From Apostichopus japonicus (Eukaryota > Echinodermata > Holothuroidea > Aspidochirotida > Stichopodidae), in the NCBI RefSeq assembly GCF_037975245.1, contig NC_092563.1:29413960-29477959 (forward strand): 64,000 bases of DNA, given 5' to 3'. The notes below the pieces were generated by a model. The model had not been told where the DNA came from and did no database searches. It worked only from the letters and a program-made list of their open reading frames with translations. Positions 1-64,000 of this stretch are shown piece after piece. A program made the translations under genes and the position numbers. Within the stretch, counting starts at the first letter, position 1. The number at the start of each line of letters is the position of its first letter.

Positions 1-316
1 TGTATTTCTTCGGCCTAACATTAGTAGATTTCTACTTAAACTTAATATTCAATTAAAATAGTGATTAATTCTTTACTGATCACTTTTTTATTCAAATGTA
101 AATTGTAATTTTTAGTGATGTTTTCAACCAAAGCACACAGAATGAACCAATTCCGTCTCTTTAATGTTATTGATATATGGTGGAGCCTAACGTATTAGGT
201 TAATCTTCGATCTTAGTTACCTTGACCGTAGCATTGTATACAGACAATGGTCCAAGTAATAGGCCTGAATGTCCAGAGTATTCTCGAAGGTAAGATATTT
301 ACTCGTGAATACACAC

Positions 317-504
317 TTTTTAAGCAAACGTCACCTAAGAAGGAACATGGTCAAGCAAACCAAAGAACCAAACTATACTGATCCACTCTGAACCTCAGTA
401 CCTTTGCATGCATCGAGACTGTGACTGCGTGATCATAGTCAGAGGTGTCTCACAATTCGCTTAGAAAGGGAACAGATACTACACATGATCTTAGCCGAAA
501 GGCT
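317..504 (-). mobile_element. U2-headed SINE-like element, copy 1
   Basis: Read on the minus strand, this copy starts with a diverged U2 snRNA-like head (GGCTAAGATCATGTGTAGTA, then TCTGTTC). The body is shared with the copies near 17.4, 30.1 and 47.3 kb and contains TGATCACGCAGTCACAGTC. The first bases of the U2 head are degraded here, and I found no convincing target duplication. It has no coding capacity. The U2 resemblance is judged from the well-known U2 5' sequence; the SINE status is inferred from the shared body and from the target duplication of the 17.4-kb copy. Confidence 0.7.
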
Positions 505-840
505 ATCCATACATTTGTACTCTGATAAATACTTTCAGCATGAAGATTCACAATTGCAGTCTAGCTTCTTGCTCCATATCATTTCAAATTCCCAACTTAT
601 GACATTGTAGCAAGTAGGGCGCCTTAAGTAATTACGTAATATATGTTTATTCACATCTTAATTGCATAATGTACAACTTCACCATGCACACTGAGGAGAA
701 AACGCAGTCTACACCGAGGCACATCCAACGCCAGACTTGCTTCTTTTTTCCCTTTTCCTTGGTTCTGCCAATATCGCTGGCTCGCGCCTAACATCATTGC
801 AATTACACTCAATGTGTTTTGCTTTTGCCCCGTACTATTA

Positions 841-1014
841 GCAGGCGCGTATCCAGGGGGCGTTGGGGGCGCGCGCCCCCTGGATACGAAAAAGAGGAGA
901 GAGAAAAGAAGGAGAAAAAAAGGGCAAAAAGAGGGGAACAAAAAACTGATGGTGGCGCTCCGCTTAAATAGTAATTCGCGCCCCCGGGTTAGAAAATCCT
1001 GGATACGCCCCTGC
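841..1014. mobile_element. Short MITE with GCAGG..CCTGC terminal inverted repeats
   Basis: The ends are inverted repeats: GCAGGCGCGTATCCAGG at the left, and the complement of GCAGGGGCGTATCCAGG at the right, with one mismatch in 17. The interior is purine-rich (GA tracts) and carries a GGTGGCGCTCCGCTTAA segment like that in the hAT-like elements near 37.4 and 44.5 kb. No clear target duplication is visible, so the superfamily is uncertain. It is non-autonomous. Confidence 0.65.
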
Positions 1015-1407
1015 TTTACAATGCACTACAAGTTTGTCAAGGGCAAATAAAATTGGTTAATGAACGTCACCTCATTGTGGTTTGATGTTCTTAAAATGAC
1101 TTAAGAATATATTTTGGTTGAGTTATTATAATTTATAACGCAATGGATTAACATAAAGGCCAGTACTGGAGCCGACTTCATCCACACGTGAGTCGTAAGA
1201 GAACATTCTAGGAATTTAACATATTTTAAAAATGATGATTATCTTGCAAAAAATTAGCTATAGAAACAATACTCGACCGCGAAAATGTCCTTTTTCCTTG
1301 GACTTTGACATATCAAGACTAAAATCTACCTAAGTTCCCCCTTTAATCTACCTGGCTGTATGAACAATGAAAGAATTCAATTGCAAATCAGCGAAGGGTA
1401 TAGAATA

Positions 1408-1511
1408 TCATCATCATCGTCATCGTAATCGTCGTCGTCGTCGTCGTCGTCGTCAACGTTGTCATCATTTAATCGTCATTGTCATCATTTAATCGTCATT
1501 GTCATCATCAA
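1408..1511. repeat. CGT/CAT trinucleotide microsatellite
   Basis: An ATC run passes into a CGT run and then into an imperfect repeat of TCATTTAATCGTCATTG. It is non-coding. The flanks 505-840, 1015-1407 and 1512-1924 hold no gene I can support. Confidence 0.9.
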
Positions 1512-1924
1512 TAGTTCAACCTAAAATTAACAGTGTCAAAAGTCAGTGAAAAATATTAGCAAAATTCCGTTCCAAGAAAAAGTTGTGAATGGCACGATGA
1601 GTAAAAAAATGTTTAAAAATGTGTATAACCCTAAGTTGGCTTAACTATAGCTTGCAGCTAAATTTGTGGTCCGGTAATTGAGTTAGAAACCCTGGTGAAC
1701 AGTTTGTGATTTGTTGTAACTTGACTATAGTTTATATACTTGTTTATACAAAAATCATGTCTCCTCTCAAACTTTTATGTGCTATAAGCGTGGTTAGTTT
1801 AACCATGGCAACCATGCATTCTGAATGTATGGGGTATCCTTTATACCAGGTGTTAATTTAGTTGCTCTTCGTTCAAGTTCGTTGTATAACCTCAATCTCA
1901 TCTACTTCTTTCATATAGAGGAGA

Positions 1925-2465
1925 CCATGTTGGTTCTCCATACTCAATAAAGGGTCTCACAATTACCTTGTTCAGAAGCAGCTGTAACGTTTGACAATCA
2001 AGGTACCTCAAAATTCTACGAGTGACGCCCAGGATGCTTTGAGTACTGTTTTCGCGGTGTAATCTCTGAAATTCATGTCTTTGGCAACTGTGACGCCCAG
2101 ATCCGTTACTACAGTGACTGCAATCAAGTCTTGAGTGTTTCCATCATAATAAGCCATAGTATACTGATGAAACCTGTGTATATACAACTTCCTGTCCCTA
2201 TCCCAAATGGCTGCCCAATCATAAAAACATCAAAACGTTGAGAAACACCAAATTTTCCAGATAGAAATCCATACTGTGCAGAAGTAAACAAATTGTTTTA
2301 GACAGGATATACTGAACAATCTCATCTCTGATGAGGGAGTCACAAAGCTTGTAAATAATGGAAGTGAGGCTTACTGGGCGATAGTAAGATGGGCTGGCTT
2401 TTTCGCCCTTTCTTGAACAAAGGAGTTACCTTACCTAATTTCCAATCATTGGGTACCGTAACTAA
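1925..2465 (-). pseudogene. Decayed non-LTR retrotransposon reverse transcriptase fragment
   Basis: On the minus strand around 2460-2290 the translation gives NDWKLGKVTPLFKKG, then after one frameshift EKASPSYYRPVSLTSI and IYKLCDSLIRDEIVQYI. This is the fingers region of a LINE RT (the YRPVSLTS motif is typical of CR1/Jockey-type enzymes). Further on, SAQYGFLSGK matches the next conserved block, and near 1.95-2.1 kb DLGVTVAKDMNFRDY and IVRPFIEYG resemble the C-terminal part. The catalytic FADD region between them is missing, so there has been an internal deletion as well as frameshifts. It is non-functional; the clade is not determined. Confidence 0.65.
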
Positions 2466-3800
2466 TGTTCGGTCATGTTTTCATTTTTAGTTATTTAGAA
2501 TGTGGTTTTCATATACCTGTAGGAAGCTGCACTGACCGTGCAAACTTGTGAGGCAGACCACGGATTGCAAACTCGGTAATTACTATTACGGTTAGTTTCG
2601 TCCAACACGGCAACATACAGAAACGCTGTACTCAAAGCCGAAGACTTCCACTGTTTGGCCAGGCGAAGGGAGATCGTCATTCTCCGAAAGGTTGATATTA
2701 CTAAAATCTTAGGGTATGCACTGTTTGTCAATGTTAGAAGAAATATTCAACAGGTAGAATAACAATTGTCAAAGGAACAGGAATATTGTATTTTGGTACT
2801 TCTACATTAGTAAATGTTGATAATAAATGTTAAAAGATGTTGTGTTTGATACAGATATTGTTAACCTCTTATACAATAGTCCATGTACTGAAACTTTGGT
2901 TGGTACCATTATTTGATAGGGGTCACGTAAGTTACTAACCGAAATGACATAACGGGGGTGTTACTAGCTCTTTCGATTTACTACCAACCACACTTACCCA
3001 CCACACTTACCCACCACATACCACCACAAAATGGGTGTGCAAACCAAATGCTACTAAAAGTAAACATATAGTGCAGTCGATACTCGATTTCTTTCTTCAT
3101 ACAATAGGCCTACTCTAGGATGAATTCCATGAGGCCCACGTGATTTTGTATTCTGCAATTGCTCCGATTAAAAAAAAAAACTACTCCTTTGGTGAATGAA
3201 ATTATTTCCTTACTTGAGCCATTGCTGCTGTCACTATCTTATGGTAATACCGCTGTATCGTCAATGGTAAACACACTACTAAAATACTTGTTCAGAATGG
3301 CATCTTCCTAGCCTCTGTAGTCTTATATCCATTGCTTTCATCAGACTAGTTCGTGTATTGGATGTGTTACCGTTGTTCTCTGTTCAGTATAGCTTTAGAA
3401 GAGCCCATGTTTCATCCACGATCTCATATTCAAAATCTGAATTCCAATCTCTCAGTCATGCCTTTCTCGGATTTGCGTAATCGCTTTTATCATAAAAGTA
3501 TTTTGCCTCAGATCGAGGCCCTAAAAACCCCATACATTTAGTTTGTCTAAGTAAAACGGTATTGAGGTGTATATGAAGTCAAACAAATGCACAACACTAT
3601 AGCGTATCATTTATTCAATGGGAGGGAGAATGAATGGATTAATAATGACTATAACTATACAAGTATAACTTAACCAAGATGAAAAAAAGCCTATATATGT
3701 GAAAACGGATTGGTAATAGTGAGTACACAAACAGCATGGAGTTAAATTTTGATACCATCAAGAGTTGTTTCGTGTTGCTGTAAGATACATCAGATAACTT
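2466..3800. other. No gene seen
   Basis: AT-rich spacer. A short imperfect ACCACACTTACCC repeat lies near 2990-3030. The short open frames here have no recognisable domain. Confidence 0.6.
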
Positions 3801-4262
3801 GGGCACTTGGACTAGTAGCATAGGAACTTGAGCAACATTACATACTCTGGTACTAGTACTTAGAGCCAAAATACTCTGGTATACTAGTACTCAGAGCCAG
3901 CGTATTACATAGTCTGGTACTAGTATACTCAGAGCCAGCTTGAGCAACATTACATACTCTGGTACTAGTAGCATAGGAACTAGAACAACATTACATACTC
4001 TGGTACTAGTAGCATAGGAACTTGAGCAACATTACATACTCTGGTACTAGTACTTAGAGCCAAAATACTCTGGTAAACAAGTACTTATAGCCAGCGTATT
4101 ACATAGTCTGGTACTAGTATACTCAGAGCCAGCTTATGCAACATTACATACTCTGGTACTAGTAACATAGGAACTAGAACAACATTACATACTCTGGTAC
4201 TAGTAGCATAGGAACCAGAACAACATTACATACTCTGGTACTAGTGCTCAGAGCCAGCCTTT
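3801..4262. repeat. Higher-order minisatellite with 194-bp period
   Basis: The monomer is roughly 40 bp and built around TACTCTGGTACTAGTA, with alternating tails (GCATAGGAACTAGAACAAC or CTTAGAGCCAAAA). The CTTAGAGCCAAAA variant occurs at 3859 and 4053, exactly 194 bp apart, and the monomers between recur in the same order. This makes a higher-order repeat of a little over two units. It lies just beyond the 3' end of the first SLC35G-like gene. Confidence 0.85.
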
Positions 4263-4623
4263 ACCAACAGAAATTCTACTAGTTCACTATAGTACTCTTG
4301 CTTTTATATTCGAACGATACAAGTCTGGTATATATCAGTCTCTTTAATAACATTAGAAGGCCCTTTAGAAATGTAACGTTGATTTTGGCAGCAACGTCAT
4401 TTTCTTGACTTACTGAAGGTTGCATACCGTCACTCCCAATCGTATAGTAATGCTAAAGAGGACAATAACTGCACTGAGCGCATAACAGAGACAATACAGA
4501 GAAATATAAACAGACTTGCGCATAGGAGTGAGTTGCTTAATTGGGCTTACATTGTACGTATAAACGTCTGAGCTTGATCAAATCGTTTTTCATATTAAGG
4601 AAGGTCACGGCTCAAGCTCAACA

Positions 4624-7295
4624 TCATTCTCCTTCTCCAGATTCATCCGATGTTTCTTTTGATAACAAATACCAAAGTGTAGACCCAATGGTAAGAAAAG
4701 CTCCAATTGTAGAAATCAATTCTATCTCTTCATTAAGGAAAGAACACCCCAGTGCAAAGGCCACTGGTGTGCATAGCGTGAAGAGCATGGCCATCACGAG
4801 GAATGATATACCTTCCAAGGCCCATATGATGCATGCGGCTCCAAAGACGGAGCAAAGAGCTACACACGCGACAAACGGCCATTCCGCAGAAGAGGGTAAC
4901 ATAAACAAGTTGCCTGATGTAAACATTTCTATTACAAAAGCGGTTCCTCCTGTGAAACCTGACAAAAAGAGAAGGAAGGCCACATCTGCGGTTCCACGAT
5001 TCGTCAGTATTTTCGCTGTCATCGTGGAAAATGCAAAACTGGTTACGGAAGCTGTTGCAAAGAGCGCCCCCACAAATTCGCGTTGATAATCCGTATCCGT
5101 GGCGTCACTTCCAAATATGATTGGTGGTTTGGAGACCAGGACGATTCCAGTGACATTCAGCAATATTATGCCGATGTCTAAGACATGAAGTTTCTCTCTC
5201 AGAAATATAAAACTCATAATAGCTCCAGGGATTGGTTGGTTAGCCACGATACAACTAACGTTTCCTACATGTGCGAAGGATACCGCAATGTAGGCTAGGA
5301 CCAATGCTACAGCATTGACCGAACCAGACGAGATCGATATGATCCAATCAGAGGTGTTGAAACTGCGAATTTGATCGAGATTAATAAAGGCAAGACATGG
5401 TAAATAAGCGAGGCTCCGATAAAATAAAATGTGAAATGAGTTGATGGATTTGATTAACTTCACAGCGGTTAATTGAACACCAAGAAAGACACCACCGAGT
5501 ATTCCATATAGTATGTATCTGTATTCCACAAATAGATAACAGATCCAGCGAAGTAGATCCACAAAGGCTGATAGTGTGGCTCCCTTCTTAACATGGTTAC
5601 GATTAACGTTCCTGTAAATCATTGAAAAGTAAAGAACAAAGAAAATTCGGTTAAGAACAGATTACTGTGAGTTCATGCATGGTCGGAAAAGGGAAAATAT
5701 AGGGGTAAATTAAAATCCAGGTGTGTGTATTGGAGGGGTCTGGTAGGACTAAACCATTGACAGGCAACGAAAATCTAAACGTTACATGTCAGTTTAGTGA
5801 AGACGCTGCACATCAAGACTGGTGCGTGAATGGTCAGGGCCTAAACTGACCGATTTGATATTGAAATGGACAATTTCTTTGCTATCAAATATCAAGAGAC
5901 CCCATGAAAGGCTTAATGACCTCGCTTTCAGGTAATTTGAGGCGATAAAGGTTTTTACGGAGTGTGTTACTATATATAACCTCTGAAATAGGTAAAATAA
6001 CGAAATTGACTTCATTTAACCATGGAGCAATAAACAAACTGTTTATAGCTCCATGATTTAACCTTAAGAAATGGGGTTATTGAAAAATAGTACAGAACAG
6101 ATGTTTATGTTTCCTTTTGTGTGTGAAAAACCATTGTTGAATAGCAACGAAGAGAAGGAGAATGTAATTTCCAAATTTGTAAATGGTTTACTTACTCCCA
6201 ATGATTGTACTATGGTGTTTCTATAGCCTTTCACTTATTCATAAAGATGGATTTCCCTTGTTATCTTCATGGATGATTCTGACATGTTAACGGATCCCAC
6301 CACTAATATGTTCAAGGTTTCCTCCGGTAAAATTAAGGATCTCTGTTACCTTCCCATATATACTAATGGATCACTCTTATACTCTGTGGAACTGTGTGGT
6401 ATGCCTATACATCCTGTCTCTGTTACCATTCCCATATATACTAGTGTGTGATACATCCAGCGATGCGCTTGGCAGTTCTCTAATGCGACAAGGGCTCTCT
6501 TTGGCATGTGCGTGTTGTTTTCGAGGGCCTCTTCTGTTCAACAACACATAATCTCTCCATTACGCGCACGAACCTTTCTGATATGCTCTCGAATCCTTAT
6601 GATCTGGTAGTGAGTGATCCTTCTAATCTGCCCAATGATCCCTCCAAACCGGTCAGGGATACGTCTAGTCCAGGTAGGAATTTAATATCTCTTTGTTATG
6701 CTCATGCACTATAGGACCTTTGCTGGTACGATCTCGTGTGCCTTGCAAGTGACCTCTTAAATCTACATCTATACCTAAGTTCATGCAATTAGCCCTGCAG
6801 GGATCTGCCTGTAACAATTCAATAACAGTATTTCATTGTGATCCCTTTCCACATGACGTATGCGGCCAGATTCGTGCAACCCCTTGTCATGTAGACAATT
6901 TCGGGTGAAGTTGCAATTAATTTATGGCATTCTAAAGTAATTGAGTCGTTTCCCTTCTTTATGGTTGTATTTAATTGCAATTGCGTTTATTATGAGACTA
7001 TTAAATTGGATTGGGGATAATGTTAATCTCGGCCTCTTAACGTAACAATTCAATTGTATTGAAGTAAAATTTCCTCTGATCGGTTTTCAACATAAGCGGT
7101 ATATGTTGGTAGGCTTATACTGTAGTCTACTGTTATATGCTATTATATCTGCTCCAGTGTGCATTATATAACATTGACCGATATTCATGACATTGAAATC
7201 GAATTAAAATATGCTACTTACGAGTCTGCAGATAATGGGTCCTTCTTCGGCGACGAAGGAAGAAGATGCGTTTCTTCGAGACAATCCTCCGACAT
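4624..7295 (-). CDS. SLC35G-like (EamA/DMT) membrane transporter, two exons
   Basis: The coding exons are 7222-7295 (start codon at 7295, donor GTAAGTAGC) and 4624-5611 (acceptor TTTACAG), giving 1062 nt and 353 residues. The intron is 1610 bp, phase 2. Exon 1 encodes a short polar cytosolic N-terminus (MSEDCLEETHLLPSSPKK). Exon 2 encodes a roughly ten-helix EamA-type protein with GVFLGVQLTAVKLI, AHVGNVSCIVANQPIPGA and VLVSKPPIIFG, the signature of the SLC35G1/TMEM20 group. Its length fits that family. The apparent start at 5622 inside the long open frame is not the true start, because it lies in the intron directly before the acceptor. A second such gene (15922-18269) has the same intron position and phase. 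The substrate is unknown; family members sit in the plasma membrane or ER. The family call is firm and orthology to one SLC35G member is not. Confidence 0.92.
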
Positions 7296-8533
7296 ATTGA
7301 ATTAAAAACCCAGTGTGCAGCACTGGTGGTCCGCAGTTAAATAGTTGTTAGACCTATACGTATGATCTACTGATTAAGTGAATCTGTGGTAGTGTTTAAA
7401 GGACATAACTCATATAGTATTTTCTATACTACCATACCGATAATAACGTGTACAATATCCCCGGCAGTATTATATCCGGGGATATCATGTAGTATGATTT
7501 ATACTCGCCCTGTCGGCTTAACACATCCGGCAGGAGCAAATATAATTCAGAGTAATTTTGTCCCGGAATTTCAAACTTCTTTGTTTTTGCCTCTAAATTA
7601 CAATACTTTCAGACCAGTTCCTGATTACATCAACTGGTTCTTGGATGATTTAATTGATTCATTTACCTATGAATATTCATCACCCTCTTCCCGTTTAAGT
7701 CATGACGTGAATACATAAACCTTGTGCAGAATATAGGGCAAAATTTTCAATATACTTCGGAGGAATTATCGAAGCGTAAAAAAGTAGAAGCAATGAATCG
7801 CTGAAAGTGGCTGTATCGTTATGTCAAAGCCACAACCTCATACAGTATTCTGAAGAGCAAATAAAAGATTTATTATTATTTTGTGATTGTACCTGTCAAC
7901 AGAAGGGTGAATGATGTCATCAAGATCATTTGAATTGTGCTGTACAAGTTTTGTTTTGCTTTGCTTTGTTTTATCAGTGCCTAATCATTAATCCATAGAC
8001 GAAAATATAATTTAAAAAAAATGTTGCATTTGGATGAAATTCAAAAACAGAGAACTTTGGCAGCCAAAGAAACATTGCAGGTGTATAATTAAATTTCAAT
8101 TATTAAAAATCAAACATATTATCATAAGAAAGTAAAGCTTCCTGCGTTAATGATATATGGAAAGACCACTAAATTGGACAGACATGTCAAGCCAACTTGG
8201 ACAATTGAACAACGGATAGGGCAAAATTAGACATGTTACATGTGCCTCACTGTAACTATGCAAGTATCTGATACTGCAAAAGGGAATTTAGAATGCGAAA
8301 AAACACAGTTTTTCTCCATGTTCTCACTTGAAAAGACTTATCCGAGAATAACATGACATGTTCAGAAAGTGATGGCATAATGGAGAAAGTTTATTAATTT
8401 TTCTTCAGTTGATATATACAGATGGAAAACAACTACAAAATAACCGTTTGATATTGAATGAGAAATAAACTAGTTTGCTTTATGTTCTTAAAAAACAATT
8501 ACAAAATATTTAATAATTCACAAGATAATTCAG
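7296..8533. other. No gene seen
   Basis: AT-rich sequence upstream of the first SLC35G-like gene. It should contain that gene's promoter, but I see no convincing core elements. A small inverted repeat (ATCCCCGG / CCGGGGAT) lies near 7458-7482. The 110-codon open frame at 7386-7718 has no recognisable motif and I do not call it a gene. Confidence 0.5.
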
Positions 8534-8741
8534 AACAGCCAGTTGCGAAAATTTCCTAATGCTAATACCTCTCTAAACTATACTCCAATATCATGCTTCA
8601 AAGCACTGGTATTGAAAGTACAAACAGTTCCTAACCTTGATCTGATAGAAACATGATATTCATATTGCTCGTACTGACAATACGAGTGCTCTGAAAGCGG
8701 GACATGACACTACAGTATAGAAACAATTGTCCCAACTGGGT
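8534..8741. mobile_element. hAT-like MITE, CACCCAGTTGGGACAATT family, copy A
   Basis: The left end is CAGCCAGTTGCGAAAATTTC and the right end is the complement of CACCCAGTTGGGACAATTG. TTCAGAA borders both sides, consistent with a slightly eroded 8-bp duplication. The body shares AATGCTAATACCTCTC, CAAAGCACTGGTATTGA and TAGAAACATGATATTCATA with the copies at 30.9 and 31.2 kb. Confidence 0.75.
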
Positions 8742-9326
8742 GTTCAGAAAGAGGCAATGTCTTAATCTTCTCAAAGTTCTCGATTTATCTCCCTTTCAGA
8801 TGAAATGAAATTAGTTCATGTTTATCGTATAAGAAAAAAAAAAGCTTACACGTTTAAAACTGATGAATCTTCTCGGTTTTGTTTTTCACCTGAAAAAGAT
8901 TTTTCAGATAAACTATAACCTAAAAACATGACATAAAAGAATCAGTGTACGATGTTACTTTATGATATTTTCTTCTGCGCATGTCACGGCTTAGTCGATT
9001 AATAAAATAAAGAAGAGATACATATATTGGTGCATAAATAATAATGTCTTCATATATATACCTGTAGTGAGGTTGATGATACCCATGGAAGTTTTCGGTA
9101 TGCGAATCACACTGAAAAAGATTTATTCTAAACATAATAGACTGGTAGGTGATTAATATGAAATTTATGAAAATAATTTACAACGTATATACCAGCATTA
9201 AAATGATTTGCTTATCAACATTTGGTAAAAAAAAAAATTAAAGGGCGACTTCAGGCGAAAATTTATTCAACGGTGTATAACATGTAATTTAATTTTGCGC
9301 CGAAAGTCATCCTTTTAAAGATGTTA

Positions 9327-9446
9327 TGTCGTCTCAGCGGAATCCAGCAATATTGGATGCCGGATTTTGCGTACTTCAGACGAGGGAAAGCTGTGACGTC
9401 ACGCAAAGTCCAGCATACAATATTGTTTGATTCCACTAAGACGACA
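9327..9446. repeat. 46-bp-arm hairpin with a CRE octamer in the loop
   Basis: The arms 9327-9372 and 9401-9446 are inverted repeats with 39 of 46 positions matching, separated by 28 bp. The loop edge carries a perfect TGACGTCA octamer (9394-9401), the CREB/ATF consensus. It is probably a MITE remnant. No gene is seen in the flanks 8742-9326 or 9447-9883. Confidence 0.75.
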
Positions 9447-9904
9447 TTAAACATGCATGCCTCTTGACAAAAAAGGGAGTTTTATTTCATCGTATTTCGC
9501 AGACAGATGTACTGGTCAAGTGACAAGTGAGATAAGGATAAAATACAGAATGTCAATGCAATGAAGGACCTCGATTCGTTTGGAATAAGTTTCACCGTCC
9601 ACTGGAGCCAGAATACGAATGTGGTGGAAAACAAAATGGTGGGAGGGTGATAGTTTGGATGTCAGTACAATTTATGTTTTTGATTTGGATGCGGTTTCCA
9701 GTGAAGCAACAGTGTGGAAAACAAGTGACAATATGTTGCCCGGTCAACTTGCGGCCGTTATAAGAATAGCAAGTAAGCAGCCGTCACCGAAGTGCAGACG
9801 AGCGATATTACAGACCGGAAACAGTTGGCGAAAGATCGCTGCGGAGTGCTAAGAGACAAGACCTCAGAGGAAGGTCATGTGTATGGAACGCGAAAAGGGA
9901 AACA

Positions 9905-10210
9905 TTATTTTGTTGTTTAAACTAAGTTTGTTGCTGTCTAAACTAAAGTTGTTGCTGCTATTTTACCATGTTGCTGTTGTTCGTTGATGTCTAAACTAAC
10001 GTCGAAGTCTAAAGTCACGTTGATGACTAAACGCGCGTTAATGTCTAAACTCACGTTGATTTATAAACTTACGGTTGATGTCTAAACTCACGTTGATGTC
10101 TAAAGCTTTCGTTGCTATCTAAATTTACGGTTGATGTCTAAACTCACGTTGATGTCTAAACTTACATTGATGTCTACACATTAGTTGCTTTCTAAAGTTC
10201 CGTTGTTGTG
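9905..10210. repeat. Degenerate 18-19-bp subterminal tandem array
   Basis: There are about fifteen imperfect copies of a motif close to GTTGATGTCTAAACTCAC. The array forms the left subterminal arm of the foldback element, and the inverted motif recurs at its right end. Confidence 0.85.
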
Positions 10211-11499
10211 ACACATTCTGAACGAACATCATTCTTTCTTTTCAAAAAATTATAACAATCAACCGCAAGTTGCTTCCGTGTAGAGCTAACGACATTTCTA
10301 TTACAGAGGTGTTCATGCTAAATACAGCCAATGATGTTTTCTCAAATTTCCCGCGATTTGTTTGGCTATTATAGTCCCTTACTCATTGTCTACAAACATG
10401 CTTGCATCTTCAGTGCTCAATGAACGCAAAGTATGATGGTTTAACTATGTAACGCGGATAGGGGAAATCGTTAACGTCCTGATTTGTAGCAACAGCCATG
10501 TTAATATTGTTAACAACCTGATTTGTCGAACAAAATCACGTTGTTAACGATATTTACTTGATAGTTGATACAACTCCGAGGACGTTGTTAACGATATTGT
10601 TAACGTAATATTTGAATAATTGTTTTTATCACAGAAAGTTGTGAGTTGAGACAATCTATGAAATGTGCGGGAAGCTACCACAACATCTCTGATACTGAAA
10701 AGGACTTTTCATCTCACAGTATGTTTTGTTCTCTCCGTATTGAGAGTTGATAATGTAAAATGTGCATTCATACCACAGTAATTTCTTCGTTGCAAACTTG
10801 CGTAAATTTTCGCGGTCCCTTTGACCACGAAATGTATAATATATATATATCATATTGAAGTACGCAGGCAATACACTCACTGAACTAGTTTACTAAACCC
10901 GCCAAGCAAGTTCATTCGTAACACCAATCCAATTCGGAGTTTCGATTTGCGAAAGGGATTGTGGGGTAAATGGAATATACACAAACCTCGCTCAGCAAGT
11001 CAGCATTGTTACGATTTTTAGACCAAACAAACCGCTAAAATGTTATGCAAGAAACGAATCATCCAAGATTCACTCGAGTTTTGACTACGGCTATGTGTTG
11101 TAGGTACGGTGATATGATCTTTTCTTCACACAGTTTCAGGATTTGCGCTTGTGCGTTGAAACTCCGAAGTTCGAACAGGCCAGGCTAATACAATTGCGTG
11201 GAATTTAGCGAAATATGCACACTGCAGGTACGGGGATATTTGAAGAGTTGGGGTTGCTGGTGAAATCGCTGCAAGGTCAAAGCATGGATGTACTATATAC
11301 GGAGTTGGCGAGGAGGAAAGAGTGGCAGGGTAGGCGAAATGAAGGTCGGGCGGCCGCGCCTGTAAAACAGCGAAGCTAGGGCACTGGATGGCATCTGTCA
11401 TATATATTGTGTAGAGCATTCACAAAGTACAGGCAGTGATACGATCGCATCCATACGACTACACTAGTAAAAGTATAGGTCATATAATAAACGCAATCG

Positions 11500-11925
11500 G
11501 TGTTTGATTGGGACGAAATCTTTTGTCTCTAGTAATATTACTGTCATTCGTTTTACTTAATTGCCGACATTCACAACGTATCCATACATCATGGTTCAAA
11601 TAAATAAGTTGTAAGTGCAGTATTTTTATGCCGGCATTTTGTCTAGATACTCGTTTTACTTGAATTCCGACATTCACAGCCAATCTCTACACATCGTTGA
11701 AGGAGCTCAAATAAATAGGTTTAAAAGTGCAGTAATTTTTTTGCCGGCACTTTATCTAGATACTCGTTTTACTTCATTTCCGACATTCACAGCGTATCTC
11801 TACACACCGTTGAAGGGGATTAATGAAATCAGATTAAAAGTGAAGTATTTTTATGCTGGTTCTTTGTCTAGAAACTCTTTACACTTGATTTCCGACATTC
11901 ACAGCGTATATGCATAGCCTATAAC
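11500..11925. repeat. 103-113-bp tandem repeat, four units
   Basis: The motif CCGACATTCACA recurs with its aligned G at 11566, 11669, 11782 and 11894. Each unit also carries a TCTAGATACTCGTTTTACTT-like block (weaker in the first) and a GTGCAGTATTTTTATGCCGG-like block. The array is internal to the foldback element. It is a non-coding minisatellite. Confidence 0.85.
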
Positions 11926-12054
11926 ATATTTTAAAAGTTGTTTACAGTGCAGCCTCCTATTCGTATGAGGCGTAACCCCCTTTTTTCCTGATAGGCTGGC
12001 AGTGGGAGATACGGTAGCTTATAAAACAAGGTTTCCACAATTTGTCGTCTGGTG

Positions 12055-12067
12055 TGACCTTTGACCT
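12055..12067. promoter_or_regulatory. Perfect DR1 nuclear-receptor-type motif
   Basis: TGACCTTTGACCT is the complement of the DR1 consensus AGGTCAAAGGTCA, bound by RXR heterodimers and HNF4 in animals. It lies in a TGACC-rich repeated segment (12045-12210) inside the foldback element. The match is exact; function is not shown. Confidence 0.3.
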
Positions 12068-12532
12068 CATAAAATCTTTTACTGAACGTGTCACAACTAC
12101 ATACTTAATATGAGATTCGTCCAACATTCCTTTCTTGAGTTATCGTGTTGACAAGGTTTTCACAATTTGACCTCTAGTGACCCCAAATGGATTTGGACCT
12201 CCAAGACCCCTATTGTTTTTGGTGTGTATAGCCACGTACAGTAGACTGACCTGTGTTTATCATGCAGTAGTGTTGTTTTATCAAAATGGTGGTTCGGGCC
12301 ATTTCTAGGTAACAGCTAGTTCTGCTTAATCTAACAAGCAGAAATCTAGTGCACTGAAATCATCGAAACCTCAATGCATTTTGCATTCTGGTTTACATTA
12401 CGCGGTTGAGCAATTTTGAACAGCGCCGATGGCAACGACGTAAGTTTAGACAACGACGTATGTTCAGACAACGGAAGTTATGACATCAACGTGAGTTTGA
12501 ACAACAACGTGGTAAAACAGCAGCAACAATAA

Positions 12533-12698
12533 GGGGTTAATCAACGGTCTAGCGTGCGTTACTCACAGGATTAATGCACGATCGGGGGATAATGCAAGCG
12601 ATGCACGAGGGCGGAGCCCGAGTGCATCCAGCGATAGCATTAACACCCGGAGTGCATTAATCATGTGAGTAACGCACGCTAGACCGTTGATTAACCCC
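12533..12698. repeat. 47-bp-arm hairpin nested in the foldback element
   Basis: The arms 12533-12579 and 12652-12698 are inverted copies with a single mismatch, starting GGGGTTAATCAACGGTCTAG. The 72-bp loop contains a weaker inner stem (ATGCACGAGGGC / GCCCGAGTGCAT). A third partial copy of the arm (GTGCGTTACTCACAGGATTAA) lies near 12803. GTTCATTCATAC at 12699 is inverted at about 12877. The block 12533-12888 interrupts the TTTAGAC array and appears to be a later insertion. Confidence 0.8.
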
Positions 12699-12953
12699 GT
12701 TCATTCATACACTACCATTTGTGTGGGGGAAAAATCATCAAACAAAACATTTTTGGTTACATATAACCAAAGATTTATTGAAGTGATGCCCCGTAATTTT
12801 ACCGTGCGTTACTCACAGGATTAACCACGGTCAGCTGACCTGAATGGACCAATAGGATTTAGGAATCTTTACTAAGTATGAATGAACTTTAGTTTAGACA
12901 ACAACAAGCTTAGTTTAGACAACGAAAGAAGTTTGCCCTTTTCGCGTTCCATA

Positions 12954-15380
12954 GACTTGGAGACCAGCAGACGGTGATCAAAACGCCAAAGTGCTAAGTT
13001 CGAGGATCTTATGTCATATTGAGATGGATATGCAACAGTGATATTTCATCCTGAAACATATGGCGTTTTATCAAATGCTTCCTCATTAGGAGAAATAAAG
13101 TTCTCCAGAAAACATATCAAAAGTGTCATATCGTTTACATGATGTATCACTTTGTGTTTATCGAAATAACTTGTTTTCCCTAAGTTCGTGTACATTTTAT
13201 GAAGGAAAATTCGATCTGCTTATTAGTGACAATAGGCTACATTTAGCATTGTTCGTGTTTGTATTATCATTGAACAGATGAACACTCCTTAACAGTAAAT
13301 AACTGCACTTTATTCATTATTCAACCATATTTGTAGAAATGCAGCCTTGATACAAATTAATGTTAACATTAGCTATTAATTCGATCATTTTAAAATTGAT
13401 TTAAAAGTTTATTTTTAAGTTAAATATTGAATGTTGTTTCATCAAGTTGATGCTATTTTTGTCTTCATTGTTTACAAAACATTTTCTACCTTAACCAGCT
13501 TCGCTTATATATTGGAGGCGACAGCGTTGTATCGCTAAACACAATATTTGAATGAGTCGGAAAATTTGATAAAATTTCAAGTTTTTGTTTAGTTGCAATT
13601 GAACAATATTAAAGCAAATCTTTTGTATATTCTGCAAATAAATAATACATTGTGGATTCTTGTAAAGCTGGACACGTGTATATATGAATTATTGTTTAAT
13701 TGACATACTGAACATTTTTAACACCGAAAGAACATTTATAGGAGATTTAAATTCTCGGTTTGGGCATTTTGCGATCACTATTTGTCCAACACAATGTGAT
13801 TACAAACGCAAGTTATTAAAATTAAATACACTCTAATACAGAAACATGTTATTCTGTTCCCTTACAGGGACGATATCAGTTCTTCTTTCCCCTAGTGGCA
13901 TGGCCCAAAGCGAGCTCCAGCTTACCCTGTAATAGAAAACTACATTGATATATACACGCTACAATGGCGAATGTCATGGTATGATAGGTATAGTGCTTTT
14001 AACATCTAGTGTTTACAAAGTGACGAATATGAGACGAATGTTTAAATTAAAGTAAACCATGTAAGATAAGACAAACGACCTGACGTAATGGCGAATGTTT
14101 TTTACCGTCAAATTTCGACGAAATTCAATGTTTAGTGATAGATAAAAATGGTAGGAATTAAATGTTTATTCGATCTGTTTTCTATCACATAACAATATTT
14201 TTCATCACATTGGATAATATTTAGAGTGCGAAAGTACTAAGTGAAAATATCAAAATCTTTTATACTGCATTTCCTCGGAACACACTTTTTCGACATTCGC
14301 CACTACACGAAAACGGGGACGAATTGTTGCAAAATGTCCGCTTAATAGGGTAGTCTAGAAATCTAGGAATCATGGTGCAATTAACACAAGGGTACTAATA
14401 GGCGTGAAGAGCGTTTCAATATAAAACAAATGTAATGAGGAATGTATCTTATATTCCTTGCATATTAGTTGTTATCATCATCAGATATGATGCTAATTAT
14501 CCATTTAATTTGCATCAAATATTACACTAGTAAACCCAGTAATTAATTAACGTTTTTAACTTTATTCCATTATTGAACCATAACATGATACAAATTTCCG
14601 TACCATATAGTCCAAAATAAGTGGTCACCATCACCATCACCATGTTTAAGAAACTTTCATGGAAACCGTTACATAATCAAAAACCGACTTTGCAAAGATC
14701 CCCAACCGTCTGTTCTTGATACGTACATGGGTGCAGTATGCCTATAAGTATAACCCATTTTTATGTTCACTAGGTTAGTGAATTATGTTAGGCCTACTAA
14801 ATACACCGGGAAATACAATTTAAGAAACTTTCAAAGCAACAGTTACATAACAGAAACCACCTTTACTTACCAAAGAGCCTTAACCGTCTGTGGCCTATGC
14901 CACAGTTTAGCATCATTTTTCTTTTTTCTTTTTACAACAGTAAAAGTTTGCCTTTGTCAACTCTCTCTCTCTCTCTCGCTTGGGGATGTTCAATATCTAC
15001 TCAAGCACAGTCTCTGTTTAATGCTCTTTTATCCTCGTTTGAAGTCACTGCGTTAGTATTTACATTCAGCTGAACTATTCCCCTGAATTTATAAATATTT
15101 ACAAAGTTTTGAACCGAATTAAGGGTCTTTGGTAACGTTACTTGGCAACGATTCTATCTATCAGAATACATATCTGAATCTATCATAATTATGAACTCAC
15201 AATCAGATTACACACACCCACACAGTTTCAAAGAAAGTGTCGCAAAACGAAATAAAGAAAGGAGCGTACAAAAAGTCGAAGAATATATCATGTTTTTTTT
15301 TTTGTCAAGTTATTTTCTAGATATATTGACAGCCCAAGTTTTTCCTAAATATTGGGGAGTATTACTGTCGACAGCAAGAA
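12954..15380. other. No gene seen
   Basis: AT-rich spacer with scattered microsatellites, including a CT run near 14961-14976. The short open frames, including 14763-15056 and 15191-15538, have no recognisable domain. Confidence 0.5.
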
Positions 15381-15656
15381 ATATTTGCACTATTGCACTC
15401 ATAACCATTTATTATTTGTATATTATACAACACCTAATTATATTCCGGCCATTTGATTGGTCAATTGCTCGTCGATTGCATGCAAAATCCGCTCTATTGC
15501 ACGCTATGATGATAGAACCATGTGTTATACTTTTTTGATAGCACTTTTTTCAATGGTAAGAGAGCAGAGATACTTGTCTGTTCAAAACAATCTCTTGCAT
15601 GAGTGAATTTTACATCCAATTATATCCAAATTTGAAGGTGTTGTATAAAACAAATA

Positions 15657-15768
15657 ATGAATGGTTTCCATTCGTGCAATAGTGCAAATATTTCATTCGT
15701 TGAAAGATGTAATTTGTTCTTTCAACGAATGAAATATTTGCACTATTGCACGAATGGAAACCATTCAT
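15657..15768. repeat. Perfect 51-bp inverted repeat with 10-bp loop
   Basis: The arms 15657-15707 and 15718-15768 are exact inverse complements, starting ATGAATGGTTTCCATTCGTG. A diverged third copy of the right arm and its flank lies near 15381-15434 (GAAATATTTGCACTATTGCAC). The exactness of a 112-bp palindrome suggests a recent origin or ongoing correction. Confidence 0.9.
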
Positions 15769-15921
15769 GATTTGTATATTATTACACAGAGAGTGTGTGT
15801 TAATATGCACAATCGACACCGCGCGCATACCGATAAGCACACTCGGTATAATAATATCTACATCCAGACATCCCCATGTGTGGAGGCGCTTTTAGTATAG
15901 ACCTCTGCAGTTATTCTCTGG

Positions 15922-18027
15922 TCAAGATGTTGATGGTAACAGGAACCCTATTGTAGACCCTACAACCAGAATGGTTCCAACTATTGATAACAGATCGGAA
16001 ACTTCATCCAGAACAATACGACCTAGAACAAAAGCAACTGGTATGCATAATGTAAATAGAATAGACATACCGATGAAGGGTACTTTATGTAGAGCCCATA
16101 TCATGAAAACAGAACCACCAAGGGAAGCGAATGCTATTCCAGCGACGAAAATGCATTCATTGAGCGGTGGGAGTAGTTCGAAGTTATTTGTTATTGACAT
16201 GTGTAGTAAAGCAGCGATCGTGCCAGAAACACCCAACATTTCAATTAACAGGGCAGTGTCTACCTTTCCTCTGTTGGTTATTATTTTAGTAAACAGGACT
16301 GCTAACACGTAGCAGATTAACGAAGCTATGCCGAAGAGCGCCCCGATAAACTCGCGCTTATAGTCCATAACTTCACCGCAATCAAAAATAAGAGGAGGTT
16401 TTGAAACGAGGACAACTCCTATGAAATTAAATAATATGAGCAAATATTTCATAAATTCTATTGGTTCACCAAAGAATACACGATTCAGAATAGCTCCAGG
16501 GATTGGCTGATTCGCAATAATACAACTGACATTTCCCACATGAGCAAAACCCACTGCTACATAAGCCAATACCACGGCTAAAGCATTTAATGCACCGCAA
16601 AGCAAGTAAATCATCCAATCAGAAACGCTGTAAGAATGAACATCCCCGAAATCGACGAAGAAGATTGACGGTAGGTAAACGATGCTGCGGTACAGTAAAA
16701 TCTGGAAAGGTGTGATAGAGGTGACTAACTTGACGGCTGTCAGCTGGCAACCGAGTAAAATACCAACAAGGGTCCCATAAATAAAGCACCTTTGGTCTAG
16801 TATCATTTGCAGCAGGCGGTATAATTGTTGCCCTGCAGAAGAAGGCTTTACATCTTCACTGACGTCAAATGTTGAGACATCTCTGGAAAAAAATGTACAG
16901 AAAGAGTTAGGAATAGTAATCATGACACCCTCAGAATAGTGGGTGGTTGTGAGTGATGGAGGGGTGGAAGGGTGCAGGGTTGGAGGGGTGGAGGGGTACA
17001 GGGTGGCGGGGTAGAGTGGTGGAGGGGTGCATGGTGGACCTGCAGCACTATATCATCGTCAACTCCAATGTCGCCATAATTGTTTGTTTCAATGCAAACC
17101 GGTAAAAATAACGGCACTTTAATATAAAACGCCTGCTGCAGAGCCACACCAAGACTTCTTTTGGGCTCTCTTCCTTGTTCTTAACTTACATATTTACAAG
17201 ACATTAACGCTTCATTATGGATTCCATGGGATTCAACCTAAAATCGTTGAAGGGAATAACATATCAGGGTTGTAGAACTGATTAAAAAAATAAAAATGTT
17301 GGCCTGCCTCTGCATGAGGCACATTCATACCTATAAACAATTCTTTTTTAAGGAAAAGTCGCCCAAGAAAGAACCTGGGCACGAAAACCAAACTACCGAA
17401 CGACTGATCCGCTTCCAACCCCAGTCCCCTTGCATCGGAACTGTGACTGTGTGATCATTGTCAGGTGTGCATCACCATTCCCCTCTAAAGGGAACAGATA
17501 CTACACATGATCTTAGCAAAAGGCCGAGAAGCCTTATAAACAATTCTTTGACAACTTGCTTCATACAGGAACAGTCCTTCCAATTGATATTATTTCTCGT
17601 GTTCTTTTAATTATAACCTTATATTGTTATAGCCTATAGTTGATCTTAGACTAATGTTAGTTTAGTATACATTCTCACAAAACTGATGGAGCTTATATGA
17701 TTCTGTTACAATATTTCTCATTTTTCTATCCTAGATTAATTTAAAAAATGTTATAAGTCGGACTGTTACACATACCTATGATATATATACAAAACAGAAC
17801 TAGTATTGTTCGATACAGGTGACAAGCGCCTACAGTGGAATTAAGAACTTCCTTACCGGTTTCGAACCTCTGGACATACAATCAGCGTCCATAGCCTAGT
17901 GGTTAGGTTGTCCGCATATACAGCGGGAGGCTCGAGTTCGAATCCCGGGTGGAGGCTGGAAGTTTTTTAACTGTTCTGGATTTTCCAACTCAATGCGATT
18001 TCAATATATATATATATATATATAGAC

Positions 18028-18087
<60 letters not shown>

Positions 18088-18269
18088 GAAATTGCAGTGA
18101 GTTGGACAATCCAGAACACTGACAAGTCTTCCAGCCTCCGCAGAGATACGAACCTGGGCCTCCCGGATATTGGTTAAGTTCTCTCTTACCTTTCAGATGA
18201 CGATTTACTTTGAGGTTTTGGTGAAGGAAGGAGTTTTTGTTGGCAATCGTCCGAGGCCTGTCCAGACAT
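15922..18269 (-). CDS. SLC35G-like (EamA/DMT) membrane transporter, two exons, second copy
   Basis: The coding exons are 18190-18269 (start codon at 18269, donor GTAAGAGAG) and 15922-16882 (acceptor TTTTTTTCCAG), giving 1041 nt and 346 residues. The intron is 1307 bp, phase 2. Exon 1 encodes MSGQASDDCQQKLLPSPK, clearly related to the first gene's exon 1 (shared DC..LLPS.PK pattern). Exon 2 has the same core motifs: LLGCQLTAVKLV, AHVGNVSCIIANQPIPGA and VLVSKPPLIFD, with about ten hydrophobic helices. It is a diverged tandem paralogue in the same orientation. Its intron has collected a minisatellite, a U2-headed SINE, two tRNA-type SINE copies and a TA microsatellite. The open frame running to 16923 includes intron sequence before the acceptor. 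The transported substrate is unknown. Confidence 0.92.
16937..17036. repeat. G-rich GGTGGAGGGGT minisatellite
   Basis: Imperfect copies of GGTGGAGGGGTRCAGG sit in the intron of the second SLC35G-like gene. The antisense Pro/His-rich open frame here comes from this repeat. Confidence 0.85.
17347..17534 (-). mobile_element. U2-headed SINE-like element, copy 2, with target duplication
   Basis: It is bordered by a 15-bp direct repeat TATAAACAATTCTTT (17332-17346 and 17535-17549), the mark of target-primed retroposition. The minus-strand element begins CTTCTCGGCCTTTTGCTAAG and continues ATCATGTGTAGTATCTGTTC. This matches the U2 snRNA 5' end through the branch-site-recognition region with only a base or two of difference. 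After about 41 nt it diverges into the family body and ends in a CTTTTCCTTAAA tail. There is no U2 Sm site or 3' stem-loop, so it is not a U2 gene. It lies in the intron of the second SLC35G-like gene. Confidence 0.82.
17801..18003 (+). mobile_element. tRNA-derived SINE, nearly full length
   Basis: The tRNA-like part (about 17887-17955) has an A-box-like TAGCCTAGTGGTTAGG and a B-box GAGTTCGAATCCC, with an anticodon-type stem CCGC/GCGG. Upstream is a conserved head with a second B-box-like GGTTTCGAACC, suggesting a composite or dimeric promoter. The 3' part (GGAGGCTGGAAG, then GGATTTTCCAACTCAATGCG) is shared with copies at 18.1, 35.6 and 36.9 kb. It runs straight into a TA microsatellite. Confidence 0.8.
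18006..18084. repeat. TA dinucleotide microsatellite
   Basis: About 80 bp of TA with one GACATATACA interruption. It is sandwiched between two SINE copies in opposite orientation, probably grown from SINE tails. Confidence 0.95.
18087..18168 (-). mobile_element. tRNA-derived SINE, 3' fragment
   Basis: This is the inverted counterpart of the 17.8-kb copy. On the minus strand it gives GGCCCAGGTTCGTATCTCTG, then GGAGGCTGGAAG and GTCCAACTCACTGC. The tRNA 5' half is missing. Together with the forward copy it forms a large inverted repeat around the TA tract. Confidence 0.75.
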
Positions 18270-19090
18270 AACGATGTGTACAAAATGATTATAAGGTTCC
18301 TGAACCAACTGCGAATTTTATGGCGTTTTGTGAATAGTTATAAATTGTTGGTATGAGAATACGTGTTCTTTGAGACGGTGAAATTAGCGTTTCCTTAAAC
18401 AAAAATTGATTCAAAGTTCAAATGTACATTGAAATGAAATAAATCTGATATTCCAACGAATCGTTATACAATAGTTTTGGATAACATTTGCTCTAGAGAC
18501 ATTTGAATAGAAGTCCAAGGGTTCGGTCACGTGTACATATATGCGCAGAGGTGTGCTTATAAATCCCTGCATATAGATGAAAAACCACAATACCAAATAC
18601 CGCAACAGTATAGGAACTGAACAATTCACGCTTGATTCTCGGTCGTGGTGTAATGTTGTTGAATATGCTTACTATACACGTGTACAAACATTGCACCACA
18701 TTGTAGAATCTGCACCAACATTTATACATTTACGTATTCTCCGACAAGCAGACCATGACTGGTTGTATACCAGCATCTTTTAAAAACAAAATTATATCAG
18801 CCAATCTATAGCTTCGTCCGTAAATTAAACGAAGGATGAAATCTGTCTACAACTCCCAAAATACCATAGGCCTACATTTGCCATGTTTATCACGTTAATA
18901 TCTAATATTTTATATCGGTACATATATAGGCATACTTATAATTTCCACATTCGTGATGAACAAATTGAACGGTCATAATGGTTTCTAAATGTCAGTTCGG
19001 TTAATTTCGACAAGATACTGACAATAAAACAGTTATATATCATTCTATACTCCAGTTTTCATGATATTTTCATTTCAAATTTATATGTAA
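18270..19090. other. No gene seen
   Basis: AT-rich spacer upstream of the second SLC35G-like gene and before the LINE. It should hold that gene's promoter, though nothing diagnostic is visible. Confidence 0.5.
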
Positions 19091-20119
19091 GTTGGAGTCC
19101 ATGAAGTCATAGGTTTCTCATCTCAGACTTATAGTTGTTTTCATTACTCACATGTCTCAATCGATGGATTTAAACTATTACGGGGTGATCGGACTGCCCA
19201 ATCTGGCAAAGGAAAAGGGGGTGGTGTATGTATTTACGTAAATGAGAAATGGTGCCACCAGAACAATGCACTCATCAAGCGCCATTCGTGTTCACCGAAT
19301 ATCGAAGTTCTAACTGTTAGTCTACGCCCATATTACTTGCCAAGAGAGTTTTCGCATGCGATCGTTCATACTGTTTATGTGCCAAATCGTAACGTGGCCA
19401 AATCGGCAGCATCAGAACTTGTTGACATTATTGATCAATTCGAGACCATGGCCCCAGATGCTTTAACTATTATCAATGGCGACTTCAATCACTGTAATCT
19501 TAAGAGGAGTAGCGTGAACTACTACCAACAGATTAAATGCCCGACCCGAGATGCAGCTATCCTGGACCTAATGTACACGAATGTCAAAGATGCTTACCTG
19601 TCCATTCAATTACCCAAACTCGGAAAAGCCGATCACAACCTTGTTAATCTGGTGCCTCGCTATAGACCCAAGATACAAAGGGAGAAACCCCGAACAATAG
19701 CAGTAAGGCAGTGGAATAATGCCTCTATTGACCATCTCCGGGCAGAGTTGGACTCTACCGACTGGGATATATTCGTGGAGGCCAGCGCTGACGTGCACAA
19801 GCTAACCCAGACAATAAGTGATTACATCTCATTCTATGTCGAGAATACCATCCCATCGAAGCAGGTCAAGATCTTCCCGAATAATAAACCGTGGATTACG
19901 AAGAGGGTGAAGGTAATTATCAACAAGAAGAAAGGACTCTTCAAAAAAGGTGACACAAATGCATTGAAAGAGGTACAGAAGGAGCTCAAAAAGGTGATCG
20001 CCGAAGAAAAATCCGCTTACCGTGACAAGATCGAGGGCTTATTCAAAGACAATAATATGAAACGTGTTTGGGACGGTATCCGACTTATGAGTGGCTATAG
20101 CAATAAATCTAAACCTTGA
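19091..20119 (+). pseudogene. LINE apurinic-type endonuclease remnant
   Basis: The frame is open from 19091, just after a stop, to the TGA at 20117-20119. The upstream part gives GFKLLRGDRTAQSGKGKGGG and VCIYVNEKW. Then come the exonuclease/endonuclease/phosphatase motifs IINGDFNHCNL (catalytic GDFN), PTRDAAILDLMYTN and GKADHNLV (catalytic DH). The N-terminal third is absent through 5' truncation. After the endonuclease comes a basic linker (WITKRVKVIINKKKG, VWDGIRLMSG) ending at NKSKP, where related LINEs normally continue towards the RT. The endonuclease would nick the target site. Confidence 0.85.
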
Positions 20120-21329
20120 CACTTACCTGCAATCACCACAGACTATGCCAATGATTTCCGCCCTATTGCCCTAACGGCTGTGCCCATGAAAGTCTGTGAG
20201 CGTTTATTTTTGAACCACTTTAAGCCTTTGGTCACCCCTTTTTCAGACCCCTAACAATTTGCCTAAAAAGCCAGTCGTAGCTGCGAGGATGCAATCCTCG
20301 TTCTACTTCAGTGGTTATATTCTCACTTAGAGCAACAAGGCACCTCTGCACGTGTGACGTTTTTCGATTTTTCTTCCGCCTTTAATACTATCCAGCCACA
20401 CATTCTCACAAAGAAACTTATCAGAATGGACATCCCTCATGGGTTCATTAACTGGTTAATGAATTATCTGACAGAAAGAACCCAGTTTGTTAGTCTCAGT
20501 CCTACTTGCCGGTCAGGTGTAATTTCGTCCAACACTGGAGCTCCCCAGGGAACTGTCCTTGCACCTTTTCTCTTTACTTTGTACACGGCTGACTGTAGGT
20601 CTCAGGAGGAGATGTGCCCCCTCATCAAGTTCGCTGATGATACAGCCATGGCTGGTCTCATCCATGGTGATGATGATGAGGCATATCTCCGCCAGCTGCA
20701 GTCATTCGTGGACTACTGTGACACCAACTTTCTTCAATTGAATATCTCCAAAACGAAGGAGATGGTTATTGATTTTCGCCGTAGTACTGTCCCACCACCA
20801 CCTGTCATTATCAAGAGTATGGAAGTTGAAAGGGTGTCCTCTTACAAGTACCTTGGCGTTAACTTGAACGATTCTTTAACTTGGGGCGATCAGGTGGATG
20901 CTCTAATCAAGAAGCTGAATAGCAGGTTGTATTGTTTATATAAGATGGCCAGTTTTAACGTCCGTACTTCTATAATGGATATTTTTTACAACGCTACTAT
21001 CTGTGGCGTATGGCGGTATTGTCTCGTCGGTTGAGGCGGGAACGCCACGGGGACTGACAGAGACCGTATTGACAAGCATTATTCGTGAAGCGGGTAGAGT
21101 CATTGGAGACCCCCAATCAACAGTTGAGGAAATTTATGTGTGCTTGCTCCAAAACAAACTAGACATTGTTTGGAATGACCATGATCACCCGCTTCACTGT
21201 TATCTGCACGATAATATCATAACTAGGGGCACTGGCAGACTGCGTCTCCCACCCATGAGAACCAACCGTCATCGCAATTCGTTTATTCCACGTGCAATAA
21301 GGCTTTACAATGATAACTTGAGCCGTTAG
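20120..21329 (+). pseudogene. LINE reverse transcriptase remnant with deletion and frameshifts
   Basis: 20150-20250 encodes NDFRPIALTAVPMKVCERLF, the fingers block. It sits only about 12 codons after NKSKP, whereas related elements have well over 100 residues between, so an internal deletion is inferred. Stop codons follow near 20250. From 20354 the frame is open through box A (FFDFSSAFN), box B (GAPQGTVLAPF) and the catalytic FADD (about 20630) to YLGV and the thumb. It breaks at about 21010 and resumes in another frame as the tail (IIREAGRVIGDP, RTNRHRNSFIPRAIRLYND). Confidence 0.87.
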
Positions 21330-21510
21330 GTCCTGCCTATGTGTGTTTTATTGTTCGATTGTTTAATGTTTTATCGTTCCGTTCTATCCCTGTTTTTCAT
21401 ATTTGTAACATAGCCATATTTTTGTACTGTCTTTTTACATTTTATGTGCAAGATCTTAATTTCCTTCTTTGGAGTAATAAAGTTATACTTATCTTAAACT
21501 TACTTATCTT

Positions 21511-23127
21511 ATCATTAATTTATTGATCTAAAAACTCTCATAAGTTTGCCAATACGTTTCTGTGAATTTCAAGTCAGACAATATTGTCTGCCGGAAATAG
21601 ATAACCGGAAGTTTATTGCCAGCCTATATGGGTTTTGGTTGCGGACGTCAATGGTCGGAGTGACTAGTGAGCTGCATGCAGGCAGTACCTCTTGCCAAGA
21701 GAGGTACTATATGAATAAACTTGTCGCTGCAAATTATAATGGTAAAATAGTACAAATGCAAAATAGAGAGCTAAACCCAAATCAGCGGCTGATAGGGACT
21801 GGAAGTGGTTACGAGAAATGGATGAGTTATAAATGTTCTCTGTCGTACACGGTAGGTACCGAAGCAGGATATTTCAAAAGATTTGCCTTCCTCTATCCTT
21901 ATTCCCCTTTCCTCTACCCTGTCCATGTCCTTCAAACTTGTCCTCCTAACCTGGCACAAGCCCCCCCCCCCCACCCATCCCATCACTTCCCTCCTAAATT
22001 GTGTCGGTATTCTTTACCAACTGGTCTGAGCACTTGTTTCCCTAAACTATTGGATAACAAGTTTCTTCAAGTGATAGGTAAACAAAGTTTTTTGAAAGTT
22101 GAGTGAATATCTTTTTAGTGCTTTGTATGGTAGCTGATATCGTCCATCATGCTTGAAACTTTTACTAGTACATTGTTAACTTACAGTCCGAGGTAATGAA
22201 ACAGAAGTAGCTTACTCTAGCTTTTCAATACATTGTATTCGACTCTTTTCCCAGAACATAACAGTTCTCACAGAATAAACGGAATGTTCAAATTGTTCTT
22301 TTTCTTAAAAAAATCTGAGAAGACTCTTTAAACTCTGTTAACAAAGAAAAAAGTCGAGTCACATATAATGCATTTTAAGAGAACCGAAGTTACCAAAGTT
22401 ACCTTTAATTTGTTCTGTTTTCTCCTGTATCCCAAATCCTTCAGCGAGATAAAGGTATTTACGAAGATAGTAACGATGTTGGTATCATATTTTTGTCTTT
22501 CAATGAAAGGCCAATTCAACAGAACACTGGTTTGCGGTATAGCATCACAACCTTACCGTACGTCAAGGGATCTAGTTTTATGCTAATTAAGGAAGTTACG
22601 TCATTGTTGGAAAATATTACTCCGCACGTTTGGTTCTCTGAATGTTAACTTCAGATTTGCTAAAAGGTAAATGACCAAGTGAAACAAAAACACTTACTTC
22701 AAGTGTTTACGGTATTATGAGCAACTATATAATGAAATCCAAAAAAAAACTCGGAATAAGCCCGCATATCTATTACACTAACGGTCCGCTTATCAACCTT
22801 GCGAACTAAAAAGCAGTATATAATTTCTAGGCGCGCCGTGACTTTACATAATGTTCGATGTCAGATAGGTTGTTTATCTAAATTTGGGTTCTTTTTATTA
22901 TCATTTCAGTGATTCAATTTGGCACGGTTTGTTTCATTTTAGCATTCCATGATTTTGGGTAATGTTATAGAATTCTGCTACATTTTAGTGTTGCAATCGC
23001 AAATCCTTACAAGGAAAGCTTATGAAAACTGAACTACGCAAAATGATGATATATAAAAATTTTACAGTTTGTGCACTAGAGGCTTCGTGTGTCAATTATA
23101 AACTTAGCTCCATTCATTCTTAAGATA
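21511..23127. other. No gene seen
   Basis: AT-rich spacer with a short C tract near 21961-21972. The open frame at 21546-22106 shows no domain I recognise and has spacer-like composition. Confidence 0.45.
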
Positions 23128-23770
23128 CGTACACTTTCACATATGAAATATTAATTACAGAGACAAGATCAAAACCTAAAAGTCTGAGCCAAAATTCCCC
23201 CGAGATTACTTTCTTCGAAAAATTTGTAGATAAACTTGTTCGCATAAATACCCAAACAATAGTTTGGTCTTATTGTACGAACAACGTAATTGAGCTTTGT
23301 TTACAAACACTGTTATTTGTTTCGAGTAAAACAATATAGTAACCTCTTACACAGTTCGATTTTTACTTTCACATCTGAAATATTAATTACAGAAACATGA
23401 TCAAAGCCTTTAAATTGCTCCCATATTACTTTAGCATAAATACCCAACTATACCCAACCGTCTTATACCCAACCGCCAACCATAAATACCCAACCGTCTT
23501 ATTGTGCGAACAACGTAAATAGAGCTTTGTTTACAAACACTGTTATTTCTTTCAAGTAAAAAAATAAAGTCACCTTTTACACAATAACAGTTCGATTTTT
23601 ACTTTCACATCTGAAATATTAATTACAGAAACATGATCAAAACCTAAAGTCTGAGCCAAAGTTGCCCCCATATTACTTTAGCATAAATACCAAACTATAG
23701 GTTTGTCTTATTGTACGAACAACATAACCAGGGCTTTGTTTCATGTAAACAATATAGTAACCTCTTGTCT
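23128..23770. repeat. Three-unit tandem repeat of about 230 bp
   Basis: AAATATTAATTACAG recurs at about 23147, 23375 and 23612. Each unit also carries GCATAAATACC and TTGTRCGAACAAC, and the first two carry TTTACAAACACTGTTATTT. The middle unit has an extra expansion of ATACCCAACCG. It is non-coding. Confidence 0.85.
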
Positions 23771-25413
23771 GTTTTATTGACTATTCAAGGTAAATAATGC
23801 AGATGGATAAAGTACAACAAAAGTTGCAGCTGCATTTCAGTAACACAAAAGTATTCCGCTTTGAGCATTTTTCAACAAATCATCTTGTTTTACACTGCAG
23901 TAGATTTATTACATAATTTGGTACGAACGTTTTGGGATATATTTTTGTTTCTCAAACAGAATTTGTGAAATCAGTCATTCTGCGTGTGGGTTAAATATTA
24001 CAACCCATGTGCATATATTATATTGTGTATTACACACAATGTACATCCTGCCCCTATATTGTATATAACACACAAAATACTCTAGTCTTGTTTCCAGTCG
24101 TTTGTTGTTGTTGTATGATGCAACCATTCTGCACCTTTGCCCCAATCAGACGTGGCACTTGCATGATCAAGAGGTGGTATAGTACTTATGTAAGGCTAAC
24201 ATACTGTCATATATCTGTACTGAGACATGCCAGTACTTAAAAACATTGTTGCAACATGCAACAATCAGACCGGACATTGTGTGTAATACACATTTTAAGT
24301 TATATTTGTACATTGCACATAGTACACAATTAACGGTTAGATGCCAGGTTGATAAAGATGTGATAAGTTGATGCCAAAATCAACTTCTACTTTCATTTCA
24401 AATTTAAGCTACGACTTGATAAACCTCCATTGGTGGTATTGATGAACAGTCGTGTCAACATGATTTCAAAGGTTGGGGGGGGGGGTGTGGGGGAGAAACT
24501 GTACACTTCCGCTCACTGATTTAGGTAGGGGCGTGAACCTTTATGGCAGAGGGCTAGATCCAAGGTTATATAATGGTGGGCGTTGAAGTTGACACCATTG
24601 TTCCCCGCCCCCCCCACCCACCGTCTAACGATGTTGAATTCCCATTGTGCATGCCACTGGTTATGAGGGCTGCACAGCTAAGTGTCGATAATACGCAATA
24701 GCAGGTTTTCTCGAGTTAGCCTTTTGAACACCAATGCTCTTGATACCTAATTTATAAACATGAAACAATTTATATATGGTTTATTTGAATAGCAGGGAGA
24801 GTTGCATACATAAAGATTACATTTTCAGAAATCTTTCAAATATGTTAGCTTTACATGCATATACACTTCACAAATTCCTCCATATTACGTCCAATTTATT
24901 CTTGATTCTAGAATATTGCTTTCTCAAAAATGACCTTCAGATAATTTTGCATTTAAAAATCGTAACCTTTTTCAACTTCTTAGCCATGATTGTCCACAAA
25001 TGTTCATTGATAGTAAAAAAGAATAATTTAATTTTAAAAATTAGAATCTTACAAATCTTACAAAGTAGATTAAGCGACATTACTATTAACACACACACAT
25101 ACGCACGCACGCACGCACAAGCAATCGTCACCATATAGAATTCTTTTATATCAATTGATCAATACCAAATGAAATTAGGACCTTTGATTATGTATGTTAA
25201 AAAATTTAGCAGCTAATAAAATAGTTGTAGAGAGGCAGAGAGTAAGGTAGAGAAAACATTACCAGTTTCTGGTTGTAGAGGCAAAGAATAAAAGTAAGAA
25301 AATAAAGACATTTCTTATAATTCAAGGCACTGCAGCAATTCATGCAGCAATTCATGAGGCATGAACCATATCCATATAATGAAAAGACATTGGTTTCGTT
25401 GTTAAGTGCTCCA
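23771..25413. other. No gene seen; G/C homopolymer tracts and 3' flank of the BPI-like gene
   Basis: Holds a G run at about 24475-24486, a facing C-rich run at about 24602-24616 and an ACGC run near 25088-25119. On the minus strand an AATAAA hexamer (plus positions 24895-24900) is a possible poly(A) signal for the BPI-like gene ending at 25414. That link is only an inference. Confidence 0.45.
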
Positions 25414-28400
25414 CTATCTCGCCAAGTCAATACCAATCTTCACAAAACCCTGAGGATATTGAATAATAGAAAGTTATTTTGTTATAATTTTGCGACGAAA
25501 ATGTTGGACAGAGTATTGAAAGAAAATCCAAAAGCTTTTTCTTCTTCCTAGCACAATTAGACACTCTCCTTTAAAACTAGTATGTTGCATAATACTGTCA
25601 AGCAGGGTTGTGTATGTGTGGGGGAGGTGGGGGGGGGGGGGGTTGGGAGTTGTCATAGGAGGCATGAGACGTGGTCTTTCGTTGAGAAAATAAGGGAGAA
25701 AGTAAACTTAAAGTGCCCTTTGTTTAAACAGAAAAATAAATTATTCCACAAAACGTGTGAATGCAGAGAGGATTCATTCTGTTTAAAAGTTTCAAATTCA
25801 TTTTGTGATTTTTCCCCCCTCAAATCACAGTCAGACATCCCATTTATCCATAAAAAACAACATGTTTGTGACCCAGAGTGACAAGATCATGGTGCCAAAA
25901 GGGCTACCTTTCGATACCGATTCTTAAAGATTCTTGGGAGATCCCATACCCAACCAATCCTTTATCAGTTGGAGGTTTCACTGTCCAGGTTTCTATAGTG
26001 AATGTCACACCATGTGAAAGGTTTTTAAAATCTGAAGAAAACTATCACGGAATCACATATTTTCCGTGAATATAAATTTTATTATTATGCACCCTGCATG
26101 CGTCTTACCTCTCCATGTTCAATCGATGGATGAACTATTTCCAAGCCATTACCTAACTCTGGTAACGGAATACCTTCAGATCCTTTATCTAAATGAGAGA
26201 TATGAAGTAAAATGTACAGCATCATTAGGAAAAATAGGAAAATTGTGTTAAACTTTAGGATAGGACTGGATTTCTGATTTCCAACGACATTACACTTTTT
26301 CGAATGTTATTTCTTCGACCTAACTTAAAGCAACCAAAATTGGCCTCTTTCATGTTACTTAATAGCTATTCACTGTGCAAACGTTAGGAAAACTCGACCA
26401 TCTAACTTTAAATAAAATCTTTATTCAAAATAATGCTTTAATATGAATACAAAATATGAAAATCTTTGGTAAAAATAATGCTTTAATATGAATACAAAAT
26501 AGTTTCCTCTTTGTTACTGTCATTGCTGTGTGGTTTCTTAAGAAGGAAATTCTTACAGTCTATAGCATCATTAACTCCTATTTTTGGTGAATTAATGTTA
26601 AATGTAGACTGCATCATATACTTTAGTTTCTAATTAACACTAGTACACAAGGAGCCCTGTCTCTGTGATGCTTGTGAATGAACGATCAGGTGTACCACAT
26701 TGCTCTAATGGGAAAATATTTCATTACTTCCTATATTATATCTCGCACAGACGTGTATTAGACAGTTGCAGGTCGTTTTATTAATTTGAAATGCAGCTGG
26801 AAGACATTAAAGGCATTGAAGACTCGCCCCAAACCGCCTGCGGCCATCTGAAAAAGTTAACTTTCTGTTGCTTGCAAGTGACGTTTTGTTTGTGTCGCTA
26901 CAAAATGCAGACAGTAATGAAACGTGATACCTTAATTGTTATCTTTAGCTGGACCTGAGATGTCCATCGCTGTATCGTTTGTATATTGTGCTGTGGGTAT
27001 TGACCACAGCTGTATGTCCTGACTGTACACATCGTGTCTAATTACCGACGGTAGCAAGCTGTGTGTGTATTTTCTGGGATAGATGGTGGTGTTTAACACT
27101 TCTGTTACACCTCATTCTAAACTAGGTCAAATTACCGGCATTAGACGTTTCTTTTTGCGCGAGTCTTTACAAGCTTTAAAGTGGAACAACTTGAAGAAGA
27201 AGCTTTACAAATCAATTCAATATGTTTAACAGTAAATCCCTTTACACAGCAGGAGCTATACAATCAGTACAGATGGTTGATGTATAGTTTGGTTTTCTTA
27301 TCTACTGTATGTAAATGAAGGGGTGGTACCTAGTTGTACTACCTGCAAATATCACAGAATCTAACCCTTTGGTTAAAAGAGAAGAACTCAACTTTTATAT
27401 AACAAAACATATTACACTATCACAGAAAACTATCAGCATCAGAGGTAAAATAATCTCTACTATCTCAAAGATCAAATAGCCCGAGGAGGAAATTCATTAA
27501 AAAGCGTGGCAATTAAAAGTGAACTACCAGCTCTTACTTCATAATACAAATGTCTGATATTATGAATCACTTATTAAAGGGACGCTGGAGACTTAAACTT
27601 AGTTTAATAAATCACAACCAATAGCCACCTAACATAGCACTGGGTAATTTTAGGTAGACGACGTATTCTGCAGTAATACCAGGGTAGAAAACTTGCAAGA
27701 GAAACTTTACAAAAGCGAAAGAAAATTTAGTCGTAGGTGTGTTCAATTGATCAAACTACTTAAGAAAAGTGCCAAATTTGAATCTACTTAGCTAGACAAT
27801 TCATGAAATCTATAGTGTAATGTTGTGCATTTAACACACAGTAAAATCTAACAACAGGGTTTGGTTATTAACTGTTGAAATCAGGATTTGCATTATGAAA
27901 TGATTTCAAATATTCTGTCTTATACTGTGATAGCATTAAAGGCCAAAGAGGGAATTAACATTCCAGGTTTTTCCTCTCTTTTGTCTCTGATAAGTAAATT
28001 TTTATGAAACCAAAAAACATCAACCATTTCTTGTTCGCTCATATCATATGGGAATGCAGAAATCTGGATTCACATATGAATTTGAAAACAAACTCCAAAG
28101 TCTCTTTAACCATTATTACATGTTTCATTAAGTTTTGTTTCCCTTTAAATAAGTGAACACATCAAGTGATATCATCTCCAATGCTTGATTCAATTACCTC
28201 TAACTTAGTGACAAACTATAACCCGCAATTCACATTTAAACCAGAAAGCCAGCCTTGCCTTATACTGATATGAAATCAACTAATTGATAAAGGAAGTCGA
28301 GAAAATGTGTCCTAAAGTCAAGTATCATAACATTCACGACATCATACACACATGCACAAACACACACAATCACCATTGTTACGTGACCGTTCTCATATTT

Positions 28401-31400
28401 AATGTGGAGAACAGATCACGTGGCATATAAAGGAGAACACAAGGATGAAAGTAAGTTTAGAGCATTTAATAAGCTATTTACATGGCAGAACAAAATATGA
28501 ATATGAACATAATAAATGTGTTTAATATGGGGACAGTAATCAAAGCCAAGGAACCATCAGAGGTGTGGCGACAACCTCTTAACGGAACGAACGGAGAATA
28601 CGGAGAGGGCGCTCAATCGGGCATCTGCCGCTTTCATACCGCAGTGTAAAGGAATGTTCTAGTAGGCTATGAATATTCAAGAAGTCTGCGAAACACTTTG
28701 TTGGCGAGTTCCAGTTATGTAGAATGTGTGAGCGCATCTGGGATCGTAACAATTGGAAGACTCGGAGACTTGAATGGTAACTTATGTTACGTAATAGGGT
28801 AAATGAATAAGTGGGTTACATAACACCATTGTAAAGATTAATTTTGCCCTTGGCAAGGAATCAATAGCAGGGAAACAGAGGTCTTGAATCCTTCTCAAAA
28901 TTATGCTCATTTCTACAACCCCGGAGAAAAAAAAACAAAAAAAAACTTACCTTTTATGTACTGCTTGATGAAAGCATGAGAGGCAAAACTGAGGGCGCTG
29001 TTGATGATATCCATCTAAGAAGAGAGGTTTATAAAACGAAAAGAGTCAAAATGGGTTTTTGGGTTTCAGAAGTTGGGAATAGATTTCGAATGGATTCGTA
29101 TTGAGTGTTCGATACCTGTGTATAAATATTTCAAGAATTTCCAGTTCTTCCAAGATAGAACTCCGATTTCTTGAATCAAGATTGCCAGCAAAAGATTCTG
29201 GATATGATTTTCTGTCTTAAAAGTGACACCAGAATTGACATCTAATGTAAAAGCTAATTTTAATTGAGAATATGTCAATGATGATTGGTGTGATACAATT
29301 TTTGGAAAAATGGACATAAAAAAATTGTTTTCCTTCTCTAATGAATATTCATGAAGCCGAGACATACAATGGGATAAAGATCGCACAATTGCAGAGGAAT
29401 GATTTAATATCATCTTTGAGTTTTCTGAAATAGAATAAATAGCATGAGATACAGGAAAGGGAAACAGGAGGAGGAGGGGGCAGGGGGAGTGTCAACTAGC
29501 TCTTAGTAACCTGAGAAATGAATGAATCAGATATTTCTTCATCAGTTTGCATCAAGGTTAACTACATAAGAGAAAAGCAGACTTAATTTATGACAGCGTC
29601 CGTTCCATTGTGTGAGATATTGATCATCCGTTGTAATTAAGAACAATTCAGAAAACTTAATTTAGAAATATTAAAAAAACTTAATAAACAGAGACTTACG
29701 TCAAGGTCTTCAACATCAGCCTCAAGTAACTTAGATTGAGAGCTGAAAGAGAAGCATAGAACCAAAGGATGGCAATTAAATACAAACTTCCCTGAAAGAA
29801 CATGCAGGTCACATATAAGAATTGAACTACATTTGTAGGCAAACAGATCTTTAATATCTCATGGAGACCTGAATTGAGAAATTTCAATGAGGGAATCCCT
29901 ACAGTTTTATTGAAAGAGGTAAAAAAAAAACTTTTTTTTTAAATAAATCAAAATTTGAAAAGACTATTATACCACACTGATACTAAAACTGACTGGTTGG
30001 GCCTATTATTTTATTAAGAAAAGTCAAGACAGAGAGACTGGGCACAAAGAAACCAAACAACTTCATCCACCCTCAACTCAGTAACCTTACATTGAAACTA
30101 CAATAAATGTGATCATGACCATGTAACATCAAGTGAAGTCCCTTTGAAAGAATATACACACTTGCACATGATTCTGATTAAAGGTTGGTCAATCTTCTGC
30201 ATTGTGTACTGTGTATCTGCAAATAACAGAAACTACTCATGATCTAAAGAATCTAGTAACAGGCAGCTGTCTTCTTTCCACTCGTACGACGGCCTCTCAG
30301 AATGAAACAAACAACTGAAGAATCGTCACCCTTTTTGTGTAATTAAATAAATTTAAAATCCATACAGACCTGAAAGAACTGACAGACCAGATGAATCTTG
30401 AATCTTCTAGACCAAGACTTCCGGCTAGCTGAAGTGTCTGAGGTTAAAAAAATGAAAACACAGCCATTTTTTTCGGGTACTATAAATATGCATATATTAC
30501 TATAAATATGCATATATTACTATAAATATGCATATATTACTATAAATATGCATTTATTACTATAAATATGCATTTATTACTATAAATATGCATATATTTT
30601 TCATATTGATACTATTCTCCTGGAATGGATATCACTATCTATTCGTTCAGTATCATCAGTAATTCATAGAATAAACATTCACACTTCTTCTCATTTCCAT
30701 ATCATCATAGTCAACTTATCATCACAGTTAGGCTTAATTGTAAGGATATTTCCCATAGAAAGTGCATTTCCATGAACAAAAACTTGTCATTTAGCCTCTG
30801 AAGAAGATCCTGCTAGGATCGAAATGTCAGGCCAACTTACTTTCACACAACAAAAAGAAGACACTAATTTGCAGTCGGGTATCGTGGTGCTGCTAGATTT
30901 AATATTCATGCATCTTTTCATTTCCATCAGAAAAGTTGGGACAATTTCCTAATGCTAATACCTCTCGTATCTGTACTCCAATATCATGCTCTCAAAGCAC
31001 TGGTATTGACAGTACGAACAGTTCCTAGACTTTATAGAAACATGATATTCATACTGCTCGCACTGACAATACTAGTGCTCTGAGGCAGGACAGTACACAA
31101 CAGCATAGAAATTTCCATCAGCCAGTCGGGTATTGTAGTGCTTCAAAATTGAATATTCATGCTGTTTTCATTTCCATTGACCAGTAGGCATCGTAGTGCC
31201 TCTAGATTGAATATTCATGCATGCATTCATTTCCATCAACCAGTCGGGACAACTTTTCAATGCTTATACTTCTCTTTACTGCTTTAAAGCACTCGGACTG
31301 ACAGTATGAAAAGTTCCTAACCATTTATCTCATAGAAACATGATATTTACACAGCTAGAAGACATCCTGTCAGTAAAAGGGCTTTACAGCATGAGGTGGA

Positions 31401-34400
31401 CGGCTGAATATAAAAAATTGTCCCACCTGGGTGATTTCCATATTGGCTTGATCTGTTTGTGATGTATGAATGCAAAGCAAATCTTGTCACAAGGTCAACA
31501 ACTGACACCAGACTTACCCCTGGACAATAATGACTTACTTGAACCTTGGTTAAACTTACAGTTTGCAAGGTAGCTACGTTGTCTGTGGTCGAATCGTCCT
31601 GAATGATATGTAACTCAATATTGATCTGGACTTGTAACTCAACTGCTTCCTCTGTGAGTTGAACAGAAGGTGGACTTGATGGGTATATCTTAAACTGTAT
31701 CTCCTTATTTGGGTATGATTTACTAATCTGCAGATCAAAGATAAAAAAGTTAATAATTCATGTGGTAAGTGACTCATTTACTAATCTCAAAAAGATTGTT
31801 AACAACTTAATAATATGAATGAGTAATTCAACAATGGACAAACTGAGATGGAAATCATTAACAATGTTTGAAAATTGATTTAGATTTCGAACTAGGGAAC
31901 TTTCGATTTACATGTCTTGTGCTCTTCTGTCTGAGCTATGTATCTCTTACTTGGTGGTGATACCTATTAAACCAATTCTTTTGTTAGGATGGGGACAAGG
32001 GTGAGGGGAGGGGGGTGGGCAGTCAGGTCTGAATATTATTCTAGCCATAAAATTCTTTTGTATCAAAATATTAAAATATCTTAACAATTTTTTTCATTTT
32101 TATTTGAATGAAAAACACCAAGGGTGAGGGGAGGGGGGGCAGTCAGGTCTGAATAATATTCTAGCCATAAAATTCTTTTGTACCAAACTATTAAAATATC
32201 TTAACAATTTTTTAAATTTTTATTTGAATGAAAAACACCATAAAAATTTAATACAATAGGTGTAAGGAAAGGTAAGTGTAAGGAATTTACACACGTGTTT
32301 GACATCTCAGATAACCATCTCTAAATTTAGTCTACCTTCCATGAAAGCATTTGATAGCACATACTAAAGCAGAAACATCTCTTAAAAGCCTGTAATGGTA
32401 CTAAATGGATTGCTGTGTTTAATTAAAGATTTGAGGTTTTGTTAATTTTTTCTCCCATTAATAATTACAAAGGACTGGTCTCATTCAGGAACCTCACTTT
32501 TCAATGAATGTAATACGCAATTCTTAATATCAATGGTATCTAGGATACACACAGTGGCAACATCAGGTTTGACCCGTAATGAAAAAGTAGCATCATAAAA
32601 ACAAAAGAAAAAATGACCATACTCTAGAAAATGTGCCAAATTAGCAAGAAATTTGTTACTGTTACCTGTGGTAGCAGTAGACTAATTTCATAACCTGAAG
32701 TGTTCAATTGAAGAGTGTTGTTTTCAGGTAACTATGGAGACAAAAACATCAAAAGAAAATCATTTTATGCATATATGTGGAGATGATCCCGATAAAAATA
32801 TTACCTGTTTCTATTTTGTCCTCTTTCATGTGATTGGTCAATTCTCTAGTGATAGACAATAGACAATCCACTGATTGGTTGATTAACTGATCTCGCAGTC
32901 TAACAGTTAATCTACGAGGAAGGCAAGAAACAATCAGTGACATACCAAGTCTACTGACACAAATAGGACAGATCACTTGTAAAACCAATAACAGAACAGA
33001 ATCAAAGGGATTTGGGGGAGGAGTACTCTGTCATAAGTTACCATGGCAATAAGAATTTTTCTACAACATGATGCAGTGCACTCTGAGTTTGCTGATCATG
33101 AAATGTGGCTGCAGAATCTAAAACTTGAAAATGTTTGAGAACATTTATATGCTACCAACTAAACCAAAATATTAGAAAAATATGAATGAGTATCTGAAAG
33201 GGGGGGGAGGGGGGGCAAGGGAAATCTAATTATTGCAAGTAATAAAACTATGCCCTCTCATAAAAAAATTGGCTAACCAGCTCAATGTTGATGGTAACTG
33301 ATTAAATTGGTGATTCATTCGATTGTACACAGGATATTTGGTTCATGCTTTCTGTGGTTTACAAGTTATCCAAAACCTGAGGTGTGCATGCCCACTCTGG
33401 AATTTTAACGCTGGCATGAGTTTCAGAGTGAACACTGTTTAAATTTGATTCAAAAAAATATCAAAAGAAAACCAAAGGGCAGATAAAATCATTCACCACC
33501 CAGTGTCACATAAATCATAAAAGGACAAAATGGAGGCCCCTGACAAGACGTTTACGTAATCTAGTATTAACAGAGCAAAATCTTCCCTTGATAATTGGGA
33601 AAATTGTTCATTACAAAGGCCTCTATCATATGCAGTAAAGATGGGTTTGCTTCTCCTTTTATGCTGTTTCATATTTACCTCTTTCTGTGTTAGGCTGTAG
33701 TGTAAGTATCCACTACTGAATAAGGCTTGACCTGCGCTGTTCAGCCCGTAGTCTGTCAGCCATATATAAAACATTTGAGAATCTTCTGAGTCTGATGGGA
33801 ATGCTGGTTTATCCTGCGAGGGTTTGGACCTACTGCTGACATCAAATATCTCTCCCTACAAATCAGAAACAAGTTTGAAACACATTTGAAAAGGATGTTC
33901 TGAGGATGAATACAAAAACACATTAAATCATTCTTAAATAACTGGGTGTGTCTGCATTACAACTTTTTTGCCATCTGATCTTCTTAAGAAATAATATTTA
34001 TTGACAACATTTAATTTGTTGAAGTAATGTCATAACAAATTTTAAACTTGTGAGGAAGCCTGTAACATATAGTACACACACTCACCAGCACATAGGCTAT
34101 ACCTACCAAAACAAGGGTTCATATGATAGATGATGTAAATAACCTACAGCCAAATTTACATATAAGAAATCAGGGCTGAATTGTTGAGGATAAAGATGGA
34201 CTAACAGCACCTTATTGAAGTGAGATGTAAAATACTTCATAGGGTTTGTACACACCATTGTGCTAGTAGCTAGTGAGTGAATTATATGCCAGCACTGGAA
34301 TATTGGAATATCTTTTGGAATGCAACCACCTGATTTTAATGTTTTATTCAAGCCAGACTGGAACAAATCCAAACATACATTTTCTTATTTATTGAAAATT

Positions 34401-35557
34401 TAATGAAAAATAATGCTTTATGAGCTTGAAACAACATACAGTTTGTAAACCAAGAACCAAATATATATTTTGTTCAAGTTTTTAAACCTGTTGCTGTTGG
34501 TTAGGCAAAGTGTCAAAAAGTAGGACACTGATGGGGCTGCAGCTTTCTGCAGCTAGGCTGTGTAACAGGTACTATATTGTTGCTGTGCAGTTTCGCACAT
34601 AGGTACTGGTCGTTCACACAATGTGTGCTTGACATTCACAAAATATAGGCCCTGTAGGTCTGCAATGATAATCTCTATTGCTTGATATTGATAAGGCCTT
34701 GCTGGAGAGGAATTTGCAGCTTTTCTTTGTGAGATGGTACCTTAATGACATAACATACAATTCTATTTGGTATTTCATGCAAAAGTTAATCATTGTGAAA
34801 ATTACATATTTTTCAGACATTCTTTCTTATCTTAACTAATAAATGTTTGGAAGGCAATTACCTCCCTTGCTTCCTACCTTGGGTCTCTTCTTTATTGAAG
34901 GTTCTGAGATGTAACAAAGATTTTGATGACCAATTTGATCTGTATGTTCTACTCATTCCTGTCCCGCTCACCCACCCCACCTCCCATCCAATGAAATGAC
35001 AGTAAGATATATGTAATCACAGAGAAATGATATAACATTAGACAGGGATATATTGTGCTGTGACTTACACTGTGCAAAATATCAAGAAATGATTCAGTCG
35101 AAGCAGGATTGGCGATTAGAGATAAGTCAAGACTCATGACATCTGGTATCAAAGGTATTATAACTGCAGGAAAAACAAATACAGAACAGTCATGGTCAAA
35201 TGTGTGCTGAGTACTTTCAAAAGCTGATCAGATGATGACAACCCTACACAGTACAATATTCTCTGATTTGTTCATTAATTTGCCAAAACTATCCGTAAAA
35301 GACTTCAGACATATTAATCAATTTCAGGTCATGATTTTTATTTTGAGAACAAAAACAAATTAAATTTTCTATTCCCACAAATACATGTATTATAGAAGTC
35401 ACTAACTGGACTGTGAATTCAATAAATAAAATTGAATTAATCATAAATTCATTCTGGTTTTCTCTCATGTGTTGAATTTGTAGTATTAATTTGCATAATT
35501 ATATGCAGGATACGACATTTATATATATATATAAATATTTATATTTATATATATATT

Positions 35558-35588
<31 letters not shown>

Positions 35589-38500
35589 CAGACATTATAT
35601 ACATATATTGGAGGCTTGATAGCTGGAGGCTCAAAGTTTCTTCACTGTTTTGGATTTCCCAACTCATCTCCATTTGAAATAAATACATATGGATATCCAT
35701 ACACAATATCGTTTTGGACTAATTCTGTATGTATTGTGACTAAAACACTGATTGAAATTTTGTGTCTCCTAACATGGTGCAGTAACTTGTTGTACCCATC
35801 CCCAATGTTGGGCTGAAAACTTTCACACGAACCTTCCACAGTGGACAAAGCTGATGCAAGGTCCTTTCTGATCGCATTAGATGATAAATCACAGATCTGG
35901 TATAATTGTAGAAATTGAGAACAATAAACACTTATTGGATTGTTTCTTATCACTTTTACATTAGAAATAACTGTTCTAAGGGGCCCGGCCATAGCTCTCC
36001 TGGTGACTGAATACATGATATGAAAACTAAAATGATTAAAATAAATTTGAACCTTTGAAATGGAGGGATGAACTGTTATCAATAACTAAAAGTCTGCATG
36101 GCCAAAATGCAGAAAACTGTAGGTGCTCTGAAAGGCCAAGGACTGGAGTCAACTTTCCAGTGTGAGAACACACAAATGAGTTTCTTTTGATGAATTCATT
36201 TCCCAAACATGAAATTTTTCCTAACTTTTCACCAAAATCAAGAGAACTTGAAAGTAATGGGAATATCACAACTATTAAACTTACTTTCACACAATTACCT
36301 AATTGACTACAAAAGCTACATATCACCTTGGTCAACAAATTACTGCTTAAGATTTTTCTCTTATTTTTAATAGTATATGTACACTCACTGTACAGTTGTG
36401 TTGTTGCCAATACATCACAGCTAATGTTAGACAGCTATCCTTCAGAAAACCTATAAAAACCTGACATTGACCAAAAGATGTCTATGATATCTCTTATTAA
36501 CTTATTTAAAATTAAAAACCAAATATAAATATAAATTATAGTTTAATAAAATAAAATTTCACCTGCTCGTTTGCGACCTTTTTCAACATTTCTTCAATTT
36601 TGTCCTCAATCAAATTATACAGCCACCTGAAGAGACAAATAGAACAACAAAAGTAAATAGTAAACATCATTACTTAATCTTTGGCCTCCATTGGCTGTTA
36701 TAATTAGCATAAGTTATGTTTCAGGTAAGAATGTGGATAGGCTTATTATTGGTGAGACTATTATGACTAGTTCATTGCATATTTTAAAGTAATGGTACAA
36801 AACACATTTCAGTAAATCTAGTTGGGAAGTGGAATATATGTATATAATTTAAAACGTAATGAGTTGGAAAATTTAGAACAAAAAACTTTCCAGCCTCCAC
36901 CGGGTCTCTAGTTCGGGCCTCCCGGGGACACACTATTCACTAGGCCATGGACACTGATTGTATGTCCAGAGGTTCGAAACCGGTGAGGGAGGTCGTAATT
37001 ACACACTATAGTGGCCTGTCACCTGTATCGAACAATACTAAGTTCTGTTTTTGGTGACATATTCGCCTCACTCTAGAGATCAAACATGATACTAACCAAC
37101 TTGAAGTCATTTGTGATTCATTTGTGACAATTACATATATATATATTTATATATATCTATATATTTGTACAGGAGGAACATAAAACTCTTAAAACATCTG
37201 ACTGTAGGCAAGGGCGGCGGAAGCACTTTTAATCTGGGGGGGCACCGACATCAAAGGGCACTTTGCAGAAATTCGATTGGACTGATGTAGCCTTATATTT
37301 AGTACCCTTTATAACTCTTATTGTATCATCTTTTTTGCGTATACACATCACTCCATCAACGCCCCCCCCCCACCCCTTTCATAGAAAATATGCATACTAG
37401 CTCTGCAATATCCAAAGTTGTATGCACGACTATCTGAGCGGAGCGCCACCATTGGTTGGCGCGGAGCGTACAAGAAAATTTTTGGTTTTACAAACCCCTC
37501 AGATGGCCAGAAACGGCCCTTCCCGAGTGTTCATTCCGGTTCCCTGGCCTCTTGCTAACTTGAGACACCTCAATTTTTATGTAGAAAAAGGGCACATTTT
37601 TAACCCTGAGGAAAAGTGGGGGGGCACGTGCCCCCTGTGCCCCCCCGGTTCCGCCGCCCTTGACTGTAGGTTCACTGTCAAAACTGACAGAAAGGTATTC
37701 CACTTCCCAACTAGATATATATATATATATATCACTTCAATTATCCTGAATTTTCTCAAAACTTAAGTTTGATCAAGAATGAGACACAGTGAACTCAAGT
37801 AAAAAATCTACTATTTATTCTTTTCATGGAAAGAAAAAACAAGTAAACATGTATTTCAAAGAAATGAAAAATGAGACACAGTGAACTCAAGTAAAAAATC
37901 TACTATTTATTCTTTTCACGGAAAGAAAAATCAAGTAAACATGTATTTCAAAGAAATGAAAAATGAAAAAGAAACCATGAACTAACTTACTCTTTGCCAC
38001 CTGAAATCTCAATATCAGATTCTTCCACATGGTAATGACAATGTTTGTCAGCAATATCTATTTTCAGGTGACCTGATTCATCAGCAGCTGAATTGGGAAA
38101 AGTAATTCAAATAACTTTTGTAAGGTGATACATTCGTGAAAGTAAATATAAACTTCCTTTTTTCACATATATTCAGAAACTTTTCAAGTCGGGCAGCTGA
38201 GATAAACATTTGAGCAATGCATAATCATTCACTGTTTCCCACAGAACAAAAACACCTACACCTACGACAAGATTGCCACTTTTGTATAGAAGTGTGCAAC
38301 ATGTTTGTCCGCCTACACAACGATGTTCCTTTTGCAGTGGAAGAACCTTGTTATAAGTAGTCATCAAATAAAATTTGTTCAAAATGAGGATTTTCTTAAC
38401 TTTCCAGACTAAACTTTAAGAACTTGAAAGACCAAGAAAATAGATTTTTCCTTTTCCTGTTTTTAACCCAACTTTTCCCATTTTTCAGAATGAGTGGGAG

Positions 38501-41500
38501 ATTTATAGTTCAAATCATACTTCACTGTGTACAGTATCTATAGGGCTATCCCCTTCTCATGATGAAATTTCAAATCTCTATTCATTTCTAATTTTTCCAT
38601 AATTTGGTTTTTGCTTGCATTTAAACTTACCAACTTTCAAGTCAAACGGAGTTGAGCTGACTGTGATTTTAACTTCAACTTTGCCACTATCACTGATGGG
38701 GATGCTGTAAACACAAAACAGATTATTTAAAGATGTATTAATCATAGATATGTAAGACCGTACATATTAAAATATGTGAATGCATTGAGTTGTGACTTCT
38801 GTAAACAATACTGAGACCATGCTCCTCACAACCTTTTGAAAACATCACAGAGGAATGCTGTAAGGTTCTTTTTTGATCTTGGGAATGACCACCCTAAATA
38901 TTTTCACTGAACTGAAAACATGCAACATAGTACTAACTTGTGAAGTGAGCAGATCAAATTAAGTTCACACAAGGGACTCCTTTGTCAGGAATTTTCAGAC
39001 TCTTAATGTTCCTGATTGAATGCACAGTTTCAAGATAATCAGTATTTCCCACAAAATATGCTAAAAATTCACATAATGGTCACCCATGATAAAATTTAGA
39101 CAAGTGATTTGATTCCACTCTAAATGTAGGTGTTTGTGAAAAACTAGCAAAATCGGCAAATCCCAACTTTTGAAAACTTCTAGCAATTTGTGGCCTTTAA
39201 AGTAACTTAAAGTAGCATCTGATAGAGTCATTTAAGTTAAATAAGAGCATGCCACATACTATAATTATGTCACTAAGACATTAAACCAAATGAATTTGTA
39301 ACATAACTTACATTACAGACATTTTTAGTACTGTCATACATGATAATTACACACAAGTTTACTTCACACTTCCAAAGTAAACTTACGAGACTGCAACTTT
39401 AAGATTACTTTAAATGCTTAAACCAAAAATCAAACTTACATGCTGTGTGTGTCATAAATCCATTTCGCTTCAACAGCAACATAAATTACCCCTCCATGCC
39501 AATACAAACCAACACCTGGTTTTACAGTTAAAAATGTCTTCGGTGAATGTTTGAGGCTGGTAATTTTGATGCTGTACCAAAATAATTATGACAATAACAT
39601 GTTAGCAAGTTACGCATGGCCTACCTTCTGTGAGCTACTACTACTTTTAATAATAAATTCATTTTCAGATTCACACCGTTTATTGAGTGTAGGCATTTAC
39701 AAAATTCATCAAATTTTCATACCAAGAATTAAAGTTATCATTGACATAATTCAACAAAACTAAAAATTATAAATGTGTTTGCATGGGTAAGACAAAACCT
39801 TTGAGAACTAAAGCAATTGTTAAATGTATTGTTTAATCTACACTCACTCATAAACTTTGTAATCAATTTTTCCCAGCACGGATATCTCTGTAGAATCTGC
39901 AAATTCCGGCATTTCTGGTAGCATGGGCAAGATCTGTTTGGCATCTGTGACTGAATTTACAGAAGGAAATTATGGTAACATTACAAATTTGTCAAGGAAA
40001 AGTGGTGTTCAGTGCCATCCAAGGGTGATATGTTGTTTATAAGAAGTTAAAAGAACTTGTTTTGATTGGGTTGTTAGCAAGGGCGTAGGAACCGGGGGGA
40101 TGGGGGTGCCAGCCCCCCAGTGAAAAATATGAGGGGGGGGGGGGCGGAAGTATCATTCCGCCCCCCTGCTTCGCAAGTCAGAAAACCCCTTTTTCATTTC
40201 CAAATGAGATAAAAATCTCATTTGGAGCACCAAATTGCATCTAAGGCCAGGTGAAAATGCAAAATTATTTACAAAATGGAGTGGGTGTTGAAGTGTGCTA
40301 TATTGCACCAATATTGCATCTGAGGCCACCTGGAAATGCAAAAAATATCCAAAGCAAAAAAAAATTCCCCCAGGCTGGCCATCAGCCTCCGCCCCCCCCC
40401 CCCCCACTCAAAAGTACCTTCCTACGCCACTGGTTGTTACAATCTATACAACAAAAAATTAACAGTTAACATTAAGGCCTGCACTGAGAAGCCAACATCA
40501 GTATCAATTTGGCATCAAAGGAGCAATTCAGAGATGTACTGTAGCATATATAGGCCTAGTTTAGTTGTGAAACTGTCTTGAATACCAGAATAGCTAGTGG
40601 CTTAGAAAAGTAACCAGCTCTCAAATTGTCATTTCTCTTGGAGTATAAAATATATCAAGACAGCAATTCTGTAGGCTTACATTATCCTTTTAATCCTGAG
40701 TGAACAATTTAGCATTTACCATTTTGGGTTCAATAAACATTTTTTATCATAAAAAAAAGAGAAGCCACATGACTGCATACTAAGCCTATTCAATAAGCCT
40801 GCATCAAGGCTACATGTTGCCAGTCTCGACTCCACTTCCACGATCAACGGCTACTCTGTTAGTGCTCATCACTGAATTTACGCCTACTGTATTCTTACTG
40901 GCCTAGGGTGCCATACTCCTATTAGAGTCTTTATGAATCTGCCCGGATATTCTCCTTCAGGAAAAGTACCAAAATGCAGTAGGAAAACATCTTTTATGAT
41001 ATGGTATCAATCAGGATCTGGTTTCGTGTGGCTTGCATGTTGAAGAGCATGCCTGGAAGTACATGTGGTGTAAAATTGGGTCAATTGAGGCAATTTTAGA
41101 CCCCTTTAGGACTCCCAGGGTTTACATATGAAATTGTTTACTACTAACTGAGTGAAGAGGTTTATTTACAAGTGGCAAAAACTTTAGGCTCGAAGCAACA
41201 AATCTACAAGGTCATGATATGGAAACAGATGGTGCCATGAAAGGCCAACTTGTCAGCTATCCAGTGATGGGTAGCGTTTAGCTAGTGAGAACTTTTATCT
41301 GGAATTAGAGACCACATTACTTTTTAGTATGTAAGTCAATGGGGCTTTTAATGGGCGTATACTACCCTAGCTAATACAAACTAGCCTAAGCTTAGGGCTA
41401 GTTAATTTTTTTACTTGTTTACGCCTAGCCTACTGTACTTACAAAAATCAAGTGCGTTCTGTGTGATTCGAGTTTTTATGCCAGCATTTTCTCCCAGGGC

Positions 41501-41539
41501 CAGGCTTGTTAGAAGAATCAATAAAACAGCTCCTTTCAT
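25414..41539 (-). CDS. BPI/LBP-family secreted lipid-binding protein, 16 coding exons
   Basis: Coding exons in transcript order: 41443-41539, 39848-39950, 39440-39571, 38631-38704, 37991-38087, 36563-36626, 35833-35896, 35069-35163, 33679-33855, 32666-32731, 31560-31727, 30370-30437, 29700-29742, 28951-29014, 26109-26188 and 25414-25449; together 1428 nt, 475 residues. All introns are GT/AG and every phase matches. MKGAVLLILLTSLALG is a signal peptide, followed by AGIKTRITQNALDF, the typical BPI/LBP/CETP start. IDYKVYDIKITSL, the pair Cys152/Cys191 (counterpart of the conserved BPI disulfide), FYIWLTDYGLNSAGQALFSS and the short tail GFVKIGIDLAR follow human BPI in order and length (487 residues). 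The protein is probably secreted and binds LPS or other lipids in innate immunity; bactericidal activity is not shown. The exon 7 donor (GTTCGT) is weak. The introns contain only repeats. Confidence 0.93.
26811..27175. mobile_element. TTAA-flanked MITE, copy A (365 bp)
   Basis: It starts AGGCATTGAAGACTCGCCCC and ends GCGAGTCTTTACAAGCT, with TTAA directly on both sides (26807-26810 and 27176-27179). The terminal inverted repeats are imperfect (GAAGACTC / GAGTCTT). Almost the whole length is repeated at 51744-52115. TTAA duplication is the hallmark of piggyBac-type (and some other) DNA transposons. It lies in the last-but-one intron of the BPI-like gene. Confidence 0.85.
30017..30190 (-). mobile_element. 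U2-headed SINE-like element, diverged copy
   Basis: It shares the family body in the same order: ACCAAAC, CTCAACTCAGT, GTGTGATCAT-like and TCCCTTTGAAAG. The U2 head is eroded (minus strand AATCAGAATCATGTGCAAG). It is an old copy in a BPI-gene intron. Confidence 0.55.
30479..30599. repeat. 20-bp minisatellite, six units
   Basis: Six head-to-tail copies of TATAAATATGCATATATTAC, two of them with CATTTATT instead. There are no spacers, so this is not a CRISPR array. It lies in a BPI-gene intron. Confidence 0.95.
30794..30833 (+). other. Hammerhead-ribozyme-like motif lacking stem III
   Basis: In order: GCCT, core CTGAAGA, the 6-bp hairpin GATCCT-GCT-AGGATC, GAAA, then TGTC and AGGC, which pairs with the initial GCCT. 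This matches a type I hammerhead layout (stem I, CUGANGA, stem II, GAAA, cleavage triplet GUC), but no stem III hairpin separates GAAA from GUC. Such motifs are known in Penelope-like retroelements. It may be a relic or coincidence. Confidence 0.3.
30928..31110. mobile_element. hAT-like MITE, CACCCAGTTGGGACAATT family, copy B
   Basis: It is bordered by ATTTCCAT on both sides (30920-30927 and 31111-31118). The body matches copy A (TTTCCTAATGCTAATACCTC, CACTGGTATTGACAGTACGA). The right terminal repeat is missing, so the copy is end-deleted. It is embedded in an array of diverged ~70-bp units (TTGAATATTCATGC / CATTTCCAT / CCAGTCGGG) spanning about 30870-31236. Confidence 0.65.
31237..31433. mobile_element. 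hAT-like MITE, CACCCAGTTGGGACAATT family, copy C
   Basis: It has an exact 8-bp target duplication ATTTCCAT (31229-31236 and 31434-31441). The left end is CAACCAGTCGGGACAACTTT and the right end is the complement of CACCCAGGTGGGACAATTTT. At 197 bp it is non-coding. It ends about 125 bp 3' (in transcript sense) of BPI exon 11. Confidence 0.85.
31880..31956 (-). mobile_element. tRNA-like SINE head fragment
   Basis: On the minus strand TAGCTCAGACAGAAGAGCAC resembles an A-box region and CCCTAGTTCGAAATC a B-box. The spacing is tRNA-like, but the acceptor and anticodon stems are poor, so it is a SINE relic rather than a tRNA gene. Confidence 0.5.
31996..32240. repeat. Two-unit tandem duplication of about 123 bp
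   Basis: The segment from CAAGGGTGAGGGGAGG to TGAATGAAAAACACCA is repeated once with few differences, in a BPI-gene intron. Confidence 0.9.
35518..35590. repeat. TA/TTTA microsatellite
   Basis: Runs of TATATA and TATTTATA in a BPI-gene intron, next to a SINE tail. Confidence 0.95.
35609..35676 (+). mobile_element. tRNA-derived SINE, 3' tail fragment
   Basis: GGAGGCT..AAGTTTCTTCACTGT and GGATTTCCCAACTCATCTCC match the 3' part of the 17.8-kb SINE. Again the fragment abuts a TA tract. Confidence 0.65.
36851..37046 (-). mobile_element. tRNA-derived SINE, nearly full length
   Basis: On the minus strand it shows GATACAGGTGACAGG, ACCGGTTTCGAACCTCTGGA, GTGTCCATGGCCTAGTGAAT and GGAGGCTGGAAAG in the same order as the 17.8-kb copy. 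This confirms that the upstream head with the extra B-box-like motif belongs to the element. It lies in a BPI-gene intron. Confidence 0.82.
37209..37662. mobile_element. hAT-like non-autonomous element, CAAGGGCGGCGG family, copy A
   Basis: It has an exact 8-bp target duplication ACTGTAGG (37201-37208 and 37663-37670) and terminal inverted repeats CAAGGGCGGCGGAA / TTCCGCCGCCCTTG. The length is 454 bp. The ends carry G/C homopolymer runs. A short open frame starting MHDYLSGAPPLVGAE is shared with copy B but belongs to the repeat. It lies in a BPI-gene intron. Confidence 0.92.
37779..37962. repeat. Two-unit tandem duplication of 92 bp
   Basis: The unit starts ATGAGACACAGTGAACTC and is repeated almost unchanged. 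It ends just 3' (in transcript sense) of BPI exon 5. Confidence 0.9.
40078..40432. mobile_element. hAT-like MITE, CAAGGGCGTAGG ends
   Basis: The ends are CAAGGGCGTAGG and the complement of CAGTGGCGTAGG. The 8-bp flanks GTTGTTAG (40070-40077) and GTTGTTAC (40433-40440) differ only in the last base. Inside are G/C runs and a short hairpin (CCAAATGAGAT / ATCTCATTTGG). It lies in BPI intron 1. Confidence 0.82.
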
Positions 41540-43923
41540 CTTGCATGAACCGTACTAGCAGTGTTGGAGATAAGAACTAAGATACTGTAGTGAGCTAGTT
41601 AGAAATACAAGTACGAGTAGGAAGTCAGTGTAACTTTGGCTAACTATTATTAAACCAGTTTCACGAAAATAGTACAATGATGACACAAACCGGTAATATT
41701 AAGCCAAAATGACTTCTATGCTGTGTCTATATTCATAAATTTGTAAAAGCCCATGTCATGAGAACCTTGATCTCTTAGACGCAAAAGTCTTAGAATTGCA
41801 ACATTATTTCTGTTGAATAGCTGGAAAGATCGATACTGAGGTAGCATTCATATCTTATGACTTCTCATATGGAGCTGAACGACCCTTGCCCACAGGAATT
41901 AATAATTTCTGTGCCGTTGCCACATTAGCTGTATAGTTATACAAAGTTGCTAAAGAGCGGATGGGGATTAATAGATCGGGGATAATATCATTCAATGACT
42001 GATGATGGGGAATAGCCTATAACGGGATAAACAATTGAATATATAGCTTTGAGTTGTCACTATATTGTCCGTCTGAAGAGAGAATGGTTCATGCGGTCCA
42101 TTGATGTCCGAAGTGCTCCACCGGGGCAAATAATAGTTCCGATAGTCCGAGCCGACAGATCACAACTGCAAGTCACGTTTGCACTGAGATATGTTTAAAC
42201 ACATTCATTACACACCTCCCTGTGGCGGGAGCAATGGGGGAGTGACGCTGATGATGGTTCAGTTGAGGGATTTCTGCATACATACATAGGCCTACATGAG
42301 AACAATTAGACTCACTATTACGGCTTTACAGCTCCCACCACACCACACCCCACCATATGTGTAGCCTCACACAAAGTATTTAATAGCACAACTCAGAGCT
42401 GCTTGTGTAGACCCTATATTATAAATATGCCTTAAAATGCTGCATTTGACGTCTAAACTTTATTCCTTTTTTCTGGGGAAGAATTACATGGGAGTCGGCT
42501 TTAATGACCCCAGGGCAGAAAACACCCTCCTAAATAAAACATCTGGTTCTACTCTAGCCCACCTATAAAGGTCCAGATCTTTTCTTGCAATAAATCTTGG
42601 AATTTTTTTGAATTGACCAATATTTATCAAGTTAATTGTTACCATCTTGCATTTAGAGCTACTTATATAGACCTAAAGGCCACAGAATGCAGCATTTGAA
42701 GTCTAAATGTGTGTGTGTGTGTATGGGGTGGGGCAGATATGGGATTCGGCTTCAATGAACCAGAGAGCAGAATACCTTTTTTTTTTTTTTTTTGATTGTT
42801 ACTATTGAAGACGAGCGCCATTGCAGCAACAAAGCCGCGAATTCTGAAGAACAAGTAGGCCTTAGACCAAGGTAATTTCACTAGTTCAGTGCAATGTACA
42901 TAAGTCTACGTCATATGGTTAATCTAATGATTGTGAAGGAAGAAGCACAAGGCCGTTCTTGACCGGATTTCACGGGTTTTGGGAGAAGTAGAGAGAATTC
43001 AAATAGCAACGCCTCTGAGCGAAAACGTCTTCTTGAAGCTAAAGAAATTGACAGCGGATCAACGCGGCCCGCCGGATCAGCAGTGATACAAATTACCTGA
43101 TAACAAACTTACTATACTACTTTTGTCAGCGCCTGCGACACAGGTTTGAGTGTTGGAAGAGTAACTTCTAGTAGAAGTATTCCCGGTCTCTGACGTAAGC
43201 AGGGTTGAGATTGGGAAGGCATGGCAGTTCAAAACTACACCGCGACCTGTTGAAACTACTTGGGTATCCCTTTCATTGAGAAGACAAAATAATAGTTTTT
43301 GCGTCCGTCGGAACTCCTAATCTGGCCGGCAAGCCATGGATAAGCGGAGCCTGCACGTGAGAGGGGCTTTTTCTACCAGAGAAACTCTACCAGGATAAAA
43401 CACCCACTGTGAAAGATGCTAGGAGACCTTTTGTAATCTATTGTGCCACTGTCCAATAAGGGTCTATGGGCCACGACAAGCTCTGAGGAATTTAATAGTT
43501 ATGGACATTTAAAATGTCACTTAAAATATATTAAAGTGGTATTGGGTGCGAGAAAATAATCTTATTTGTATAGTCTTCATCTAATTCGAACAAAACATTG
43601 GCCAAGTAGCTGCTCGATTTGTGGAGTGTTGAATGGGGGGGGGGGGGGGGGAGAATGAATGACCAGAGGAGTCCCAGTGATCTTAAAATCTTAGTGTGTC
43701 TGAAAAAAAAAACATTTTCAAATAAATTTAGAGTAATGACAGGGATTCTAAAACTAGGGGCAAGATTACAGATTACAGATTCAAAGACAAAATCTAACTG
43801 ATTTTCAAAAGATATCATAATAGTTTTTTGATAATTATTTTAGGGAAATTTCCTAGGGGAAAATATCATCACTGGAGGCTGAACTTGTAGAGCTGGGGGA
43901 CATTTATCTCGGCCCCATATAGT
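41540..43923. other. Upstream region of the BPI-like gene; no further gene seen
   Basis: Should contain the BPI-gene promoter; no TATA box at a convincing distance was identified. A roughly 250-bp unit is repeated twice at about 42391-42730 (GCATTTGACGTCTAAAC at about 42443 and GCATTTGAAGTCTAAATG at about 42692) and is related to sequence at 63.7-64 kb. A G run lies at about 43636-43651. 42900-43480 is richer in GC than its surroundings, but no exon can be defended. Confidence 0.45.
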
Positions 43924-44038
43924 CATAGGCGTACGAGGCGGGGGGGGGGGGGGCAGGGGGGGGCAGACTGCCCCCCAAATTTCCAGAGGACAAGAAATTC
44001 GGGCAAAAGTCCTGAAAAATTCGGGCAGCCTAAGAGGA

Positions 44039-44072
<34 letters not shown>

Positions 44073-45477
44073 TCTCCTCTTAGGCTGCCCGAAATGTTAA
44101 GGACTTTTGCCCGAATTTCTTGTCCTCTGGAAATATATATATATATAAATATGCAGTAGCTTGCCCGAATCTTTTTCAAATTTTTGCCCGACAATTCCAT
44201 GATTTTCTTTATTTAGCATCATGATGCCCGAATATTTCCGCGTAACACCACCGTAAGCGCAGTTCATCTGGGCTACCACGCTTTTTGCACGATCAATTTT
44301 TTTCTAACTAGTCAATTGTATACCTGGACCAAGGGCGGCGGAACCGGGGGGCACAGGGGGCACATGCCCCCACTTTTCCTCAGGTTAAAAATGTGCCTTT
44401 TTTCTACATAAAAATTGAGGTGCCTCAAGTTAGCAAGAGGCCAGGGAACCAGAATGAACACTCGGGAAGGGCCGTTTCCGGCCATCTGAGGGGTTTGTAA
44501 AACCAACATTTTTATAGTACGCTCCGCGCCAACCAATGGTGGCGCTCCGCTCAGATAGTCGTGCATACAACTTTGCAGATCCTGGCTAAGCCCCTGACTT
44601 TTAATGAATTTCTGTGGGTAAAACTCAAGCTATTTCGAATGGAAAAGATTTGTTTAGATATTAACAAGAAAAAACTCTAATTCGGAAGATTCCTACATTA
44701 GCAACTAGCATGATTTCACCTCATTTTGTCTCAAAAGAAAACTTGTTCTTTGTTTCCCAATTTGCGCATTTTACACAAATAAGATAATACAATAAGAGTT
44801 ATAAAGGGTACTAAATATAAGGCTGCATCAGTCCAATCGAATATCTGCAAAATGCCCTCTGATGTCGGTGCCCCCCCCCCCCCAAGATTAAAAGTGTTTC
44901 CGCCGCCCTTGACCTGGACATCCCCAACATGAGTGTATATAAGAAACGTATTCTTGTTCATGGATGGTGGGGGGGGGGTGCCTGCAAGCCTAGAAGTACA
45001 GGTTTATCATATTCTTTGTTATATTTTATACTTTTTTGTGAGACAAATTGCAGTCTCACCCGACACAGCGACATTATCCCGCCTATGTGTCGTTGAACAA
45101 TGTATCTTTTTCTGGAGGTAGCTGAGTACTGTGTTAAAATAATAAATAAGGTTACTAAATAGGAGCTTAAAAACCATACTGTCCCATTTTTCCCCTTCAA
45201 AGTGATTTAACCATTTTTTCTTCTTCTAATTTACCAAATTTTTGGGGAAGTGTAAATTTCTAAAACGTGAGATTATAAAATAAAGAATGTTTAGATGCAA
45301 CTTGCAAGGCCTCAAAAGTGCCGTTTCCGGCAATCTGAGAGGTATTGTGTGCCAAAAATTTTCTTGTACGCTACGCGCCAACCGTTGGTGGCGCTCCGCT
45401 TTGATAGTGTCACGGGAACTTTCGGGCACAAAAAGTTCTGCCCCCCCCCCAAACTGAAATGGTCCCGTACGCCTATG
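43924..45477. mobile_element. hAT-like element (CATAGGCGTACG ends) with a nested insertion
   Basis: It has an exact 8-bp target duplication CATATAGT (43916-43923 and 45478-45485) and terminal repeats CATAGGCGTACG at both ends (inverted), each followed by G-rich sequence. The total is 1554 bp, about 964 bp without the nested element at 44330-44911 and its duplicated 8 bp. Near the left end is a nearly perfect ~60-bp inverted repeat (about 43980-44039 and 44074-44132) around an AT tract. No transposase is recognised. Confidence 0.88.
44330..44911. mobile_element. hAT-like non-autonomous element, CAAGGGCGGCGG family, copy B, nested
   Basis: It has an exact 8-bp target duplication ACCTGGAC (44322-44329 and 44912-44919) and terminal repeats CAAGGGCGGCGGAA / TTCCGCCGCCCTTG. 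It is 582 bp, in the opposite orientation to copy A at 37.2 kb. It inserted into the CATAGGCGTACG element, so it is the younger of the two. The open frame beginning MHDYLSGAPPLVGAE recurs here on the minus strand. Confidence 0.92.
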
Positions 45478-45485
45478 CATATAGT

Positions 45486-47095
45486 AAGTTAAAAAGGCAC
45501 TGGAAACTTCTAGTTAAAATAGGATTTGTGGTGTGGCTTCGTAGTCAGGCACTGAGAATTATTAAAGACGATCGTTCATGGTCCGACTCGACGATGCCGA
45601 TGCATAGGGTGTGTGTGCGAGGGGGGGGGGGGGGGTAGCCCACATATAACTGTAGACTATCGGGCCTGGTTCTGTCTTGCTTTCCGGCCATTTGGGCGGC
45701 CCGTCTTCTACGTTGACTCCTACTAGTTTTAGAGGATCTGCAAAACCATCGTAATGACGTTGCTGGAACGACAATATACTTACAATGTGCTTAAAGGGCA
45801 TAAGCAGTCGCCACAACATTACTTTTGAATATCACTTGACAACCTATTAAACTTCCTCTTATGTGAATGTAGCTGCATTTTCCCTTTAAAATTAGATATA
45901 CACGATCGTTCTTTCACGAGAGCCGCGATTGGTAGTGCACAGTACTCTGAATATCATGTATAACTTTCGACCCGGCCCTGCAAAAGTAGGGTTCGGCATT
46001 GAAACTAGACGTCGATAGAAGTGTTCGGGCAAAGTGGTCTTCCCATCAAGTCCTTCCGGCGTCACTGGGCAGAGTCCCCGGAGAACACCGTCGGCATCAG
46101 AATGTTCGCGAAAATCGCGAAAATTGCAGGAAACAGTTTAACTCATTTTCCATGACAACCTCTTGCAATCTCATTGCTTTATAGCTGTTAAGTTTACTTC
46201 AAAATATATGTCTGCCAAAAGGTGCTGGGGAGAACCCACTGCCTGAAGTTCGTAATCTCGCTAATGCATTTACAGAATTGGAAATTATTGGTGGCTGCAG
46301 CATCCTCGTCCTCTGTATTGCAATAATACATTGCATTGGTCATACTCACCTATGTTGTATTACAGCTAAACTTTTCGTGGCCTTATGAATCCTTCGTTTA
46401 GACCTCTTTCTCATTACCTCTTCCCATGGCACGCCAAACTAACAGACTGTCTCTGATTACTTTCTGAAATATTTGTAAACTCACGGTACATGTGTTGTGA
46501 TTAATGTGTACCCAGTCTCATTCTGAGACAGTATCTTTCTAGTGCCCCGCATTTCGTATGTCCCTCAGAGCTTCCGGAGTGATTTGTCCCTTGGACTTAT
46601 CAGGGATTTAAGACAGTCACGCACAACACCGTTAGTGGCATTTTGCCATTGTCGGTTTGGCCTGCAAAGAGTAAACACTATAAACCTGAGCAAATGCATG
46701 CTGCGTAGAAACGCCCCCCTTTTCTTCATTGCCTTTCATTTCAAAGTAGCCAATAAAATACTTTGTGTTAATTTTTTAAAATTCTAATAAGGGAATTAAT
46801 TACTCAGATTTGTTCTTAAACGTTGCATATATTGCTGTAGAAGATGAACATGTCTTTTTTTTAACATTAATTTGAAGCTTATTTTTCGATTTGTCGAGTC
46901 AACGTGGGAGGCAAACTAGAGTTAACACCTACATTCATACTAACCACTATATGAATACAAACTCGTTTAAATAAAAAAATACGGAGACTCCTCCCTAGCA
47001 GTTGTGCATGTAGAATATTCATTTACCTAAGAGAACAACATTTGAGCTGGCGAAATATCAGTTCCAATACAGCAGGACTTTGAACACGGATACTT
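45486..47095. other. No gene seen
   Basis: Spacer with a G run at about 45619-45635. Short open frames at 45562-45819 (minus), 45999-46184 and 46542-46787 have no recognisable domain. Confidence 0.5.
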
Positions 47096-47176
47096 GCCCA
47101 AATCAAGACTTCGAGACTTTGACTGTGTGATCATCGTCAGGTGTGTATCACGATTCCCCCTCGAAAGGGAACATAT
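47096..47176 (-). mobile_element. U2-headed SINE-like element, partial copy
   Basis: The body segment GACTGTGTGATCATCGTCAG, then CCCTCGAAAGGGAACATATA, is followed by the family's 3'-end-like TTTTTAAGAAAAATTCACCC. The U2 5' end is missing. It lies immediately beside the next copy. Confidence 0.65.
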
Positions 47177-47206
47177 ACTTTTTAAGAAAAATTCACCCAA
47201 GTAATA

Positions 47207-47381
47207 CTTTTTTAGAAAAAGTCGCCCAGGAAAAAAACCAAACTACCGAACGACTGATCCGCTCTCAACCCCAGTCCCCTTGCATCAGGACTGTGACTGT
47301 GTGATCATCGTCAGGTGTGCATCACCATTTCCCTCGAAAGGGAACAGATACTACAAATGATCTTAGCCAAAAGGCCGAGAA
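47207..47381 (-). mobile_element. U2-headed SINE-like element, best-preserved head
   Basis: The minus strand begins CTTCTCGGCCTTTTGGCTAA, then GATCATTTGTAGTATCTGTTC: about 41 nt matching the U2 snRNA 5' end with about two changes. The shared body follows and ends GGGCGACTTTTTCTAAAAAAG. AAGTAATA occurs at both borders (47199-47206 and 47380-47387), a possible short target duplication overlapping the edge. It lies upstream of the GPCR array. Confidence 0.8.
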
Positions 47382-47900
47382 GTAATATTCCAATATGGTT
47401 TACTCAAAATGGCCTTTATGTATATTCTCCACGATGTCCAATCTCTTTAAAACAATGCTTAACAACAGCGTGTGACATTGAACGACAATATTCAGTTTCC
47501 TGGCGTGAGAGGTGGGCGGAGAGACACGCGTCATTGACGCATGCGCACAACGGCATTGTAAAGTTGATGAAGTAACTAGATGGCTCAATTATATTTGCTA
47601 TTTTCTCTCTATATCCTGTTTACGGAATCTATTAAAACACTGAAATCCGCTACATGGAGAATCATTTCCAGCACTCAATTTTACGAAAGGTATAATATCT
47701 TAGAAGCGTTCTTCAGACATCGGTTAAGACCAGGGAAGATAAGAAGGTTATATAGCTTGATGGAAGTACATTTTGACAGTGAGCACTCTTAATTCTCAAT
47801 CCTGACCGCTACTCTTATAAACTTGGAAATTTGCAATCCACTGATTATCGTATTCAATAAATTCCTTCTATATATAAACCAACTTACTTTATTCGCCAAT

Positions 47901-48875
47901 ATGAACGGAACCAACGTTTCAGACGAAGGCCTACTCCAATGGGAACTGAGGCTCGATACGATTCCTTTCTCTCTGTACATTTTCTGTCATTTTGTCATCA
48001 TGTTTTTGTCAATTCTTGGAAATGTTGTGGTGATCATGACCGCTTTTGGATCCAAAGTAGATCAATCCCCAAACACCGTGTTCATGGGCAGTCTAGGTGT
48101 AGCTGATTTGCTGACAGGAATGTTTGCCTTACCATCGACCTTATTTGTTCGCGTAGTTGTCAGCCCTTTTACCTGTGCGGCGTTCATAAGACAAATGTTT
48201 TTTATGCCAGCTTTTGTGTTTTGTGCGGTATCGGTTAACCACCTCGTGGCATTGACCATCGACAGGTTTATCGCGGTAACATATCCTGTCAAGTATCCCT
48301 TGATCATGACACCACGCAAGGTCAAGTGTATTCTCTGTGTTGTGTGGATTCTAGGGGTTTTTGTAGGCGTGACACCATCTTTAGGATCCCTGAACTACCC
48401 TAAGCAGTGGGTATGTGGCACAGCGAACTACCAGGCGGGTACGGTAACTGTCCATTCTTTACTCTTATCTGCAACTGCTCCCGTCATCTGTATCATGTTG
48501 CTCAGCTTCTACGTTCGTATTTTCACGGTTGCCAATAAGCACATTAAAGATGTTTCCGAGAGGAGGCGGGCCGGTATGGATGAAACCAAAGTAAAAAGAC
48601 TAGAAGCTAATTCTCGTCTAAACGCAACTGTTACATCGGTACTCGTCGTGATGGCGTTTACAGTGTGTTGGTTCCCAGGGTCTATAAAGAACGTCGTGGA
48701 AGCTTTCGTTGAGCCTTCGGAAAGAATCCAGTTCACTTACCAAACAACGGCTGAATATTTTGGCTTTTTTAATTCTGCAGTGAACCCCATAATCTATGCA
48801 TCTCGCAATAGGAAATATCGCGTAACCTTTCATCGAATTATGCGATTACTTTTCATGAAATCTGAGAATGCTTAG
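47901..48875 (+). CDS. Class A (rhodopsin-like) orphan GPCR, single exon, intact
   Basis: 324 residues with all seven helices. Helix markers: LGNVVVIM (N1.50), SLGVADLL (D2.50), TIDRFIAV (DRF variant of DRY), VVWILGV (W4.50), a Pro in TM5 (SATAPVICIM), FTVCWFPGS (CWxP) and NSAVNPIIYA (NPxxY). The TM3 Cys (FTCAAF) and loop-2 Cys (WVCGTA) can form the usual disulfide. Position 3.32 is Ala by my count, so this is not an aminergic receptor. The start at 47901 is preferred because MNxTNVS (with possible N-glycosylation sites) is conserved in all three copies; an in-frame start at 47823 would add 26 residues. The ligand is unknown. Single-exon tandem families of lineage-specific class A receptors are known in echinoderms. 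Confidence 0.93.
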   Translation: MNGTNVSDEGLLQWELRLDTIPFSLYIFCHFVIMFLSILGNVVVIMTAFGSKVDQSPNTVFMGSLGVADLLTGMFALPSTLFVRVVVSPFTCAAFIRQMFFMPAFVFCAVSVNHLVALTIDRFIAVTYPVKYPLIMTPRKVKCILCVVWILGVFVGVTPSLGSLNYPKQWVCGTANYQAGTVTVHSLLLSATAPVICIMLLSFYVRIFTVANKHIKDVSERRRAGMDETKVKRLEANSRLNATVTSVLVVMAFTVCWFPGSIKNVVEAFVEPSERIQFTYQTTAEYFGFFNSAVNPIIYASRNRKYRVTFHRIMRLLFMKSENA

Positions 48876-49072
48876 GAAAAGGGCAATCAAACGTTTTTTC
48901 TTTCTTGACGAAATTCAGGATTCACGTAACTATGGACGCCGCCCTTTTATTCACCCCAGATATTGTATCATGCACGTCATTGTATAGTTAAGTGTTCTCC
49001 ATTTGTAATCCCTTTACGAACGGGAGGGGGAAGGGGGAGAGATTAATCACCGAGTTTTGAATCGGTGCAATG

Positions 49073-49198
49073 TTTGAATATTGTGGCTTTTTCAATTCTG
49101 CAGTGAACCCCATAATCTATGCATCTCGCAATAGTAAATATTGCGTAACCTTTCATCGAATTATGTGATTACTTTTCATGAAATCTGAGAATGCTTAG
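49073..49198 (+). pseudogene. GPCR 3'-end fragment (TM7 and tail)
   Basis: Repeats the receptor end (GFFNSAVNPIIYASRN, then the C-tail) about 320 bp beyond the intact gene. A CGA-to-TGA change stops it early in the tail. The following flank (AAAGAGCTGTAAGAGCAAG) is like that of copy 2. It therefore looks like a second segment end pasted in tandem. Confidence 0.88.
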
Positions 49199-51743
49199 GA
49201 AAAGGGCCATCAAAGAGCTGTAAGAGCAAGTAGAGCTACCTTCTGAACGTTTTTTCTTTCTTGACGAAATTCAGGATTCACGTAACTATGGATGCTGCCA
49301 TTTTATTCACCCCAGATATTTTATCATGCACGTTATTGTATAGTAAGGTGTTCCACATTTTAATACGTATACAAATGGGAGGGGGGAAGGGAGAGGGATT
49401 AATCACCAAGTCTGGAATCGGTGCAATGTCTGTGGGCTTGAAATGAACGATAATATCGTATAATTTCAGGCTGTAATTTGTGTTTGGATTACAATTACAA
49501 CATCAATTCCAATATATGTAGGTTTTGTGTGGTTCGTACCATATATAATACATATTATACTATACATTCTGTTAACCACCGCATGCATGATCAATATGTA
49601 CAAGTTAGAAGGCAGCATAAAGGGTGGGGAACGTGTCCCCATTCACCCCTCATCACGGGTCTGCGACATTATTCAAGCGTTGTGTGCATCTCTCAGCTTC
49701 ATGACGATAATCATTCTGTGTAGTGCCTGAATTATTGCTGCTCTGTTCTAAAGCTTAAGTGTTTTCAAGTACACACTATAACATATATCTTGGAAGAGTG
49801 CTTCGTCATCATCAGTATCTGAGTGTGTAAGAGCGATCATAAGGAATAATTCTGTTCGTTTGACATAAATTAATGCATTAAACTGCATATTAAATTCAGC
49901 AAAAGTACGTATACACCCCACCCAACAACACACAAGGAGAAAAATAGTTAAAATATGTCAAGTTACATTAGTGTGTTAACATATAAATAATTGATCGTGT
50001 TAATTAATTATTGGAATGAATACAACTGCATGAGCGTATTCACCCACACCCCCCTCCCCCTTATACATTTTCAACTAGAGCCTATGCACTCCAATTTAAC
50101 TTAAACTACGCTACATACAGTACATATAGTAAAACTCCACCTTACATGAAACAAATTGAGTCCTAAATTTAAAAAAAAGAAGAAGGTATTTGGAGATGAC
50201 AAATTTGAAGGTTACCGATAAAAAGCTGGAATTGCGAGGAATTAGTCGAAATGTTTATATCAATATTATTCGAAAATTTGAGATCAGCAATGTCGGAATT
50301 TCGATGTAAAAATTAAAAATATCAACCATTCATATCGAATTGCCCACTGTCGAATTTAGTGGAAGAAAACTTAAACTAAGCAGTCTTAAATGTAGAGATG
50401 AAAAAGGAGAAATTTCGGTGGAATAACAAGTTGCAATTTCGATGAAAAGATAAACAACTCCAAGAGAAGCAGTCCAAAGTTAGAGGAAGAAATCTAACTT
50501 CTGAGATTATATCGTGGAAATTTTTATATAAAATGTTGAAATTTTTAATTTTGTACCATCTGTTCGAAAGCAGCAGTAACAAGAATGAATTCCTCCTGGG
50601 AACATCGCGAAACCGACCTTTGGTTTTCTGGCCCAACATTGTTTGATACCTTCCTGTAACACTGAACTACTTTGCTTCCTGATATAAAGATGATGACGGG
50701 ACGACAGCACATGAGAACAAGAGATGAAACTTTGGAAGCCAAAGTAGAATTGAAAAAGAAAAAGAAAAGAAGAGGAGTAACGCTTAGTACATAACGGACA
50801 AAAAATACAGAAGATTTCTCCTGTCTGAATGTTTATTTTGAAACATTCAATACAGGTACACCATATGTTGTACTTAAGTCTTTACGTTGAGTGTTCATGA
50901 ACGTTTCCATGACAACTTATTAACTACTTTAATCGTTAGTTGCTTTCTGTCAGAGTGAGGATCATGACCTCCCGGCTATACACTTATACTCACTTTATTC
51001 AACTTCGTTTTATTAATGTGCAATATTGTGATGACATTGTGATCCTTAGTTTTTGGTCTGTGACACCTGTATACATAAGTGACGTAACGGGTAACTTCTG
51101 CTATGTCAAAGAAAAGTTCTCAAGGATATAGTCGAGTGTCTGGAACATAAAACATGCCTAGAACATTTAGTTTTAAATTTACTGAGAAGATGAGGGAATT
51201 TTCCCGTTCCTCTTAGAATATGCATGAATACTCCCACTATTGCTTTAAAGAAGCACCGTGACATGTATAATCCGTTCAGGAAATCTTTTCATTAACTTTG
51301 AGTTGTGTTCTGCTGTTTGACTTTTGTTAGCATATTAAAGAACAAAAGCGAAACCTTGAAATAGTTCAGACGCATGTCAGAGAGTATTATCACTAATCCT
51401 GAAAACTGCTAGTAAAAAATCATGATTTATTTATGGTAATCTTCTACTCGAATTACCGGCGCCTTGTGTTATCCTTGTTATAAGAATATAGTTACGCATT
51501 ATGCCTAAAGGTTATTACAATCATACGAATGACGAATTAAGACATTGTCTGTAAGAAAGCCATAAGTCATGCGAATATAAGAAATATATTATAGAAGAAA
51601 CAAGAAACATTTATTCTTCATTTGTGGATATCTGGAAGTAGCTATTGATAGATACTCTGATTATAACGACTTTGCGTTTGTTTTTGTTTCGGATCATTTA
51701 TTATCTCCCAGCTAATTCTGTGGCTAATTGCCCTTTTGTTTAA

Positions 51744-52115
51744 AGGCATTGAAGACTCGCCCCAAACCGCGTGCGGCCATCTGAAAAAGTTAACTTTCTG
51801 TTGCTTGCAAGTGACGTGTTGTTCGTGTCGCTACAAAATGCAGACAGTAATGAAACGTGATACCTTAATTGTTATCTTTAGCTGGACCTGAGATGTCCAT
51901 TGCTGTATCGTTTGTATAATGTGCTGTGGGTATAGCCGCAGCTGTATGCACTGACTGTACACATAGTGTCTAATTACCGACGGTAGCAAGCTGTGTGTAT
52001 TTTCTGGGATCGATGGTGTTGTTTAACACTTCTGTTACATTCTGTTACACCTCATTCAAAACTAGGTCAAATTACCGGCATTACACGTTTCTTTTTGCGT
52101 GAGTCTTCACACCCT
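51744..52115. mobile_element. TTAA-flanked MITE, copy B (372 bp), with paralogous empty site
   Basis: It starts AGGCATTGAAGACTCGCCCC and ends GTGAGTCTTCACACCCT, with TTAA on both sides (51740-51743 and 52116-52119). The duplicated segment copy 2 has the uninterrupted sequence TTGTTTAAGTGTTGG near 57697-57711 with a single TTAA. This fixes the element borders and shows it is an insertion in copy 1, or less likely a precise excision from copy 2. Confidence 0.93.
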
Positions 52116-52859
52116 TTAAGTGTTGGTTCGGTACTTTTCGAGTTTGAAGGATATTGTGTGGTTGTTGAATCGCTGCTTAAAGGGTTTGGCAGCGATGTTT
52201 AACCAATGCGATAGTATACAAAGCCCAAGTCACATCGGACACAGAATCTAGATCGTACATCGGCATTTCAGAAGGACAGCTTCCCATGGATGGGGACATC
52301 ACCGTAGCAGTTTTACTTTGCAAAACATTTTTGAGTTTACTGTTTAATAAATAATTGATTTAATCACAATAGAAAATTACGATCTGATATTGATAAATTC
52401 TGGCACCTTGTAAACTGTGTATAGATCAACACACTAATAATGGTTCACGTCATTTTCTATGATTTTGTTTCATAATTGTATTTACAGTAGACAACATTTT
52501 CTGTAAAGACATACACACACAGACACACACACATACAAACACGTAGAAAACATTTTGTGAGTGATTGTACCAAGTTAACAGGTAAAGAAGGTTGGGCTGT
52601 CGTCGCAAATGTCCAAACTAGAATAGTGCAAACCAGTGGCGTCGATTACAGGGGGAAACCCCTACTTCAACGGTAAAAACTGAGGGACAAAAGTATGCTT
52701 TGGCCCCACCAATAATTACTAGTGTATATATCGGTAAGAGTGGGTGTGGCGCAAACACATTTCGGGTTTCAATATACCGTTAACTGTTAAAAGATTTCAA
52801 CATACAAACCATATGGTTGGGCTTGGGTGAGCACTAAGGTAGCCAGGTTGGGGCCTAGG

Positions 52860-53877
52860 GGACAACCCCCTCCCCTTTACAGATTAGTGTTCTCCCAACT
52901 CAACCCCTTAAATTTGTCCCCACCATCATGTGAATAAACAACTAACAGTACATGAGTATTGTGAACATCCTTATAGGTAGTCAGTATAGGCTCCTAATTA
53001 TAGCACGCTATTATTGCTAGAAGTTTTCAAAAAGTACTATCTTGGAGGTCTTTTCTCTCCGAATTGTTCTCAGACATTTCTAAGGAGCACACAAGATGAC
53101 TGAATGTCTAAGTGAGTTCAATTTCCTCGAAGATTGTAATAAAAACAGTTTAAGAGTTTTGACCAAAGGTGACCATATTTGAGTATCTAGCATATTTGGG
53201 GCCAATACAGCATACCTTTAATTTATTGGTGCCCCTCCATAAATTCTCGCCGCCCCTCCAACTCGGAGAACATGCTTCCCAAGGGCCTAAACATTTCTGT
53301 AAAGCCGTCTCTCCTATATGTCGGTAAAAAAATGAGCAAAGTTAGCAAGGTGAACAATGTATAAGACAGGGCTTTGTGTCATGTGTATCTATTTTAGGAT
53401 GTAAAGTAAGATTGTACATTATTTGCTAGGATTTTTCTTAAAAAAACTAATAACAACTAGGTAAGTCGCAACTAATTAGTCGTGAGTTTACTTCCTCTTA
53501 AAATGCGACCTAATCTGCTGCATCAAATGTTTCTGTATGTTCTTATAAAAGATGTTTGACGATGAAGATCGGGATTTCGTCGAAACCTCGTTATTATAAC
53601 GTTGGCATTGTTTGATGTATATCGAGATGGAGCGCGTGACGTTCAAATCGCTGCAAAGCGTACTGTTGGCAGACGGCACAATATAACATCTATGTGTTAA
53701 TTTCTGTACTCGGTACTGGCTGTCGGTAAATCACGGCTAGTGTGATTGGAGGGTGTTATCACACTATTGTTAATACAGGAGGGATGAAATTTGACATTTT
53801 AACCAAAGAGGCTATACTGCATCGATCTGAAATAAAATATCCCCGAACGGTGCATGTCGCTAGGTCTTAGGAGGACA
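52860..53877. other. Spacer between duplicated segments; no gene seen
   Basis: Sequence not shared with the other segment copies. It holds no recognisable open frame. A GATGAAGATC..GTCGAAAC motif near 53560-53590 slightly resembles the hammerhead-like motif at 30.8 kb but lacks a proper stem II. Confidence 0.5.
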
Positions 53878-56800
53878 TAGCTATTCTCTTTCTATATCCA
53901 GTTTACGGGATCTTTTAAACACTGAAATTCGATACATGGAGTAACTATTCCAGCACTCAATTTTACGAAAGGTATAATAACTTAGAAGCGTTCTTCAGAC
54001 ATCGTTTAAGACCAGGGAAGATAAGGAGGTATAGCTTGATGGAAGTACATTTTGACCTTGAGCACTCTTAATTCTCAATTCCTAACCACTACTCTTACAA
54101 ACTTGGAAATTTGCAATCCACTGATTATCGTATTCAACAAATTCCTTCTATATATAAACCAACTTACCTCCTTCGCCATTATGAACGAAACCAACGTTTC
54201 AGATGTAGGCCTACTACAATGGGAACTGAGGCTCGATACGATTCCTTTTATTTTATACATTTTCTGTCATTTTGTCATCATGTTTTTGTCAATTCTTGGG
54301 AATGTTGTGGTGATCATAACCGCTTTTGGATCCAAAGTGGAACAATCCCCAAACACCGTGTTCATGGGCAGTTTAGGTGTAGCTGATTTGCTGACAGGAA
54401 TGTTTGCCTTACCATCGACCTTAGTTGTACGCGTAGTTGTCAGCCCTTTTACCTGTGCGGCGTTCATAAGGCAGATGTTTTTTATGCCAGCTTTTGTGTT
54501 TTGTGCGGTATCGGTCAACCACCTCGTGGCATTGACCATCGACAGGTTTATCGCGGTAACATATCCTCTCAAGTATCCCTTGATCATGGACACCACGCAA
54601 GGTTAAGCGTATCCTCTGTGTTGTGTGGATTCTAGGGGTTTTGGTAGGCGTTACACCATCTTTAGGATCCCTGAACTACCCTAAGCAGTGGGTATGTGGC
54701 ACAGCGAACTACCAGGCGGGTACGGTAACTGTCCATTCTTTACTCCTATCTGCAACTGCTCCCGTCATCTGTATCATGTTGCTCAGCTTCTACGTTCGTA
54801 TTTTCACGGTTGCCAATAAGCACATGAAATAGGTTTCCGAGAGGAGGCGGGCCGGTATGGATGAAACGAAAGTCAAAAGACTAGAAGCTAAGTCTCGTCT
54901 AAACGCTACTGTTACCTCGGTACTCGTCGTGATGGCGTTTACAGTGTGTTGGTTCCCAGGGTCTATAAAGAACGTCGTGGAAGCTTTCGTTGAGCCTTCG
55001 GAAAGAATCCAGTTCACTTACCAAACAACGGCTGAATATTGTGGCTTTTTCAATTCTGCAGTGAACCCCATAATCTATGCATCTCGCAACAGGAAATATC
55101 GCGTAACCTTCCATCGAATTATGCGATTACTTTTCATGAAATCTGGGAATGCTTAGGAAAAGGGCCATCAAAGAGCTGTAAGAGCAAGAAGAGCTACCTA
55201 CTGAACGTTTTTTCTTTCTTGACGAAATTCAGGACTCACGTAACTATGGATGCTGCCATTTTATTCAGAGATATTTTATCATGCACGTCATTGTATAGTT
55301 AAATGTTTCACATTTGTAATACATTTAGGAATGGGAAGGGAAGAAGAGGGATTAATCACCGAGTCTCGAATCGGGGCAATGTTTGTGGGCTTGAAATATC
55401 GTATAATTTCAGCGGAATATCTTCTACGTAAGAGGAAGGCTGTAATTTGTGTTTGGATCGCAATTACAACATATGTAGGTTTCCAATATATGTAGGTTTT
55501 GTGTGGTTCGTACCATATATCATTCATATTATACTACATACTGTTAACCACCGCATGCATGATCAATATGTACAAGTGAAAAGGCAGCATAAGGGGTGGG
55601 GAACGTGCCCCCATTCACCCCTCATCACGGGTCTGCGACATTATTCAAGAGTTGTGTGCATCTCTCAGCTTCATGACGATAATCATTCTGTGTAGTGCCT
55701 GAATTATTGCTGCTCTGTTCTAAAGCTTAAGTGTTTTCAAGTACACACTATAACATATATCTTGGAAGAGTGCTTCGTCATCATCAGTATCTAAGTGTGT
55801 AAGAGCGATCATAAAGAATAATTCTGTTCGTTTGACATAAATTCATGCATTAAACTGCATATTAAATTCAGCAAAAGTACGTATACACCCCACCCACCAA
55901 CACACAAGGAGAAAAATAGTTAAAAAATGTCAAGTTACATTAGTGTGTTAACATATAAATAATTGATCGTGTTAATTAATTATTGGAATGAATACAACTG
56001 CATGAGCGTATTCACCCACCCACCCCCTCCCCCTTATACATTTTCAACTAGAGCCTATGCACTCCAATTTAACTTAAACTACGCTACATACATATAGTAG
56101 AACTCCACCTTACATAAAACAAATTGAGTCCTAAATTTACAAAAAAGAAGAAGGTATTTGGAGATGACAAATTTGAAGGTTACCGATAAAAAGCTGGAAT
56201 TGCAAGGAATTAGTCGAAATGTTTATATAAAAATTATTCGAAAATTTGAGATCAGCAATGTCGGAATTTCGATGTAAAAATTAAAAATATCAACCCTTCA
56301 TATCGAATTGCCCACTGTCGAATTTAGTGGAAGAAAATTTAAAACTAAGCAGTCTTAAATGTAGAGAAGAAAAATGAGAAATTTCGGTGGAATAACAAGT
56401 TGCAATTTCGATGAAAAGATAACTCCAAGAGAAGCAGTCCAAAGTTAAAGGAAGGAATCTAATTTGTGAGATAATATCGTGGAAATTTTTAAATAAAATG
56501 ATGAAATTTTATTTGTAACATCTGTTCGAAAGCAGCAGTAACAAGAAATAATTCTTCTTGGGAACATCGCGAAACCGACCTCTGTTTTTCTGCCCCAACA
56601 CTTTTTGATAACTTCCCGTACCACTGAACTACTTTGCTTCCTGATATAAAGATGATGACGGGACGACAGTACATGAGAAAAAGAGATGAAACTTTGGAAG
56701 CCAAAGTAGAATTGAAAAAGAAAGAGAAAAGAAGAGGAGGAACGCTAAGTAAATAACGGACAAAAAATACAGAAGTTATCTCCTGTCTGAATGTTTATTT

Positions 56801-58432
56801 TGACACATTCAATATAGTTAAACCATGCATGATGTACTTAAGTCTTTACGTTGATGGAACATTTCCATGACAACTTATTAACTACTTTAATCGTTAGTTG
56901 CTTTCTGTCAGAGTGAGGATCATGACCTCCCGGCTATACACTTATACCCACTTTATTCAACTTCGTTTTATTAATGTGCAATACTGTGATGACATTGTGA
57001 TCCTTATAATAGTAGTTTTGGTCTGTGAAACCTGTATACATCAGTGACGTAACAGGTAACTTCTGCTATGTCAAAGAAAAGTTCTCAAGGATATAGTCGA
57101 GTGTCTGGAACATAAAACATGCCTAGAACATTTAGTTTTAAATTTACTGAGAAGATGAGGGAATTTTCCCGTTCCTCTTAGAATATGCATGAATACTCCC
57201 ACTATTGCTTTAAAGAAGCACCGTGACATGTATAATCCGTTCAGGAAATCTTTTTATTAACTTTGAGTTGTGTTCTGCTTTATTCTTTTGTTAGCATATT
57301 AAAGAACAAAAGCAAAACCTTGAAATAGTTCAGATGCATGTCAGAGAGTATTATCACTCATCCTGAAAACTACTAGTAAAATATCATGATTTATGGTAAT
57401 CTTCTACTCGAATTACCGGCGCCTTGTTTTATCCTTGTTATAAGAATATAGTTGCGAATTATGCCTAAAGGTTATTACAATCATATGAATAACGAATTAA
57501 GACATCGTCTGTAAGAAAGCCATAACTCATGCGAATATAAGAAATATATTATAGAAGAAACAAGAAACATTTATTCTTCATTTGTGGATATCTGGAAGTA
57601 GCTATTGATAGATACTCTGATTATAAAGACTTTGCGTTTGTTTTTGTTCGGATCATTTATTATCTCCCAGCTTGTTCTATGGCTAATTGCCCTTTTGTTT
57701 AAGTGTTGGTTTGGTACTTTCGAGTTTGAAGGATATTGTGGTTGTTGAATCGCTGCTTAAAGGGTCAGGCAGCGATATTTAACCAGCGCGATAGTATACA
57801 AAGCCCAAGTCATATCGGACACAGAATCTAGATCGAACATTGGCATTTCAGAAGGACAGCTTCCCATGGATTGGGACATCACCGTAGCAGTTTTACTTTG
57901 CAAAACATTTTTGAGTTTACTGTTTAATAAATAATTAATGACACAATAGAAAATTACGATCTGATATTTTAAACTGTGTATAACGTTTTAAACTGTGTAT
58001 AGATCAACACACTAATAATGGTTCACGTCATTTTCTATGATTTTGTTTCATAATTGTATTTACAGTAGACAACATTTTCTGTAAAGACATACACACACAG
58101 ACACACACACATACACGCAAACACGTAGAAAACATTTTGTGAGTGATTGTACCAAGTTAACAGGTAAAGAAGGTTGGGCTGTCGTCGCAAATGTCCAAAC
58201 TAGAATAGTGCAAACCAGTGGCGTCGATTACAGGGGGAAACCCCTACTTCAACGGTAAAAAATGAGGGACAAAAGTATGCTTTGGCCCCAACAATAATTA
58301 CTATAGTGTATATATGGATGAGAGTGGTTGTGGCGCAAACACATTTCGGCTTTCAATATACCGTTAACTGTTAATAGATATTAACATACAAACCATAGTT
58401 GGGCTTGGGGGAGCAGTAAGGTAGTCAGGCCG
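53878..58432 (+). repeat. GPCR segmental duplication, copy 2
   Basis: Collinear with copy 1 and lacking the TTAA MITE. It ends at GCAGTAAGGTAGTCAGG, where copy 3 begins at once (about 58438). The junction is therefore a direct tandem breakpoint. Confidence 0.9.
54181..55156 (+). pseudogene. Class A GPCR pseudogene (copy 2)
   Basis: Nearly identical to the intact gene along its full length, with two disabling changes. A 1-bp insertion at about 54589 (CATGGACACC against CATGACACC) shifts the frame after TM4-proximal YPLIM. A TAG at 54830-54832 replaces the Asp codon after NKHMK in loop 3. Otherwise TM5-TM7 and NPIIY are preserved, so inactivation is recent. A conserved N-terminus MNETNVSD starts at 54181. 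Confidence 0.93.
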
Positions 58433-58502
58433 GGCTATTCCACTGATTATCGTATTCAACATATTCGTTCTATATATAAACCAACTTACCTCCTTCGCCG
58501 TT

Positions 58503-59123
58503 ATGAACGAAACCAACGTTTTAGATGTAGGCCTACTTCAATTGGAACTGAGGCTCGATACGATTACTTTCTCTTTGTACATTTTCTGTTATTTTGTCAT
58601 CATGTTTTTGTCAATTCTTGGAAATGTTGTGGTGATCATAACCGCTTTTGGATCCAAAGTGGAACAATCCCCAAACACCGTGTTTATGGGCAGTCTAGGT
58701 GTAGCTGATTTGCTGACAGGAATGTTTGCCTTACCATCGACCTTAGTTGTACGCGTAGTTGTCAGCCCGTTTACCTATGCGGCGTTCATAAGACAGATGT
58801 TTTTTATGCCAGCTTTTGTGTTTTGTGCGGTATCGGTCAACCACCTCGTGGCATTGACCATCGACAGGTTTATCGCGGTAACATATCCTCTCAAGTATCC
58901 CTTGATCATGACACCACGCAAGGTTAAGCGTATTCTCTGTGTTGTGTGGATTCTAGGGATTTTGGTAGGCGTGACACCATCTTTAGGATCGCTGAACTAC
59001 CCTAAGCAGTGGGTATGTGGCACAGCGAAGTACCAGGCGGGTACGGTAACTGTCCATTCTTTACTCTTATCTGCAACTGCTCCCGTCATCTGTATCATGT
59101 TGCTCGGCTTGTACCATGTATAA
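58503..59123 (+). pseudogene. Class A GPCR pseudogene truncated in TM5 (copy 3)
   Basis: 206 codons intact from MNETNVLDVG through TM1-TM4, DRF and the loop-2 Cys to TAPVICIMLLG, then LYHV and stop. After GGCTTGTACC the sequence jumps to the 3' flank (ATGTATAATACATATTATAC), which in copies 1 and 2 lies well beyond the gene. A deletion of TM5-TM7 plus 3' flank therefore probably used the short shared TAC/GTACC homology. The TM3 Cys is also changed (FTYAAF). It could be translated as a truncated protein but cannot be a normal receptor. Confidence 0.92.
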
Positions 59124-59175
59124 TACATATTATACTACATTCGGTTAACCACTGCATGTATGATATGTATGTACA

Positions 59176-60051
59176 ATTTCAATTTTAAATTGTATTTATT
59201 CTAGTAAAAATATCAATTTATAAATAGAATAAGAAGTACATGAAGGAAACATATAATAACAGTGCTTAGTTAGAGGTCAAATTTGAAAATACTAAAGTAT
59301 ACTAAAGATATCAATATTGAATATTAAAATACTTCAGATGATTATAACAAGGGTTCTAAAACTCCATTTCGGGTAAAAAGGGCAGCTCTGTAAATGAAGG
59401 AATTTCTAAAAGTGTGATTCTTAAACTTGGAGTGAGTTGAGGATTTCTTAAATTGTATTTTGTATTATTGCACAGAGAGGTCAGTTCACAATGTAGAGGA
59501 TGATTTCGCAGGCAATTTTTTTTTTGGCAAGTCTAACAAAGTCATCTCGGGCTGCAACATTAATCTTACTTACAAGAATATCACAGTCTAAGCAAAATAT
59601 ATTTGCACAATATTTCAGGAAACTCTTAATCCTCTTCTTGTCTCAAGCATGTATAAAGTGGTACCACTCTATAACAGCATAAATAATATGCGGTAATATG
59701 GAAGCATTAAGCACCTTCTTACGTGTTTCAATGGGAAAGTGGGGAGCAATATAGGTTAATGTTGAAACAATATAACGTAGTTTAGATAAGATCCTTGAAA
59801 TATGGTTAATAAATGTTAACTTATCATCGATACAGACTCCTACTAGGTACATTGTGTGGCGAGTGCGTTCTACATATGAACCACGAATCGTCGTTTTCTC
59901 CTCCTTTGTTTCGATCAAGCCTTCATTGTTTAATGTTGATATCTTCGAATACCATTTCTTTTGATTTCTTCGGATTAAGCAGTAAATTCTTCTCCCCAAA
60001 TGTATTAACAACTTTCGTAATAAAGTGTTCATAGTGACAACACAAGTACAA
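59176..60051 (-). mobile_element. LINE 3' fragment (RT C-terminus) inserted in copy 3
   Basis: On the minus strand it encodes YLVGVCIDDKLTFINHISRI, LSKLRYIVSTLTYIAPHFP and ETRKKVLNASILPHIIYA, the post-palm/thumb part of a non-LTR RT. A frame-shifted tail follows (NPQLTPSLRITLL). GTACAA occurs at both insertion borders, and the interrupted sequence (AAGGCAGCATAAGGGGTGGG) resumes at about 60051 as in copies 1 and 2. It differs in sequence from the 19-21-kb LINE. Confidence 0.78.
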
Positions 60052-62589
60052 AGGCAGCATAAGGGGTGGGGAACGTGCCCCCATTCACCCCTCATCACGG
60101 GTCTGCGACATTATTCAAGAGTTGTGCATCTCTCAGCTTCATGTCGAAAATCTGTGTAATTCCTGAATTTGTTGCTGCTCTGTTCTAAATCTTTCGTGCT
60201 TTCTAGTACACACTATAACATATATCTTGGAAGTGTGTTTCGTCATCAGCATCTTAGTGTGTAAGAGCGAGCATAAAGAATAATTCTACTCGATTGACAT
60301 TATTTAATGCATTAAACTGCATATTAAATTCAACAAAAGTACATACACCCCACCCAACCACCCACGAAGAAAAAAATAAATTTAAAAAGTGGATGTCATT
60401 AGGTTTTCAGTAGCTATAATATTTCTTTCTAAGATGAGCTGTTCATTATTGTTTCTTAATCTGCTTAGTAAAACCACTTTCTCATTTGGTTCCAAGTTTG
60501 ATATTTGTTGTCCTTTCACCTATTTTATTCTCGAATGAAGCAAGCTGTAAAATTTTAATAACGATTTGATATTGATAAAATCCGGTACCTTGTAAGCTGT
60601 GTAAATATCAACACATTAAATAATGTATCCCGTCTTTTCTACTATTCTGTTTCATAATTGTCTATACAGGGGAAACAACAACATTTTCTCTACAGGCAGA
60701 CACTAGCACCCGCGCGCACACGCAGACAAACACAATCAAAAACATGTTGAAAACATTTTGTGAGTGATTGTACCAAGTTAACTAATAACAGATTATAGGC
60801 ACGTTGGGCTTTCGTCACAAATGTCCAAACTAGAATAGTGCAAACCAGTGGCGTCGATTAAAGGGGAACCATCCACTCCAAAGGTAAATACCGTCCGACT
60901 GTTTGACTACTTTGTTTTCAAATGATGTGAAAGAGAAATTATGAATATTAAACTACCTTTGTATGGAATAAAACAATATTATACAAAGTGTGCCTATGTC
61001 AAGTTACATTAGTATGTTAGTACATAAGGAATTGATCGTGTTAATGAAATTATTCTAATGAAACTGCCGGAGTGTATTCAATCCCCGCCCCACCCCCCTT
61101 CCCCCTACACATTTGTAACTAGAGCCTATATGCACTCCAACTTTACTTAAACTATACTATATAAATAGAGAAGCACTCCACCTTACTTAGAACGTTATGT
61201 TGAGGGAAGCGTTTCTATGACAACTAATTACTTTATTCGTTAGCCAATTGTTTTCTGTCAGAGTAAGAATGACCTGCCGGCTATACACATATACCCACAT
61301 TATTCAACTTCGTTTAATTAATGTGCAACACTGTGATGACATTGTGATCCTTATAACAGTAGTTTTTGGTCTTTGACACCTGTATACAGTAGTGACGTAA
61401 CAGGGAACTTCTGTTATATCTAAGTAACAAGTTCTCAAGGATAAAATCGAGTGTCTAGATTATACAACATGATTAGAACATTTAATTTTAAATTTACTGA
61501 GAAGATGAGGGAATGTTCCCGTTCCTCTTTGAATATGCATGAAAACTCCCAATATTGCTTTAAAAATAGCATGAAATTAAAAAGATAAAACAGGCACAGG
61601 AAACAAGTGATATGCTGTAAAATGATCTAACGAAATTAATAACATTAGATATGTCAACTTTACGAGGCAAATTAAGATGTAAACTTGGTGATAAAATGAT
61701 AGCAAAGGTCTAAAGAAGTCTCGTTTCGAAAAGAAAAAAAATGTGAGCGAAAGTGAAGTTGCATGCAGGATATTCGACCTTTGGCCTCAAAGACGTCAGC
61801 GTTACCCAATTTTATTATGTGATCATATTGCCACAGTGACATGCATAATCCGTTCAGGAAATCTATTGATGAAGTTAAGTTGTCTTTTACTGCTTTCTAC
61901 TGGTAATAAAGTACAAAAGCAAAACCTTGGAATAATTTAGCAGCATGTCAGAGGGTATTATCACTAATCCCTGAAAATAAATAGAAATATCATGATTTAT
62001 GATAATCTTGTACTCGAATTACTCCCTGTTTTATCCTTGTTATTAGTTAGTTTAGCATGATGCTTATAGGTTATTACAATCATTTGAATAATTAATAGAT
62101 ATAGATTAATCACAAATTAGGACATCGTCATGCGAATAATAAATATATTATAAAAGAAACAAGTGACCATCTTTTCTTTTTTTGAATATCTGAAAGTAGC
62201 TCTTGATAGATAATCTGATTATAACGACCTGAAGTTTCGTGATTCAATTTCAGTCAGGCTTGCAGTATATGTTTAATTTAAAAATGAATCAGTTATGTGG
62301 ACAGGAGGGGCTTTTGCCAAAACATCGGTATTCATCCAAGATCAATTAGATACTAATAATTGATGGAATCTGCTAACACACACACATACATGTTTGTATT
62401 ACATTCAGACCGAGGACCCAATTGTATTTTCCATTGTTCAAATCCACGTACCTATAACCTTAACAATATCCCATACAATAGAATCCTTCCGAGGACGTGG
62501 TGATTCTCTAGAAATAAAAACCGAGGACTTGGAATTCTTTTGTTCAAGTCCTCTGTCAGAAATACAAAACAAACGCAGACATGTACACA

Positions 62590-62610
62590 CGCACACACGC
62601 ATACACACAC

Positions 62611-62692
<82 letters not shown>
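62590..62692. repeat. CA then TA microsatellite
   Basis: An ACACGC run followed by two long TA runs split by GCACA. The open frames rich in Ile/Tyr here are artefacts. Confidence 0.95.
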
Positions 62693-62697
<5 letters not shown>

Positions 62698-63105
62698 CAG
62701 CTATGAGATCCCTTCTTTCTATATTGTTCTAACAATAGCAACACCTTGAGGGATCCATTAGTTTTATCCTTCATTCGCATGACATGGTAAAATATCAATA
62801 ACTAAACTGCAACAAGAGCAATACCTCATAATGTTGGTTATATTATAATTTATTTTCATTGATTGTTTTCAGACATGTGTGACATACGTGTTAGCTATTG
62901 AATGGTTTCAGATGCACGGAGAAGCGGAAGCATAATAATTAAAAACTTGTTTTAGCCACGCACCAAGATAACTTCCAACAAGAGGAGAAGAATCATGAAA
63001 GTGTTTATTCCCCTAATGTCGAGATGAGGGTTTAATCGAAGAAAAATCAAAACTTTACAGGGAGCCGGATATATAAGAAGGTATGGTAAACCAGTGATAT
63101 CAATC

Positions 63106-63295
63106 CAGTGGCGCAATGATTCATATGGTTTCAATATAGGGCCCCGTAGGCGAGCGAGTGAGGTGCGCAATCATTTAGAGACAGCACTTGCGCAATGAGA
63201 GCCGGTTCCCCATTTTTCTTGATGATATCCTTGTTTCTGTTCTTGGTTCGGGACCGGTGCTTCGCCCCTTTCAGCCCTCTGTTGTTACGCCACTG
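63106..63295. mobile_element. hAT-like MITE, CAGTGGCG ends
   Basis: It has an exact 8-bp target duplication TATCAATC (63098-63105 and 63296-63303) with ends CAGTGGCGCAATG and the complement of CAGTGGCGTAAC. At 190 bp it is non-coding. The flanks 62693-63105 and 63304-63460 hold no gene I can support. Confidence 0.88.
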
Positions 63296-63459
63296 TATCA
63301 ATCTTGAAACAGCCTCTGTGCAAGCTCAGTACTCTAATCGTACACCCATCGTGTTTAGGAAAAATGTTAAATGGGTCTCTAAAGTAACATTTAAAAACCT
63401 ATCAAAGCTGTACGAAGATTCCTATGCTCACATTATGTCTTTACGAAACCTTGAGAAAG

Positions 63460-64000
63460 AAAACTGTCCAGTGGCGTGCGCAAGAACCGCAAGGAATGGG
63501 AGGGGGAACACCACAGAATGCACTATTTGTCGTCTAAATTTTAATTTAATATTGCTCTGGCGGAGGACCCACAAGTCCTCCTAAATAGGAGACATTTCCA
63601 ATGACTCCACTATAAAGTCGTTTATTCGACTCTTGCCCTCCCATAAAGCTCAGAAACCCAATCTTTATCATTCAGGGGAAACTTATGATTTGTTATTATA
63701 GCACAACCTTTCGTTATGAGATTCTTATAAAGACCTATATTATAGTCTATAGAATCGAATGCACAATTTGACGTCTTAATTGTATATTCGAGGGGACCCC
63801 CCCCCCCTCCAATCACCATACATAAAAAAGTTTCAAGGGCCACAGAATAACATTTCTCCATTACAGAATCCTTCATTCGCCTCTTCTCCTTCCATAAATT
63901 AGGTTCAGGCCCTAACCTTGAAAATTTGACGTTATTTCTATTTATTAGCACAAACTTCCGGTAAAAGCTTCCTATACAGACCTAACTTAAAGTCCATACA
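63460..64000. repeat. Start of another G-rich repeat with ~270-bp internal units
   Basis: Begins with CCAGTGGCGTGCGCAAG, a hAT-like end similar to the one at 63106. It continues with units carrying CATTCAGGGGAAAC / CCATAAA..TTAGG and AAAGACCTATATTATAGTCTATAG, repeated with changes at the window edge (CAGACCTAACTTAAAGTCCA). It is related to 42391-42730 and incomplete because the window ends. Confidence 0.55.

Follow-up and report, generated by a model that had tools for sequence, protein, structure and literature searches.

We found that Apostichopus japonicus carries a retroposed family whose copies begin with the 5' part of the U2 snRNA, and that the same element also sits inside the U2 genes, fused to them at the site that Keno-type LINEs interrupt. 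One of these fusions is letter-identical to young dispersed copies, the 3' flanks of the dispersed copies resemble U2, and no Pol III B box was found in the family consensus or in that fusion. We consider it probable that the element is a parasite resident in U2 genes, which would spread as a fusion RNA that the U2 promoter drives and Keno-type proteins mobilise, with dispersed copies that are mostly dead. Three parts of this cycle are inferred from sequence: that Pol II transcribes the element from the U2 promoter, that the enzyme is of Keno type, and that the flow runs from the array to the dispersed copies.

The starting point was a 64-kb stretch of DNA (hereafter, the window), where the first-pass annotation had described five related copies in the same orientation, with a U2-like head of about 41 nt that switches to a shared body. 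An HMM built from a set of 41 copies (set 1, defined below) was run on the window and on the reversed window. All five copies were recovered (E 5.7e-68 to 1.9e-5), being the only members at E < 1e-4 and all on the minus strand; two more matches had E 1.4 and 5.9, and the reversed window gave 0 matches. The features of the family in the window are the following.

317..503, minus strand: older diverged copy, 80% to consensus (HMM E 1.3e-40)
17332..17346, no strand: 15-bp target duplication, low-coordinate side, 3' of the 17.4-kb element (exact word at 17332 and 17535 only)
17345..17533, minus strand: U2-headed element copy with U2-derived head, body, hairpin tail and A-run (HMM E 5.7e-68; 95.8% to consensus)
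17535..17549, no strand: 15-bp target duplication, high-coordinate side, 5' of the 17.4-kb element (exact word)
30014..30175, minus strand: very old copy (HMM E 1.9e-5; the reversed window gives 0)
47109..47179, minus strand: partial copy starting at U2 nt 35-36 (GTATATGTTCCC...; HMM E 1.1e-17)
47179..47203, minus strand: remnant of another copy's tail, which makes up the 5' side of a dimer junction (weak on its own, with HMM E 5.9 and BLAST E 0.012)
47208..47384, minus strand: element copy with a short internal tail deletion (HMM E 2.9e-60; Rfam U2 47.8 bits)

The 17.4-kb copy starts at about U2 nt 3-4, with one G missing, and scored 38.1 against Rfam U2 (E 1.5e-6), below the gathering score of 46, which the 47-kb copy just exceeded (47.8). 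BLAST alone missed the body of the 30-kb copy at E 1. The piece at 47.1 kb is a partial copy, as first described, and its actual structure is that of a dimer junction: the weak tail fragment (47179-47203), AAAAA and a copy from U2 nt 35-36, with the junction word located by pattern search at C3:29461126 (1 mismatch). The window also contains two tandem repeats, at 3811-4256 (194-bp unit, 2.3 copies, 95% matches) and at 11596-11909 (113-bp unit, 2.8 copies, 83%).

At the genome level, a pattern of 32 nt from the body, searched with up to 2 mismatches allowed, gave 1,831 matches, and the reversed pattern gave 0. The matches were 950 on the plus and 881 on the minus strand, so the common orientation noted in the window is a local feature. 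We worked with three samples of copies. A genome search with the 17.4-kb copy gave 2,498 first-look candidates, 40 of which were scored and yielded 45 matches; set 1, the source of the consensus, comprises 39 scored genome loci outside the window and the 2 best window copies, and is biased toward query-like copies. Set 2 holds 60 loci, on C1-C3, out of the first 100 listed of the 1,831 matches, and is biased to the exact body word. Set 3 holds 19 copies chosen for the array-type junction CCCTTAGGG from 100 listed of 159 matches, and is biased by that 31-nt junction word.

The consensus has 192 nt and opens with ATCGCTTCTCGG, which corresponds to U2 +1. Its nt 1-45 are identical to the host U2 gene from +1 (45/45), including nt 30, which is T in both and A in the Rfam consensus. 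The U2 match stops at nt 45 and a common 147-nt body comes next. Thus, the U2 origin of the head and its switch to a shared body, as first proposed, were borne out on a genome-derived consensus, and the length of the head was revised from about 41 to 45 nt. The body had a single chance-level snoRNA match in Rfam (E 2.5), and the element has no evident coding capacity. According to the A. japonicus genome paper (PMC10344927), SINEs represent 0.02% of the genome (159,644 bp). Since 1,831 copies of about 190 nt exceed that amount, the U2-headed family was probably not annotated as a SINE there. Some individual copies had further particularities: an extra G before +1 was noted by eye at L055 and L111, and L067 and L103-L107 have both flanks in common at different loci, which points to one copy inside another repeat family that was multiplied along with it.

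The copies share a 5' end and carry target duplications. From 120 loci we kept 98 single copies with a 3' end, dropping multi-piece or 3'-less loci, and 39 of them were flanked by an exact target duplication 9 nt long or longer, against a mean of 0.45 (maximum 3 in 20 trials) when flanks were re-paired. The median length was 12 nt, with a range of 9-20 that begins at the cut-off of 9. Together with the exact 15-bp duplication around the 17.4-kb copy, a word that occurs in the window just twice, at 17332 and at 17535, this agrees with the retroposition claimed by the first-pass annotation.

The 3' flank of the dispersed copies tracks U2 nt 36-41 (GTATCT), with falling strength. Sets 1 and 2 supplied 93 copies with 88 unique flanks, in which the six positions that follow the A-run read G in 74, T in 71, A in 68, T in 59, C in 32, and T in 43. 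The G lay outside the duplication in 31 of the 36 copies having both an exact duplication and that G; L035 is one of the 31, and a one-mismatch duplication would take in its G. Because it is mostly outside the duplication, the G, often GT and in L082 and L153 GTAT, seems to derive from the element RNA. The sequence ACTTTTT-CTT-AAAAAGT forms a perfect hairpin by sequence and by fold, which the GT after the A-run completes; hence the GT could be the intrinsic end of the element and need not be U2-derived.

The U2 genes of A. japonicus form a tandem array with a 645-bp unit on C16, near 31.0-31.17 Mb, plus single genes on C15. Uninterrupted exact U2 sites numbered 60 (4 on C15 and 56 on C16). Using a pattern of U2 nt 36 onward without U2 nt 34 before it, we retrieved 21 interrupted sites, a count that excludes insertions with an altered U2 downstream sequence or a different 3' junction. 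All 21 were read, all lay in the C16 array, and each continued with U2 nt 36 onward. In 15 of them, LINE tails of the form ACTTGAAAGAAA(A) preceded GTATCTG, and in the other six it was the tail of the U2-headed element, GACTTTTTCTTAAAAA. The element is therefore found at the LINE's own site in the targeted gene. The 3' flank at these fusions begins at U2 nt 36, or at nt 39 if the terminal GTA is counted to the element.

The six fusions differ at their 5' side, and the U2 overlap ranges from about 5 to 18 nt, compared with 9-20 nt for the dispersed duplications. L128 and L129b consist of U2 1-45, the full body, A5 and U2 36 onward, with U2 nt 36-45 present on both sides of the insertion, and L121b has the same arrangement with one change at nt 43. 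In L129a, U2 1-52/53 is joined to a 5'-truncated element copy. L118 is a dimer, formed by U2 1-40, a truncated copy, A5, GTATCTGTTC and a full copy, and L117 is an element inside a U2 remnant behind a LINE. The promoter of L128 is identical to that of an intact U2 unit over 200/200 nt; for L121b, L129a, L129b, and L118, 130 promoter nt were the same as in the intact unit, as compared by eye.

The LINEs of the array encode APE endonuclease, RT and CCHC domains (PF03372, PF00078, PF00098). Of 20 endonuclease matches in the array, 11 had frames of 1,141-1,173 aa and no stops in the match. We name these LINEs putatively Keno-type by their site and domains. At least three LINE families, with differing 3' tails, were seen in one U2 array (C16:30.96-31.17 Mb); their endonuclease identity is about 46-68%, and several have long open frames. 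At L004 (C16 near 31,014.7 kb, minus strand), a LINE is joined to U2 after nt 31, and U2 nt 29-31 (ATG) is a possible start codon of the first frame of the LINE (ATG GCA CGC CAT), an ATG that owes itself to the T at nt 30 of the host U2.

The last 75 nt of the element showed no similarity to seven LINE tails (shuffle p 0.11 to 0.97), namely three from Keno-type LINEs and four from Tx1-like LINEs, two of the latter being versions of one numerous LINE. As the tail of the element resembles none of the seven, we assign the enzyme by its site only. A search with the exact tail core and changed upstream letters gave 26 matches, and the six examined were all the U2-headed element. We also considered the element as an internal-deletion derivative of an array LINE and rejected this origin: its body and the array LINE region read have nothing beyond 10-13-nt words in common, and the tails are dissimilar. 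The numerous Tx1-like LINE, near-identical among its copies and ending in AAAAAGCAC, is concentrated on C17 (15-25 Mb), C11 (13-14.5 Mb), and C16 (26-31 Mb); among the matches listed, young U2-headed copies are also frequent in those regions. Low recombination or a target in common could explain this overlap.

Young dispersed copies are very close to one of the fusions. In set 3, 14 of the 19 copies showed 100% identity with L128 along 160-188 nt of the head and body, and for the remaining five the value was 98.8-99.5%; GTA follows the A-run in all 19. Of 101 copies from sets 1 and 2, 13 were nearer to L128 than to the consensus. The L129b subtype (CCCCTCGGG) was found at three dispersed loci among 100 matches listed. 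The junctions of L129a and L118 matched only themselves in a genome-wide search at up to 2 mismatches, so no daughters of either fusion are visible. None of the six array fusions belongs to the commoner consensus type (CCTTTCGAGGGG) or to the CTTCGGG type; the sources of these two types may have been lost, or may lie in the other haplotype or somewhere else. Identity between L128 and the dispersed copies gives no direction by itself, and on sequence grounds the array copies could be recent landings.

Dimers and repeated units were found both in and out of the array. The dimer junction AAAAAGTATCTGTTCCC occurs at 12 loci genome-wide at up to 1 mismatch, including L118 in the array and one in the window. 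L077 is a dispersed dimer with the same junction as L118, and it has a single duplication around the whole, so that its two units moved as one RNA; the other dimers examined, L148 and L108, had no clear flanking duplication. In L093, nine units follow one another head to tail, truncated at the 5' end to different extents and flanked alike by GTATCCTAT, a pattern expected if insertion had recurred at a single U2-like site; one pair of truncations recurs there, which looks like a local duplication. In two copies of set 1, L021 and L034, a second partial U2 head precedes the copy; template jumping or nested insertion would give such a structure.

U2 genes have no internal promoter, and therefore it is not obvious how a U2-headed retroposon is transcribed. 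The search for a Pol III B box allowed up to 3 mismatches, a setting at which about half of shuffled sequences contain one, and it detected none in the consensus or in L128. One A-box-like word, with 1 mismatch, is located in the U2 head, and T-runs of 4-5 occur inside the element. Across the 120 loci, 28 head starts had +1 to +14 intact, and none of them had a U2-promoter-like sequence upstream. The first-pass annotation had seen in this family a SINE with a U2-derived head. Its head and its dispersal support that name, which is apt in the wide sense only, since no Pol III B box was found.

We propose a cycle that begins with insertion at the Keno site of a U2 gene. This would create a fusion gene with the U2 promoter, U2 1-45, the body, A5, and U2 36 onward, whose RNA would start at U2 +1 and continue past the A-run into letters of the U2 target (GTAT...). 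The fusion RNA would then be copied through target-primed reverse transcription by a Keno-type LINE protein. Landing in another U2 gene would renew the promoter, and landing elsewhere would leave a dispersed copy with head, body and target duplication; having no promoter, such copies would be mostly dead. On balance, we also lean towards a stronger version, in which residence in Pol II snRNA genes is obligate for the element, and the U2 promoter and nt 1-45 are acquired anew with every on-target insertion. The head would then be a relic of the target site and not an inherited promoter, the dispersed copies would be by-products, and the same route may explain snRNA-headed SINEs generally, including the recurrent heads of the crocodilian SINEU.

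The main rival is a classic snRNA-headed SINE, whose head was gained once by a template switch from body RNA to U2 RNA, with dispersed sources and with array copies that are landings. The extra partial heads of L021 and L034 are what template jumps would give, the commonest subtype is without an array copy, and PMC3414825 describes R2 jumping to U12 and tRNA. However, no promoter was found in the element or carried by its dispersed copies, and the array copies have one. Moreover, the head end at nt 45 and the 3' flank from nt 36 fit a single U2 insertion with a 10-nt overlap, which is within the range of the dispersed duplications, and we consider the classic SINE unlikely. A residence in U2 genes with movement by another LINE, either a relaxed A-tail machine or an unseen family, is possible, if doubtful. 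It would account for the tail of the element being unlike the array LINE tails and for most copies lying at sites without long U2 matches, and the numerous Tx1-like LINE also ends in AAAAAG; nevertheless, the six insertions lie precisely at the LINE site in U2, and on-target insertions together with U2-like flanks at dispersed sites call for an endonuclease with a preference for U2.

It seems very improbable to us that the U2 fusions arose as artefacts when the tandem array was assembled or collapsed. Arrays of 645-bp units are hard to assemble and the fusions are known from the assembly, but six fusions with different 5' junctions end at the same U2 nucleotide, and 15 LINE insertions lie at the same site. 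As for ordinary U2 retropseudogenes, Rfam does call one window copy U2. The consensus refutes this reading, to which we give practically no credence: the U2 match stops at nt 45, a common 147-nt body follows, and the body pattern has 1,831 matches against 0 for its reverse.

The relevance of the proposed U2-gene residence lies in the fact that candidate source genes are visible: fusions in the U2 array that lie behind an unchanged promoter, including one with exactly the same sequence as young dispersed copies. Insertion into a small-RNA gene is a route by which a SINE-like element could gain both a head and a promoter. If true, what SIDEs are to rRNA genes this element would be to genes transcribed by Pol II, and U2-chimeric RNAs may be among the transcripts of the host. 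A literature search, with most subscription papers outside it, found no report of a SINE that combines an snRNA head with residence in an snRNA gene.

The closest SINEs by description are the crocodilian SINEU, which reportedly have U1 or U2 heads. They are said to be moved by a Tx1-Mar LINE into a mariner family, with heads added recurrently. As in SINEU, the head of the A. japonicus element comes from the 5' part of an snRNA (here, 45/45 of U2 from +1), and there are many dispersed copies with a common 5' end and target duplications (here, 39/98). The A. japonicus element differs in being also inside U2 genes and in a head that fits a target-site relic, with SINEU taken by description only. 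Compared by description alone, the two likely have independent origins. SINEU is named as a class in PMC5753468.

Keno and Utopia are autonomous LINEs that target U2 (PMC4640811, as for what follows on them). For Utopia, the first downstream letter is U2 nt 39, and its 3' flank is said to equal that of Keno. Crocodilian Utopia was found outside U2 at U2-like words, and Keno is listed for frogs, fish, lancelet and hydra, with echinoderms not listed there. The U2-headed element uses the same U2 region, in an array interrupted by Keno-type APE LINEs, and its dispersed copies lie at U2-like sites, as those of crocodilian Utopia in that source. In contrast, it is non-coding as far as evident and its tail is unlike theirs; the downstream letter in the A. 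japonicus array is U2 nt 36 versus the nt 39 given for Utopia, and they are equal if GTA is counted to the element.

Finally, the SIDEs of R2 and R1 in Drosophila, as described in PMC3414825, are short non-autonomous elements in the multicopy rRNA gene targeted by those LINEs. They derive from R2 or R1 by internal deletion, carry a ribozyme, lie in 28S genes, and rely on cotranscription with the gene. The U2-headed element also resides in a LINE-targeted multicopy gene, and it may be cotranscribed with it; the promoter of L128 is identical to that of an intact unit. Unlike SIDEs, it does not resemble the array LINE beyond 10-13-nt words, it sits in Pol II snRNA genes, and it has over a thousand dispersed copies; the ribozyme is a SIDE feature, for which the element was checked against Rfam alone. 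In summary, the element has the head and the dispersal of an snRNA-headed SINE, falls outside the strict Pol III definition of a SINE, and works like a SIDE without descent from the array LINE.
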